The notes under the pieces are model-generated. The model made no database searches. It worked only from the letters and a program-made list of their open reading frames with translations, and was not told where the DNA came from. Shown here one piece after another: positions 1 to 46,874 of a stretch of DNA of 46,874 nucleotides. Source of the stretch: Phycisphaerales bacterium (lineage in GTDB: Bacteria > Planctomycetota > Phycisphaerae > Tepidisphaerales > Tepidisphaeraceae); contig JADLBV010000018.1 in the NCBI GenBank assembly GCA_020847545.1, positions 1-46,874 of the forward strand, in the 5' to 3' direction. The first letter of the stretch is position 1, and each line of letters starts with the position of its first letter. The position numbers were made by a program, and so were the translations under genes.

Positions 1-139
1 ATTGACCGCCACGGTGAATCCACTGGGCATCAAGCTTCAATGAGGCCGCACCTGAATTGGTGCGGAACGCGCGGTAGGACATGACAATGCGAAGCCGACC
101 GAAGAGCTTCAATGAGGCCGCACCTGAATTGGTGCGGAA
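1..139 (-). CRISPR. CRISPR array, leader-proximal end (partial)
   Basis: Two identical 35-base repeat copies lie at 33-67 and 105-139, separated by a 37-base unique spacer (68-104). Bases 1-32 are part of the next spacer, so the array continues past the left edge. The repeat holds a perfect 7-bp stem, CCGCACC/GGTGCGG, with a 6-base loop. Read on the minus strand it ends in CCTCATTGAAGC, which resembles the usual ATTGAAAC-type 5' handle. This supports transcription leftwards, in the same direction as the cas operon, with the newest spacers in view. The next region right of 139 has no further repeat. Confidence 0.9.
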
Positions 140-316
140 AGCCCACTCTCACAACTGTAGTTGTGACAACGGGATAATACCCGCATTGCGAGGGGCGGGC
201 AATGTTGGGGTATTTTGGGACGGCGGGATGGGGCGAAACATTCGCATAACTATTCAATTGCCAAAGAGTTCGAGCGGTGGCCGGGGTTTGGGCACCACGT
301 CGCCGCTCGCGGATCG
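140..316 (-). promoter_or_regulatory. CRISPR leader with putative promoter and palindrome
   Basis: This gene-free stretch separates cas2 from the first repeat. On the minus strand it has a TTGCCC box (197-202), a 17-bp spacer and a TATTAT box (174-179), so transcription would start near 167 and run into the array. A perfect inverted repeat, TCACAACT-GT-AGTTGTGA, lies at 149-166, ten bases from the first repeat. It could be a leader-anchoring or regulatory site. Leader function and the boxes are inferred from position and similarity to sigma-70 sites. Confidence 0.55.
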
Positions 317-607
317 CTATACGATCATGGTTCTGACCGGCGGCACATAGGGCTGGCCGATGGTCTCCATCGGCAGCGGCTGGTCGTAGTGAACCTTCCC
401 CAGGTCCAAAATGAGAAGCTGATCTTCGGCGGTGTTGATCAGGGGATGCAGAACCGCACGCAACCGGGCCAGTTCGATGGGGTTGAGCTGGCACAGAAAG
501 ACGGAGAATTGGACGTGGTCGCCGTTGGATGAAAGGGTGTTGAATATCTTCGTGCGGCGTTTGTCGTCGCTGATGTCGTAGGAGATGAGGAAATGCCGTC
601 GGGCCAT
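317..607 (-). CDS. cas2: CRISPR adaptation protein Cas2
   Basis: Cas2 pairs with Cas1 to insert new spacers into the array. The 96-residue length is normal, and the N-terminus, FLISYDISDDKRR, carries the conserved first beta-strand with the YDI aspartate of the ferredoxin-like fold. It is the last gene of the operon, 23 nt after the CARF gene, and directly precedes the leader and array. Its partner cas4-cas1 is about 4.5 kb away on the other side of the type III module, which is unusual because cas1 and cas2 are normally adjacent. The ATG at 607 has no strong Shine-Dalgarno, consistent with translation following the upstream cistron. Confidence 0.93.
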   Translation of the reverse strand: MARRHFLISYDISDDKRRTKIFNTLSSNGDHVQFSVFLCQLNPIELARLRAVLHPLINTAEDQLLILDLGKVHYDQPLPMETIGQPYVPPVRTMIV

Positions 608-630
608 GGGGGTACATCGGTTTAAGCCTG

Positions 631-1323
631 TCAGGCCTTCTTAATGGAAACCTTGGCGTAGGGAGTCAGCTTGACGGTTGAGATTTCACCGTCGGCGCGA
701 CGCTGACAATGAACCAATCCGGCGTATTCCAGCGACTGAATCTTCTGCGTGGGCAGTTTGGTGCCATCTTTCAGGCGTAGAAGTTGATCGCGCTGCACGG
801 GGGTGAGTCCGCCTGTGGGAAGAAAAATGGGTTGAGCCATATTTGCAAAGGAATAATAGGCGGGCAGTTCAAGAGATCTCGCGGCCAGGGCGGCGGCAAT
901 CACCATGCCCTTGAACCCGCCGGTGCAATTGACGAGAACACTCTGTCCTTTGCTGCGCGACTTTTTAGCGACGCGGTGGACGGCACTGAACAGGTCGGCG
1001 AAGACCTGTTCAAGGGCGATATCATCACTGAGCTGACCGCGTGTAACATGGCAGCCGAGCTCTTGAAGAAACTTCGCGATCACATCGGCGCATCGACGTC
1101 CCTGGTCGGTATCGGAATTGATCAGGTGAACGGAGTAATCTTTCGGGTTGGCGCCAATGAAGAAATGGAGCGTGGCATTGAGTTCGGCGGAATGTTTGCG
1201 GGGGTCTTTCTTAACAAAGGCGAGCAGTTCTCTGACGGAGGGCAACTTGCGGGATTGCGGGCCGTAATTCGTCAAAATAGACGTGCCAACAGGGACAATA
1301 TGCAGGTTGGGACGAGTGCTCAT
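631..1323 (-). CDS. CARF-wHTH protein (Cas_APE2256 family, Crn1-like ring nuclease candidate)
   Basis: This 230-residue protein begins with a CARF-type Rossmann fold. The first strand-loop is VPVGTSILTN (Ser15) and the second conserved loop is NCTGGFKG (Lys138). These match the Ser and Lys that matter for catalysis in Crn1 ring nucleases such as Sso2081. The last 60 or so residues look like a winged helix, with no HEPN R-x4-6-H motif or other nuclease motif visible. It should bind cyclic oligoadenylate made by the neighbouring Cas10 and either degrade it or act as a ligand-controlled regulator. It starts 2 nt after csm4. Family placement is firm; ring-nuclease activity is inferred. Confidence 0.85.
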   Translation of the reverse strand: MSTRPNLHIVPVGTSILTNYGPQSRKLPSVRELLAFVKKDPRKHSAELNATLHFFIGANPKDYSVHLINSDTDQGRRCADVIAKFLQELGCHVTRGQLSDDIALEQVFADLFSAVHRVAKKSRSKGQSVLVNCTGGFKGMVIAAALAARSLELPAYYSFANMAQPIFLPTGGLTPVQRDQLLRLKDGTKLPTQKIQSLEYAGLVHCQRRADGEISTVKLTPYAKVSIKKA

Positions 1324-1325
1324 GT

Positions 1326-2309
1326 TTAATCTCCAAAGTTGGCAAGTCGGGCTGGAATGGTCAGCCCAAACGCGGGGTGAATGATATGGATTTCTCGCGT
1401 GCTGAGGAAGTCCGCTGAATCGGAGGGAAGCAGCTTTTCCATGGGAACGGCGTGGCCGAGGAAAGAGGTCGCGGGATCAGTGCGGAAGACAGCGCCGGGA
1501 CGAAAGAGGATGAGCGTATTCTTGCGGACATCCTCCAGACCGAAATCAGGGCCGATCCTGCCGAATTTGGGAAAGGCGTCCCAATACCCATTGGTCGGAT
1601 CGTCTGGAGAGGGTTGAAACGTGGAAAGGCAGACGATGGCGTCGGCCTCGGGAGGCGGGTCATCCAGTTCAGGAACAGCGACGGGATCGTCGGGCAGATC
1701 GAATCCGCCGCGACCGGTCGAGACGTCCGCGCCGAAGCCAGTGAGTGATAATTCATACAGTAACTCGAGCAGCAAATCGCCGGCGGAACGGTCAAGCAGG
1801 CGGATGTAAAGATCGAGACGGCGGTCCATCTCCGGAGTTTGAGAATGGAAAAAAGTTTCCCTGCGCTGGTAGATGCCGATGGCATCATCTTCGGTCGATG
1901 AGTCCGTGGTGTCGTTCAGACGGCTGAGGGTGTTGTGTTGGCGCGCGTGGTCGGTAAAGACGCCGGCGTCGCTAAACAAAGCTCCAATCGGGGGACACTT
2001 TCCGGCGCACGCGGATTGGAAATCTTTTCGGCGTAGCCAGCGCGCCTTCTTGAGGCGCTTTCGCTGTTCGACGGGCCAGTCGGCCAGACGCAGCGAGATG
2101 GGCAAGGGCAACAGATCGCCTGGCATGGCGTCGGACAGCACGAACGGCGGCTGCCCGGCCAGCATCGGCTCGATCAGGCGCGAGCGCAATTGATCCGGGC
2201 CGTGAACGCGGGCACAGGTGGCCAGGAGCAGACCGATCAGCGTATCGGCCTGCCAGGGCGTGCGCCACGGGGTCAGCGGCCGGAGCGTGAGGCGATAGAG
2301 GCGGGTCAT
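1326..2309 (-). CDS. csm4: Type III-A effector subunit Csm4 (Cas5-like RAMP)
   Basis: Csm4 caps the 5' handle of crRNA and contacts Cas10 in the type III-A complex. The 327-residue protein has the family pattern: an N-terminal RAMP strand leading to QADTLIGLLLATCARV, a following LSDAMPGDLLPLPIS segment, a central HNTLSRLNDTTDS stretch and the glycine-rich loop GFGADVSTGRGGF at about residues 190-205. Its start overlaps the csm3 stop by 4 nt (ATGA), pointing to translational coupling. No csm5 follows; the next gene is the CARF gene. Confidence 0.9.
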   Translation of the reverse strand: MTRLYRLTLRPLTPWRTPWQADTLIGLLLATCARVHGPDQLRSRLIEPMLAGQPPFVLSDAMPGDLLPLPISLRLADWPVEQRKRLKKARWLRRKDFQSACAGKCPPIGALFSDAGVFTDHARQHNTLSRLNDTTDSSTEDDAIGIYQRRETFFHSQTPEMDRRLDLYIRLLDRSAGDLLLELLYELSLTGFGADVSTGRGGFDLPDDPVAVPELDDPPPEADAIVCLSTFQPSPDDPTNGYWDAFPKFGRIGPDFGLEDVRKNTLILFRPGAVFRTDPATSFLGHAVPMEKLLPSDSADFLSTREIHIIHPAFGLTIPARLANFGD

Positions 2310-2992
2310 GACGCGGCTCCGCTGGACTGGTCGGGAAAGCGGAGGGGCGAGCGGTGTCCGGCCGGCTCAACCTTGTCATTGTCGATTTGGATTTGTCCAT
2401 ATCCACGCGACGTGGCCGACCCTACTCCACTTCGGCATATCAGATCGAGTCCATCATTGATAACGGCAAGGATAGCATCGCGGCCGGTATTGGATTTTTG
2501 ACCCATGTCCGTGTACTGAAAATTCTGATCGATGTCATAAACGTCGAAGTCGATTCGCAGTTGAAACTTCGCCCCAGGAGCGACGCGCTCAAGTGTGCGG
2601 GGATGCATGGCGGTTCCGGTCTGGCGGTTATTCACTGATTCGGTCTTGAGTTCCAGTGCAAAATCGGATCCGGACATCAGCGGAGCATCATGGACTCGAA
2701 TGCGCGTGGGACCTTCCTGATGTCGCGTGTCGAAATGAGGACCGAAAACGCGCGCGACGGGACCCTGTTTGGAAGGATTGGCACCCTCGGCGGTTCCTGT
2801 CTGCTTTTCCAGTTCGGCTCGCATTTTGCCTTTGAGGGATGAGCCGGGAACATAGGGTTTGCCGCTGGCCGGGTCTTTGATGCAGGTCAAATCGGTTCCC
2901 CCGATTTGAAGGGTATCGTCGGACCCGCCGATGCGCATGCCGCTGAGGAGGGTAATGATGGCGGTGATGGTGTACGTTTCCTTGCGTTTCAT
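2306..2992 (-). CDS. csm3: Type III-A backbone subunit Csm3 (Cas7-like, target RNA nuclease)
   Basis: Csm3 forms the helical crRNA-binding backbone and cuts bound target RNA at 6-nt intervals. The 228-residue length is typical. The RAMP signature YVPGSSLKGKMRAELE is present, preceded by IGGTDLTCIKDP, where Asp34 aligns with the catalytic aspartate known in Streptococcus Csm3 (Asp33), so RNA cleavage is probably retained. It starts 3 nt after csm2. With no csm5 gene in the operon, this may be the only Cas7-type subunit of the type III complex. Confidence 0.95.
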   Translation of the reverse strand: MKRKETYTITAIITLLSGMRIGGSDDTLQIGGTDLTCIKDPASGKPYVPGSSLKGKMRAELEKQTGTAEGANPSKQGPVARVFGPHFDTRHQEGPTRIRVHDAPLMSGSDFALELKTESVNNRQTGTAMHPRTLERVAPGAKFQLRIDFDVYDIDQNFQYTDMGQKSNTGRDAILAVINDGLDLICRSGVGSATSRGYGQIQIDNDKVEPAGHRSPLRFPDQSSGAAS

Positions 2993-2995
2993 GAG

Positions 2996-3571
2996 TCAGT
3001 TCCTTTCTTTGTCCACATACAACGATCCAAAGCCGACAAGGGCTTCAAAATGCGGCAGAAATCCGCTGCGAAAATCCCTCTCGGTTTTCACCGCCGCGAC
3101 ATTGCGGCGGATAAAGTCATAAAAGAGACCGGGAATTTTGGACGGCGACTTCCCATAGGCATCCGCCGCGGCCGCACTGAGAAATTCAAAGCGCGAACGC
3201 AGATGATGCCAGTTGGCCATGCCCGATTTCAAGGAAGTCTCCAAGCCACGGCAGTGTTGAAAAAACCGGCGCAGCTGGCCGGTCGTGAGCTTGGGGTGTG
3301 CGAGGGTCATTGCGCGGATCAGCTCTTCGACGCCGCGTTGTTTATCATCGCCTGGAATCGATGAACTGACATATTCAGTTTTTAGGTTGCCCTCGGCGTC
3401 GAAGTATCCTTCTTTCAGGTAATCGGGCCAATGATTGGCGACAGTGTCGTCAGGTTGGGAGCGATCTCGGCCGCCACGACCGTAACTCACTCCTCCGCCG
3501 TGGTGCTGCTGAGAAGAGTCACGCGGGCGTGCCCCTCCGCCGCCGAATTGTGATCCTCGAAATTGCGTCAT
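2996..3571 (-). CDS. csm2: Type III-A small subunit Csm2 with Gly/Arg-rich N-terminus
   Basis: Csm2 is the helical small subunit that lines the crRNA-target duplex in the Csm complex. The C-terminal 130 or so residues carry the family pattern, including LTTGQLRRFFQHCRGLE and a helical segment ending near FEALVGFGSLYVDKERN. At 191 residues it is longer than usual (about 120-150). The extra part is a glycine-, arginine-, histidine- and glutamine-rich N-terminus of about 45 residues with RG repeats, likely disordered and possibly RNA-binding. Its start overlaps the end of cas10 by 4 nt. Confidence 0.9.
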   Translation of the reverse strand: MTQFRGSQFGGGGARPRDSSQQHHGGGVSYGRGGRDRSQPDDTVANHWPDYLKEGYFDAEGNLKTEYVSSSIPGDDKQRGVEELIRAMTLAHPKLTTGQLRRFFQHCRGLETSLKSGMANWHHLRSRFEFLSAAAADAYGKSPSKIPGLFYDFIRRNVAAVKTERDFRSGFLPHFEALVGFGSLYVDKERN

Positions 3572-5058
3572 TGATCGTCTCCTTTAGAGTGTCGGGTCGC
3601 CAGCATCGCGTAGCGGATGATGGCGGGCAGGTGAATCAGTTCAATATCATTCGTATTCGGGCCACGGTCAAATTGTTGCAGCAGATGGTTGATCCACTGC
3701 CGGGCCGGGCCGCCTTTGGGCCAGTTGCGGGCGACGTGGTAACTGAGGCGCGATGTGGCCATGGCGGGGATGATTTCTGAGGAACGAGGTTGTCCCTCAC
3801 CACGGCGCAGTAAAGTCAGTTCCAGCAGCGTCTGCAACCAACCGCGTTGAATCTCTCCGGCATCCGTCCAGTCGGCCAGTCGATTGGCGGCAGTGATGAT
3901 GCAATCGTGCTGAGCCCATTTCCAGCAATCACCCAGCATTGCCAACTGGTCTTTGGGAGCATTGCTGCCGTGGGCGGGATGTTCCTTGGCTTGTTCAAGC
4001 AGTTCTTCTGCCTGATGCGCGGCCAGACGGATCGGAAACTTTGGTTTGACCAGCGCCAATCCGCCGCTGAGAGTCAATTTCTCGTTTTTGAATGCGCGGG
4101 TAAATTCATGGGAAACGCGGTGAGCAAAGTCAATCGTGATGTTCCACGGGCCGACCAGCAGCAGATCATCGCCGCCGGAAAAGACAGTATAAAGGTTGGA
4201 CCACGGAGACCCAGGGGCGTCCATGAGCCGGTTCAAATCGGTGCCGAAGAAGTTCTCGAGTTTTTGACTCAGGTCTTTCAGCGGCATCAGGTCGCGGGCA
4301 GATTCAAGCCGGCGATTCACGCATGCTCCGAGAGAATCAGCGTCCATCTTGAGAACCCCCAGCATGGACGTGCCGCGCGAGCGATTGGCGAGGGTCACGA
4401 AATCAATCGGCGCGTTGTTCTCGCGTGGAATGTGACGCGACAGACGGGAAAGTTTCAGCACATGGGCTGGGGCGGGAAATCGTTCTGGCGAAGGCGCATC
4501 CCATTGCACAGAGACACCGGCGATAGCGTCTTCGTCCGCAGACGCGGTGTCGTGATGAAGTGTAACAGTCGTGTGATACAGCAGCTGGTGACCCTGCCTT
4601 GCATCCCGATGGGCCTCCATCGTTGCATTCCAAGGCGCGTCGGAGACAAGCCGCGTTCTTTCGGTGGACCAGGGACGAAGCTTAGCCACCTGCAGTAGGC
4701 GCATCGCCATGACATATTGATCGCGGATTGTGCCTGAGGATGAATGAACAGCGAGCGCCAGCCGTAGCCGGCCATGGGTTTGCTCCATCAGCCACCGCTG
4801 CAAGACAGGTTCAAGAGCGTCTACACGCGAGGGAATCGACGCATGTTCGTCGGCATTGATGCAGAATTTTCCGGCGGCGCAGAAAATTAAATCTTTCTCT
4901 TCACAGTCCAGCGCCCAGAGGACGCGCCGCGAGATACATTCGGCCATAAGTTGCATTCTGAAAGAGCGGAAACGCAACGCGGCCGCCTGTTTTCCGCCGG
5001 TTTCCCGCACGTCAAACAAGAAATCCTGAATCCCAGAAAGATCACCGATAATCACCAT
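3568..5058 (-). CDS. cas10: Cas10/Csm1 without HD domain, GGDD cyclase intact
   Basis: This is the large type III-A subunit. From the ATG at 5058 it is 496 residues long and opens directly with the first palm domain (MVIIGDLSGIQDFLFD), whereas usual Csm1 has an N-terminal HD nuclease domain and 750-850 residues. The second palm has KMDADSLG (residues 238-245) and FSGGDDLL with GGDD at 295-298, the site that makes cyclic oligoadenylate from ATP. The start is set by an AGAGGA ribosome site at 5063-5068. The reading frame stays open further upstream, but there it lies inside cas4-cas1 and encodes no HD motif. It lies 8 nt after cas4-cas1. DNase activity is predicted absent. Confidence 0.9.
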   Translation of the reverse strand: MVIIGDLSGIQDFLFDVRETGGKQAAALRFRSFRMQLMAECISRRVLWALDCEEKDLIFCAAGKFCINADEHASIPSRVDALEPVLQRWLMEQTHGRLRLALAVHSSSGTIRDQYVMAMRLLQVAKLRPWSTERTRLVSDAPWNATMEAHRDARQGHQLLYHTTVTLHHDTASADEDAIAGVSVQWDAPSPERFPAPAHVLKLSRLSRHIPRENNAPIDFVTLANRSRGTSMLGVLKMDADSLGACVNRRLESARDLMPLKDLSQKLENFFGTDLNRLMDAPGSPWSNLYTVFSGGDDLLLVGPWNITIDFAHRVSHEFTRAFKNEKLTLSGGLALVKPKFPIRLAAHQAEELLEQAKEHPAHGSNAPKDQLAMLGDCWKWAQHDCIITAANRLADWTDAGEIQRGWLQTLLELTLLRRGEGQPRSSEIIPAMATSRLSYHVARNWPKGGPARQWINHLLQQFDRGPNTNDIELIHLPAIIRYAMLATRHSKGDDQ

Positions 5059-5062
5059 GAGA

Positions 5063-5068
5063 TCCTCT
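5063..5068 (-). promoter_or_regulatory. Ribosome binding site that sets the cas10 start
   Basis: AGAGGA on the minus strand lies 4 nt before the ATG at 5058 and overlaps the TAG stop of cas4-cas1 (5067-5069). It argues for the short, HD-less Cas10 and against any longer start in the open frame upstream. Confidence 0.7.
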
Positions 5069-6839
5069 ATCGAGTCGTTACTGAAGTATACTCCGGCACA
5101 TCCCCCCGCAACCAGCGGGAGAGAAGCCTTGCCTGCAGGCGGATCACGCTGCGCCAGGCGCAGCGATAGTCGAAGATCGGATGGGTCACCAGTTGGTCGA
5201 GCCGCGCCTCGTAGGCCCGCAGAAGGCCTTTGCGGCCGATGTCGTTCATGGCGCAGCCACTGGCGGCCTGGGTGAAATGGGCGGCGCGGACCATGCCGGT
5301 GTTGATGGCGCTGATGACGGCCGAATCGGCGATGACGGCGCGGAACGGCTCCATCAGATCCAGCGCCAACGCGGGTCGACCGTGACGCGGGCGATGATAA
5401 AAGCCCCAATAGGGGTCCAACCCCTCGCTCAGGAGGGCGACGGTGCATTCCTTGGCCAAAAGGGCATAGGCGAAACTGAGCATCGCATTGACCGGATCAC
5501 GCGGCGGACGGCGGTTGCGCGATTCAAAATCCCAGGTTGAATCAAAATCGCGCGGCTTGAGCATTTGTGCAAAACTGGAGAAATAACAGCGCGCGGCGTT
5601 GCCTTCGAGGCCCAGCAACACCTCGATGGAGGGGGCTTCCATGATTCGACCGATCAGAGAGTCGATGTCATTCAAAACAAGGTCCAGATCGGCCGATGGG
5701 GGCGCGTTGCGGCGGAGCTGGGTGCGCTGGTTCAGCGCCTTGTCGCGGACCAGCGTTTTGGCGAAAGAAAGGCATTTTTGCGGATCGGCGGCCGCATGAA
5801 ACTGGGCGGCCCGGTCGTAGGCGTTGCGGAGGGATTGGCCGTGGGTGATGCCATAAAACCACCAGCCGCTGGAGAGGAGCACAACGGGGATGTCAGACTC
5901 GCACAATAGGTGGATCGTCTGTGTCGAAACCTGCACATTGCCGCACAGGACAAGCTGGCTGACATCCTTTAACGAGGCTTTGGCCACCTCAGCGCCCTCG
6001 GCGCGGACGATGAGACTTTGGCCCCGCTTGCCGATGTAGGCGCCCTGAGTCTGAACATAAAGCGGCGTGGCATCCGGTCGGACGGGATAGAGCCGGCGCA
6101 CCATGGCCTGATCCTCATCACCCGTGCCATGACGCGGTTTGATCGGCGGCGCGACCAGTTCATCCCCAAGCTGACGAAGTGCCAATGTCTCATCCGGCAG
6201 GCAAATGCCGGCCAGCGAACAGCCGTTGCATTTGGGGCTGTCATCGAGCGGGTCGGGGATGGTTTGTCGGGTGGCGGCATGGTGAGTCTGTTCGATCAGA
6301 TCGCGGGTCTGTTGTTCGAGATCGGGTGTGAAGGGAACATCCACGCGGGTTCGCGAGCCGGCGAAATAGATCACCCCATGATCGCAGGTGTAACCATGTT
6401 CACGCAGGAGCAGCCCCTGCGCCATGAGCTGAACGCGGTGGGAATCATGGCTGCGCTGGGGGTTGTTGGGGACGCGGCCCCGTTTGGTCTCAACGGGAAT
6501 TGCCTCGGCGCCATCGGAACTGACCAGATCCAACTTGGCCGACAACCCCAGTTCGGCCGATGCCAGCGGCACGGAGCGGGAGATGGTGGGTGGATCATCC
6601 CCTTGTGGCGACTGATTTTGCGGGGATTCGACATCTGATGAGGTTAAATCGGCCTCCGGCAAAAGATGATCAAGCTGGTCCACCCGCCGATGAATGTGCC
6701 GGCCTTCGATGGTGTAGGTGTTGTCATCCCATCGCCCCTCGACATACATCAGATGAAAAAGGCGAGGACAGAAGGTGTACTGCTTGACCATGTCAAGCGT
6801 GAGGGCGTCGTCGCCGGTGATGGAGACGTTGGAGGGCAT
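5067..6839 (-). CDS. cas4-cas1: Cas4-Cas1 fusion (type I-G adaptation integrase)
   Basis: The N-terminal 220 residues are Cas4, a RecB-like iron-sulfur nuclease that trims prespacers. Cys24, Cys204, Cys207 and Cys213 fit the 4Fe-4S site, and the nuclease motifs include Asp104, VETKRG near 116-121 and Gln137. From about residue 245 it is Cas1, the integrase, with the catalytic region around LGLEGNAARCYF, HRPRHGRPAL and DLMEPFR. The 590-residue fusion is a hallmark of type I-G (formerly I-U) loci. It follows csb2 by 3 nt and precedes cas10 by 8 nt. It probably serves both the I-G and III-A effectors through the single array. Confidence 0.95.
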   Translation of the reverse strand: MPSNVSITGDDALTLDMVKQYTFCPRLFHLMYVEGRWDDNTYTIEGRHIHRRVDQLDHLLPEADLTSSDVESPQNQSPQGDDPPTISRSVPLASAELGLSAKLDLVSSDGAEAIPVETKRGRVPNNPQRSHDSHRVQLMAQGLLLREHGYTCDHGVIYFAGSRTRVDVPFTPDLEQQTRDLIEQTHHAATRQTIPDPLDDSPKCNGCSLAGICLPDETLALRQLGDELVAPPIKPRHGTGDEDQAMVRRLYPVRPDATPLYVQTQGAYIGKRGQSLIVRAEGAEVAKASLKDVSQLVLCGNVQVSTQTIHLLCESDIPVVLLSSGWWFYGITHGQSLRNAYDRAAQFHAAADPQKCLSFAKTLVRDKALNQRTQLRRNAPPSADLDLVLNDIDSLIGRIMEAPSIEVLLGLEGNAARCYFSSFAQMLKPRDFDSTWDFESRNRRPPRDPVNAMLSFAYALLAKECTVALLSEGLDPYWGFYHRPRHGRPALALDLMEPFRAVIADSAVISAINTGMVRAAHFTQAASGCAMNDIGRKGLLRAYEARLDQLVTHPIFDYRCAWRSVIRLQARLLSRWLRGDVPEYTSVTTR

Positions 6840-6842
6840 GGG

Positions 6843-8297
6843 TTAGGTTTCTGTATTCGCACCGGCATCTTTTATGGCCGCGAAGACACCCAGGCCGGTG
6901 TGGCGCTGGCGGCCGAGGGAGAGGGGACCGGTGAAGGGTTGATCAAATGTGAGTTTGACATGATAGCGCGGCGCCGGGCCGAGTTTGTCGCGCGGGACAA
7001 AGTCGCGCGCTTGGGGAACACCGGGCCACCAGGAGATGGGGCTGATCTCAACTTTGCAGGGCAGGGGGATATCCGCCTGATGCAGGGCCTTGCAAACCAA
7101 TTTTTCGGCCCGTTCGAGCGCCTTTTCCCCATTTTTGGACCGCGGGCGATCAAACCCCGGCAACAATACCGGCGAGACGCTGGCCCATTGTTTGGCGCTA
7201 CAGGCATACCACCTGCGTATGTAACAGTCATCGTGACGGAGACGAATCAGCCGGGCGACGGGAGCGGCATCAGGCTCATCGGGAATCAACAACTGGTTGT
7301 GAAAAAGCTCGGCCAAAATATGACAGATTTCCCCATTGCCATCAAACGGTTCGGCCAGAATAACTCGGCGGACTTGACCACCGGCGTGTTGATGTCCGAT
7401 CGACAGCAACGGCAGGATCGACAACCGTGGGCCGGCATATTCCTTGGGATGCCCGAGGAGCAGTTGATCGACCCGATCCTTTCCAATGGCATCGTGAACC
7501 CGTTTTGAGTTCATCAACCCACGAATCATGCCGACCAGCGCCTTGATCCGCCGGGGGTTAAACGGATAGGTCTCCTCATCATCATCAGGACGGCACAATT
7601 GGAAGGCACAAAACGGGCGCGCGGGCGATGAGCCGTACATTCGGATGTCGAATCGCTTTTTCCCCGGATCGTCGTGGATGACTGATTTGCCTGTTTTGGT
7701 GTCGAATTGAATGCGATTCAAGCTGGCCGCATGGGATTCTTCCAGCGATTGGAGGCTTCCAACGCAGGGGATGCGCATTGGATTGCCGCCGCGACCACCA
7801 TCGGCGGAAACGTGCACAATAAACTTTGGATCTGGATTGGGCATCGAATCGATGATCCGCCCGGTTCCGATGGCCATGTCGATCCCCCAGCCCAGGCAGC
7901 GAATGTGCCGGGCGCATTGGACAATGATCTCGGCGTGGCGGCGGGCGTCGCCCGAATCATCGGCCGACCAGCAGTAATCAACCCGCCAATCCTTGGATTC
8001 GCCGTCCAGAATGTGCGGATGATAAACCTTTGGCGTTCGGGGATGGTTCTCATCATTGTTCGGCACATAAACCAGAAGCGGATCGCCGATTCGAGCTTCA
8101 TGCGCATGAATGACGGGCGGTGGCAATTGTTCCAGCCATTGAAAGGCCATTAATCGCTCCTGCGCCCAATGTGACTTTGCACCGGCCAACAACGCCTGAA
8201 AGACACGATACGGCGACGGCGGCCATTCCGGCTCTCCACCATCCGACCGGCCATGAAACCGGCCGTCGAGCAGGCGGATTGTAAGATGGAGGATCAT
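6843..8297 (-). CDS. csb2: Type I-G Csb2 (Cas5-Cas6 fusion)
   Basis: Csb2 (GSU0054 family) joins a Cas5-like N-terminal half, which caps the crRNA 5' end, to a Cas6-like C-terminal half that cuts pre-crRNA. The 484-residue protein starts with the family opening LHLTIRLLDGRFHGR followed by EWPPSPYRVFQALLAG. It ends in a Cas6-type glycine-rich loop, GPLSLGRQRHTGLGVF. As no separate cas6 exists in the operon, this is the likely processing enzyme for both the type I-G and the type III-A complex. It overlaps csb1 by 4 nt. Confidence 0.93.
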   Translation of the reverse strand: MILHLTIRLLDGRFHGRSDGGEPEWPPSPYRVFQALLAGAKSHWAQERLMAFQWLEQLPPPVIHAHEARIGDPLLVYVPNNDENHPRTPKVYHPHILDGESKDWRVDYCWSADDSGDARRHAEIIVQCARHIRCLGWGIDMAIGTGRIIDSMPNPDPKFIVHVSADGGRGGNPMRIPCVGSLQSLEESHAASLNRIQFDTKTGKSVIHDDPGKKRFDIRMYGSSPARPFCAFQLCRPDDDEETYPFNPRRIKALVGMIRGLMNSKRVHDAIGKDRVDQLLLGHPKEYAGPRLSILPLLSIGHQHAGGQVRRVILAEPFDGNGEICHILAELFHNQLLIPDEPDAAPVARLIRLRHDDCYIRRWYACSAKQWASVSPVLLPGFDRPRSKNGEKALERAEKLVCKALHQADIPLPCKVEISPISWWPGVPQARDFVPRDKLGPAPRYHVKLTFDQPFTGPLSLGRQRHTGLGVFAAIKDAGANTET

Positions 8298-9766
8298 TCG
8301 TTCTCTCCATCTGATTCGAGTTCCGAGTCCGCCTCTGCATCATCATGTGACGAATTTTTCTTTTTCGACGGTTTATACTTTTTGAGCGTTTCTTCGATCA
8401 CTTTCAACGTTCCGTGGCTATCGACATCATTGTTAATTAAATCAATAACTTCGTTGCAGCAGACTTTAATGTTTGACTCTACTGCTTCACCACTCAATAA
8501 TTGGTCAATGGCTTCACGCACTTCATTGAACACTTCGGGCACCACTACAGGAGGTTGACCTTTTTTGGGCTTGGGTGGCAATTTCCCTGGCTCCTTTTTT
8601 GAACCTTTCACTCGCTTGACGGCATCATTGATCGGTTTTAATGGATCTGTCCCAACGGCTACGATGCTATCAAGTTCTCTCATAGTCAATGGACGTAGTT
8701 TGGCAGTGGATTTGAGAATTTTCCGTGTTTTCTCGGTTACCCATAGTTGCCTAATTCGATTAGCAAGTACCGAATCGAATGGCACCGTTTTCGAAGGACC
8801 AACGCCGAACGCATCTGCTGCCGCAGTTGCATATGTGAGTACATCCTGAGCGGTGACACGCAATGGCTCATCACTCCCTGAAGCGTGTACGCTCCGTATA
8901 GACATTGGCTGGTCCGGCACACCGACCAATTGGCACCCTTGCCGAAGCGTGAGTGCCGAGTTGTCGTGGGCCGTAAGAACAATCAATGCAAGGCCTAAAA
9001 TATATCGCTGGAGACTTGTTGGTTGCGTCCCATCCCTCATCGCTTGTACGGTAGCGAGATTGAGCAGACCGCTGCGAACAATGGTTCCATGTACCTTCAC
9101 ACCACCAAGCTGGCCACTTGCCGGCACAGCAGCGAATCCCAAGTCACTGCCAGTATTTTCATCAACATCATCGATCATCCCGTTGCCGACATAATCTGTT
9201 GCAGGGGTATACTGCGCGGATCGGCTGCGTGTCTCGGCATCCGTTGCATCGATTCTGAGAGTGATTAACCTGGGAATTTTAACCTGGGTGCCACGAGAGT
9301 CCCATGCGCCAAAGACGAGTGATGTGGGTGCAAGCTTGGCCATTGGCTCCGGGTTGCCAGCAGCATAGGCGACAAATGCCTCGTGGATATCAACAGTCAG
9401 TCCTGTAAACCGAACGATCGCGTCTGCGATGCGATGAGCAGCGTCAAGCAGATTCGTGGGGCCGCCATTATGGGTAACTGTAATTTGAGGGACTAAATGC
9501 TTATACCTTTCCGTTTTAAATAGAGGCTCCGCACGATTAGACTGTGCACCAATCGTATCAATGGCGCATGCCGCCGCTCGATTATTGTTGATACCGTCTA
9601 AATTGTATCGAGGCCTTTGATCGGGATCCCCTTTGGGTGCAGCATAGGTTGGGGGAAAAATCACGGCACCGAGGCCTTCCACAGGCATCAATGGCTTTTT
9701 TAATGCGAGTGCGGCCGGGCCATCTTCCCGTAGGAGATAATCAAATTGTTCAAGTAATTCGGGCAT
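8294..9766 (-). CDS. csb1: Type I-G Csb1 (Cas7 backbone) with charged C-terminal tail
   Basis: Csb1 (GSU0053 family) is the Cas7-type backbone subunit of the I-G Cascade. The 490-residue protein opens with the family-typical LALKKPLMPVEG and FPPTYAAPKG. The core ends near residue 360. It is followed by a low-complexity, lysine/proline-rich linker, a short helical segment and an acidic tail of Asp/Glu/Ser, which I do not know from this family. A ribosome site, AAAGGA, lies 7 nt before the ATG at 9766. The gene overlaps the end of csb3 by 17 nt. Its 3' third is AT-richer than csb2 (21 G/C in the 60 bases at 8341-8400). Confidence 0.92.
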   Translation of the reverse strand: MPELLEQFDYLLREDGPAALALKKPLMPVEGLGAVIFPPTYAAPKGDPDQRPRYNLDGINNNRAAACAIDTIGAQSNRAEPLFKTERYKHLVPQITVTHNGGPTNLLDAAHRIADAIVRFTGLTVDIHEAFVAYAAGNPEPMAKLAPTSLVFGAWDSRGTQVKIPRLITLRIDATDAETRSRSAQYTPATDYVGNGMIDDVDENTGSDLGFAAVPASGQLGGVKVHGTIVRSGLLNLATVQAMRDGTQPTSLQRYILGLALIVLTAHDNSALTLRQGCQLVGVPDQPMSIRSVHASGSDEPLRVTAQDVLTYATAAADAFGVGPSKTVPFDSVLANRIRQLWVTEKTRKILKSTAKLRPLTMRELDSIVAVGTDPLKPINDAVKRVKGSKKEPGKLPPKPKKGQPPVVVPEVFNEVREAIDQLLSGEAVESNIKVCCNEVIDLINNDVDSHGTLKVIEETLKKYKPSKKKNSSHDDAEADSELESDGENE

Positions 9767-10589
9767 TGTTGGTCCTTTCTTTTAATGCGGGTCCGAAAGC
9801 TTTATATTTTCCACCGGTTCGGACGACGAGTGGAAAACGATAACGAGCAGATTCAAGTACAGGGACAAGACCATGCATCACGGCAGCAGCAACTGAGATT
9901 GACAATGGTTCTGACCATGTGGCAAACCCATAATATTCTCGCCCGGAGATTGTTGAAGGTCTGAACCGCTGTAGACTGACAAGAGCAAGCAACTCAACAG
10001 CCGGTGAAAATGTGATTACAAACCCTTTTGTGGAAAAACCGGAGTCAATCGCAGTCAGGCGCGACATTCTGCTGTCATAGTAAAATGGTTTTGGTTTCAA
10101 GATAGGCATGGCCTTCCAAAGGCTTTCAGAATCATCGATGGTCCTTATGTGTTCGAGCATCCCATCAATAATCGGCTTCGGTGTTTGAGCCCCTGACCAA
10201 GTCTTGAATCCTGCTTCCTTTACTGATTCATCCTTCCACCAATCCAATATCAGCGCGGCATCACCTATTTTTAACACTAATGGTGCGACGCGTTCCTCTT
10301 GTTCCAGCAACTTAAGCTCCATTTTCTCGGCATCAGATCGGGCTCTCTTCTTTTTTAGGTATTGAATTCGTTCTTTTTTGCGTGGATCAAAATCTAGAAC
10401 ACAAGAGGTATTAAAGAGAATTTTACGCAAAGATTTGGCACATGCTGATTCGATAATGAACGTGTTTTCGTTAAAGAAACCACAAGCGCAAGAATCCACG
10501 CGGCTCGCCAATTCCAGCAACCCGCAGCAGGCCAGGAACTGCCCCGGATTGGTCAAATCCACATCCAATGTCAGCGTCGTAGTGCTCAT
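9750..10589 (-). CDS. csb3: Type I-G Csb3 (Cas8-like subunit)
   Basis: The 279-residue protein opens with DLTNPGQFLACCGLLELASR, the signature of the Csb3/Csx14 family of type I-G loci. The subunit takes the Cas8-like place in the complex, thought to help recognise the PAM and hold the R-loop. The middle holds a lysine-rich helical stretch (about residues 68-100), and the C-terminus has ReYYGFATWSEPL-like and FRPSTISG segments. It overlaps cas3 by 4 nt and csb1 by 17 nt. The part encoding the lysine-rich stretch is AT-rich (22 G/C in the 60 bases at 10321-10380). Family assignment is good; the biochemical role is from known relatives. Confidence 0.85.
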   Translation of the reverse strand: MSTTTLTLDVDLTNPGQFLACCGLLELASRVDSCACGFFNENTFIIESACAKSLRKILFNTSCVLDFDPRKKERIQYLKKKRARSDAEKMELKLLEQEERVAPLVLKIGDAALILDWWKDESVKEAGFKTWSGAQTPKPIIDGMLEHIRTIDDSESLWKAMPILKPKPFYYDSRMSRLTAIDSGFSTKGFVITFSPAVELLALVSLQRFRPSTISGREYYGFATWSEPLSISVAAAVMHGLVPVLESARYRFPLVVRTGGKYKAFGPALKERTNNARIT

Positions 10590-13249
10590 TGATCCTCCTT
10601 CTGTCCCTCATCCTGATCTTCGTCGGCCGTGGTTTTGGCATTCTGGGATGCCTCGGCATCCGCGGCCATTAACAGCGATTCGAGCCAGGCCAGACCCCAG
10701 TGGCCGTAACGTCGTTGCAGGCGGTCGAATCGACGGGCGATCTCGGCCGGTTTGAGTTCATCCGGAAGCTTGTCCGGCGGCGTTTTCATCGCCGGCAATT
10801 CAAAATGCGGCCGACCACGCCCATGATGAACGGCGATCAGATGCAGCGCAAGATCGCGGATCGATTCATCGGATGAAAATCCCTCCTTGGATTGTGTTGC
10901 CAACAACAACGACCCGAATTCATGCCGATAGCCATCCAGAAGCTTCCAATTTGGCGAAACCTTGAAGGTCTTGGCCCAGGCTTCATCGCGACTGGCATTT
11001 CCCACCGCCTTCTGCCAACGGCCGTCGGCGCCATCCCACCCCTTGCCCAGATCGTGATGCCGGGCCGCCAGACTGAGGGCTGTCTTTTCAGTTTCGCCCA
11101 GTTGAATCTTCCCGATCACGGACCAAACCTTCTCATCGACATTTTGATTGTGCGTGGAGATTGTGAGTTTGTGTGGACTATTGTCCGTATTTTCGCTGGA
11201 TTTCACATATAGCAAAAGAAGTCGCCTGGGCTGATTCTCCACATCAAGCGATAGAACCAGCCGCCCCACATATCGCATTTTCAGCGTTTTCCCCATGGCA
11301 TCGCGCGCGGCCGTCCATCGGGCAAATTTCTCCGTTGCTGAATTTTCCTCACCCAAAACCCGCACGGCCCATTCCCCATCCTCGTTTCGATCAAGAATGA
11401 CCCGCCGTCGGTCATCAGGCTCTGCGTCTTTGTCGGCCACATCAAGGACCGACCCTTCGTGATCCTTGTCGATCAACCCCTTGTCGCTTAATCCGCCGGC
11501 CGATGTTGGCAAAATAACCGTGCAATAGCGAATGTCATCCACCAGTTGCTTGGCGTTTTCGGTCAGTTCATTCATTTGTCGCACGGAAACCTGACGGTTG
11601 CGAATCAACACAACCCTTGCATCGCCAACCCGTTTCTGTGCCGATACAAGCATGTCGGCAATCATCTCCGGCTTGTCGTGCAGCAACTCCCTCGGCCGCA
11701 ATGGGTAGTGAGACAGCAGTTGATTCACCGCTTGGTCGTCCAAATCCCCATTTTCGGAATCATTCCATACATCCAACTCCGCCCGCCAGGCGACAAATGT
11801 TTGCGGCTGCGAATCCTCCAACCCATGCAGATATGGAGCGACATCGTGCGCCAACGGCCAATTCTCCTGAATGCTCGTCAACGACCAGGCATCCAACACC
11901 ACATCATGGGGTGTGATCGTCGGCACGGACGGCTCGCAGGCCTGTTTGTACCCCGGCCGCTCACGCCAATTTCCTATTGCTTCCGGCGAAGCGTCAAAAC
12001 CATCGTTTTGTTCTTTTTTCAACGCTTCAAGAAAATCAGCGCACGCCACCCGCGCACTTTCGATTGGGCTTAATTTTTTGGCTTTATCCCCCTTATCCTT
12101 CTTGGCGGCCGGCGTATCCAGCAGAATATCGATGGTCGCCTTTCGACCCTCCCCGCCGCGCCGATTGACCCGCCCAAACCGCTGGATCATGGCATCGATC
12201 GTTGAAAGGTCGCAGACAATATGGTCCGCATCGAAATCCGCCCCGACCTCGCCGGCCGATGTGGCGACCAGGTATTCGGTGGCAATGGGCTTGTTGGATT
12301 CCAGCAGATTTTTGAGAACTTGCTGTTTAACCAATTGATCCCGTTCATACCCTCGAATCGTGCCGGTCAGCAGTGCGATCCGTTCATCAGGCACCTTCTT
12401 TTTCTTCAAGCCCTCCACCACTTTGGCCGCTTGATCAGGCAGACGGGTGAATATGATGACTCTGGCACATTGGTCATTGTGTTCGTGGGCCAGTTCCGCC
12501 AACCTCACTGGGACGGACTTTCCATCGACGGATTGCAAACGGACCCGTTTGACGGCCTGTAATTTATCCTTGGCGATTTGGCGGTCATCGAAATCAATCT
12601 GAAGCACCTTGTCCTGATCGGGCCGCCCCGCCGTCGCCGACATGGGCATGATCCGCAACCCTCCCGCTTGGCCGTTTTGCTGTTGAATCACCCATTCGAG
12701 CATTGTTTGAAACGGCTTGCTCAGATGAGCCTCATCATGCACCAGCAACGCATCCTGCCCGAGCAACCCGGCATGTCGAGACCGCTGCCAACGACCGGCG
12801 CGATAACCATTGAACAACAATCGGCTGCCGATCATATCAACCGTGCCGACAACAATGGCCGGCCGATGCGGCGACAGCAGCCAGTCCCCTTTGTCAGCCA
12901 AGGCGCCACGCAGTGTGGAGACGCAAAGTGGCGAGTCTTGAAACTGATCTTTCCATTGCTGAAGAATTTTGACTTTATCTTGAAGCTTAACGGCGATGTC
13001 GGTTGCCTGATCAACTATGGTCCGCCGATTGACAACATAAATCAGCCGCATCGGCGGCCTGGCTTTGGCTTCACCAAGCAAATGAGCCAGCAGCCAAATG
13101 GCCATCACGCTGGTCTTCCCAAGTCCGGTGGGAATATCCAACGCATCCACTTTTTCACCCTCTACAAAGCTCACATACAATCGCCGCTGCCATGGATAGG
13201 GCGGATGGCCGGTCAACTCCTTGAATGTATCATCAAAATTCGCGGTCAT
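10586..13249 (-). CDS. cas3: Type I-G Cas3 helicase-nuclease (C-terminal HD)
   Basis: Cas3 unwinds and degrades target DNA after Cascade binding. From the ATG at 13249 it has 887 residues. The superfamily 2 helicase comes first: Walker A IPTGLGKT near residues 39-46, DEAH box VHDEAHLSKPF and motif VI QRFGRVNRRG. The HD nuclease domain is C-terminal, with ARHHDLGKGW and later LHLIAVHHGRGRP. This helicase-then-HD order is typical of type I-G. The start is chosen for the GGAAGGAA ribosome site at 13253-13260; a further 52 codons upstream stay open but have no signal. It is the first gene of the operon and diverges from a WYL regulator. Confidence 0.93.
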   Translation of the reverse strand: MTANFDDTFKELTGHPPYPWQRRLYVSFVEGEKVDALDIPTGLGKTSVMAIWLLAHLLGEAKARPPMRLIYVVNRRTIVDQATDIAVKLQDKVKILQQWKDQFQDSPLCVSTLRGALADKGDWLLSPHRPAIVVGTVDMIGSRLLFNGYRAGRWQRSRHAGLLGQDALLVHDEAHLSKPFQTMLEWVIQQQNGQAGGLRIMPMSATAGRPDQDKVLQIDFDDRQIAKDKLQAVKRVRLQSVDGKSVPVRLAELAHEHNDQCARVIIFTRLPDQAAKVVEGLKKKKVPDERIALLTGTIRGYERDQLVKQQVLKNLLESNKPIATEYLVATSAGEVGADFDADHIVCDLSTIDAMIQRFGRVNRRGGEGRKATIDILLDTPAAKKDKGDKAKKLSPIESARVACADFLEALKKEQNDGFDASPEAIGNWRERPGYKQACEPSVPTITPHDVVLDAWSLTSIQENWPLAHDVAPYLHGLEDSQPQTFVAWRAELDVWNDSENGDLDDQAVNQLLSHYPLRPRELLHDKPEMIADMLVSAQKRVGDARVVLIRNRQVSVRQMNELTENAKQLVDDIRYCTVILPTSAGGLSDKGLIDKDHEGSVLDVADKDAEPDDRRRVILDRNEDGEWAVRVLGEENSATEKFARWTAARDAMGKTLKMRYVGRLVLSLDVENQPRRLLLLYVKSSENTDNSPHKLTISTHNQNVDEKVWSVIGKIQLGETEKTALSLAARHHDLGKGWDGADGRWQKAVGNASRDEAWAKTFKVSPNWKLLDGYRHEFGSLLLATQSKEGFSSDESIRDLALHLIAVHHGRGRPHFELPAMKTPPDKLPDELKPAEIARRFDRLQRRYGHWGLAWLESLLMAADAEASQNAKTTADEDQDEGQKEDQ

Positions 13250-13252
13250 CGG

Positions 13253-13260
13253 TTCCTTCC
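13253..13260 (-). promoter_or_regulatory. Ribosome binding site for cas3
   Basis: GGAAGGAA on the minus strand lies 3-4 nt before the ATG at 13249, whose downstream codons begin the helicase domain. It favours this start over upstream in-frame starts, which would lie in the shared regulatory region. Confidence 0.65.
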
Positions 13261-13389
13261 CGGAAGAGATGCTTGTACCCTGTTGGCGGCGGCCGATCTG
13301 TCTTCCGTGCGCCAAAGGGTAACTCAGAACAAATGTGTCCTCGCAATGTACCGAATTCCTCTCAGCCACCAAAGAATGACTTTGGATGA

Positions 13390-13432
13390 TGACATCCTGA
13401 CACAACCCCCTGACAACCCTGTGTCAGTGACA
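13390..13432. promoter_or_regulatory. Putative operator in the cas3-WYL divergent promoter region
   Basis: The 209-bp gap between cas3 and the WYL gene holds a perfect 8-bp inverted repeat, CTGACACA (13397-13404) and TGTGTCAG (13420-13427). It is embedded in a cluster of TGACA words at 13390, 13398, 13411 and 13428, with TGTCA at 13422. Such repeated half-sites between a divergent regulator and an operon are a common operator design. The WYL protein is the obvious candidate binder. Binding is inferred. Confidence 0.55.
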
Positions 13433-13458
13433 AAAAATATTTTTTCAAAGGGCCTCCC

Positions 13459-14445
13459 ATGCGCAATTCCCGCCTTCCCCGACTGCTTCGATTATTGACC
13501 CTCCTGCAAAGCCGCCGGAGGTTCAATCCGGCCGATTTGGCGCGGGAGCTGGAGGTAAAGGAACGAACAATTTACCGCGATCTGGATGCGTTGCGGTTGG
13601 CGGGTGTGCCGTTGCATTTTGACCGGGAGGCCGATGCGTATCGCATCAATGGCGACTTTTTTTTGCCGCCTGTGCAACTGACATTTCAGGAGGCGATGGC
13701 GCTCTCCATCCTTTCCTCGCAACTGGGCCGCCAACGGCAGATTCCGTTTCTGGAGTCGGCCGAGCAGGCGATGAACAAAATCCGGTGCCGTCTGCCGCAG
13801 GTGGTTCAGGAAAAACTGGCCGCCACGGATGGACGGGTGCGCATGAGAACCGCCCGATCAGCGCACCAAGTAGGAAGCGACGGTCATTATGATCTGATTC
13901 AACGCTCCATCGCCGCCGGCCGAAAATTGCGCTGTGTCTACGACCATGCAAACCGACGGCGGGATCGTTCCCCATTTCTATTTCACCCTTACAAACTCTC
14001 ATTCGAGCAACGTGCCTGGTATGTCATCGGCCTGAGCGAAAAACGCGGCGAAGAACGATGGCTCAAACTCAACCGCATTCTATCATTGGAACCAACCAAC
14101 CTCCCCTGCAAGATGCCCGATGGCTGGACCCTGGAAAAATCCCTCGGCCTGGCATGGTGCATGATTCGCGGCAAACCCCGCTGCAAGGTGGCGGTCGAAT
14201 TTGACGCCGATTCCGCCCGCACCGTGGCCGACACGCGCTGGCATCCCACCCAGAAGATCACCTTTCGACCCGATGGCTCGTGTCTGTTTGAATGCGAGGT
14301 GGACGGCCTCGATGAAATCACTTGGTGGATTCTGGGCTACGGCCCCCACGCCCATGTCCTGCGGCCGGATGAATTGTGCGACAAAATTCGCGACATGATC
14401 CACCGCACGGCCGAAAAATACGAAGAACCGGCCTTCGCATCATAA
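13459..14445 (+). CDS. WYL-domain transcriptional regulator, divergent from the cas operon
   Basis: The 328-residue protein has an N-terminal DeoR-like helix-turn-helix (about residues 8-60, with ADLARELEVKERTIYRDLDA) and a WYL ligand-sensing domain from about 140 to 220, followed by a C-terminal WCX-like region. WYL regulators are often found with CRISPR and other defence loci, where they sense nucleic-acid ligands or damage and repress or activate the operon. It faces away from cas3 across 209 bp with TGACA-type repeats, so control of the operon and of itself is likely. The ATG has a weak AAAGGG site 6 nt upstream. Confidence 0.88.
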   Translation: MRNSRLPRLLRLLTLLQSRRRFNPADLARELEVKERTIYRDLDALRLAGVPLHFDREADAYRINGDFFLPPVQLTFQEAMALSILSSQLGRQRQIPFLESAEQAMNKIRCRLPQVVQEKLAATDGRVRMRTARSAHQVGSDGHYDLIQRSIAAGRKLRCVYDHANRRRDRSPFLFHPYKLSFEQRAWYVIGLSEKRGEERWLKLNRILSLEPTNLPCKMPDGWTLEKSLGLAWCMIRGKPRCKVAVEFDADSARTVADTRWHPTQKITFRPDGSCLFECEVDGLDEITWWILGYGPHAHVLRPDELCDKIRDMIHRTAEKYEEPAFAS

Positions 14446-14493
14446 AATATTCATTGTGTCCATCCCCCAAACCTGCGAAAATGCACCCGGCCC

Positions 14494-15429
14494 ATGCCAC
14501 CGCACGAGATCGACATTTCGTGGCAGGTGCTCCGACGGATCGTGCAGGATTGGGCAGGCACGGCGGCGGAGTTGGCGGAAGTAAAACCGCTGGTGGGGGG
14601 CTGCATCAACATCACCCTCGCACTCAAGATGCACGATGGAGCCAGGGCGGTACTCAAAATCTCCCCCCACCGCGTCTCCCGCGCCTATCAAACCGAAGCC
14701 TGGCAATTAAACGTGCTGCGCGATGCCGGTCTGCCCACTCCCCGTGTCTATGAATGCCGGCTTGGATCGCTTGATGCACCCTTCAGTTATCTGCTGATGG
14801 AATTTATCGAAGGGGTTGATCTGTCGCAGGCCCGCCAGCGCTGCTCGGCCGAGCAGTTCGATCACCTGCAAATGCACCTGGCCGAGATGGTGTTGCAACT
14901 GCACGAGCGCACGGCCGGGCATTACCGCCGGATCGGTCCGGATGACACACCTCAATTCGACAATTGGTCTGCCTTTTATTTTGACATCTATGACCCGATC
15001 TGGAAGGAGATCGAAAAATCCCCACTGCTCCCCGTCAAATGCCGCAAACAGATCGCCCGCCTGCACGACAAGCTCGATCATCATCTGCCCAACACCGACC
15101 GCCCAAGGCTGGTCCACTGGGACTTGTGGTCCACCAACCTGCTGGCCGCCCCCGATGACCACGGCCGGTGGTGGATCACCGCCATTCTCGACCCCAACTG
15201 CAAATTTGCCCACGCCGAGGCCGAAATCGCCTATATGGAGCTGTTCCAAACCATCACCCCGGCCTTTCTTCGCGCCTATCAGCAAACCCACAAGCTCCCC
15301 GCCGAATATCACCGCCTCCGCAAGCACATCTACCAGCTCTATCCGCTGATCAACCACATCCACCTGTTTGGGGCAGAATATGTCAAACCCCTGCTGGGCA
15401 TCTCAGAAAAGCTCGCGACAATCGTCTAA
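14494..15429 (+). CDS. Fructosamine-kinase/APH-like small-molecule kinase
   Basis: The 311-residue protein has the protein-kinase-like fold of the aminoglycoside phosphotransferase/fructosamine kinase group. VLKISP supplies the ATP-binding lysine, LLMEFIEG is the hinge, and LVHWDLWSTNLL is the catalytic loop (HGDLWxxN in relatives, here HWDLWSTN). AILDPN provides the metal-binding Asp. The substrate cannot be told: protein-bound fructosamine, an aminosugar or another hydroxyl compound are possible. It begins 48 bp after the WYL gene and could share its transcript, but nothing links it to CRISPR function. Confidence 0.75.
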   Translation: MPPHEIDISWQVLRRIVQDWAGTAAELAEVKPLVGGCINITLALKMHDGARAVLKISPHRVSRAYQTEAWQLNVLRDAGLPTPRVYECRLGSLDAPFSYLLMEFIEGVDLSQARQRCSAEQFDHLQMHLAEMVLQLHERTAGHYRRIGPDDTPQFDNWSAFYFDIYDPIWKEIEKSPLLPVKCRKQIARLHDKLDHHLPNTDRPRLVHWDLWSTNLLAAPDDHGRWWITAILDPNCKFAHAEAEIAYMELFQTITPAFLRAYQQTHKLPAEYHRLRKHIYQLYPLINHIHLFGAEYVKPLLGISEKLATIV

Positions 15430-15434
15430 TTGAC

Positions 15435-15463
15435 TTGCTTTGGCCCCGCTGAAGTCGTAGTTT
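15435..15463 (+). promoter_or_regulatory. Promoter of the SPOR-like gene
   Basis: TTGCTT (15435-15440), 17 bp, then TAGTTT (15458-15463), 57 bp before the ATG at 15521. The pattern resembles the other boxes in this window (TTGnnn and TAGnnT). Confidence 0.4.
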
Positions 15464-15520
15464 ATCCACAGCCGTGGAGACGGCCGCCGAATAAGGCATT
15501 TCATCCAAGCGAGGTCAAGG

Positions 15521-16342
15521 ATGGCCAAAGGAAAACACGCCGCCGCGTTATTTGAAGTCATCAATCGGGGCAAAAAGCCGGATCAACAGGTCGGCATGAC
15601 CGGAGCCTTGCGCACCCCCCGCTGGTGGTTCAAACGCAACGCACAAGGACACTCCGCCCCTCCACCCGCCGCAACCGGCCAGTCCGAAACACCCTCCCTC
15701 TCACCCACTCCCACCCTTGGCGACGCCATGCGCCGGCCGGGGATCAGCCTGGACACCGACAAACAGACCATCTCCCTGAAATTGACCTATACCACCGCCG
15801 CCATCACCGCATTCGCATTGATCGTCGTACTGGGTCTGACCTATCTGGTCGGCCGAAGCCTCCGCAGCGGCCCGGCCGTCGCCAATGCCTCCCCCTCCAT
15901 CGAGGAAACCCTCCATCAACCCCCCCAGCCGCAGGTGATGGACGTCCCACAAACCACCGACACCCCCGCCACCGACAACCCCACCTCAGCCGTCACCCAA
16001 ACTCCCGCGCCAACACCCCCACCATCGGTTGTCGTACAGGATGGCAAACGGCAAAACGGCCTCAATTACGTCGTCATCCAAAGCTATCCGGATGAAAAAA
16101 CCGCCCTCGAAGTGCGCAACCTGCTGATCCAGAACAACGTCGGTGCCACCATCGAAAAAGGCCTTCGCGGCCTGAACCCCAACTGGTACATCGTCGTCGG
16201 CACCGACGGCTTCGCCCGCGTCAGCTCCCCCGAATACCAATCCTACATCCGCCGCCTGCAGGCCATCAGCTCCAAATTCGCCCAAAAAGGGAGCTTCAAA
16301 TCATTCGACCCGATGGGATACCGCTGGGATCGCGGAAGCTAA
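15521..16342 (+). CDS. SPOR-like single-pass membrane protein
   Basis: A cytoplasmic N-terminus of about 85 residues, with a conserved-looking RTPRWWFKRNAQG stretch, is followed by one membrane helix (about 88-112) and a proline/threonine-rich linker. A C-terminal domain of about 85 residues begins at NYVVIQSYPDEKTALEVRN and looks like SPOR, a peptidoglycan-binding fold. The layout fits an envelope or cell-division protein with its C-terminal domain outside the membrane. I recall similar proteins from planctomycetes but know no assigned function. GAGGTCAAGG precedes the ATG. It has its own promoter and converges on the acylphosphatase gene. Confidence 0.65.
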   Translation: MAKGKHAAALFEVINRGKKPDQQVGMTGALRTPRWWFKRNAQGHSAPPPAATGQSETPSLSPTPTLGDAMRRPGISLDTDKQTISLKLTYTTAAITAFALIVVLGLTYLVGRSLRSGPAVANASPSIEETLHQPPQPQVMDVPQTTDTPATDNPTSAVTQTPAPTPPPSVVVQDGKRQNGLNYVVIQSYPDEKTALEVRNLLIQNNVGATIEKGLRGLNPNWYIVVGTDGFARVSSPEYQSYIRRLQAISSKFAQKGSFKSFDPMGYRWDRGS

Positions 16343-16346
16343 AAAC

Positions 16347-16364
16347 GGGGTCAGGAAGGTTTTT
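16347..16364 (+). repeat. Dispersed intergenic repeat, copy 1
   Basis: The 18 bases GGGGTCAGGAAGGTTTTT recur exactly at 30658-30675, and both copies continue into similar T- and G-rich sequence. GGGGTCAG-type words commonly flank REP-associated tyrosine transposase genes. No such gene is present here, so this would be a remnant or solo copy. Confidence 0.5.
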
Positions 16365-16440
16365 CTGTGTTTTGTAAAGTTCGCACCTAATGTAAACCAT
16401 GCTGCTCGGTTGCGTGGATACGAATGGAATTGAAACGCCC

Positions 16441-16458
16441 TTGGCACCCTTGTGCCAA
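16441..16458. terminator. Hairpin between convergent genes
   Basis: TTGGCAC-CCTT-GTGCCAA forms a perfect 7-bp stem with a 4-base loop in the gap between the ends of the SPOR-like and acylphosphatase genes. There is no T-tract, so it is at best a weak or factor-dependent terminator. Confidence 0.3.
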
Positions 16459-16470
16459 TTGAATCGCCGC

Positions 16471-16767
16471 TTAATGTCGAATTGAAAACCGCTGAAATTC
16501 CCCCGTGGCGGGAAGTTGATCGACGTTCACATCGCGAATGAACCCATCCATCTTTTCATGGATCGCCGAAATGATCTGATCCATCTCCGGGTCCGGCCCC
16601 TCCATCACGATCTCCACCCGGCCATCGGGCAGATTTCGCACAAACCCCTGCACCGCATATTGCATCGCAATGTTCTGCACCGCACAACGAAACCCCACCC
16701 CCTGTACCCGCCCGCTGACCAGACAGCAGCGGCGATGTGTCTCAATTTGTGAATGAGAGACGGACAT
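16471..16767 (-). CDS. acyP: Acylphosphatase
   Basis: Acylphosphatase hydrolyses carboxyl-phosphate bonds of small acyl phosphates. From the ATG at 16767 it has 98 residues, the usual size. The signature GRVQGVGFR holds the phosphate-binding loop with the catalytic Arg, and [17 protein letters not shown] holds the catalytic Asn. An in-frame TTG at 16803 would add 12 residues of no family likeness, so the ATG is preferred. A GATAAT box lies only 9 bases before that ATG, so the message may have almost no leader. Confidence 0.9.
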
Positions 16768-16842
16768 GACCCTATTATTATCGTATTCTTGTGAATTCGC
16801 CAAGTGAAATTCCCGTTTTCATCACGCATCACGATTCACGCA

Positions 16843-17817
16843 TCACGAACCCATTACCTCCAATGTGATCTGCCGAATAAACTGATGAAACTCCTCCTCA
16901 ATCATCGGCAGTCGCTGCCCCAGATAATACTCCAGCATCGGCTTCACGCCGGCCGAATCCCATTCTCCGCCGGCGCGGTGATGGGTTCCGGTGGGATCAA
17001 AAACCGTCCCCTCGGCGACATCCGCCAGCATCCGTTGCAGCCTCCTGAAATAACGCCCATCCTGATATTCGCACATAAATCGAGCAAACGCCCAGCTTTG
17101 TGAATAAAACGCCTCAATCCGTGCCGACGGCTGATCCACCACCAACCCCGCGTGTGTGCGGATCAACTCCTCCAAAGGCCAAAGTTGCCCGCGCGCCAAC
17201 GCCTTTCGCAATCCGCGCAGTCGGGTGAGGTTGGTCTGCCGGTTCCATCGCGGTAAGTCGTTGTCCCAGCGGATGTTCTCAAACAGACACGCCAAACCTT
17301 CCTCCAGAAACGGCGGCAACCGCCCGCGAAAATTCCGCGCCACAAACTGATGCCAACCCTCGTGCGCCGCCACCGCGAAGGTCTGGCTGTCACCCAGGTC
17401 ATACGCCACATACTCATCGTGCAGCGAATATCCGCCGCGAACGATTTGCAGATATGTGGCCGATTCGCTGCCGGCGTGTTCGCGGGTAAATGCTGCCCAT
17501 TGGTCGCGATCGGCAAACCAATAACACCGCATCGGATTGTCATTTCGCGCAACTGCCGGCGCCAGCAGGAGATACTGCTGATAGGCCCCTTCCATCGTCT
17601 GGGCGATTTGATTCATTCGCGCCGGATCATCCAACGTGCTGAGCAGCAAATAATGCTCAGTTCGGTATTGATGCCCCGGCCGGCCGTCAAATGACCAAGG
17701 GGAGACTTGCACGGTTGCCGGATTGGACGGCCCGGTCCAGTTCGGTTCAGGCCGGCTTGCCGCACAACCGTCCAGCAGCAACAACAAAATAAACAACCCG
17801 CATCGGCGAATACACAT
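16843..17817 (-). CDS. Lipoprotein with HEGWH zincin-like peptidase motif
   Basis: The 324-residue protein opens with a lipoprotein signal: a charged start, a Leu-rich core, then the lipobox LLLDGC with Cys18. The middle holds VAAHEGWHQFVARNF, an HExxH zinc motif, and further on FLEEGLACLFE, whose Glu could be the third ligand of a gluzincin. Overall it looks like the DUF1570 type of putative peptidases common in planctomycetes. It is probably anchored in the envelope. The substrate is unknown and activity is inferred from the motif. It diverges from the MBL-fold gene across only 41 bp. Confidence 0.7.
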   Translation of the reverse strand: MCIRRCGLFILLLLLDGCAASRPEPNWTGPSNPATVQVSPWSFDGRPGHQYRTEHYLLLSTLDDPARMNQIAQTMEGAYQQYLLLAPAVARNDNPMRCYWFADRDQWAAFTREHAGSESATYLQIVRGGYSLHDEYVAYDLGDSQTFAVAAHEGWHQFVARNFRGRLPPFLEEGLACLFENIRWDNDLPRWNRQTNLTRLRGLRKALARGQLWPLEELIRTHAGLVVDQPSARIEAFYSQSWAFARFMCEYQDGRYFRRLQRMLADVAEGTVFDPTGTHHRAGGEWDSAGVKPMLEYYLGQRLPMIEEEFHQFIRQITLEVMGS

Positions 17818-17823
17818 GGACAG

Positions 17824-17851
17824 TTGCCTTTTGTTTCGCCGGCCCTACGCT
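17824..17851 (+). promoter_or_regulatory. Promoter giving a leaderless transcript of the MBL-fold gene
   Basis: TTGCCT (17824-17829), 16 bp, then TACGCT (17846-17851). Only 7 bases separate the -10 box from the ATG at 17859, so the predicted start of transcription coincides with the start codon. Confidence 0.4.
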
Positions 17852-17858
17852 CGGTGGC

Positions 17859-18542
17859 ATGGCATCAGCGCGAGTGGACATCATCAGCATCGGAACCCTC
17901 AGCCGCAACCGTCTGTGGAACGAAACCCATGCCTTGCGCACCCCGCACGCAACCACCATCCTGATCCGCGGCGGCAAACGACACATTCTGGTCGATCCCG
18001 GCCTGCCGGCCCAAATCCTTGGCGCCCGATTGTACGAACGGACCGGTCTGACCCCCGACCGCATCGACACGGTCTTTTTAACCAATTTCCGTCCCGCCCA
18101 CCGCGCCGGGCTGGAACTGTGCCCCAATGCCAGGGTATTGATCCACGAAATCGAACAGGAAGCGCAGCAACGTCACCTGCAAAATCTGATCGAACAGGCC
18201 AAAGTCGCAGGTGATGAGATCGCCGTCTTACGCCAGGAATTGGATATTCTGCAATCGCTCCACCCGGCCGACGACAAACTGGCCGACCATGTGGACCTCT
18301 TCCCCCTCTTCGGCTACACCCCCGGCAATTGCGGCCTGCTGGTCAGCCAACCCACCCTCACCATCCTGATCACCGGCGACGCCGTCCCCACCCAGGACCA
18401 TTTTCTGGCCGGCCAGGTCCTCCCCGATTGCTACGACCTGCACACCGCCCAGGATTCATTGCGCGAAGCCTACGAAATCGCCGACCTGATCGTCCCCGCG
18501 CACGACAACATCTTCGTCAATCCGCGCACGCAGGGGATGTAA
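17859..18542 (+). CDS. Metallo-beta-lactamase-fold protein with degenerate metal site
   Basis: The 227-residue protein follows the MBL fold: IRGGKRHILVDPGLP (first strands and Asp), TNFRPAHRAG at the place of THxHxDH, GYTPGNCGLLV at the place of PGHTPG, ITGDAV and finally VPAHDN. At the HxHxDH motif both leading His and the Asp are replaced (N, R, A), and the next His ligand is Asn. Only the last His of the motif, the GD Asp and the C-terminal His remain. A normal two-metal hydrolase site is therefore unlikely. It may bind one metal, or act without catalysis. A central helical insert spans about residues 95-130. Confidence 0.7.
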   Translation: MASARVDIISIGTLSRNRLWNETHALRTPHATTILIRGGKRHILVDPGLPAQILGARLYERTGLTPDRIDTVFLTNFRPAHRAGLELCPNARVLIHEIEQEAQQRHLQNLIEQAKVAGDEIAVLRQELDILQSLHPADDKLADHVDLFPLFGYTPGNCGLLVSQPTLTILITGDAVPTQDHFLAGQVLPDCYDLHTAQDSLREAYEIADLIVPAHDNIFVNPRTQGM

Positions 18543-18551
18543 AGCTGGTGT

Positions 18552-20021
18552 TTATCGCGAGGCCGTAGCGGTCGTGGTGTCAATCGCACGGACGATCCGT
18601 TCCTGAATCACCTTCGCGGTGGAATTGGTGCCGCGTGGGATGCCGTTGAAGAGGATGCTGAAGGCGTACCAGCGGCCGTCGTTGGTTTTGAGGTAGCCAC
18701 TGAGTGAGCTGACGCCCGCGACGTAGCCGCTCTTGGCGAAGACCCTTCCCTTCAAGTCCGTGCCGACAAAACGGTCATCCAATGTCCCATCAACACCCGC
18801 CACCGCCAGGCTGTTGAGAAAGACCGGCCAGTAATCCCCCTGAAAATTGTGGGCCAACACCCTCGTCAGGGCGTTGGCGCTGATGCGGTTCTCCTTGGAC
18901 AAGCCGCACCCATCATCCAATTTGAATTCCGAATCGCCGATGTTGAGGGATTTTAAGAACTCCCCCACTGCGGCCGTGCCATTGGCCCAAGTGCCTTCTC
19001 CACTGACGGCGAACCCCAGCCGCTTGCACAGGCACTCGGCATACAGATTCATGCTGTCCTTGTTGGTCCTTGCCAATACGGTGGAAAGTCCCGTCTCATG
19101 CACCGCCAGCAATGACCAGTCGTTGCGTTGTTCACCTTGCAGCTCCGTCAGCGTGGTGCGGATCGTCCGGTTGCGCTGCACCGTGCCGGTGACGTTAATC
19201 CCCGATTTCCGGATCGTCTCGCTCAACACCGTGGCGGCGTACATCGGCGGGTCGTGCATCGTCACCGACACCGGCACATCCGTATTGCGGTTGGCCTCAC
19301 CCCGCAGGGTGATGTCGTTGCTGTTGGGCGTTCGTGAAAACCAGATGGCATTCTGCTGCCCGCTGACGCAGATGTTGCGGATGGTGGCATAGTTTGTCGG
19401 CGGATTGGTGAAATATTGCACCACCTGCCCGGGGGCCGTCAATCTGACCTGAAAATTCAGCAGATTGGCATTCAGATTCACCCCACCCACCTCGGCCATG
19501 TAATGCTCGTTGATCTGGTCGGCCGGCCAGTTGGGATGAATGAACACCTCATCAAACACGCTGTCATCCACGATCACATTGCGAACGGATGTGATTCCCC
19601 GCCCCTTGAGCACCTCCGCCCAGTTCTTGAAAACCGTCTCCACATCCCAGCCGACTTTTCGCAACAATTCATAATCCCCCAATGTCGGATCCCCATCCCC
19701 CACCAGAATCAAATCCCCATCGTGCGACACCAGCAAGGTACGGAACTTGAAATCATGCCCCAGCTTGTGCAACGCGGCCGATGTGGTGGCCAGTTTCAGG
19801 TTGCTGGCCGGGATGAACGGAATGTCACTCTGATGGCGATAGAGAATATGAGGTTCGGCCGCGCCCGATTCGAGCTGGATGACCTCGATCCCCGCATCGA
19901 CCTTTTGCAGGTATTTGTCACCCAGAATTGAGCGGATATCCGATTCCAGGTCGGCCCGCGACCACGCGGCCACCCCCAGCAGCAGGCAAACCATTGCAAC
20001 GACGGTGCAGCGGTGTCTCAT
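18552..20021 (-). CDS. dacB: D-alanyl-D-alanine carboxypeptidase/endopeptidase, PBP4 type (S13)
   Basis: This periplasmic peptidase trims and opens peptidoglycan cross-links. The 489-residue protein has a signal peptide (cleavage near residue 23, after WSRA), the active-site tetrad SNLK (Ser73 to Lys76), a GCGLSKENRIS segment corresponding to the SxN region, and FAKSGYVAGVSSLSGYL with KSG in place of the usual KTG box. A large domain is inserted between the first two motifs, as in PBP4. It ends 9 bp from the convergent end of the MBL-fold gene. Confidence 0.9.
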   Translation of the reverse strand: MRHRCTVVAMVCLLLGVAAWSRADLESDIRSILGDKYLQKVDAGIEVIQLESGAAEPHILYRHQSDIPFIPASNLKLATTSAALHKLGHDFKFRTLLVSHDGDLILVGDGDPTLGDYELLRKVGWDVETVFKNWAEVLKGRGITSVRNVIVDDSVFDEVFIHPNWPADQINEHYMAEVGGVNLNANLLNFQVRLTAPGQVVQYFTNPPTNYATIRNICVSGQQNAIWFSRTPNSNDITLRGEANRNTDVPVSVTMHDPPMYAATVLSETIRKSGINVTGTVQRNRTIRTTLTELQGEQRNDWSLLAVHETGLSTVLARTNKDSMNLYAECLCKRLGFAVSGEGTWANGTAAVGEFLKSLNIGDSEFKLDDGCGLSKENRISANALTRVLAHNFQGDYWPVFLNSLAVAGVDGTLDDRFVGTDLKGRVFAKSGYVAGVSSLSGYLKTNDGRWYAFSILFNGIPRGTNSTAKVIQERIVRAIDTTTATASR

Positions 20022-20093
20022 CCTTGAAAAACCTCAACTTACGAACAAATTAACTCCTACCAGCAGGTTATCGGCTGATGGGCCGATGGCAAG

Positions 20094-21305
20094 TTATTCC
20101 TCCGGGTCATCTTCCCTGGGCCGGAAGATTTTCGGTACGAGCGGGAGCTGCTTGAGGTTCAATTCATCGACCAACCCCTTTTTGGCGACCATTTCGCCGG
20201 CGTGGCGGATGGCGGCAAATTTGCGCGGGGCGACGATGTCCAGACAACGGATGATCTCGATCCAGAGCGTGCCGGAACGGGCATCGCGGGCGGGCAAATC
20301 CAACATCCCTCTGGATGGAATCACCATGCCGATGTCCAGCGGTTCAAACCCTTCGCGATCCAGTTGGCGGACAACCACCGGCTCGTGGCGGAGGTTTTGA
20401 ATCTTAAACCGATACCCATCCACCCGCACGGCGATGTCCTGCTCAATTTTAACCGGCGCCGGCACGACCGGCGCGGGCGCGCCCGGCGGCGGCGCGGGGG
20501 GCAAGGGCGGCAATGGGTCTCCATATTCCACATCCGGCAATTTGATGTGCAGGTTCTCCGCGGTTGGATGCTCCACATTGAACAAGGCCACAAATTGCTG
20601 CGTGTAATCGGCCAGATAGCCGGTGTATTCGACCGTGGCGTTGTTCGGATTGATCGGGTCGGCCACATCCAGAATGACCGGCTGGCCGATGTACTGCTCC
20701 AGCAGCGGCTCGTATGCATTGGCCAGCTTGCCGATCAGGGTCTGGCCGATGGTCGTCACCGATCCACCCTGACTGGCCAAAACCGAACTGGTCGGGTTCA
20801 TTTTTTGATACTGCCCCACCATCGCCCCGATGGCGGCGTTAAACGCATCGCGCAGGGTGTTGATGAAATTCCGCATCGCCCGCCAGAGCCGACGAAACGG
20901 GCCGGGGTTAAAACTGCGCCGAATCTGTCGTTCACGGTCTTTTCGGGTTTGTTCATCCAATTCATCGTGATATCGCAGCAGGCTCAGAAGCTGGCCATCC
21001 AATTCCTGCTGGTAGATCAGTGAGCTGGTCTTTTTTCGCCCGCGCGTGTCCACATAGGGATGGTCATAGACAATCTCGATGCCGGTGGGAAAGACTTTCA
21101 GGCGTCCCCAGATGGTCTGGCCGCGGGCGCGTTCCAGCGTCACATGGTAGCGATTGAAGAATTTGAGGCATTTGTCGCGCGCCCACTTGGTGGCGACCGT
21201 GGTGATGATCGCGGTCAAAAAGATGAAAAGGAGTGTAAAATAGAATATCGCCGAGGCGCTGGGGCCGGAGGAGGCGGTTTGTGCCAAAATCAAATTGTTG
21301 TGCAT
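20094..21305 (-). CDS. Unrecognised membrane-anchored protein
   Basis: I do not recognise the family. The 403-residue protein has one N-terminal membrane helix (about residues 19-41), a conserved-looking VTLERARGQTIWGRLKVF segment, an Arg-rich helical region (about 120-155), a middle domain, a proline/alanine linker (about 258-285) and a C-terminal beta-rich domain. There are no catalytic motifs. It diverges from the SPFH gene with 103 bp between them, and that gene's neighbours suggest an envelope-stress or membrane-organisation role. That role is inference. Confidence 0.6.
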   Translation of the reverse strand: MHNNLILAQTASSGPSASAIFYFTLLFIFLTAIITTVATKWARDKCLKFFNRYHVTLERARGQTIWGRLKVFPTGIEIVYDHPYVDTRGRKKTSSLIYQQELDGQLLSLLRYHDELDEQTRKDRERQIRRSFNPGPFRRLWRAMRNFINTLRDAFNAAIGAMVGQYQKMNPTSSVLASQGGSVTTIGQTLIGKLANAYEPLLEQYIGQPVILDVADPINPNNATVEYTGYLADYTQQFVALFNVEHPTAENLHIKLPDVEYGDPLPPLPPAPPPGAPAPVVPAPVKIEQDIAVRVDGYRFKIQNLRHEPVVVRQLDREGFEPLDIGMVIPSRGMLDLPARDARSGTLWIEIIRCLDIVAPRKFAAIRHAGEMVAKKGLVDELNLKQLPLVPKIFRPREDDPEE

Positions 21306-21333
21306 GGGAGTCTTGTCTTGAGTATATCCTATC

Positions 21334-21361
21334 CTGACAATCGATTCCGTGTCTGTAGAAT
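21334..21361 (+). promoter_or_regulatory. Promoter of the SPFH gene
   Basis: CTGACA (21334-21339), 16 bp, then TAGAAT (21356-21361), each five of six to the sigma-70 consensus. They lie 48 bp before the ATG at 21409, which has an AGGAG ribosome site. Confidence 0.55.
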
Positions 21362-21408
21362 GTTATTGTACACGAAACTTTGGTTGACCGATTAACCAGG
21401 AGAACCCG

Positions 21409-22545
21409 ATGGGCATTTGGGACAAACTTCGCGGCGAACTGATTGACATCATCGAGTGGCTCGATGAGTCGCGCGACACGATGGTCTATCGTTTCCCGCG
21501 TTACGAAAACGAAATCAAGTATGGCGCCAAGCTGGTGGTCCGCGAAGGACAGGCGGCCGCCTTCGTCAACGAAGGGAAACTGGCGGATGTCTTTCAGCCG
21601 GGGACGTATACGCTGGAGACGCAGAACCTGCCGATCCTGGCCACGCTCAAAGGGTGGAAATATGGCTTCAACAGCCCCTTCAAGGCCGAGGTCTATTTCG
21701 TCTCGACGCGGGTCTTCACCGACCGCAAATGGGGGACCAAAAACCCGATCATGCTGCGCGATGCGGAATTCGGGCCGGTGCGGCTGCGGGCGTTTGGTTC
21801 CTATGCGGTGCGCGTCAGCGACCCGGCCGCGTTTTTGCGGGAGATCGTCGGCACCGACAGCCGATTCACCATCGATGAATTCGGCGAACAGCTTCGCGAC
21901 ATGGTGGTGTCGCGCTTCACGGATGTGCTGGGGGAGAGCAAAATCCCGGCGTTGGACCTGGCGAGCAATTACGATGAGCTGGCCAAATATGTCGCCCCGC
22001 GCATCGCCCCCGATTTCGCCTCGTTCGGCCTGGAACTGAACAAATTCCTGGTCGAGAACATCTCGCTGCCGGCCGAGGTGGAGGCGGCCATGGACAAGCG
22101 CACCAGCATGGGGGTCATCGGCAACATGCAGCAATACGCCCAGTATCAGTCCGCCAACGCCATCGGCGACGCCGCCAAAAACCCCGGCGGACTCGCCGGC
22201 GCGGGGGTGGGATTGGGCGCGGGGTACATGATGGCACAACAGTTCGGACAGGCGATCAACCCGGCCAATCCACCAAATCCGCCGGCCAATGCACCCGCGG
22301 CGGGTCCGCCGACCGCAGGTCCGCCGCCGATTCCTTCGGCCATCGCCTATTTCATCGTATTGGACGGTCAGCAGGCCGGCCCGTTCGACCTGGGAAAATT
22401 GCGTGAAAACGTCTCGGCCGGAAAACTAAGCCGCCAGACGCTGGTCTGGAAACAAGGGATGGCGCAATGGACCGCCGCCGGCGATCTGGCCGAACTCGCC
22501 TCCCTCTTCGCCAGCGCCCCGCCCCCGATCCCTAAAAATTCATGA
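21409..22545 (+). CDS. SPFH-domain protein (YdjI-like) with C-terminal GYF_2 domain
   Basis: The first 250 or so residues match the YdjI/virion-core type of SPFH (band 7) protein, which assembles on membranes. Typical parts are MVYRFPRYENEIKYGAKLVV, FQPGTYTLETQNLP and a C-terminal helical part around LASNYDELAKYV. A Gly-rich stretch and a proline/alanine linker follow. Residues about 310-370 form a GYF_2 domain (YFIVLDGQQAGPFDLGKLRE), a peptide-binding fold. It overlaps the next gene by 4 nt. In Bacillus the relatives YdjI and YdjG act with the PspA homologue YdjF in the envelope-stress response; no pspA is in this window. Confidence 0.82.
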   Translation: MGIWDKLRGELIDIIEWLDESRDTMVYRFPRYENEIKYGAKLVVREGQAAAFVNEGKLADVFQPGTYTLETQNLPILATLKGWKYGFNSPFKAEVYFVSTRVFTDRKWGTKNPIMLRDAEFGPVRLRAFGSYAVRVSDPAAFLREIVGTDSRFTIDEFGEQLRDMVVSRFTDVLGESKIPALDLASNYDELAKYVAPRIAPDFASFGLELNKFLVENISLPAEVEAAMDKRTSMGVIGNMQQYAQYQSANAIGDAAKNPGGLAGAGVGLGAGYMMAQQFGQAINPANPPNPPANAPAAGPPTAGPPPIPSAIAYFIVLDGQQAGPFDLGKLRENVSAGKLSRQTLVWKQGMAQWTAAGDLAELASLFASAPPPIPKNS

Positions 22546-23351
22546 CCACCCCCGCACAAACTCCCCCGCCGCTGCCCCCCAAGCAGCGCCAGTTCCCCTG
22601 CACCCATTGCGGGGCGAGTCTGGTTTTTTCGCCGGGGACCGATTCATTGTCTTGCCCCTATTGCGGCACGGCCAATGCCATTCCCACCACCGGCGATTCG
22701 GTGCAAGAGCAGGACTATGAATCGCAACTGGCCAAACTGTCGGCCGACCAGCCGACGATTGAAATCCTGGCGGTTCATTGCAATGTCTGCGGCGCTGAAT
22801 CCACCCTCAAACCCAACGTCACCGCCGCCAAATGCCCCTTTTGCGGGTCGGGCATCGTCGCAACCGGCAGATCCAAAAAGCTGATCAAGCCTCAAGGCCT
22901 GCTGCCGTTTCACATCACCCGCACCGATGCCAACGGGCGTTTTGGGAGATGGATCGGCGGGTTGTGGTTCGCGCCCAACAACCTCAAACACCAGGCGGAG
23001 TCGGCCGGGTTGGATGGGGTCTATCTCCCCTGCTGGACCTATGACTGCATCGCCGACACGCAATACACCGGCCAGCGCGGCGAATATTACTGGACAACCG
23101 AAACCTACTCGACTTACGAGAACGGCAAGCCCATCACGCGCACCCGCCAGGTGCGCAAAATCCGCTGGTGGCCCGCCAGCGGCGCTGTCACCGATCCGTT
23201 TAATGACCTGCTGGTGATGGCAAGCCATTCCCTGCCGCGCAAACAGTTGGATCGTCTCGAGCCGTGGGATTTGGAAAATCTTTGCCCCTACGGGGATGAA
23301 TATCTGAGCGGGTTTGCCTGCCAAAGCTATGAGATCAACCTGCCGGATTGA
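22542..23351 (+). CDS. YdjG-like two-zinc-ribbon protein, N-terminal part up to an in-frame TGA
   Basis: The 269-residue product has two zinc ribbons: CTHCGASLVF with CPYCGTAN, and CNVCGAEST with CPFCGSGI. A beta-rich domain with conserved aromatic residues follows. The family (YdjG-like, often mis-named as primosome protein) usually has about 370 residues with one or two C-terminal membrane helices. Here a TGA at 23349-23351 stops the frame just after YEINLPD, and the expected rest of the protein continues in the same frame to 23651. The truncated product would lack the membrane anchor. It overlaps the SPFH gene by 4 nt, so the two are translationally coupled. Confidence 0.8.
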   Translation: MTTPAQTPPPLPPKQRQFPCTHCGASLVFSPGTDSLSCPYCGTANAIPTTGDSVQEQDYESQLAKLSADQPTIEILAVHCNVCGAESTLKPNVTAAKCPFCGSGIVATGRSKKLIKPQGLLPFHITRTDANGRFGRWIGGLWFAPNNLKHQAESAGLDGVYLPCWTYDCIADTQYTGQRGEYYWTTETYSTYENGKPITRTRQVRKIRWWPASGAVTDPFNDLLVMASHSLPRKQLDRLEPWDLENLCPYGDEYLSGFACQSYEINLPD

Positions 23352-23651
23352 TTCCAGACCGCCAAACAGATGATGCAACCAACCATCGACGGCAGCATTC
23401 GCGGCGACATCGGCGGCGATGAACAACAAATCGACTCAAAGGACTCGGCGTATCACGACATCAGCTACAAGCACATCCTGCTGCCGGTCTGGATCAGCGC
23501 CTATCGGTATCGCGACAAAACCTTCCGTTTTCTGGTCAACGCCCGCACCGGCGAGGTGCAGGGGGAAAGGCCGATCAGTTGGGTGAAGGTGATGATGCTG
23601 GTGGTGTTCATTCTGGCGGCCCTTGTCCTGATCTGGATGTGGATCCGCTAA
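23352..23651 (+). pseudogene. YdjG-like protein, C-terminal part separated by in-frame TGA
   Basis: This stretch is in the same frame as the previous gene and encodes FQTAKQMMQ, then IRGDIGGDEQQIDS, HDISYKHILLPVWISAYRY and a terminal membrane helix (VMMLVVFILAALVLIWMW). These are the expected C-terminal parts of the family. Two adjacent ATG codons (23370, 23373) could restart translation, but no ribosome site precedes them. Either the gene is newly broken, the base is an assembly error, or the codon is read through. TGA is a normal stop elsewhere in this window. Confidence 0.75.
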
Positions 23652-23678
23652 TCCAAACCCCATCGTCCGTAACCACAA

Positions 23679-26600
23679 TTACCGATTATTTTTCTTATCC
23701 CCCCTCAACAGCTCTTCGAGGCCCCCCAGGGGGTTGTTGTCATCCTTTTTGCGCCCGTTGGGGTTGGCCTGTTCCTTGTCATCGCGGTTGTTGCGGTTGC
23801 CCCCCAGGCTTTCGATCAGCGCCCGTTTGCCCGCCTCGGCCAGCAGGTTGGGAATCACTTGTTCGATCTGGATCTGAAAATTGTGTGTGGTGCCGGTGAT
23901 GGGGATGGCGATCCCCTCGGGCAGATACTTGATCAGGTTCTTGTCGATCATCCGCAGCAGCGTGGGGGGGAGCGTGATGTTCATCGGCATGAACCGCTGG
24001 TTGGCCAGCCCCACCTTGCCGTTGAATGCCAGTGGATAGCGGCCCAGTTCAAAGACCAGATTCTGCGTGGCGACCCCCCCTTCGAGGGTGATGCGGGCAT
24101 CCTTGATGTTCCCCTGCAAACCCTGGCCGGCCAATGCCCGCTGGTCAAAGATCCCCAGCATGAAATTGGCGAACTGGTTGACGATGTTCAACTCCGTCAC
24201 CGACAAGAGCACCTCGGCCCGGCCGGTGTTGGTGTGGCTTTGCTGTGTCAAAAGATTGTCCAGCGGCAACTGGTCACACTCCACAATCGTCAAATCAACA
24301 ACGCCGTTGACCTGTTTGGGATCGGCGAACAAGGGTGTGATGTCACCCAATGCGGTATTGGCCAGGACGGGGTTGAGCCTCATCCTGTGGATCAGGATGT
24401 GGTCTTTGGGTGTTGAGATGCGCGGATGTTCCTGTGAGAGGTCGATGACGATGCCGCTGAGGTCAACCGTGCCACCGTTGCAGGAGGCGAGGGGCTTTTT
24501 CTGCAACGCCGCCACATCGATGGCCGATTCAAAGGTCAACTTCCCATCCTTGAGCAGGATCGGAAGGTCCAAATCCTCAAAGGTCAGTCCCTTGGTCTCC
24601 AATTTCGCCACGGCGATGCTGCCGGTGGCCTTCAGGGAGTGGATCGCCTGATTGAAGGGGAGGTCGGCCGGATAGGAGCCGTTGATGCGGAACGATCGCG
24701 AGGCGGTCCCCGCCACCACAAGATCGTTCTTTTCACCCGGCCGGCTCATCATCGGCTGGAGAAGACTCCAGATTTTCGACAGGTCGTAGGTCAGATCGGC
24801 CTGCACATCATCAAAGGTGCGTTGGGTGTCATATTGTTCAATTTTGCCGGTCAATTTCAGCGCCAGCGCCTTGCTGTTGGGCATCTCCAGTGAAACATTG
24901 CGGAAGTTGATGTTTCTCGCCCGCGGGTCCAGCTCCAGGTCGTTGGCCAACGTGACCCGTTTCTCATTGAATACCTCCCGTCCTTCATCGCGGACACGGA
25001 AATCGGCGATCCGCAGATCGCCGCGAAGGGAGATCGCATCACCATCGGTTGAGAGATTCTGTTTTAAGTCAAACTTGCCCAGATAGGGTGGGTCGGTGGA
25101 GGGTCTCCCCTGCAACAGGTCCATCAGCTGTGACAGCTCGACCAACTCACCATTGACATGAATCGCCCCCGAAGCGGAGAGCTTGCCATCGGCATGATTG
25201 ATGACAATCGGCGCCGGCAATGAAACCGCGGCCACGCCGGCGCTCCCATCGAGCTGGGTGATCCGCCACTGGGTGTCGGTCAACGCCAAGGCCGCCTTCA
25301 AATCAACGGGCTTGAGGGCGTAAGACCCCTCACCGCGCATCAACACCACGTTCTCGGCCTTGGGCAAAAGGTCGATCACGGTTGAATCACCCTGTTGTGA
25401 AACAGTTGCCTGAATCGACATCGAGCCGCGCTGGACCAACAACGCCGGCGCGGGTGACCCTAAAGCGGGGTCTTGCACGGCCGGCGCGGAAAAGGCATCG
25501 ATCAGCCCCTGCAAACGCGACAAATCGGCCACATCCACCGCAACCCGCGCCTGTTGCACCATCTTCATGGTCGGCACCGATTCACCATCGGGGTTTTTAA
25601 GCAACAGTCGCGCATCCGCCACGGTGGCATTGGCGAACGAACTGCGGATCGTCAACGTGTCGGCCTGAACGGTAGAGAAATCCCGATTGGCCAAACCTTT
25701 AAAGGCCAGCGAGATCGTTTCATTCTCAATCGGTTTGGAGGGTGTGGTGATCCCCAGATGGGTGATCTCCATGTCGGCCGACAACGCCAGTTGTGAACCC
25801 CCGCCCACCTCCACCACACCCGCCAGGTTGCCGCTGCGCAGTTCACCCGTTTTATTTTTCGCCACCACCTCCCCGGCGTTCATCTTTTGCAGCATCGAAT
25901 TCAACTTGCCCAAATCGGCGGCGAGCTGCACCTTGCCACCCGGCTGGATCGATCCTCCCCGCGCCATTTTCACGAACAGATCCGCATCCCCCACCTTTTG
26001 CAGATGCAACAAGCCGGGGCTGTCCACCACAAACTGTGACAACTGGACATCCAAACCATCATCCAACTTCACCTGCCCCGCGGTATCGAGTTTGAACGAA
26101 AAATTCTCCAGCAAGGGGCGACGCTGACCCTCCTCCACTTTCGCCAGTGCCACACCAACCGGATTGACCTGCAAATCCTTGAATGTCACCCCATCGGTTC
26201 CATACGTCCCGCCCCCCGTCGCCAGCAACTGACCCCCTTCAAACCGCAACCCCGCCCGATCCAGCGCCGACAGCACCGGCCCCAGTTCATTTTGCACCTC
26301 ACCCAACGAGATGCGCAACCCCTTCACCTGCCATTGTGGCAACGCGAAGGGATTGATCGACACATCGGCCGACGCCGTCAGATCAACGGTGGGATTGTTT
26401 TGCGGGCCGAGCTTCAAAATCAGTATCGCATCGCGGATCGCGTTGATCGCCTCCTTGGGCGCATCCCCACCCTCCCCACGCTCCATCGCCCCCGAATAGG
26501 CCAGCACCACCCCCGGCTCGTTGATGTCATACCGTTCGCCCAATCCGGTGATTTGCAAATTGTTGACCGTCAACTGGGCAAATGTCTGGAGCTTGCCCTC

Positions 26601-28316
26601 CGACTTCATCAAATCGCCGCTGCTCCCGGCCGACAAATCGATGATCCCGGCCAGATTCAGCTTCGATTGCCCCGCCTCCACCTCAATCTTCTCCCCCCGC
26701 AAATTCCCCAGCACCGGCGCCAGATAGGCATCGAGTTGCACGAACTGGCCCACTTCCTTTTGCAAGTGTGCCAAGTCCATCTTGCCCGTGACATTGATCT
26801 GTTGCAGCGTCGGCCCATCCGCCTTGAGATTGGCAAACCCGCTGGCGAGGGTGAGTTGAATCTCCTTCAACTCCGGCTTGGCCCCACCCGTCGCCGTCAA
26901 CGCCGCATCCAGAGTCACCGGTTGCAACGAACCGTTGCGCCCCCGCACCACGCCGGCGGTATTGGTTAATTCCGTGCTCGATGCCAGCTTCGCCACCCCA
27001 TCGGCGATCCTGATCGTGCTCTGGTGCGACAACCGCCCGCTGGTCAGTTTGGTTCCATCGGTCAGTTGGATCGTGTTGGGCAATTGATTGGCAATCGACG
27101 CCGCATCCAGATCGGCCGACAATTCCACCCTCCCATCGCCCGCAATGGCCGCCACCCGCTGATTGGCCGACACCCCACCATTGAGCGTGGCCATGACCGC
27201 ATCGACAATCAACGGCCCAACCTGCTTCAACGCCGACTCGGGCGCATCCACCACCACCGCGACCTTCCCCGCATCCATCCGCACGCCGACATTCGCCTTC
27301 AATTGGCCAAAGACACGCGAAGCCTGTATCGGAATCACCAGCGACCGGGTTGCAAATGTATCACCATGCAACACCCTCCCCGTGGCCGACAAATCGGCGA
27401 TGTTGATCTCCCCATCGGCCGAGAGATTGTTCAACCCATCCACCTTCACCGCCAGTTGACCATCGGTCATCCCCGCCAACTTCAGATCAACACCCGCCAG
27501 TTTCAAAAATGGCGTCACGGCCGCGGTGTCGAGCTTCTGAATCGTCAGCTTCTGATCCGCCTTCAGTGCCTGTGGATTAAATTCCCCCTTCTCCAGCAGA
27601 TTCACCGTCCCGGCCAGCGCAATCGTCCCTTCAGGCCTGTCCCCCACCGCGCACAGCAGCTTGATCTCATCGGTGATCTGCCCATCGAGACTGGGAATCT
27701 GGATCGTGATCGACCCGCCATTAAGCGTCAAAACCTCCGCAATCCCCGCCGCGACCACCGTTCCGGTGGGGTTTTCGATCTTGATCGTCCCCTTGACGTT
27801 GGGCAGGGCGCTTTTTTCACCCTCGGATCCGGATTTCGATGGGGTTTGGATTGATGGCTTGGCCAGCTTGGACAGATTTAATTTGCCATCCTCATCAATC
27901 ACCAGATGAAACGTGGGATTTTCCAGGATGGTCGTCCCCAGATCAAAATTTCCCTTGGCCGCTTCGATCAAAGACAGGCCGGTAAAGACCCTCGGCGCGC
28001 TCAAAATGACATTCCCCGCCTCATCCTTCACCTCCAAACCCCGAACTTCCACTCCGCTGCTCCACCCGATGGACCAGTCGGCCATGCTGACCTTGCCATT
28101 GAGGCTGTCATTCACCTTGCCGATGACCACCCTGCGCACCGTGGCCGTGCTGATGATCGTCGGGGCGAGCGCCACCAGAATCACCAGCAGCACAACCACC
28201 ACCCCCAGACCGATCAATATGCGCCGGCCCCATCGCTTTTTCTTGCGTGGCGCGGGTTGAACATTCCCTGCATCATTGCCGGCCGGCGGCATTCCTTGAT
28301 TCTGAGGCTCTGCCAT
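23679..28316 (-). CDS. Large AsmA/TamB-like envelope protein
   Basis: From the ATG at 28316 it has about 1545 residues. After a short basic cytoplasmic start (RKKKRWGRR) comes one membrane helix (about 31-53) and then a very long periplasmic part of repeated beta strands. This includes an AsmA-like start (VSMADWSIGWSSGVEVRGLEV) and an AsmA/DUF748-like C-terminal region near residues 1450-1500 (NITLPPTLLRMIDKN). Such proteins form hydrophobic grooves that carry lipids between membranes. It ends in an Asn/Lys/Asp-rich tail. A TTG at 28331 would add 5 residues and is less likely. It converges on the SPFH/YdjG-like pair. Confidence 0.75.
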   Translation of the reverse strand: MAEPQNQGMPPAGNDAGNVQPAPRKKKRWGRRILIGLGVVVVLLVILVALAPTIISTATVRRVVIGKVNDSLNGKVSMADWSIGWSSGVEVRGLEVKDEAGNVILSAPRVFTGLSLIEAAKGNFDLGTTILENPTFHLVIDEDGKLNLSKLAKPSIQTPSKSGSEGEKSALPNVKGTIKIENPTGTVVAAGIAEVLTLNGGSITIQIPSLDGQITDEIKLLCAVGDRPEGTIALAGTVNLLEKGEFNPQALKADQKLTIQKLDTAAVTPFLKLAGVDLKLAGMTDGQLAVKVDGLNNLSADGEINIADLSATGRVLHGDTFATRSLVIPIQASRVFGQLKANVGVRMDAGKVAVVVDAPESALKQVGPLIVDAVMATLNGGVSANQRVAAIAGDGRVELSADLDAASIANQLPNTIQLTDGTKLTSGRLSHQSTIRIADGVAKLASSTELTNTAGVVRGRNGSLQPVTLDAALTATGGAKPELKEIQLTLASGFANLKADGPTLQQINVTGKMDLAHLQKEVGQFVQLDAYLAPVLGNLRGEKIEVEAGQSKLNLAGIIDLSAGSSGDLMKSEGKLQTFAQLTVNNLQITGLGERYDINEPGVVLAYSGAMERGEGGDAPKEAINAIRDAILILKLGPQNNPTVDLTASADVSINPFALPQWQVKGLRISLGEVQNELGPVLSALDRAGLRFEGGQLLATGGGTYGTDGVTFKDLQVNPVGVALAKVEEGQRRPLLENFSFKLDTAGQVKLDDGLDVQLSQFVVDSPGLLHLQKVGDADLFVKMARGGSIQPGGKVQLAADLGKLNSMLQKMNAGEVVAKNKTGELRSGNLAGVVEVGGGSQLALSADMEITHLGITTPSKPIENETISLAFKGLANRDFSTVQADTLTIRSSFANATVADARLLLKNPDGESVPTMKMVQQARVAVDVADLSRLQGLIDAFSAPAVQDPALGSPAPALLVQRGSMSIQATVSQQGDSTVIDLLPKAENVVLMRGEGSYALKPVDLKAALALTDTQWRITQLDGSAGVAAVSLPAPIVINHADGKLSASGAIHVNGELVELSQLMDLLQGRPSTDPPYLGKFDLKQNLSTDGDAISLRGDLRIADFRVRDEGREVFNEKRVTLANDLELDPRARNINFRNVSLEMPNSKALALKLTGKIEQYDTQRTFDDVQADLTYDLSKIWSLLQPMMSRPGEKNDLVVAGTASRSFRINGSYPADLPFNQAIHSLKATGSIAVAKLETKGLTFEDLDLPILLKDGKLTFESAIDVAALQKKPLASCNGGTVDLSGIVIDLSQEHPRISTPKDHILIHRMRLNPVLANTALGDITPLFADPKQVNGVVDLTIVECDQLPLDNLLTQQSHTNTGRAEVLLSVTELNIVNQFANFMLGIFDQRALAGQGLQGNIKDARITLEGGVATQNLVFELGRYPLAFNGKVGLANQRFMPMNITLPPTLLRMIDKNLIKYLPEGIAIPITGTTHNFQIQIEQVIPNLLAEAGKRALIESLGGNRNNRDDKEQANPNGRKKDDNNPLGGLEELLRGDKKNNR

Positions 28317-28530
28317 ATGATCTTGTCCCAAATAACCCTTCCATCCGATCCAGACACCTTACCACGCCCCATGGGCGGTTGAGGATTGTAGATTTTACCC
28401 GCCCGTTTGAAATGTCGCTCCACACCCGCTCCATCATCCCCATTGGCAAGGTCTTCCCATCTTCCATTTCCCGATTCACAAACCCTGTTCGGGCAATCGT
28501 TTGCATTCAATTTGTGGAATCACATTCCAT

Positions 28531-28559
28531 TTGCATCCACCTCTTTTGCCCGCTAGGCT
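28531..28559 (+). promoter_or_regulatory. Promoter of the gmd-fcl operon
   Basis: TTGCAT (28531-28536), 17 bp, then TAGGCT (28554-28559), 36 bp before the gmd ATG. It lies in the 279-bp gap between the divergent AsmA-like gene and gmd, in which no other feature is evident. Confidence 0.4.
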
Positions 28560-28595
28560 CTTTGGCCGTCTGAATTAAAAGGAAATTGCTAAACC

Positions 28596-29612
28596 ATGGC
28601 CACGGATCGAAAAACCGCACTCGTCACCGGAATCACCGGCCAGGATGGATCTTATCTGGCGGAACTGCTGCTCGCCAAAGGATACACCGTTCACGGCATC
28701 GTTCGCCGGTCCTCTTCATTCAACACCGACCGCATCGAACACCTCTATCGCGACCCCCACGACCCCGATGCCCGGATTCATCTGCACTACGGCGATCTGA
28801 TCGATGGCACCGGCCTGCGCGAAATCCTCACCCGCGTCCGCCCGGATGAAGTGTACAACCTAGGCGCTCAATCCCACGTCCGCGTCAGCTTCGACCAGCC
28901 GGTCTACACGATGCAGGTGGACGCCCTGGGCACGATGAACCTGCTGGAAGCGATCCGCGACACCGCGTTGCCGGTCCGATTTTATCAGGCCTCCAGTTCC
29001 GAAATGTACGGCAAGGTCGTTGAAACCCCCCAGACCGAAACCACCCCCTTCTATCCCCGCAGCCCATACGCCTGCGCCAAGGTCTATTCGTTCTGGCAGA
29101 CGGTCAATTACCGCGAGTCATACAACATGTATGCCTGCAACGGCATCCTGTTCAACCACGAATCCCCCCGGCGCGGCGAAACCTTCGTCACCCGCAAAAT
29201 CACCCGCGCCGCCACCCGCATCAAGGAGGGTTTGCAGAAAAAACTGTTCCTGGGAAACCTGGATGCCAAACGCGACTGGGGATTTGCCGGCGATTATGTC
29301 GAGGCGATGTGGCTGATGCTCCAACAGGACAAGGCCGATGATTTCGTCGTCGCCACGGGCGAAACCCATTCAGTGCGCGAATTTCTCGATGAAGTCTTCG
29401 GGCATCTGGGTCTGGACTGGAACAAATATGTCGAGGTCGACCCCCGATATTTCCGCCCGGCCGAGGTGGATTTGCTCCTGGGCGACCCGACCAAGGCAAA
29501 AAAAGTCCTCAAATGGACCCCCAAGGTGACCTTCAAAGCCCTGGCAAAAATGATGACCGATGCAGACTGGAAAATGGCCAAACGCGAAAAACTCGTCGCC
29601 GAGAACAGCTAA
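28596..29612 (+). CDS. gmd: GDP-mannose 4,6-dehydratase
   Basis: Gmd converts GDP-mannose to GDP-4-keto-6-deoxymannose with bound NADP. The 338-residue protein shows the NAD(P)-binding start [15 protein letters not shown], the [15 protein letters not shown] segment, the active-site SSSEMYGKV and the YACAK motif (Tyr and Lys), and [16 protein letters not shown] for substrate binding. It is nearly full family length. fcl follows 21 nt later on the same strand, so the two catalyse the two steps to GDP-L-fucose for surface polysaccharide or glycan. An AAGGAA site lies 12 nt before the ATG. Confidence 0.95.
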
Positions 29613-29633
29613 GTCGCTGAATAAACCATACTT

Positions 29634-30584
29634 ATGACCACCCCAATCCATAAAACCGACCGCATCGCCCTCACCGGCGGGGCGGGATTTTTAGGGTCGT
29701 TTGTCGTCGATCAATTGCGGCAGCGCGGGTATGCCAACATTTCCATCCCCCGCCGCAAGGATTTTGACCTGACCCACGAGGCCGATGTCCAGCGGTTTTA
29801 TCGTGATTTGAAGCCCGATGTCGTGCTGCATCTGGCGGCCGAAGTCGGCGGTATCGGCGCCAACCGCGACAACCCCGGCCGATTCTTCTTCGCCAACATG
29901 GCGATGGGATTGCACCTGATCGAAGGGGCACGACAGGTCAACGTGAAAAAATTCGTGCAGGTGGGAACCATCTGCGCCTATCCCAAATTCACCCCCGTTC
30001 CATTCCAGGAATCGGAACTCTGGAACGGCTACCCCGAAGAGACCAACGCCCCCTACGGCATCGCCAAAAAAGCCCTGATGGTGATGTGTCAATCCTATCG
30101 CCAGCAATACAACCTCAACGGCATCTATCTGCTGCCGGTCAATCTGTACGGTCCGCGCGACAACTTTGATCTGCATTCATCGCATGTCATCCCCGCCCTG
30201 ATCCGCAAATGCGTCGAGGCCCGCCGACGCGGCGACAAACAGATCACCGCCTGGGGAACCGGATCGGCCAGCCGTGAATTTCTCTATGTGGAGGATTGCG
30301 CCCAGGCCCTCGTCGGGTCGATGGAAAAATACGACTCCCCGGAGCCGATGAATTTAGGCTCCGGCCGCGAAATCACCATCCGCGACCTGACCCACCTCGT
30401 CGCCCGGCTCAGCGGCTTCAACGGCGAAATCCAATGGGATGCCACCAAACCGGACGGCCAACCGCGACGATGTCTTGATGTCACCCGCGCCAGGGAACAA
30501 ATCGGCTTTGTCGCCCAAACCCCCTTCGAAGAAGGCCTCCGAAATACCATCGCCTGGTACGAAGAACACGGCCCAAAGGCGTAA
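29634..30584 (+). CDS. fcl: GDP-L-fucose synthase
   Basis: Fcl (WcaG) epimerises and reduces the Gmd product to GDP-L-fucose with NADPH. The 316-residue protein has the Rossmann loop [46 protein letters not shown] and the catalytic Tyr/Lys in [14 protein letters not shown], then [10 protein letters not shown] and [16 protein letters not shown]. All are typical. It is the second gene of a two-gene operon with gmd. Confidence 0.95.
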
Positions 30585-30657
30585 TCCCATCCCACCCACG
30601 AAGCAGCGTCAATCACACAAAATCCACCCGCGAATCTTGCGCCGCAAAGAAAACAAA

Positions 30658-30675
30658 GGGGTCAGGAAGGTTTTT
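30658..30675 (+). repeat. Dispersed intergenic repeat, copy 2
   Basis: This is an exact second copy of the 18-base word at 16347-16364, again in an intergenic region and followed by T-rich sequence. Confidence 0.5.
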
Positions 30676-30711
30676 TTGATTTTTGGAAGGAGGAGATGAT
30701 GACGATCAATC

Positions 30712-30729
30712 GGCGGGATGAATCCCGCC
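30712..30729. repeat. REP-like hairpin
   Basis: GGCGGGAT-GA-ATCCCGCC is a perfect 8-bp inverted repeat in the fcl to HtrA-like gap. The sequence type (GGCGGGATnnATCCCGCC followed by CTACC) is common as an interspersed intergenic hairpin in many bacteria. It lies 37 bp from the repeat copy at 30658. Confidence 0.45.
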
Positions 30730-30764
30730 CTACCAATACAACACTTGACGCATCAAAACATGTC

Positions 30765-30793
30765 GTGAAATTTGCGGTGCAAGAGCTTACACT
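30765..30793 (+). promoter_or_regulatory. Possible promoter abutting the HtrA-like gene
   Basis: GTGAAA (30765-30770), 17 bp, then TACACT (30788-30793), which ends 6 nt before the ATG at 30800. There is no Shine-Dalgarno, so the message may be leaderless. Both boxes are only moderate matches. Confidence 0.25.
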
Positions 30794-30799
30794 TCCCTG

Positions 30800-32212
30800 A
30801 TGATTTTCACACGAAGGCTCCTCCAACTTTTCATCCTCGCCCCATTGTGTCTTCTTCCTGCCGCGCCACTCTCGGCCGCTGAGACGACCACACAACCCGC
30901 TGTCGATTTGCCCCAGCGGCTCTATCATCGGATATCACCCTCGCTGGTCGCCGTGCAGCTCACATGGGAAAGCGAGGCCGGCAAGCAGGAATTGATCGGC
31001 ACAGGCGTGGTCATTCGTTCCGACGGGCTGGTGCTTTGTTCCATCGGACTGGTTGATCCGCGCATCCCCGATGAACAGTTGACCGATTTCAAAATCATCG
31101 TCCCGCGCGACAACGAGGATGATGAGGAGCTGGATGCGACGTTTCTGGGCCGCGATGAGCGGACCAATCTCGCCTATGTGCAGACCACCCGCCCGCAAAA
31201 CTGGCCGGCCGTGCAATTTTCACCCCATCCGATCCACGTCGGCGACCGCCTCTTTTCCATCGGCATGTTGCCCAAGGCCGAGGGGTATCGAACCTATCTG
31301 ATGCAGACCATCGCCGCCGCCGAACTGCGCGGCGAGATTCCGCACATCATGACCACCAGTGGCCTGGGGGACATCGGCTCGCCCGTCTTTGACTCCGATG
31401 GCCATGCGGTGGGGATCGTAAACATTCAGGCCAACCAATCCGCGTTTCTCAATGCCCAAAGCATCTTTGAACGCATCCAATCCCCGCCCATGTTTTTTGT
31501 GCCGGCCAACGATTTCACCTGGAGTTTTGACGATCTTCCCGTCGCCGGCATCCCAATGAAACTCCCCTGGATCGGCGTCGTGCAGATGGCCGGCATAAAC
31601 AAGGATGTGGCCGAGGCGCTGGGGCTGAAAAACCGCCCCGCCGTCGAGATCGGCGACGTCATCCCCGGCGCGCCCGCCGACCATGCCGGCCTCAAACCGG
31701 GCGACAAGATCGTCCAAATCAACGGCCAACCCCTTCGTCGCGGCGACCGCCCCGAAGAACTCCCCTCCATCATCCGCCGACAGGTCATCCGCATGAAAGT
31801 GGGCCAATCCATCACGCTGGGCCTCTATCAAGGCGTCGATCAGCCCTTACGACAAGTCACCGTCACGCTCGATGAGCAACCGCGCCGATCCACCCTCGCC
31901 AAACGATTTTACGCCGATGATCTTGGTTTCACCGCCCGCGAAATGGTCTTTTACGACACCTATCTGCGCCGACTTCCCAGTGATGCCAAAGGAGTCGTCG
32001 TCGCTTTCGTCAAACCCTCCAGCACCGCCGCCACCGTCAAATTGCAGGTCAACGACATCATCGTCGCCATGAACCGCCAACCCGTGGACAACCTCGAACA
32101 ATTCGAGCGCGACTACAAGCTCTTTCGCAAAACCAACCCCCACGATCCCCTTGTGCTGGTGGTGCTGCACGAAGGCCAAACCCAAACCCTGCGGCTGGAA
32201 CCGCCTCAATAA
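30800..32212 (+). CDS. Secreted HtrA-like protein without catalytic triad, two PDZ domains
   Basis: The 470-residue protein has a signal peptide (cleavage near residue 27, PLSAAE), a trypsin-like domain (about 40-220) and two PDZ domains (about 270-350, with IPGAPADHAGLKPGDKI, and about 375-465). The protease motifs are degenerate. The His position reads LVLCSIGLVD, the Asp region reads DERTNLAYVQ, and the Ser loop reads GDIGSPVF instead of GNSGGPL. It is therefore probably a non-catalytic HtrA homologue, a chaperone or PDZ scaffold in the periplasm. Fold assignment is good; loss of activity is read from the motifs. Confidence 0.8.
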   Translation: MIFTRRLLQLFILAPLCLLPAAPLSAAETTTQPAVDLPQRLYHRISPSLVAVQLTWESEAGKQELIGTGVVIRSDGLVLCSIGLVDPRIPDEQLTDFKIIVPRDNEDDEELDATFLGRDERTNLAYVQTTRPQNWPAVQFSPHPIHVGDRLFSIGMLPKAEGYRTYLMQTIAAAELRGEIPHIMTTSGLGDIGSPVFDSDGHAVGIVNIQANQSAFLNAQSIFERIQSPPMFFVPANDFTWSFDDLPVAGIPMKLPWIGVVQMAGINKDVAEALGLKNRPAVEIGDVIPGAPADHAGLKPGDKIVQINGQPLRRGDRPEELPSIIRRQVIRMKVGQSITLGLYQGVDQPLRQVTVTLDEQPRRSTLAKRFYADDLGFTAREMVFYDTYLRRLPSDAKGVVVAFVKPSSTAATVKLQVNDIIVAMNRQPVDNLEQFERDYKLFRKTNPHDPLVLVVLHEGQTQTLRLEPPQ

Positions 32213-32246
32213 TCTCCATGAGAAGAATGCCACATGATGACGCCCC

Positions 32247-33011
32247 TCAATCCTCGTCATATCGACGCGGCGTGAATTTGGCCTCCCACAACTGTCCATC
32301 CTCGCTGATCACCAAATCCGCATCGCGCTTGCCGGAAATACCCTCAATGTGAAACAGCCGTCCGATTTCCGAATCCCCCTCCTCCACATTCAAGTCCACA
32401 ATCAACAGGTGGGGCGCGATCGACACGGCGGTGTCCCTCACCTTTCCCGGCAGGCGGGAATAAAACTTGTCGCTGCGATCGCGCATCTGGCGGGTTCGTT
32501 TATCGCGTTCGCTGGATTTCACGGCCGCTTCCAGGCCACTGTCCACTAGATCCTGCGCCACCTTGGTCAGCTTCATCGCCTCGGCCTTGTGACCCTTGAA
32601 AATCGTTCCCGACTCATTGGTCATGATCTCCATGGCGTCATTGAGCGCATCGTGCGCCTCCTGCCATGCGCCGACATTGTCCTCATCATAATTTTTTCGG
32701 TCACGTTGACGATCGCGCTGGTCGCCGCCGCTGATGGGTTTGTCTTTCCAGTGTGGCCCCTCGGCCGCCTCCAACCCCTTTTCGCACTCGGTGAACGCCT
32801 GTTCAATCAGCGTAATCGCTCTGTTTCGACGGCCCCGCGCATCCTCATCGGCACGCTTCAAGGCCGTGTGGGCATCATCCAGCGCCGCCGCCGCGGCCCG
32901 CAATCCGGTGGCCTTGCCCGATTTGTCCGGCGCTTTGGGTGCTGCAAACGCACCCTGCGACAACCCCACAACCAAACCCGCCGTCAATATCCAACCCATC
33001 ATGCGCAACAT
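32247..33011 (-). CDS. Secreted protein of unknown function
   Basis: The family is not recognised. The 254-residue protein has a clear signal peptide (cleavage near residue 23, GAFA-APK), a charged helical middle rich in Ala, Lys, Asp and Arg (about 30-185) and a small C-terminal domain that could be beta-rich (HLLIVDLNVEEGDSEIGRLF). No catalytic motif or membrane anchor is seen. It ends 34 bp from the convergent end of the HtrA-like gene. Confidence 0.6.
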   Translation of the reverse strand: MLRMMGWILTAGLVVGLSQGAFAAPKAPDKSGKATGLRAAAAALDDAHTALKRADEDARGRRNRAITLIEQAFTECEKGLEAAEGPHWKDKPISGGDQRDRQRDRKNYDEDNVGAWQEAHDALNDAMEIMTNESGTIFKGHKAEAMKLTKVAQDLVDSGLEAAVKSSERDKRTRQMRDRSDKFYSRLPGKVRDTAVSIAPHLLIVDLNVEEGDSEIGRLFHIEGISGKRDADLVISEDGQLWEAKFTPRRYDED

Positions 33012-33131
33012 GGCTCAATCTCCTTATCCCGCCCATTGCCCACAACCGCCTGGATTTTACCTTGGACGGACGGTACAGGTATAGACACGATCCCGTGCGG
33101 ATTGTGAGTCGGCCGACCGGACGACCGGCCA

Positions 33132-34208
33132 TCACCCGGCTTTTTCCACCGCCGCGATGGCCGCCTCGGTGATTTGGCCGGTGGAAGCCTGTCCACCCAA
33201 ATCCCGTGTGTGGAATTTGACATCCGCCGCGATCTCCCGGCACGCCCGGTGAATCGCACTGGCCGCCTTGGGCTGGTTCAGAAAATCCAGCATCATCGCC
33301 ACGCTCAAAAACGTCGCGATGGGGTTGGCCAACCCCTTGCCCGCGATGTCGGGCGCGCTGCCGTGAACCGGCTCAAACATGCTGGCGGCCTGCCGGGTGG
33401 GGTTGATGTTGCCGCTGGCGGCCATCCCCATGCCACCTTGAATGGCCGCCCCCAGGTCCGTGATGATGTCGCCAAACATGTTGGTCGTCACGATCACATC
33501 ATAAATCTTCGGCTTGGTCACCATGTACATCGTGCAGGCGTCCACATGGTGATAGTCGGTTTCAATGCCGGCGTAATCCCCCTTGATCTGCTCGAAGGCG
33601 CGAATCCACAGGTTGTGCGCAAATCGCAGCACGTTGGTCTTGGCCACCAGTGTCACCTTCTTGCGTCCAAACTGTCGGGCATATTCAAACGCATAGCGAA
33701 TCACCCGCTCAACCCCCCGCCGGGTCGTCACTTCGATCTGATTGGCCACCTCATGCGGCGTGTTCTTGTACAAAAACCCGCCGTTGCCGCAATACAAACC
33801 CTCGGTGTTCTCGCGCACGATCACCATGTCGATATCCGATGGCCCCACATTCGCCAGCGGCGTCGGCACGCCCGCCAGCAGCTTGGTGGGCCTCAGATTG
33901 ACGTACTGATCCAGTTCAAAGCGCATCTTCAACAGGATTTCGGTCTCCAGAATCCCCTGCGGGATCTGCGCGCTGCCGCGCGGATCAACCCCCACCGCGC
34001 CGAACAAAATCGCATCGTGCGCCGCAAGTTCCTTCAACGCCGAATCGGGCAACGTCTCGCGGGTCTTGAGATAATGCTCGCCGCCAAACGGGTAATCGGT
34101 CGTCGTGTAGGTAAAGCCAAACTTCCTCGCCGCCGCCGACAACACCGCCAGCCCCGCCGGCACCACTTCCTTGCCCACTCCATCCCCCGGCATCACCGCG
34201 ATCTTCAT
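33132..34208 (-). CDS. leuB: 3-isopropylmalate dehydrogenase-like enzyme
   Basis: The 358-residue protein belongs to the isocitrate/isopropylmalate dehydrogenase family, which oxidises and decarboxylates 2-hydroxy acids with NAD(P). Typical parts are IAVMPGDGVGKEVV at the start, DIDMVIVRENTEGLYCG, the metal-binding MFGDIITDLGAAIQGG and FEPVHGSAPDIAGKGLANP. LeuB (leucine synthesis) is the best guess; a tartrate/D-malate dehydrogenase-like role is possible, because no other leu gene is nearby. AGGAG lies 7 nt before the ATG at 34208, which fixes the start over an upstream in-frame one. It is separated from folC by a strong terminator. Confidence 0.8.
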   Translation of the reverse strand: MKIAVMPGDGVGKEVVPAGLAVLSAAARKFGFTYTTTDYPFGGEHYLKTRETLPDSALKELAAHDAILFGAVGVDPRGSAQIPQGILETEILLKMRFELDQYVNLRPTKLLAGVPTPLANVGPSDIDMVIVRENTEGLYCGNGGFLYKNTPHEVANQIEVTTRRGVERVIRYAFEYARQFGRKKVTLVAKTNVLRFAHNLWIRAFEQIKGDYAGIETDYHHVDACTMYMVTKPKIYDVIVTTNMFGDIITDLGAAIQGGMGMAASGNINPTRQAASMFEPVHGSAPDIAGKGLANPIATFLSVAMMLDFLNQPKAASAIHRACREIAADVKFHTRDLGGQASTGQITEAAIAAVEKAG

Positions 34209-34241
34209 GACAACTCCTGCAATAAACCATTCCGGATCATT

Positions 34242-34270
34242 AAAAAAGGGACAGGCATTTTGCCTGTCCC
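34242..34270 (-). terminator. Rho-independent terminator of folC
   Basis: On the minus strand a perfect 9-bp stem, GGGACAGGC-AAAAT-GCCTGTCCC, is followed by six T. It lies 26 bp after the folC stop and before leuB, so leuB needs its own promoter. Confidence 0.85.
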
Positions 34271-34295
34271 CGTGCATTATGCAACGATGATTGCA

Positions 34296-35786
34296 TCATT
34301 CCGACTTGGCGGCCTTGGCGGCGAAATATTTCTTCGCCTCCCCCACCAGATAAAAACTGCCGGTGATGCAGATCAAATCTTCCTTGGTCACCGCGCGCTG
34401 GGCAATCGCCATCGCTTCATCCAGCGTCGGGGCGACCTGCGCCATCTTGCCGTACAACTCCACATACCGCGCCGCCAGTTCATTGGGATCGGCGCTGCGG
34501 ATGTTGTTCACGTTGGTGAAAATCACCTTGTCGGCACCCGCGGTGATCCGATCCAACATGCCGGGAATGTCCTTGTCCGCGCAGCAGCCGAAAATGACCA
34601 CCATCGAATCGTATGGAATGTGCTGGCCAATCGCCCGCACCAGCGCATCCACGCTGGCCGCGTTGTGGGCGGCGTCCACCAACACCCGCGGCGCGGTGCT
34701 GACCATCTCCATCCGTCCGGGAATGGTCGTCTTGGCCAATCCTTCCATCGCCTTGGCGTCGTTGATCTCAACGCCACGACCCTTAAGACGATCCATCACG
34801 GCCAGCGCCAACCCGCAGTTGATCGCCTGATGTTCGCCAACCAGCGGCACCGCCAGATGTTCAAATCGCGTGTTCGGCGTCGTCAGACAAACCCGATTGT
34901 GAGGCCCAAGCATTCGGCTTGATTCAAATCGGTAGCTGAATTCGATGCTCTTGCCGGGAATATCAAGCGGCGCGCCAACCTGCTCGGCCACCTGCTTGAG
35001 AACCACTTCGGCTTCGGGATTCTGAATCACCGACACCGCCGGCACACCCTTCTTGAAAATCCCCGCCTTCTCGGCGGCAATCTTGCCAAGGGTGTTGCCC
35101 AACTGGGCCATGTGGTCCTTGCTGATGCTGGTGATGGCCGTCACTTCCGGCTTGATCACGTTGGTTGAATCGAGCCGACCACCCAGGCCGGTCTCCACCA
35201 CCGCGATATCCACTTTCTGATCCGCAAAATACTTGAACGCCACGGCCGTCAAAACATCAAAATAAGAGGGTTGCGGCTTGATCTTCGCCACAATCGGCTC
35301 AACCAGTCGAACCAGCCGGCCAAAGTCGGCCTGCGGGATCATCTGTCCATTGATTGCGATGCGCTCACGGATATCCACAAGATGTGGGCTGCTGTAGACG
35401 CCCACCTTATAACCACAAGCCTGCAACATCGCCGCGATCATGGCGCAGGTGCTGCCCTTGCCCTTGGTGCCGGCAACGTGAACCGACTTGAAGCTATCCT
35501 GGGGGTTGCCCAGACGCTTCAGGAGGGTACGCATCCGATCGAGGTTGAAATGCTCCGGGGTATAGCGCACAATCCGCTGACGCTCGTAGTCGCTGAGTGA
35601 ATAAAGAAAACGGAGTGCCTTGGAATAACCACTACCGCTGGTGGTCGAGGCCGGCGGAGGCGCAAAGGGTGCGGTCTTGGCCGTCGATGTCTCCCGCTCG
35701 CTGCGAGCGCCCCGGCTGGGACGGGTCGCCACGGCGGTCGTTCGCCGCTTGGGAGTGGTGCGCCGAATTTTTGTTCGGGTGGGCAT
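34296..35786 (-). CDS. folC: Dihydrofolate/folylpolyglutamate synthase
   Basis: FolC adds glutamate to dihydropteroate and to folates. The catalytic part has the P-loop VAGTKGKGSTCAM, then SSPHLVDIRERI, VVETGLGGRLDSTNV and SISKDHMAQLGNT, and a C-terminal LVDAAHNAASVDAL. From the ATG at 35786 it has 496 residues. The first 50 or so are a basic, Arg/Thr/Ser/Pro-rich low-complexity stretch not usual in FolC. A longer start at 35879 is open but would sit upstream of the promoter boxes. There is no Shine-Dalgarno, and the promoter places transcription start within a few bases of the ATG. Confidence 0.92.
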   Translation of the reverse strand: MPTRTKIRRTTPKRRTTAVATRPSRGARSERETSTAKTAPFAPPPASTTSGSGYSKALRFLYSLSDYERQRIVRYTPEHFNLDRMRTLLKRLGNPQDSFKSVHVAGTKGKGSTCAMIAAMLQACGYKVGVYSSPHLVDIRERIAINGQMIPQADFGRLVRLVEPIVAKIKPQPSYFDVLTAVAFKYFADQKVDIAVVETGLGGRLDSTNVIKPEVTAITSISKDHMAQLGNTLGKIAAEKAGIFKKGVPAVSVIQNPEAEVVLKQVAEQVGAPLDIPGKSIEFSYRFESSRMLGPHNRVCLTTPNTRFEHLAVPLVGEHQAINCGLALAVMDRLKGRGVEINDAKAMEGLAKTTIPGRMEMVSTAPRVLVDAAHNAASVDALVRAIGQHIPYDSMVVIFGCCADKDIPGMLDRITAGADKVIFTNVNNIRSADPNELAARYVELYGKMAQVAPTLDEAMAIAQRAVTKEDLICITGSFYLVGEAKKYFAAKAAKSE

Positions 35787-35796
35787 AAGTGCCGCG

Positions 35797-35826
35797 ATTG
35801 TATCATTTTCGAGATTCCGTTTCAAT
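35797..35826 (-). promoter_or_regulatory. Promoter of folC
   Basis: On the minus strand TTGAAA (35821-35826), 18 bp, then TACAAT (35797-35802), each five of six to consensus. The predicted transcription start is about 35790, four bases before the ATG. Confidence 0.5.
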
Positions 35827-35942
35827 TCAGGCAACAACTCACGACAGATACAGCACTTGCGGACAAATTGGCCATTCATAATCGATATTTTGATTACTCA
35901 AAATGCCCCTCTTTCGCACGTTTTTGCTATCGTGGCGTACTA

Positions 35943-35971
35943 TTGACCGACCAAGCTTTGAACCCTAGTCT
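35943..35971 (+). promoter_or_regulatory. Promoter of rimO
   Basis: TTGACC (35943-35948), 17 bp, then TAGTCT (35966-35971), 30 bp before the ATG at 36001. Confidence 0.5.
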
Positions 35972-36000
35972 TTGAATTGAAATTGTATTGGAGAAGACCA

Positions 36001-37467
36001 ATGGCCAAGTCGGCCAAATCGATCAAAAAAGTAGCCTTTGTTTCGCTGGGGTGTCCTAAAAATCTGGTGGACAGCGAGCGGATGCTGGGGCTGCTGGCCG
36101 AGGATGGACTGAGCATCACGCCGGATGCTTCGGATGCGGATGCGATCGTTATCAATACTTGCGGATTTTTAGAAGCGTCCAAAACCGAGTCGATGAAGGA
36201 GATCAACGAGGCCATCGAACTGAAAAAGTCGGGGCGATGTCAGCGGGTGGTGGTGGCGGGATGTCTGGTGCAACGTCACAAGACCAAGCTGCTGAGCGAT
36301 GCGCCGGGAATCGATCGGCTGGTGGGGGTTTTTGATCGGGAACATATTGTGGAGGCGGTTCGGGGCCAGTCCAACCCGCGCCAGAATCATGGACATTTTC
36401 TAGGCAAGTATCACGATCTTTCCAAGGAACTGGCGGCGGCCGGCGGTCTTGAAGCCATCAAGGAGACCAAAACCAACCGGCTGGCGGTTTTTGAGGATGA
36501 TCGGGCCAGATTGCGTCTGACACCAAGGCATTATGCCTATCTGCGGATCAGCGAGGGGTGCAATCAGGGGTGTACATTTTGCACGATCCCATCCATACGC
36601 GGTTTAATGAGGTCCAAGCCGACACAACAGATTCTGGCCGAGGCGGCGGAACTGGCGGCCGACGGCGCGGTGGAGTTGAACCTGATCGGTCAGGACACCA
36701 CAAGTTACGGCACGGACATTGGTTATGCGCCGGGGCTGAGTGGATTGCTCAAAACATTGGACCGGGAACTGAAGGATGTGCATTGGCTTCGGCTGATGTA
36801 TGCCTATCCATCCTGTTTCACGGATGAAATGATCCAGACGATCGCCCAGTGCGGGAAGATGGTTCCGTACATCGACATGCCCTTGCAGCACATCAACGAC
36901 GACATTTTGGCGCGGATGCGCCGGCGGGTGAGCCGAAAAGAGATCGAAGTGCTGCTGGAGAAGTTGCGCAAGTGGATTCCGGGGATCACGATCCGGACGA
37001 CATTCATCGCCGGTTCGCCGGGAGAGACCGAAGCGCAACATCAGGAGCTGGTTGAGTTTGTGGAAGATTTCGGGTTTGACATGATGGGCGTTTTCGCATT
37101 CAGCGCCGAGCCGGGCACGCCGATGGGGAAGATGGAGGGTCAGGTGGAGGAGGCGGTCAAGCAGCGACGGGTGGAGGAGTTGATGCTGGCGCAGCAGAAG
37201 GTGGCATTTAAGAAGGCCAAGGGGATGGTGGGCAAAACGATCACCGTTCTGGTGGACCGGCCGGCCGGTCGCGATGCGGAGGATGGGTGGGTGGCGCGCG
37301 GCACCGGACCGGCGCCTGATATCGATTCGGTGACACTCGTGCATGGAGAGGAGCTTCATCCGGGCCAATTGATCGAGGTGAAAGTGACCGGTGCTCAAGG
37401 GTACGACCTTGTGGCGGAGGTTCCCAAAAAACGGGGGAGATCACTTAAGGTTTTGGCGCAGCGGTAA
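36001..37467 (+). CDS. rimO: Ribosomal protein S12 methylthiotransferase RimO
   Basis: RimO is a radical-SAM enzyme that methylthiolates an aspartate of ribosomal protein S12. The 488-residue protein has the three-Cys N-terminal cluster site (SLGCPKNLVDSE, VINTCGFL and VAGCLVQR), the radical-SAM motif CNQGCTFC within SEGCNQGCTFCTIPSIRG, and a C-terminal TRAM domain (about 415-480). GCPKNLVD and the IPSIRG motif distinguish RimO from MiaB. A GGAG site lies 8 nt before the ATG at 36001; an upstream in-frame start has none. It overlaps the convergent NUDIX gene by 23 bp. Confidence 0.94.
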   Translation: MAKSAKSIKKVAFVSLGCPKNLVDSERMLGLLAEDGLSITPDASDADAIVINTCGFLEASKTESMKEINEAIELKKSGRCQRVVVAGCLVQRHKTKLLSDAPGIDRLVGVFDREHIVEAVRGQSNPRQNHGHFLGKYHDLSKELAAAGGLEAIKETKTNRLAVFEDDRARLRLTPRHYAYLRISEGCNQGCTFCTIPSIRGLMRSKPTQQILAEAAELAADGAVELNLIGQDTTSYGTDIGYAPGLSGLLKTLDRELKDVHWLRLMYAYPSCFTDEMIQTIAQCGKMVPYIDMPLQHINDDILARMRRRVSRKEIEVLLEKLRKWIPGITIRTTFIAGSPGETEAQHQELVEFVEDFGFDMMGVFAFSAEPGTPMGKMEGQVEEAVKQRRVEELMLAQQKVAFKKAKGMVGKTITVLVDRPAGRDAEDGWVARGTGPAPDIDSVTLVHGEELHPGQLIEVKVTGAQGYDLVAEVPKKRGRSLKVLAQR

Positions 37468-38236
37468 TTGTCGCGCGATGGCGGTCAAACCAGCTTTGGC
37501 CAAAACGCTCCTGTCCCCAAAGCAACAACGAACCGATGGCGATGGGGGTTAGAAGATCGGTTTGATTCATGGCCGACTCGATGGTGGATGCTGTGGCGGC
37601 CAACGGATGGCCGGCGCGGTGTTCGGTGTGATCCATCAGCTTTTCGAGTTGACGGAGCGTGCGCGTGGTTCGGGCGGAAAAAATCAGTTCCGGTTGATTT
37701 AATCGGCTGTCGCGAACCAGTGCAAGGCAACTCATCTTTTTCAGGTGGGATTCTTTCAAATTCAATTCTTCGCAAAGTTCACGCCGGGCGGCCGCAAAGA
37801 CATCCCCATTGTCCGCCGGTTCCAAAGCGCCGGCGAAGGGGTGGACGCGATCGGGATAATAGGCAACCGAGTCGCTTCGCCGGCCGAGCAAAATCCAGTC
37901 ATCGGCCGTTTCCAACAGGCAACTGACACCCAGCGGATTGGCGAGAATGTTGGGTCCGTATTGGTCGGCCAATTCAGGGTGTTGCATGTTGGTGCCGAAA
38001 AAGATGCGATAGGAGGTGGAGCTGAAGGCCAGATCGAGCGATTGGGGTGTGGCGTTGAACGATTCGAGTCGACACATGGGGCCATCAAATAGCTGAATGC
38101 CGGGTTGTTGGCGGGCGACATTCCAGGTTTGGTCGATGAGCCGTTCGACCGCATCGACGCGGGGGCGTGAGTCGGGCAGTGTGGATGCTCGCACCTGAGA
38201 GGCGATCCAGGGTCCGATGGCGTCAATGGTCAGCAT
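37445..38236 (-). CDS. NUDIX-domain hydrolase
   Basis: The C-terminal half carries a Nudix box, GALEPADNGDVFAAARRELC followed by EEL, which fits Gx5Ex7REUxEE and binds the metal for hydrolysis of a nucleoside diphosphate-linked substrate. The N-terminal half (about 120 residues) is not recognised but is probably fused as in NUDT22-like proteins that use UDP-sugars; that comparison is tentative. The ATG at 38236 gives 263 residues; an in-frame ATG at 38269 would give 274. The gene overlaps the end of the histidine kinase by 14 bp and rimO by 23 bp. Confidence 0.8.
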   Translation of the reverse strand: MLTIDAIGPWIASQVRASTLPDSRPRVDAVERLIDQTWNVARQQPGIQLFDGPMCRLESFNATPQSLDLAFSSTSYRIFFGTNMQHPELADQYGPNILANPLGVSCLLETADDWILLGRRSDSVAYYPDRVHPFAGALEPADNGDVFAAARRELCEELNLKESHLKKMSCLALVRDSRLNQPELIFSARTTRTLRQLEKLMDHTEHRAGHPLAATASTIESAMNQTDLLTPIAIGSLLLWGQERFGQSWFDRHRATITAAPKP

Positions 38237-40739
38237 GGTCCTGTGGGGTGGAGGTGATGGGTTGGCCATTGCCGGAGGTGTGGCGCGCGATCAGGATGGA
38301 GATCAGGTCGGCCACATGAATGGGCTTTGGCAAAAAGGCGGTGACGCCTAGGTTCTGGATTTCGCGGATGCGCTCCTCGGTGACATCGCCGGTCATGATG
38401 ATGACACTGCGCAGGGAGACGGGATGGTTGTCGCGAATTTGTCGAAGCACATCCGTGCCGATCATATCCGGCAACATCATATCCAAAAGCAGCACATGAG
38501 GATCAAATTGTCTGGCGGATTCGATGGCTTGTACGCCGTTGGCGGCCTCGGTGATCTGCGCGCCTTGGCGCTGAAGCAACTGGTGGGTGGCGCTGCGCGT
38601 GGGGGCGTGGTCTTCGACCAACAGGATGCGCATACCACGCAGTGATGATTTATCCGATCGAGATTCTGCCGCCGGTGTTTTAACGCCGCGTGATGTGCCG
38701 TTCGTATTAGATGAAAGACAAGATGCGGGAAGCGTTATAGTAAAAGTGGTTCCTTTGCCCATTTCGCTCTGGACGGTTAATTCGCCTTCCATGGCATCGA
38801 GCAGGCGTTTGCAGATGGTCAATCCCAACCCCGTGCCTTTGGCGGGATCGCGTTCGGGGTTGCGCAACTGGAAAAATTCATCGAATATCCGGGGCAGGTT
38901 CTCCGCGTCGATGCCGACACCGGTGTCGCGTACCACAATGCGCGGGCTATGGTCGGCCATTTGGGACAATTCCAACATCACCTCGCCGGAGCTTGTAAAT
39001 TTGATGGCGTTGCTCAGCAGATTGACAACCACCCGGCCGATTTTAATCCGGTCGCCCCTAATCGAAATCGGGACGGAAGGTTGCACATATTTGAGTTCCA
39101 GTCCCTTGGCCTGTGCAAGCGGAAGGCTCTGTCGCACCTCATCGGCCAATGCGGCCGACAGGTCAAATTCGGTATCGTTGAGTTCCATCTTGCCGGTGTC
39201 ATATCGCGCCAGGTCCAGAACATCGGTCACTAGGTTGACCAGGGCGGCGGCGCTGGAGTGCAACTCGCCGGCGAGTTGGGGGATTTCGCCGGTGACGGGC
39301 GGATTGTCGGCGGTTCGGCGCAACAGTTCCGCCAGCAGGTTGATGGCGTTAGCGGGGGTACGGATGTCGTGGGAGACGGCCGCCAGAAAGCGGGTTTTAC
39401 GAATGGAAGCCTCCTCGGCCTCGCGGCGACGGCGATCCAGTTCCTGTTCCAGTCGTTTTGCGGTGGTGATGTCCGCGAAACCGGAGACCGCGCCGACGAT
39501 CTTGCCATCACGCTGACGAATGGGGGCGGCGCTGGCCAGAATCATCAATCGACGTCCATTGACGAAGACGATTTCCAATTCTTCGCCGATGATTTCAACC
39601 CCTTCGCGCAATGATCGCAGCAGCGGCAGCTCGTTAAATTCCACCGGCTGGCCGTCACGGATGATTTTCCAGTGCCGATGGGCGTCGGCTTTCATCAAAT
39701 TGACATCCACCGGCACATTCAACATCGCGGCAGCGGCGGGATTGACGCGAATGAAACGCTGATCCATGTCACAAACCACCACACCCACCGGCAGCGTGCG
39801 GAAAATGGCCATGAACCGGCTTCGTTCCTGCTCGATGTCCTCAAAAAGCTGCGCGGCCTCCAGACTGATGGAGGTCTGGGCGGCCAGCGATTCGATCACG
39901 GCCAGTTGATCCCCGCTCCATTCCCGTTTTTCGCGATGATAGACTTCAAGTGTCCCCAGAATCCGCCCGCGAATGCGCAACGGCGCGGCCGCCACCGAGA
40001 CAAAGGGGTCTCCCTCGCGTGGTTGAGGAACTTTCAGCCCCGGCCGCACGGTCAAATCCTCGACATGGGCCGGCTGGGCGCGATTGAGGATCAACGCGGC
40101 GAACGATTGATCCAGCGCGATCCGGCTGACATCCGGCCCTTGATGCCCAAAACCGTGGTGGCAGACCACCACCATCTCCTGACCCTGACGCTCCTGAATG
40201 GCAATGGCAACGCCCGGACCACCCATCAACCGGCCGAGCGACTCGCAAATCAGCGACATCATGTCGCCGCGGTTCACGTCGATGGTCAATGACCGCGAGA
40301 GAGCCAACAACTGTTCGAGCATGTGTTCGTGGGAGACCAGTTGGTCGTTGGCGACACGAAGTTCCTCGCTTTGCTGTTGAAGGAATTGATGGCCGGCCTC
40401 CAGTCGTTCCCATGTGCTGGTGAGCGCGCTGCAGACCAGCCCAACGCCCACAATGCCCAGGCTGCCGACAAATCGGTTGGTCAAGGCGTGAAAATCAGAA
40501 TCCGGTCGAATGGCATTGGTTGCAAACAACAACACAAGGCAGAGGATCACAAACCCCCAGAGAAATCGCCGGTCGCGCACCCACAACGATCCCAAAACCA
40601 ACACCGCATAGACCGTCCCGGGCGTGATCCAGACGCTGGTGAACAAATCCAGCAACCCCACCAGCAACGCCAGCAACACAAGCAATGCCGCGATGCCGAC
40701 GGCCACCGCACGGGGGATGGAACGAGTACCCACTTTCAT
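38223..40739 (-). CDS. Hybrid sensor histidine kinase with GAF, PAS and receiver domains
   Basis: The 838-residue protein has an N-terminal membrane region with about four helices (residues 12-105), a coiled stretch, a GAF domain (about 135-290), a PAS domain (about 305-425), HisKA with FLAAVSHDIRTPANAINLL, HATPase with VVNLLSNAIKF and GTGLGLTICKRLLD, and a C-terminal receiver (about 695-815) with Asp in VLLLDMMLPD and Lys in FLPKPIHV. It senses an unknown signal and passes phosphate within itself. No output regulator is adjacent. The ATG at 40739 has a TATAAA box 11 bp before it, which could make a very short leader. Confidence 0.92.
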   Translation of the reverse strand: MKVGTRSIPRAVAVGIAALLVLLALLVGLLDLFTSVWITPGTVYAVLVLGSLWVRDRRFLWGFVILCLVLLFATNAIRPDSDFHALTNRFVGSLGIVGVGLVCSALTSTWERLEAGHQFLQQQSEELRVANDQLVSHEHMLEQLLALSRSLTIDVNRGDMMSLICESLGRLMGGPGVAIAIQERQGQEMVVVCHHGFGHQGPDVSRIALDQSFAALILNRAQPAHVEDLTVRPGLKVPQPREGDPFVSVAAAPLRIRGRILGTLEVYHREKREWSGDQLAVIESLAAQTSISLEAAQLFEDIEQERSRFMAIFRTLPVGVVVCDMDQRFIRVNPAAAAMLNVPVDVNLMKADAHRHWKIIRDGQPVEFNELPLLRSLREGVEIIGEELEIVFVNGRRLMILASAAPIRQRDGKIVGAVSGFADITTAKRLEQELDRRRREAEEASIRKTRFLAAVSHDIRTPANAINLLAELLRRTADNPPVTGEIPQLAGELHSSAAALVNLVTDVLDLARYDTGKMELNDTEFDLSAALADEVRQSLPLAQAKGLELKYVQPSVPISIRGDRIKIGRVVVNLLSNAIKFTSSGEVMLELSQMADHSPRIVVRDTGVGIDAENLPRIFDEFFQLRNPERDPAKGTGLGLTICKRLLDAMEGELTVQSEMGKGTTFTITLPASCLSSNTNGTSRGVKTPAAESRSDKSSLRGMRILLVEDHAPTRSATHQLLQRQGAQITEAANGVQAIESARQFDPHVLLLDMMLPDMIGTDVLRQIRDNHPVSLRSVIIMTGDVTEERIREIQNLGVTAFLPKPIHVADLISILIARHTSGNGQPITSTPQDHADH

Positions 40740-40822
40740 CGATTGTGGATTTTATACCGCGGCGGGAGAACTTTCCTCGCAATAAATGCTGCGATTGGGA
40801 TATTGCCCCCCTCCACCATGCG

Positions 40823-42559
40823 CTACCCGTTTTTCACACGAATGCGTTTATCAGATTTGGCGGGTTTGGGAATTTGTCCGGCGTCGAGCAATTCACGGGC
40901 CTGGGCGCGGGTGGTGGGGGTGATCTTTTTGCCGCCGATCATTTCGGCCAGTTCCTCGATGCGTTCATCCCCTTCCATGACCCGAATGCTGGTTTGGGTG
41001 ACGTTGCGGGAGACCGTTTTGCGAACCGTCAGGTGGCGATTTGCATAACCGGCGATCTGAGGCAGATGGGTGATGCACAGGACTTGGTGTCGGCGGGCAA
41101 GATTTCGCAATTTTTCGCCGATGATTGAACCCAGCCGGCCGCCGACGTTGGCATCGATCTCGTCGAAAACCAGGACGCTGATTCGGTCGCCGGCCGCAAG
41201 AATGCCTTTGAGGGCGAGCATAAGGCGCGACAATTCGCCGCCGGAGGCGATTTTACGCAGGGGTTGGGATAGCTGACCGGGGTTGGTCTGGGCCATGAAT
41301 TCCACCTGGTCAAACCCTGATGGCCCCCAATCGCTCCCATCGGCCTCCGATTTTTCGATCCGCGAAAAGGAGATGGTGAAGCTCGCCTTTTCCATCCCCA
41401 GTTCGGCCAGTTGCCGTTCGACAAGCGGGGCGAGTTTTTTGGCGGTGGATTGACGCTTTTGGGAGAGTTCATCGCCAATGCGGGTCAATTCGCGGGTGAG
41501 GGGTTCGATCTTTTGTTGCAACGAGGAGAGATCATCGCCGGACTGTTCGAGTTCGGCGATCTTCTGGCCAATCTCACGGCGATAGGCCAATGCCTGCCGC
41601 ACCGAGCCGCCATATTTGTTCAGGATGCGGTGCAGGATGTTGAGGCGGTCTTCGACCTCGGCCGACTCATCAGGGTCAAGGTCCAGTTTGCCGAGATAAC
41701 GGGAGAGGTCGAATGCGGCTTCTTCCAATTGAACCGTGCCATCGCGCACGCCGTCGCCGATCGGTTTGACGGCACTGTCCAGCATGGCCAGTTCGGCAAG
41801 AACCGCGCCCATCATCTTCAAGCGTTCCAGAATCGAGCCATCCATTTCGTACAGTGCGGCATGGACAGCGCCGGCCTCTTTTTTCAATTTTTCAAGGTTG
41901 CGCAACACCGATGATCGGGCCTGCAATTCCTCAAATTCTCCCGCATCCAACTCGGCTGCATCCAGTTCACCGGCTTGAAAACGGTACAACTCCAACTGCT
42001 GCTGGCGCAAGGTTCGACCGGCCGACAATTCCTGCATTTGCCTGCGGGCGACGGTCAATTGTGAATAGGTTTCATGATAGCGGTTTCGCAGGGCGTCCAA
42101 ATCTCCGAATTGATCCAGCACATCCAACTGGTTGGAGGGTTTGAGCAGAAACTGGTGATCGTGCTGGCCGTGAACATCGATCAGATATTCGGCCGCCTGT
42201 TTGAGCATCCCCAGTGTGATCGGGTGGCCATTGAGACTGATGGAACCTCGTCCGCTGGCAAAGAGCCGACGGGTGATGAGCAGTTCATCCTGGCTCGACA
42301 AGTCAATGTCCGTGATGCGCTCCAGATGGCGCATCGTCTGTTCATTGATGGGAAAAAAAACGCCGCTGACCCGCCCTTCATCCACACCCGGGCGCAGCAT
42401 CTCGGCGGCCGACCGCAGCCCCAGCAGCAATTCGATGGCGCCGATGACCAGGCTTTTGCCCGCGCCGGTGGCGCCGGTGAAACAGTTCAATCCTTCGGTC
42501 AATTCGATGCGCGCCTCGGTAATCACCGCGAGGTTGGATATGTGCAGTTCGCGCAACAT
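40823..42559 (-). CDS. recN: DNA repair protein RecN
   Basis: RecN is an SMC-like ATPase that helps repair double-strand breaks. The 578-residue protein has Walker A in FTGATGAGKSLVIGAIELL, a long coiled-coil middle, and a C-terminal ABC signature region (SGGELSRLMLALKG) with Walker B LVFDEIDANVGGRLG. The ATG at 42559 is chosen because the family begins MLRELHISNLAVI; an ATG at 42580 would add 7 residues. Confidence 0.95.
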   Translation of the reverse strand: MLRELHISNLAVITEARIELTEGLNCFTGATGAGKSLVIGAIELLLGLRSAAEMLRPGVDEGRVSGVFFPINEQTMRHLERITDIDLSSQDELLITRRLFASGRGSISLNGHPITLGMLKQAAEYLIDVHGQHDHQFLLKPSNQLDVLDQFGDLDALRNRYHETYSQLTVARRQMQELSAGRTLRQQQLELYRFQAGELDAAELDAGEFEELQARSSVLRNLEKLKKEAGAVHAALYEMDGSILERLKMMGAVLAELAMLDSAVKPIGDGVRDGTVQLEEAAFDLSRYLGKLDLDPDESAEVEDRLNILHRILNKYGGSVRQALAYRREIGQKIAELEQSGDDLSSLQQKIEPLTRELTRIGDELSQKRQSTAKKLAPLVERQLAELGMEKASFTISFSRIEKSEADGSDWGPSGFDQVEFMAQTNPGQLSQPLRKIASGGELSRLMLALKGILAAGDRISVLVFDEIDANVGGRLGSIIGEKLRNLARRHQVLCITHLPQIAGYANRHLTVRKTVSRNVTQTSIRVMEGDERIEELAEMIGGKKITPTTRAQARELLDAGQIPKPAKSDKRIRVKNG

Positions 42560-42600
42560 GGATTGATGCCCCCCGATCATCCCCGGCGGGTTATTGTCAT

Positions 42601-42942
42601 TTAGCTTACTTTACTTCCGCTGGATGCCGGTTCGCTGGGGGAAACCAGTATGACCCGGCCGGTGGGGGCATCCGTGGCGGCCAGCAGCATTCCCTGGCTG
42701 ATTTCGCCACGCATCTGACGGGGGGCGAGGTTGGCCACGACGACAATCTGCTTGCCGACGAGTTGTTCGGGGGCGTAATGCTGGCGGAGTCCCGCGCAAA
42801 TTTGTCGCTTCTCGCCACCCAGGTCGATCTGAAGCACTAATAATTTGTCGGCATTTGCGTGTGGCTTGCATTCCAGCACGGTCGCCACGCGCAATTCCAG
42901 TTTGGCAAAATCGTCGTATTCGATAATTCCTGTTGTATCCAT
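42601..42942 (-). CDS. Stand-alone tRNA-binding domain protein (MetRS beta/Trbp111-like)
   Basis: The 113-residue protein is a single OB-fold tRNA-binding domain of the EMAP/Trbp111 type: FAKLELRVATVLECKPHANADKLLVLQIDLG, KQIVVVANLAPRQMRG and SQGMLLAA. In many bacteria this domain is the C-terminal part of methionyl-tRNA synthetase. Here it is separate, with no metG in the window. It may dimerise and deliver tRNA to a synthetase or chaperone. An AAGGAA site about 6 nt before the ATG at 42942 fixes the start, so the open frame further upstream is not used. Confidence 0.88.
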   Translation of the reverse strand: MDTTGIIEYDDFAKLELRVATVLECKPHANADKLLVLQIDLGGEKRQICAGLRQHYAPEQLVGKQIVVVANLAPRQMRGEISQGMLLAATDAPTGRVILVSPSEPASSGSKVS

Positions 42943-43132
42943 GACTTTTCCTTCGGTGGAGCCTGATGAAAATACTGTAAACGCCGGCATGATGTTCGCC
43001 AAGAATCGACGGGATTCAAGCGTCGGGGCGCGATATTTTTTCAAGAAATCAACAGATGGGCACGGCAGTTGCTGTGTGCCAGGCTCGTCATGTGTGCCTA
43101 TGATTGAACAGTTATGCGAAAGGAGTAGCGCA

Positions 43133-43444
43133 ATGGCCAACCGAAGTAATCGGGGTTTTGCATCGATGGACAGCAACAAACAGCGGGAAATCGCCAGCAA
43201 GGGAGGGCGGGCGGCCCATGCCAAGGGAACCGCCCACGAATTCACCGCCGATGAGGCCCGCGAGGCCGGCCGCAAGGGTGGACAGACAGTCAGCCGAAAC
43301 CGCGAGCATATGGCCAGCATCGGACGACGTGGCGGCGAAGAATCAGGTGCCCGCGCCAGGGCATCCCGCCAACAACCAATTGTTCATTCCCACCCTGAAT
43401 CAATACCGCGGCAAGTTGTCGCGGTGTCGCAGCCAGGAATGTGA
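43133..43444 (+). CDS. KGG-repeat stress protein
   Basis: The 103-residue protein has repeated KGG/RGG-type motifs: GFASMDSNKQREIASKGG, TADEAREAGRKGG and EHMASIGRRGG. This is the pattern of the YciG/con-10 family of hydrophilic stress-induced proteins. The rest is a Pro/Gln-rich, probably disordered tail. AAAGGAG lies 8 nt before the ATG. A TATGAT box at 43099-43104 is a possible -10 element; no matching -35 box is seen at 17 bp, which might fit an alternative sigma factor. The biochemical function of the family is not settled. Confidence 0.85.
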   Translation: MANRSNRGFASMDSNKQREIASKGGRAAHAKGTAHEFTADEAREAGRKGGQTVSRNREHMASIGRRGGEESGARARASRQQPIVHSHPESIPRQVVAVSQPGM

Positions 43445-43471
43445 GTTGCGGTGCAATTTTGATTGAATGAT

Positions 43472-44824
43472 TTACAGCTCCGCCGTCACCAAACTGGCCA
43501 GTTCGGAGCGCTCGCTCTTGGCCAGCGTGATGTGGCCGATGAGTTTTTTGCCTTTAAGACGTTCCACCAGATACGACAACCCATTGCTGGAGGAATCCAG
43601 GTAGGGGTTGTCGATCTGCGTGGCATCTCCGGTGAGAACCAGCTTGGTCCCTTCGCCGACACGCGAGGCGATGGTTTTAACTTCATGTGGTGTCAGGTTT
43701 TGTGATTCATCGACCACCATGAACTGATGGGGAATGGATCGGCCGCGGATATAGGTCAATGGTTCGAGGATGACTTGGCCGCTCTCCATGAGTTGGGTGA
43801 TGCGCTGTTCAACCGAGGAGAGTGTGGCGTGGGTGGGATGCGAACCTTCACCGGCCAGGCGGTTGGAGAGCAGGTACGACAAATTGTCGAAGATCGGCTG
43901 CATCCACGCGGTTAGTTTTTCATCCTTGTCGCCGGGCAGATAGCCGATATCACGACCCAAGGGCATGATCGGGCGGGCGACGAGCATCTTCTGATACACC
44001 TGTTCATTTACGGTCTTGGTCATGCCGGCGGCGATGGCGAGGAGGGTTTTGCCGGTGCCGGCCGAGCCGATCAGGGAGACCAGTTGAACCGAATCATCCA
44101 GCAGCAGGTCGAACGCCATCGTCTGTTGAAGATTTCGCGGCATGATGCCGAAGATCGGTCCTTTTCTTGGCCGAACCGGCATGACGATCTGATCGCCACG
44201 ACAACGAGACAGGGCGGTGTGATTGGGGTCCTGTTCATCCTTCAGAAGCACAAACTCATTGGTGAGCAGGTCTTGCGCATCGAGCTTGAGTTGTTTGTCG
44301 GCATAAAGCTGGTCGATGGCGGCCGTGGGGACGACCATTTCGCGCCAGCCGGTGTATAGTCGCTCAAAATCGACTTTTTGGGCTTCAAAATCCTCGGCCA
44401 CCAGCCCCAGGGCATCGCTCTTGATGCGGGCATTGATGTCCTTGGAAATGAAAACAACGCGTCGGCCCTGCTTCTGTAAAGCATAGGCACAGCAGATGAT
44501 ACGGTTGTCGGGGGTGTTGCCGCTCAGGCCGGGACAGAGGGTCTGATCCTGATCCAAAATGACCCGCACACGCCCGCCGGTCTCCTTGACGGGAACGCCT
44601 TCGGACAGATTTCCCACCTGTCGCAACCGGTCAAGATGACGAATGACGCCGCGGGCGTTGCGGCCAAGGTCGTCGTTGTTGGTTTTGAATTTGTCCAATT
44701 CTTCGAGCACATCAAACGGAATCACCACTTCGTTGTCGGCGAACATGAACAGGGCATTGGGGTTGTGCAGAAGGACGTTGGTGTCGAGAACGAAGTGCTT
44801 GGTGGTGTCGCTGGATTTGGACAT
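43472..44824 (-). CDS. phoH2: PIN-PhoH fusion ATPase (PhoH2 type)
   Basis: The 450-residue protein has an N-terminal PIN ribonuclease domain (about 8-140, with FVLDTNVLLHNP, ELDKFK and DNRIICCA) and a C-terminal PhoH ATPase (about 225-450) with Walker A GSAGTGKTLL and Walker B FMVVDESQNLTP. PhoH2 proteins unwind and cut RNA. The usual acidic residues of the PIN domain are present (Asp in LDTN, Glu in EELD, Asp in TPDN). It stands alone on its strand, with a short AAAACC/GGTTTT hairpin just before the ATG. Confidence 0.9.
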   Translation of the reverse strand: MSKSSDTTKHFVLDTNVLLHNPNALFMFADNEVVIPFDVLEELDKFKTNNDDLGRNARGVIRHLDRLRQVGNLSEGVPVKETGGRVRVILDQDQTLCPGLSGNTPDNRIICCAYALQKQGRRVVFISKDINARIKSDALGLVAEDFEAQKVDFERLYTGWREMVVPTAAIDQLYADKQLKLDAQDLLTNEFVLLKDEQDPNHTALSRCRGDQIVMPVRPRKGPIFGIMPRNLQQTMAFDLLLDDSVQLVSLIGSAGTGKTLLAIAAGMTKTVNEQVYQKMLVARPIMPLGRDIGYLPGDKDEKLTAWMQPIFDNLSYLLSNRLAGEGSHPTHATLSSVEQRITQLMESGQVILEPLTYIRGRSIPHQFMVVDESQNLTPHEVKTIASRVGEGTKLVLTGDATQIDNPYLDSSSNGLSYLVERLKGKKLIGHITLAKSERSELASLVTAEL

Positions 44825-44982
44825 ATGTAAAAACCTCTGGTTTTGTGTTCAAAACAACCAAACTTGATCTGAATGGTATTACATGGAAGGAAGGGGACAC
44901 AATCAAGCCATAAGTTGGTGGATCGGTGAAAAGCTGAAATACCACTATTTTAAGATTTCCCGGTGTTGAATCGGAAAATTTT

Positions 44983-45011
44983 TTGCTTGATTTTGTAATT
45001 AGTGCTATTTT
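44983..45011 (+). promoter_or_regulatory. Promoter-like boxes before the PEP-CTERM gene
   Basis: TTGCTT (44983-44988), 17 bp, then TATTTT (45006-45011), in an AT-rich stretch. If real, transcription starts near 45018, leaving no space for a normal signal peptide at the head of the gene. Confidence 0.4.
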
Positions 45012-45020
45012 AAACTTTTC

Positions 45021-45804
45021 AGTCATCTTTAAACAACACGGTTTTAACTTCCCGGCGACCACCGGTGCTGTCGGTCTGGTGGCGGATGTTCCGATCTTCC
45101 TCAGTTCCGCCGCCAACATTCCACTGGGTTTCGGTGGCGCATACACCAACATGGTGGGACTTGGTAGTGGGCGAGCTGGACTGGCCTCGACCAATTTCAC
45201 CCTCTACGACGCCGGTCCCGATGGATCGGCTTCCACCAATACATGGGGTGGATCGGTCGATTATGTCAACAACAGCGGTTTTGCACTCAATGGCCGATTT
45301 GGTCATTTCATTTCAGCACACGCGACCGCGCCGGCGGGAGGATATGTGGCCGTTGGCGTCAAGTCGCTGATTGAATTGGATTCCGGCGGTGGAACCGGTG
45401 CAGGGTTTACTCCCGATTTCTGGTGGGAACCGTTGCCGATCCTGATGGCTTTTGACGGCGTGGGCGTTGGAAATGCCGGTGATTTTATTCAAGCGGATTA
45501 TTGGCGCTATGTGACATTGGGTCAAAATGTGACCTTTGCCGGCATTTCCGTCAGCCCGGTGATCAACATCCCCAATGGTTGGTCGGTCCGCATTCATGGG
45601 ACGACTTCGCTGGTTGCCGATCCGATGGCAACGATGGATTTTGATCCGATGCCATTGGACCTGCTGAACGATGCGCCGCAGTTCAGTTGGGGCAACGGGT
45701 CGTCCTCCGACGCCCTCCAGTTGCTGCCCGAACCGGGTACGTTTTCTCTGCTGGGCATTGCCGCATTTGCGATGATGGGTCGGCGCAAACGTAAGGTTGC
45801 CTGA
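45021..45804 (+). CDS. PEP-CTERM sorting protein lacking a signal peptide (5'-truncated?)
   Basis: The protein ends in a PEP-CTERM anchor: LPEPGTFSLLG, a hydrophobic segment and the basic tail RRKRKVA. This targets proteins to exosortase for envelope export. The upstream part is a Gly/Ala/Ser/Asn-rich beta-type sequence with no known domain. The left boundary is uncertain. No ATG with a signal peptide is found; the only in-frame candidate starts are TTG at 44983, which lies inside promoter-like boxes, and internal GTG codons. As family members need a signal peptide, the 5' part has probably been lost. The gene ends 33 bp before a strong terminator. Confidence 0.6.
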
Positions 45805-45836
45805 TTTGAGGCAGGGTCAATTTGCCAGAAATGGAG

Positions 45837-45873
45837 TTCCGGCCGGGTCATTTGACGCGGCCGGAATTTTTTT
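45837..45873 (+). terminator. Rho-independent terminator of the PEP-CTERM gene
   Basis: A perfect 9-bp stem, TTCCGGCCG/CGGCCGGAA, with a 12-base loop is followed by seven T (45867-45873). It lies between the convergent ends of the PEP-CTERM gene and thiG. Confidence 0.85.
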
Positions 45874-46690
45874 ATTCGCCGGGGATGTAGCTAATTACGC
45901 CGTCAAATGGGGAGCTGGCCGTGGCGTAGCGTTTTTTGGGGATTCGGCCTGATTCATAGGCCAGTCGGCCGGCTTCGAGCGCGTGGTTCATGGCGGACGC
46001 CATTTTGAGGGGGTCTTTGGCGTGGGCGATGCCGGTGTTCAGCAGCACACCATCAGCGCCCAGTTCCATGGCGACGGTGACATCCGAGGCGGTCCCCACG
46101 CCGGCATCGACGATGACGGGGTAGGTGGCATCCCCTTCCTTTAAGAGTTCAAGGCAAAGGGAGATGTTGAGGGGGTTGAGAACGCCCTGCCCTGATCCGA
46201 TGGGCGAGCCGGCCGGCATCACCGCGGCCGCGCCGGCCTCCTTGATGCGCACCGCTGATCGCGGGTCGTCGCTGGAATAGGCCAGCACGGTAAACCCTTC
46301 CTTGACCAGTTCGCGGGTGGCCTCGATGGTGCCGATGGGGTCGGGCAAGAGGGTTTTTTTGTCACCGAGGACTTCCAGTTTCACCCATCCCGCCCCCTTG
46401 TTTTTCTGCTTTTCCAGTAGTTCCCGGCCCAACATCGAGACGCGGATGGCATCTTCGGCGCTGAAACATCCGGCCGTGTTGGGAAGGATGATGTAGCGAG
46501 ACAAATCCAGATGATCCAGCAATGATCTCCCCTGCTGGTCGATCAGCCGTTCGCGCCGGACAGCCACCGTCACCACCTGGCAACCGGAGGCTTCCAGAGC
46601 CTTCTGCATGATTTCGTAAGTCTCGTATTTTCCTGTACCTACGAAAAGGCGATTGGACAACTCAAACGATCGAATTCTTAACGTATCCAT
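45872..46690 (-). CDS. thiG: Thiazole synthase ThiG
   Basis: ThiG joins deoxyxylulose phosphate, dehydroglycine and the ThiS thiocarboxylate into the thiazole of thiamine. The 272-residue protein shows [25 protein letters not shown] (with the Schiff-base Lys), [29 protein letters not shown] and [13 protein letters not shown], all standard. No thiS, thiH or thiE is in the window, and no TPP riboswitch is seen in the short upstream region. There is no Shine-Dalgarno, and the promoter sits directly against the ATG. Confidence 0.95.
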
Positions 46691-46699
46691 GGTTGGACG

Positions 46700-46728
46700 A
46701 TTCTATGCACAAAAAAACCGATTGCGAA
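46700..46728 (-). promoter_or_regulatory. Promoter of thiG, predicted leaderless
   Basis: On the minus strand TTCGCA (46723-46728), 17 bp, then TAGAAT (46700-46705). The -10 box ends 9 bases before the ATG at 46690, so transcription should start within a few bases of it. Confidence 0.45.
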
Positions 46729-46808
46729 CGGTCAATCCCTCAAAAACCACAGGGCAATCGCATTTATATTATTAGCGGTATTCATAAGGCCCGCAGAGCC
46801 TCTTTATC

Positions 46809-46834
46809 CCCTCCCCCGGTACTCCGGGGGAGGG
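46809..46834. repeat. GC-rich intergenic hairpin
   Basis: CCCTCCCCCGG-TACT-CCGGGGGAGGG is a perfect 11-bp stem, followed by GTTAGGGTGGGGG. Elements of this CTCCCCC/GGGGGAGGGTTAGGGTG kind occur widely as dispersed intergenic repeats in bacterial genomes. It lies near the right edge, and what follows is outside the window. Confidence 0.5.
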
Positions 46835-46874
46835 TTAGGGTGGGGGTTTTTCCTCGAATTCGGCGATACGGCCC

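Follow-up and report, generated by a model that had tools for sequence, protein, structure and literature searches.

The window analyzed here, a stretch of 46,874 nucleotides from a Phycisphaerales bacterium (contig JADLBV010000018.1), carries eleven genes that run from cas3 to cas2 on the minus strand with intergenic spacing of −17 to 23 nt. Their order is cas3g, cas8g2, csb1, csb2, cas4-cas1, cas10, csm2, csm3, csm4, a CARF gene, and cas2, beyond which lies a CRISPR array. The genes that define type I-G are all present, with matches above or near the model cutoffs: cas3g, encoding helicase motifs and a C-terminal HD nuclease (HHDLGK) (10586 to 13405; TIGR02621 positions 1 to 854), whose family match begins at 13240 and whose true start is uncertain; cas8g2 (csb3) (9750 to 10589; TIGR04106, 133.9 bits against a cutoff of 125); csb1, the Cas7 of I-G (8294 to 9766; TIGR02570 and PF09617); csb2, the Cas5-Cas6 fusion of I-G (6843 to 8297; PF09609 and PADLOC Cas56g); and an I-G-type cas4-cas1 fusion (5067 to 6839; NF049935, 685.9 bits), which lies 8 nt upstream of cas10. 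As in type III-A systems, cas10 (3568 to 5058) is followed by csm2 (Cas11; 2996 to 3571; PF03750 and alignment), csm3 (Cas7; 2306 to 2992; TIGR02582), where alignment shows the catalytic Asp34 to be conserved, and csm4 (Cas5; 1326 to 2309; TIGR01903, 91.5 bits). Next come a gene for a lone CARF protein of the APE2256 family (631 to 1323; 230 aa; PF09651, PADLOC CARF7--CARF, and PDB relatives), cas2 (317 to 607; PF09827 and TIGR01573), and, beside the contig end that truncates the array, two CRISPR repeats (33 to 142), whose minus-strand reading ends in ATTGAAGC. What sets the locus apart from type I-G is that a CARF gene and a III-A core, complete but for csm5, separate cas4-cas1 from cas2. 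Exact protospacers for parts of two array spacers were not found in viral contigs. A WYL-domain regulator (13459 to 14445, plus strand) is encoded divergently from the operon, and a related WYL gene (about 31% identity) lies upstream of the I-G/III-A locus of Pyrinomonas (L028 1269 to 2309). Farther along the window, two 42-nt copies (16336 to 16377 and 30647 to 30688) are 81% alike and have GGGGTCAGGAAGGTTTTT in common.

The cas10 gene encodes 496 aa, from an ATG at 5058 to a stop at 3568 to 3570, with a GAGGA ribosome site 5 to 9 nt upstream of the ATG. The first residues of the protein, MVIIGDLSGIQDFLFDV, already belong to palm 1 (its first strand and helix), after which come a short linker without a zinc finger, palm 2 with the GGDD motif, and a C-terminal helical domain. 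The NCBIfam Csm1 profile TIGR02578 matches the protein well above its cutoff of 170 (267.8 bits, E value of 2.5e−79), and the match begins only at profile position 227 of 753; it begins at about 230 in six relatives or their parts (L022, L024, L026, and L028 among them). An AlphaFold model built from 11 clade sequences (mean pLDDT of 85.6) was aligned with VIA-align, and residues 1 to 490 fit solved Csm1 from residues 234 to 253 through about 757, with Z up to 27.4. Since the structural match starts only there, the missing part is the HD domain and the linker. The solved type III-A Csm1 proteins of L. lactis, E. italicus, S. epidermidis, and T. onnurineus share palm 1, palm 2 with GGDD, and the C-terminal domain with ours, which differs from them in having neither the HD domain, a usual but not universal part of Cas10/Csm1, nor the zinc finger. 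Both palm domains with the cyclase site are present: the GGDD at 295 to 298 and the acidic residues D239 and D241 are intact and do not vary among the clade sequences (11 of 11). The loss of the HD domain with the cyclase site intact is therefore confirmed, in agreement with the first-pass annotation, which had described a start at palm 1 behind a good ribosome site and an intact GGDD with its partner acidic residues.

Relatives of this Cas10 were gathered by one scan of genome contigs and one search of related genomes. Proteins with the same palm start occur in Planctomycetota, Acidobacteriota (one of them from the isolate Pyrinomonas methylaliphatogenes K22), and Gemmatimonadota; no relatives were found in viral contigs. 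In a tree built from palm-only columns (an all-column tree was also built), the window protein and its relatives form a single HD-less clade of 12 proteins with support of 100/100, adjoining HD-bearing Csm1 of the same phylum, which shows that the loss of the HD domain is real and old. No residues precede the palm in the clade, versus 195 to 312 in HD-bearing Csm1, and most Csm1 matches above the cutoff in a sample of 392 genomes of the phylum begin at profile positions 2 to 4, that is, with the HD domain. Mapping the HD label on the Cas10 tree required four changes, so the domain was also lost elsewhere (Arcobacter, Alistipes, and genome G424), and an I-G system is therefore unnecessary for its loss. 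L026, L028, and the split copy of genome G158 retain the zinc-finger cysteines, which the remaining members lack; the branch of the window has lost the zinc finger. Csm2 has a Gly/Arg-rich N-terminal extension in the clade (window 2996 to 3571) that is missing from Csm2 of T. thermophilus and Arcobacter.

The clade loci also lack csm5. It was found neither in the assembly of the window nor in the single-contig genome G027, and the only match above the cutoff among the 13 clade genomes (in G473) lies on a contig other than that of the Csm locus (L025). The genome of the HD-bearing relative L035 gave no csm5 match either, so the loss of csm5 may predate that of the HD domain. The Cas6-like half of Csb2 adjoins cas10 in L024, L027, and L028, and a Csb2-like end lies at the position by cas10 in L060. 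Csb2 is likely the crRNA-processing enzyme of both the I-G and the Csm modules.

Taken as a single gene, a cyclase-positive Cas10 without an HD domain is ordinary. Hoikkala et al. (2024) recognized the HD domain in 39% of type III loci and in 65% of those of III-A, and the cyclase in 92% (PMC11229360), so the domain is not obligatory in the Cas10/Csm1 family, HD-less cyclase-positive proteins are common, and the finding is less surprising than it might seem. That survey counts the same motif combination across subtypes, whereas here it marks one clade that is tied to I-G operons and is without Csm5. The part of the 2025 classification drawn on here maps HD presence on the Cas10 tree and contains no description of an I-G/III-A composite (PMC12669027). 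Such a composite with an HD-less, Csm5-less Csm module was undescribed in the open-access literature searched, and the conserved composite variant is possibly the new part. The HD-less Cas10 is characteristic of a conserved branch, which is usually accompanied, in the operon or elsewhere in the genome, by a DNA-cutting I-G system. In the clade, losing the Cas10 DNase and losing Csm5 go together with an I-G partner across three phyla, and its presence in the cultured P. methylaliphatogenes K22 opens two questions to experiment: whether selection on the Cas10 DNase is relaxed by a type I partner, and how a Csm complex is put together when Csm5 is missing.

We consider it probable that the locus combines the I-G system with a Csm module that signals and cuts RNA without cleaving single-stranded DNA (ssDNA), the two sharing the adaptation genes, a Cas6-type enzyme, and the array. 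A type I-G module and a stripped-down III-A module are tightly packed into one operon, with a single adaptation set, Csb2 as the one Cas6-type enzyme, and an adjoining array. Cas10 has shed its N-terminal HD nuclease together with the linker, and the zinc finger as well in the branch of the window, but both palm domains and the GGDD remain. Together with Csm2, Csm3, and Csm4 on a crRNA cut by Csb2, and presumably without Csm5, it would bind foreign transcripts; Csm3 would cut RNA through Asp34, the palm domains would make cyclic oligoadenylate (cOA), and CARF proteins would sense or destroy it. The complex would leave ssDNA uncut, and DNA would be cut in parallel by the I-G Cascade and Cas3. 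For Cas10 itself, signaling without ssDNA cutting is the best reading and, following as it does from the established biochemistry of Csm1, a likely one.

The CARF domain of the lone CARF protein in the window was matched over about 140 of its 230 residues, and no HEPN or RelE part was recognized. Its nearest solved relatives are CARF proteins of the APE2256 family, which comprises ring nucleases and CARF-RelE effectors; it shares their CARF domain. Scores against ring-nuclease models fell below the cutoffs (NF040951, 29 bits versus 600; NF040581, 11.6 versus 125), so that the protein seems too diverged for such an assignment, and its AlphaFold model (pLDDT of 40) is too poor to use. No relatives of it were found in viral contigs. 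It is the only recognized cOA-type partner in the window, and a search for two effector-related families in the draft assembly turned up no further APE2256 protein and nothing matching Csm6-HEPN; since only these two families were searched, and in a draft, a further cOA effector is possible. The lone CARF protein being the only cOA reader found in this lineage, the signal might regulate the operon instead of switching on a toxic nuclease. The full proposal, with an HD-less and Csm5-less Csm complex as an RNA-triggered cOA alarm that shares the array, Csb2, Cas4-Cas1, and Cas2 with a Cascade-Cas3 doing all the DNA cutting, and with the signal perhaps directed at the operon, is a speculative one to which we give a small chance.

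The small set of effectors also fits a reading in which RNA cutting is the main task of the Csm module, cOA counts for little as an effector signal in this organism, the CARF protein is a ring nuclease or a regulator, and defense consists of RNA cleavage by Csm3 and DNA cleavage by I-G. The APE2256-family relatives of the CARF protein and the assembly without a Csm6-HEPN match or a second APE2256 protein are in line with it. However, the cyclase site does not vary within the clade, the absence of effectors concerns two families in a draft assembly that may hold others, and relatives keep dedicated cOA effectors at the position of the CARF gene: CARF-HEPN proteins in L023 (by profile), L019 (a Csm6-HEPN match at the site), and L020 and L021 (from sequence similarity and the presence of an R-x6-H motif), and a CARF-RelE protein with a STIV B116-like ring nuclease in Pyrinomonas. 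We therefore regard this reading as unlikely. Two other genes were observed at related loci. In the HD-less Csm locus L026, which is without I-G, a membrane protein encoded after csm4 (13780 to 14577) weakly matches membrane effectors of type III and is therefore possibly a diverged cOA effector, and in the Pyrinomonas locus the ring-nuclease gene is followed by one for a 1,008-aa protein of no known family (L028 15236 to 18262).

A signaling Cas10 that does not cut ssDNA raises the matter of where DNA cleavage resides. The annotation had left it to the I-G Cas3, a proposal that stands as plausible but correlative. An I-G Cas3 above the cutoff was found in 9 of the 13 clade genomes and in 0 of 22 genomes with ordinary Csm1, a difference whose P value (Fisher test; P = 1e−5) overstates the case because the genomes are not independent, and the association may be largely one evolutionary event. 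In genomes G073 and G094 the I-G Cas3 lies on a contig other than that of the Csm locus, and the draft assemblies with L024, L025, and L027 showed none above the cutoff. The acidobacterial L026 has an HD-less Csm locus in an assembly without an I-G Cas3, and the I-G Cascade recognizes its own DNA target and does not act on command of Csm. A stronger version, with the C-terminal HD domain of Cas3 recruited by the Csm complex to stand in trans for the lost one, could appeal to the shared operon and to the statistical association of HD-less Csm1 with I-G Cas3; the example of L026, the role of I-G Cas3 as partner of its own Cascade, and the fact that neither a fusion nor a dedicated HD subunit was seen make it very improbable.

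The absence of any other HD domain in trans is well supported. A profile made from ten Csm1 HD domains, which scores 50 to 124 bits on HD-bearing control loci, gave nothing but trace matches to Cas3 when every frame of the window operon and of the related loci was searched, and the only HD-type nuclease motif between 3.0 and 14.5 kb of the window is the HHDLGK at 11059, in cas3. Across nine clade genomes the profile gave only weak matches of 18 to 25 bits, that of the window genome being an HD-GYP-like protein, and the HD part of TIGR02578 recovered only RNase Y and the HD-GYP-like protein from the assembly of the window; these were rejected as candidates. A separate HD gene, which the first-pass annotation had named as what would overturn its claim, was thus looked for, and neither the operon nor the assembly of the window nor any of eight related genomes yielded one. 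The same holds for its statement that no HD domain is encoded upstream: the cas10 frame is open beyond the ATG to 5448 (127 codons), inside cas4-cas1, where it is an out-of-frame reading without an HD domain, and in seven relatives with the same palm start the frame meets a stop within some 60 codons upstream, so an N-terminal extension was discarded. That the short Cas10 results from an error in start calling, sequencing, or assembly, as this open frame and the frame break in the cas10 copy of G158 might suggest, is hardly credible given those early stops, the loci of relatives without an HD domain in any frame, and at least ten other assemblies, including that of cultured P. methylaliphatogenes K22, that start at the same palm residue.

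The cas10 gene of G158 (L060 1001 to 2784), a member of the clade, is split by a frame break, and the same contig encodes two tandem I-G Cas3 genes (C23 4255 to 11201). In G094, the HD-less cas10 is closely preceded by a 93-aa frame (L029 220 to 501) that matches the start of other Cas10 models in palm 1 (DIRGIQQNIF) and is perhaps a remnant of a second Cas10.

Follow-up and report, generated by a model that had tools for sequence, protein, structure and literature searches.

We believe that the zinc-ribbon gene described here, which is encoded beside an SPFH protein and is probably dispensable, was interrupted by a recent single-base nonsense mutation, a reading to which we give a probability of about 0.7 as a matter of judgement, the figure not being computed. 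The gene lies in a 46,874-nucleotide stretch of DNA (the window, to which all positions refer) that is one entire contig, JADLBV010000018.1, of the Phycisphaerales bacterium assembly GCA_020847545.1, which comprises 3.75 Mb in 162 contigs and is rated 95.6% complete. The gene carries an in-frame TGA, its reading frame is conserved on either side of that codon, and its relatives are intact; it probably represents a young pseudogene or truncated allele.

As it stands, the open reading frame starts at the ATG at 22542 and ends with the TGA (22542-23351, 269 aa), and with the TGA ignored the same frame extends over 22542-23651 and would yield a 369-residue product if decoded throughout. This longer frame matches relatives along its whole length, in agreement with a preliminary description of the window that had placed an in-frame TGA within the gene and an open, conserved frame after it; the 100 codons counted there are 99 sense codons (23352-23648) plus the terminator TAA (23649-23651). 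Base composition alone gives an open run of 99 codons a chance of about 0.03, and beyond the TGA the identity to the counterpart in a sister genome of the same genus is 70%, with 97 of the 99 residues aligned and no gaps, so the frame beyond the TGA reflects more than chance.

Features at and around the in-frame TGA (positions in the window)
Feature	Coordinates	Strand	Remarks
SPFH (Band_7_1) + GYF_2 gene, intact	21409-22545	+	immediately precedes the interrupted gene; stop and start codons overlap in ATGA
Zinc-ribbon gene, part before the stop	22542-23348	+	269 codons with two CxxC...CxxC pairs; lacks a clear membrane helix
In-frame TGA	23349-23351	+	15 of 16 relatives have Gly here and one has Ala; the codon of the same-genus sister is GGA
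Part after the TGA	23352-23651	+	same frame continued for 99 conserved codons to TAA; C-terminal hydrophobic helix at about residues 347-369 of the read-through frame
Possible restart ORF, 93 aa	23370-23651	+	ATG in the frame of the TGA, 18 bases downstream of it

Both parts of the frame contribute to the family's features. The paired CxxC motifs of the zinc ribbons, all in the upstream part, show no variation when the window is aligned with 16 relatives, and the DZR and other Pfam ribbon families match that part, every one of them under its curated cut-off. The top match in a search of solved structures was a weak one to a zinc ribbon (E 0.016), and PADLOC returned a single weak match, likewise over the zinc-ribbon stretch. 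The same alignment, in which the window is itself one row, has 39 invariant columns, 12 of them after the stop, and the sole strongly hydrophobic 19-residue stretch begins at residue 350 (mean Kyte-Doolittle value 2.9, as against a best of 0.8 before residue 270). Family features and a membrane helix are therefore preserved beyond the TGA, just as had been proposed. A fold prediction run to locate the stop within the structure was a three-sequence model with a mean pLDDT of 37 and was not used.

The gene directly upstream matches Band_7_1 (PF13421), and an SPFH match recurs in 15 of 18 distinct relative loci; L010, L011 and L019 have none, the match in L007 is a 43-residue piece at the locus edge, and L020 and L003 are one place, counted once. 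In the host genome the SPFH gene and the zinc-ribbon gene have one match each, and a second copy of either was not found. In B. subtilis, YdjG and YdjH are described as membrane proteins on which the membrane localization of PspA and of the SPFH protein YdjI depends (PMC8581546), and YdjG as carrying a zinc ribbon (PMC9239133). Like YdjG of the pspA-ydjGHI operon, the product of the interrupted gene would be a membrane protein with a zinc ribbon, its gene lying next to one for an SPFH/Band 7 protein; unlike that operon, the locus has its SPFH gene ahead of the zinc-ribbon gene, and PspA (PF04012) has no match in the host genome, although it does in 9 of 14 control genomes. The earlier label "YdjG-like" can thus be kept for the zinc ribbons, the C-terminal membrane helix and the SPFH neighbour, but does not extend to PspA, and it is reasonable to regard the gene as encoding an SPFH-associated zinc-ribbon membrane protein that is YdjG-like in architecture, likened to YdjG by description and not filed as YdjG because of the missing PspA match. 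Divergent from the SPFH gene is a 403-aa ORF (20094-21305, minus strand) that shows 94% identity to the sister, more than any other member of the aligned block, yet has no Pfam match above cut-off.

Evidence that the stop is new comes from the relatives. In a protein alignment of 16 distinct relatives the residue at the site is Gly in all but the divergent member L017, which has the Ala, and a single base separates the TGA from the sister's GGA, the very codon that had been offered as an example of a one-base restoration. The read-through frame finds matches in 18 of 61 genomes when its own is counted, and a wider search found a match in 69 of 347 genomes of the class, again counting its own; such patchiness suggests a dispensable gene. 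Across those 347 genomes, 61 matches span the site (counted by hand, nine partial rows, whose query ranges stop at or before 108 or begin no earlier than 282, being excluded), and only the window's own row has an internal stop. As far as the genomes examined go, then, the stop appears private to this one. More distant relatives, at 22-24% identity, occur in eight records of a phage collection (H13-H20: five faecal "Bacteriophage sp.", two Listeria and one Enterococcus), several of which are short and unannotated and may be bacterial DNA. Separately, a relative on the Vibrio coralliilyticus plasmid pSNUTY1 (CP020455.1; record H5, locus L103, 1501-2471) matches in two pieces, unlike those of V. 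coralliilyticus OCN008 and a Vibrio sp. plasmid, which match in one; the pSNUTY1 match extends over two annotated hypothetical proteins, one on each strand, and is perhaps another interrupted copy.

The date of the stop can be approached through divergence from the sister. The interrupted gene is the least conserved of the block aligned to the sister, with 78% identity before the stop and the lower value already given after it, while its seven neighbours stand at 84-94%. Its dN/dS by the Nei-Gojobori method is 0.23 before the stop and 0.45 after it, a difference reached in 31 of 1000 permutations. Taken by itself, the higher post-stop value could mean a decay older than "very recent", the term used in the preliminary description. 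However, the 98-codon windows closest upstream of the TGA already have dN/dS of 0.32-0.41, so the rise starts before the stop, and counts by lineage place no extra change in the window: of the 30 post-stop differences from the sister, 16 have the window's residue as the commoner one among the 15 other relatives and 9 have the sister's, compared with 23 each at 58 pre-stop differences, and mean C-terminal identity to those 15 relatives reaches 53% in the window against 51.5% in the sister. If the event is very recent, little sign of relaxed selection is to be expected after the stop. Judged from these comparisons, the window's C-terminal part is undecayed relative to the sister's, and the alignment to relatives, conserved on both sides of the stop, reveals no second lesion in the gene. 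Since there is no such decay, the stop is either very recent, or artefactual, or tolerated through decoding of the codon. The first of these, as originally suggested, agrees best with the evidence, and the other two have to be weighed against it.

The artefact would be a consensus error, or a base from a minority strain in a metagenome assembly, with the organism's own gene intact; we consider this unlikely, though it carries appreciable weight. In its favour are the fragmentation of the genome into contigs, one of which is the whole window, and the otherwise undamaged state of the gene. The other genes, however, look clean. The seven neighbour genes that were aligned to the sister, spanning 14494-22545, are all intact, and when 55 sister genes were compared in coding frame with the host genome (46 on contig C9 and 9 on the window), five showed an in-frame stop, four of which we judge to be products of over-extended starts or a non-coding frame. 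Three of those four arise from sister ORFs that begin too far upstream, the stops falling at residues 14, 15 and 21; the fourth, at residue 296 of 635, belongs to an ORF that finds a match over its first part solely in a different frame, one containing five stops. That leaves the interrupted gene as one of 55, its own sister ORF being over-extended as well, with a further stop at residue 23, before the ATG at 22542. The 55 are non-overlapping sister ORFs, taken from 203 and 33 with a match, respectively, in which differences fall mostly at third codon positions, a filter that the interrupted gene barely passed (share 0.5) and that could hide old pseudogenes, and the comparison scores in-frame stops and not frameshifts. 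In reverse, 50 host genes of contig C9 compared with the sister gave one stop, at residue 8. One in 55 speaks against frequent errors and is compatible with a lone base error.

The remaining possibility, that the codon is read, would have UGA decoded by leaky near-cognate pairing or as selenocysteine, so that the full 369-residue protein is made. We hold this to be very improbable, even though the open downstream frame, with no decay in the window's lineage, counts in its favour. TGA is a common terminator in the host, closing 144 of the 277 ORFs that reach 120 aa or more in a sample of 345,375 bases of its genome (a mechanical list that may include non-genes), and RF2 (prfB) is present above its cut-off. 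The Rfam tRNA family finds 44 tRNAs in the genome and none has a UCA anticodon, 43 having been assigned by ARAGORN and the last, at a contig end and uncalled by ARAGORN, being read by eye as CAU. Reassignment of UGA to Gly or Trp is rejected on these grounds. A four-pair anticodon stem in tRNA-Trp, an idea taken from PMC13092985, is likewise rejected, the sole tRNA-Trp found having a five-pair stem with a U-G closing pair.

Selenoprotein genes have an in-frame TGA with a conserved frame beyond it, and the interrupted gene resembles them to that extent. It differs in that its relatives have Gly (in one case Ala) at the site and neither Cys, the residue looked for in relatives of a selenoprotein that lack Sec, nor Trp, and in that neither a UCA tRNA nor a SelB above its cut-off was found: seven matches to SelB in the 95.6% complete genome all fall under the cut-off and are presumably other translation GTPases. 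One match does pass the tRNA-Sec threshold, at 48.1 against 47 bits, though ARAGORN calls it tRNA-Ser(tga), with anticodon UGA. The 40, 50 and 60 bases from the TGA onward fold no better than shuffles preserving base composition only (z 0.65, -0.03 and 0.20), and the stop is missing from the sister and from 59 other matches that span the site. On the evidence of the site, SelB and the tRNAs, selenocysteine is rejected; the checks proposed with the original suggestion, for a SECIS element, selC and selB, yielded no unusual hairpin, a tRNA-Ser and only sub-cut-off matches, and the suggestion of readthrough in general finds no support here. Among the literature titles listed on UGA readthrough in bacteria and planctomycetes, none concerned this gene or planctomycetes.

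It is equally hard to credit that the gene now works in two pieces, with translation stopping at the TGA and restarting at the nearby in-frame ATG at 23370 to give a soluble piece with the zinc ribbons and a small one in the membrane, because no Shine-Dalgarno-like sequence was seen by eye before that ATG, none of the 60 other site-spanning matches has an internal stop, and the site, with Gly so nearly constant, is not a variable linker. Taken jointly, readthrough and a functional split are possible but unsupported, and we regard them as quite improbable. Much the same scepticism as applies to either part applies to the notion of the UGA as a functional switch that yields, by leaky readthrough or restart, both soluble and membrane-anchored forms (or two pieces) of a zinc-ribbon partner for the SPFH protein.

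We therefore return to a nonsense mutation, in which one base change put TGA where the sister has GGA. RF2 would most likely end translation at this codon, giving a 269-residue protein that would lack the C-terminal region and the only clear membrane helix. If the stop is real, the lineage would keep an intact SPFH protein and probably lose the membrane partner encoded next to it. Annotations should flag the gene as interrupted, and the significance of the finding beyond that is small. A disabling stop that the relatives lack is one mark of a young pseudogene, and it is what is found here. In its single in-frame stop, its intact relatives and its freedom from other lesions, the gene is like ordinary nonsense-mutated genes of bacteria, the young pseudogenes, with nothing unusual about it; the case is an ordinary one.
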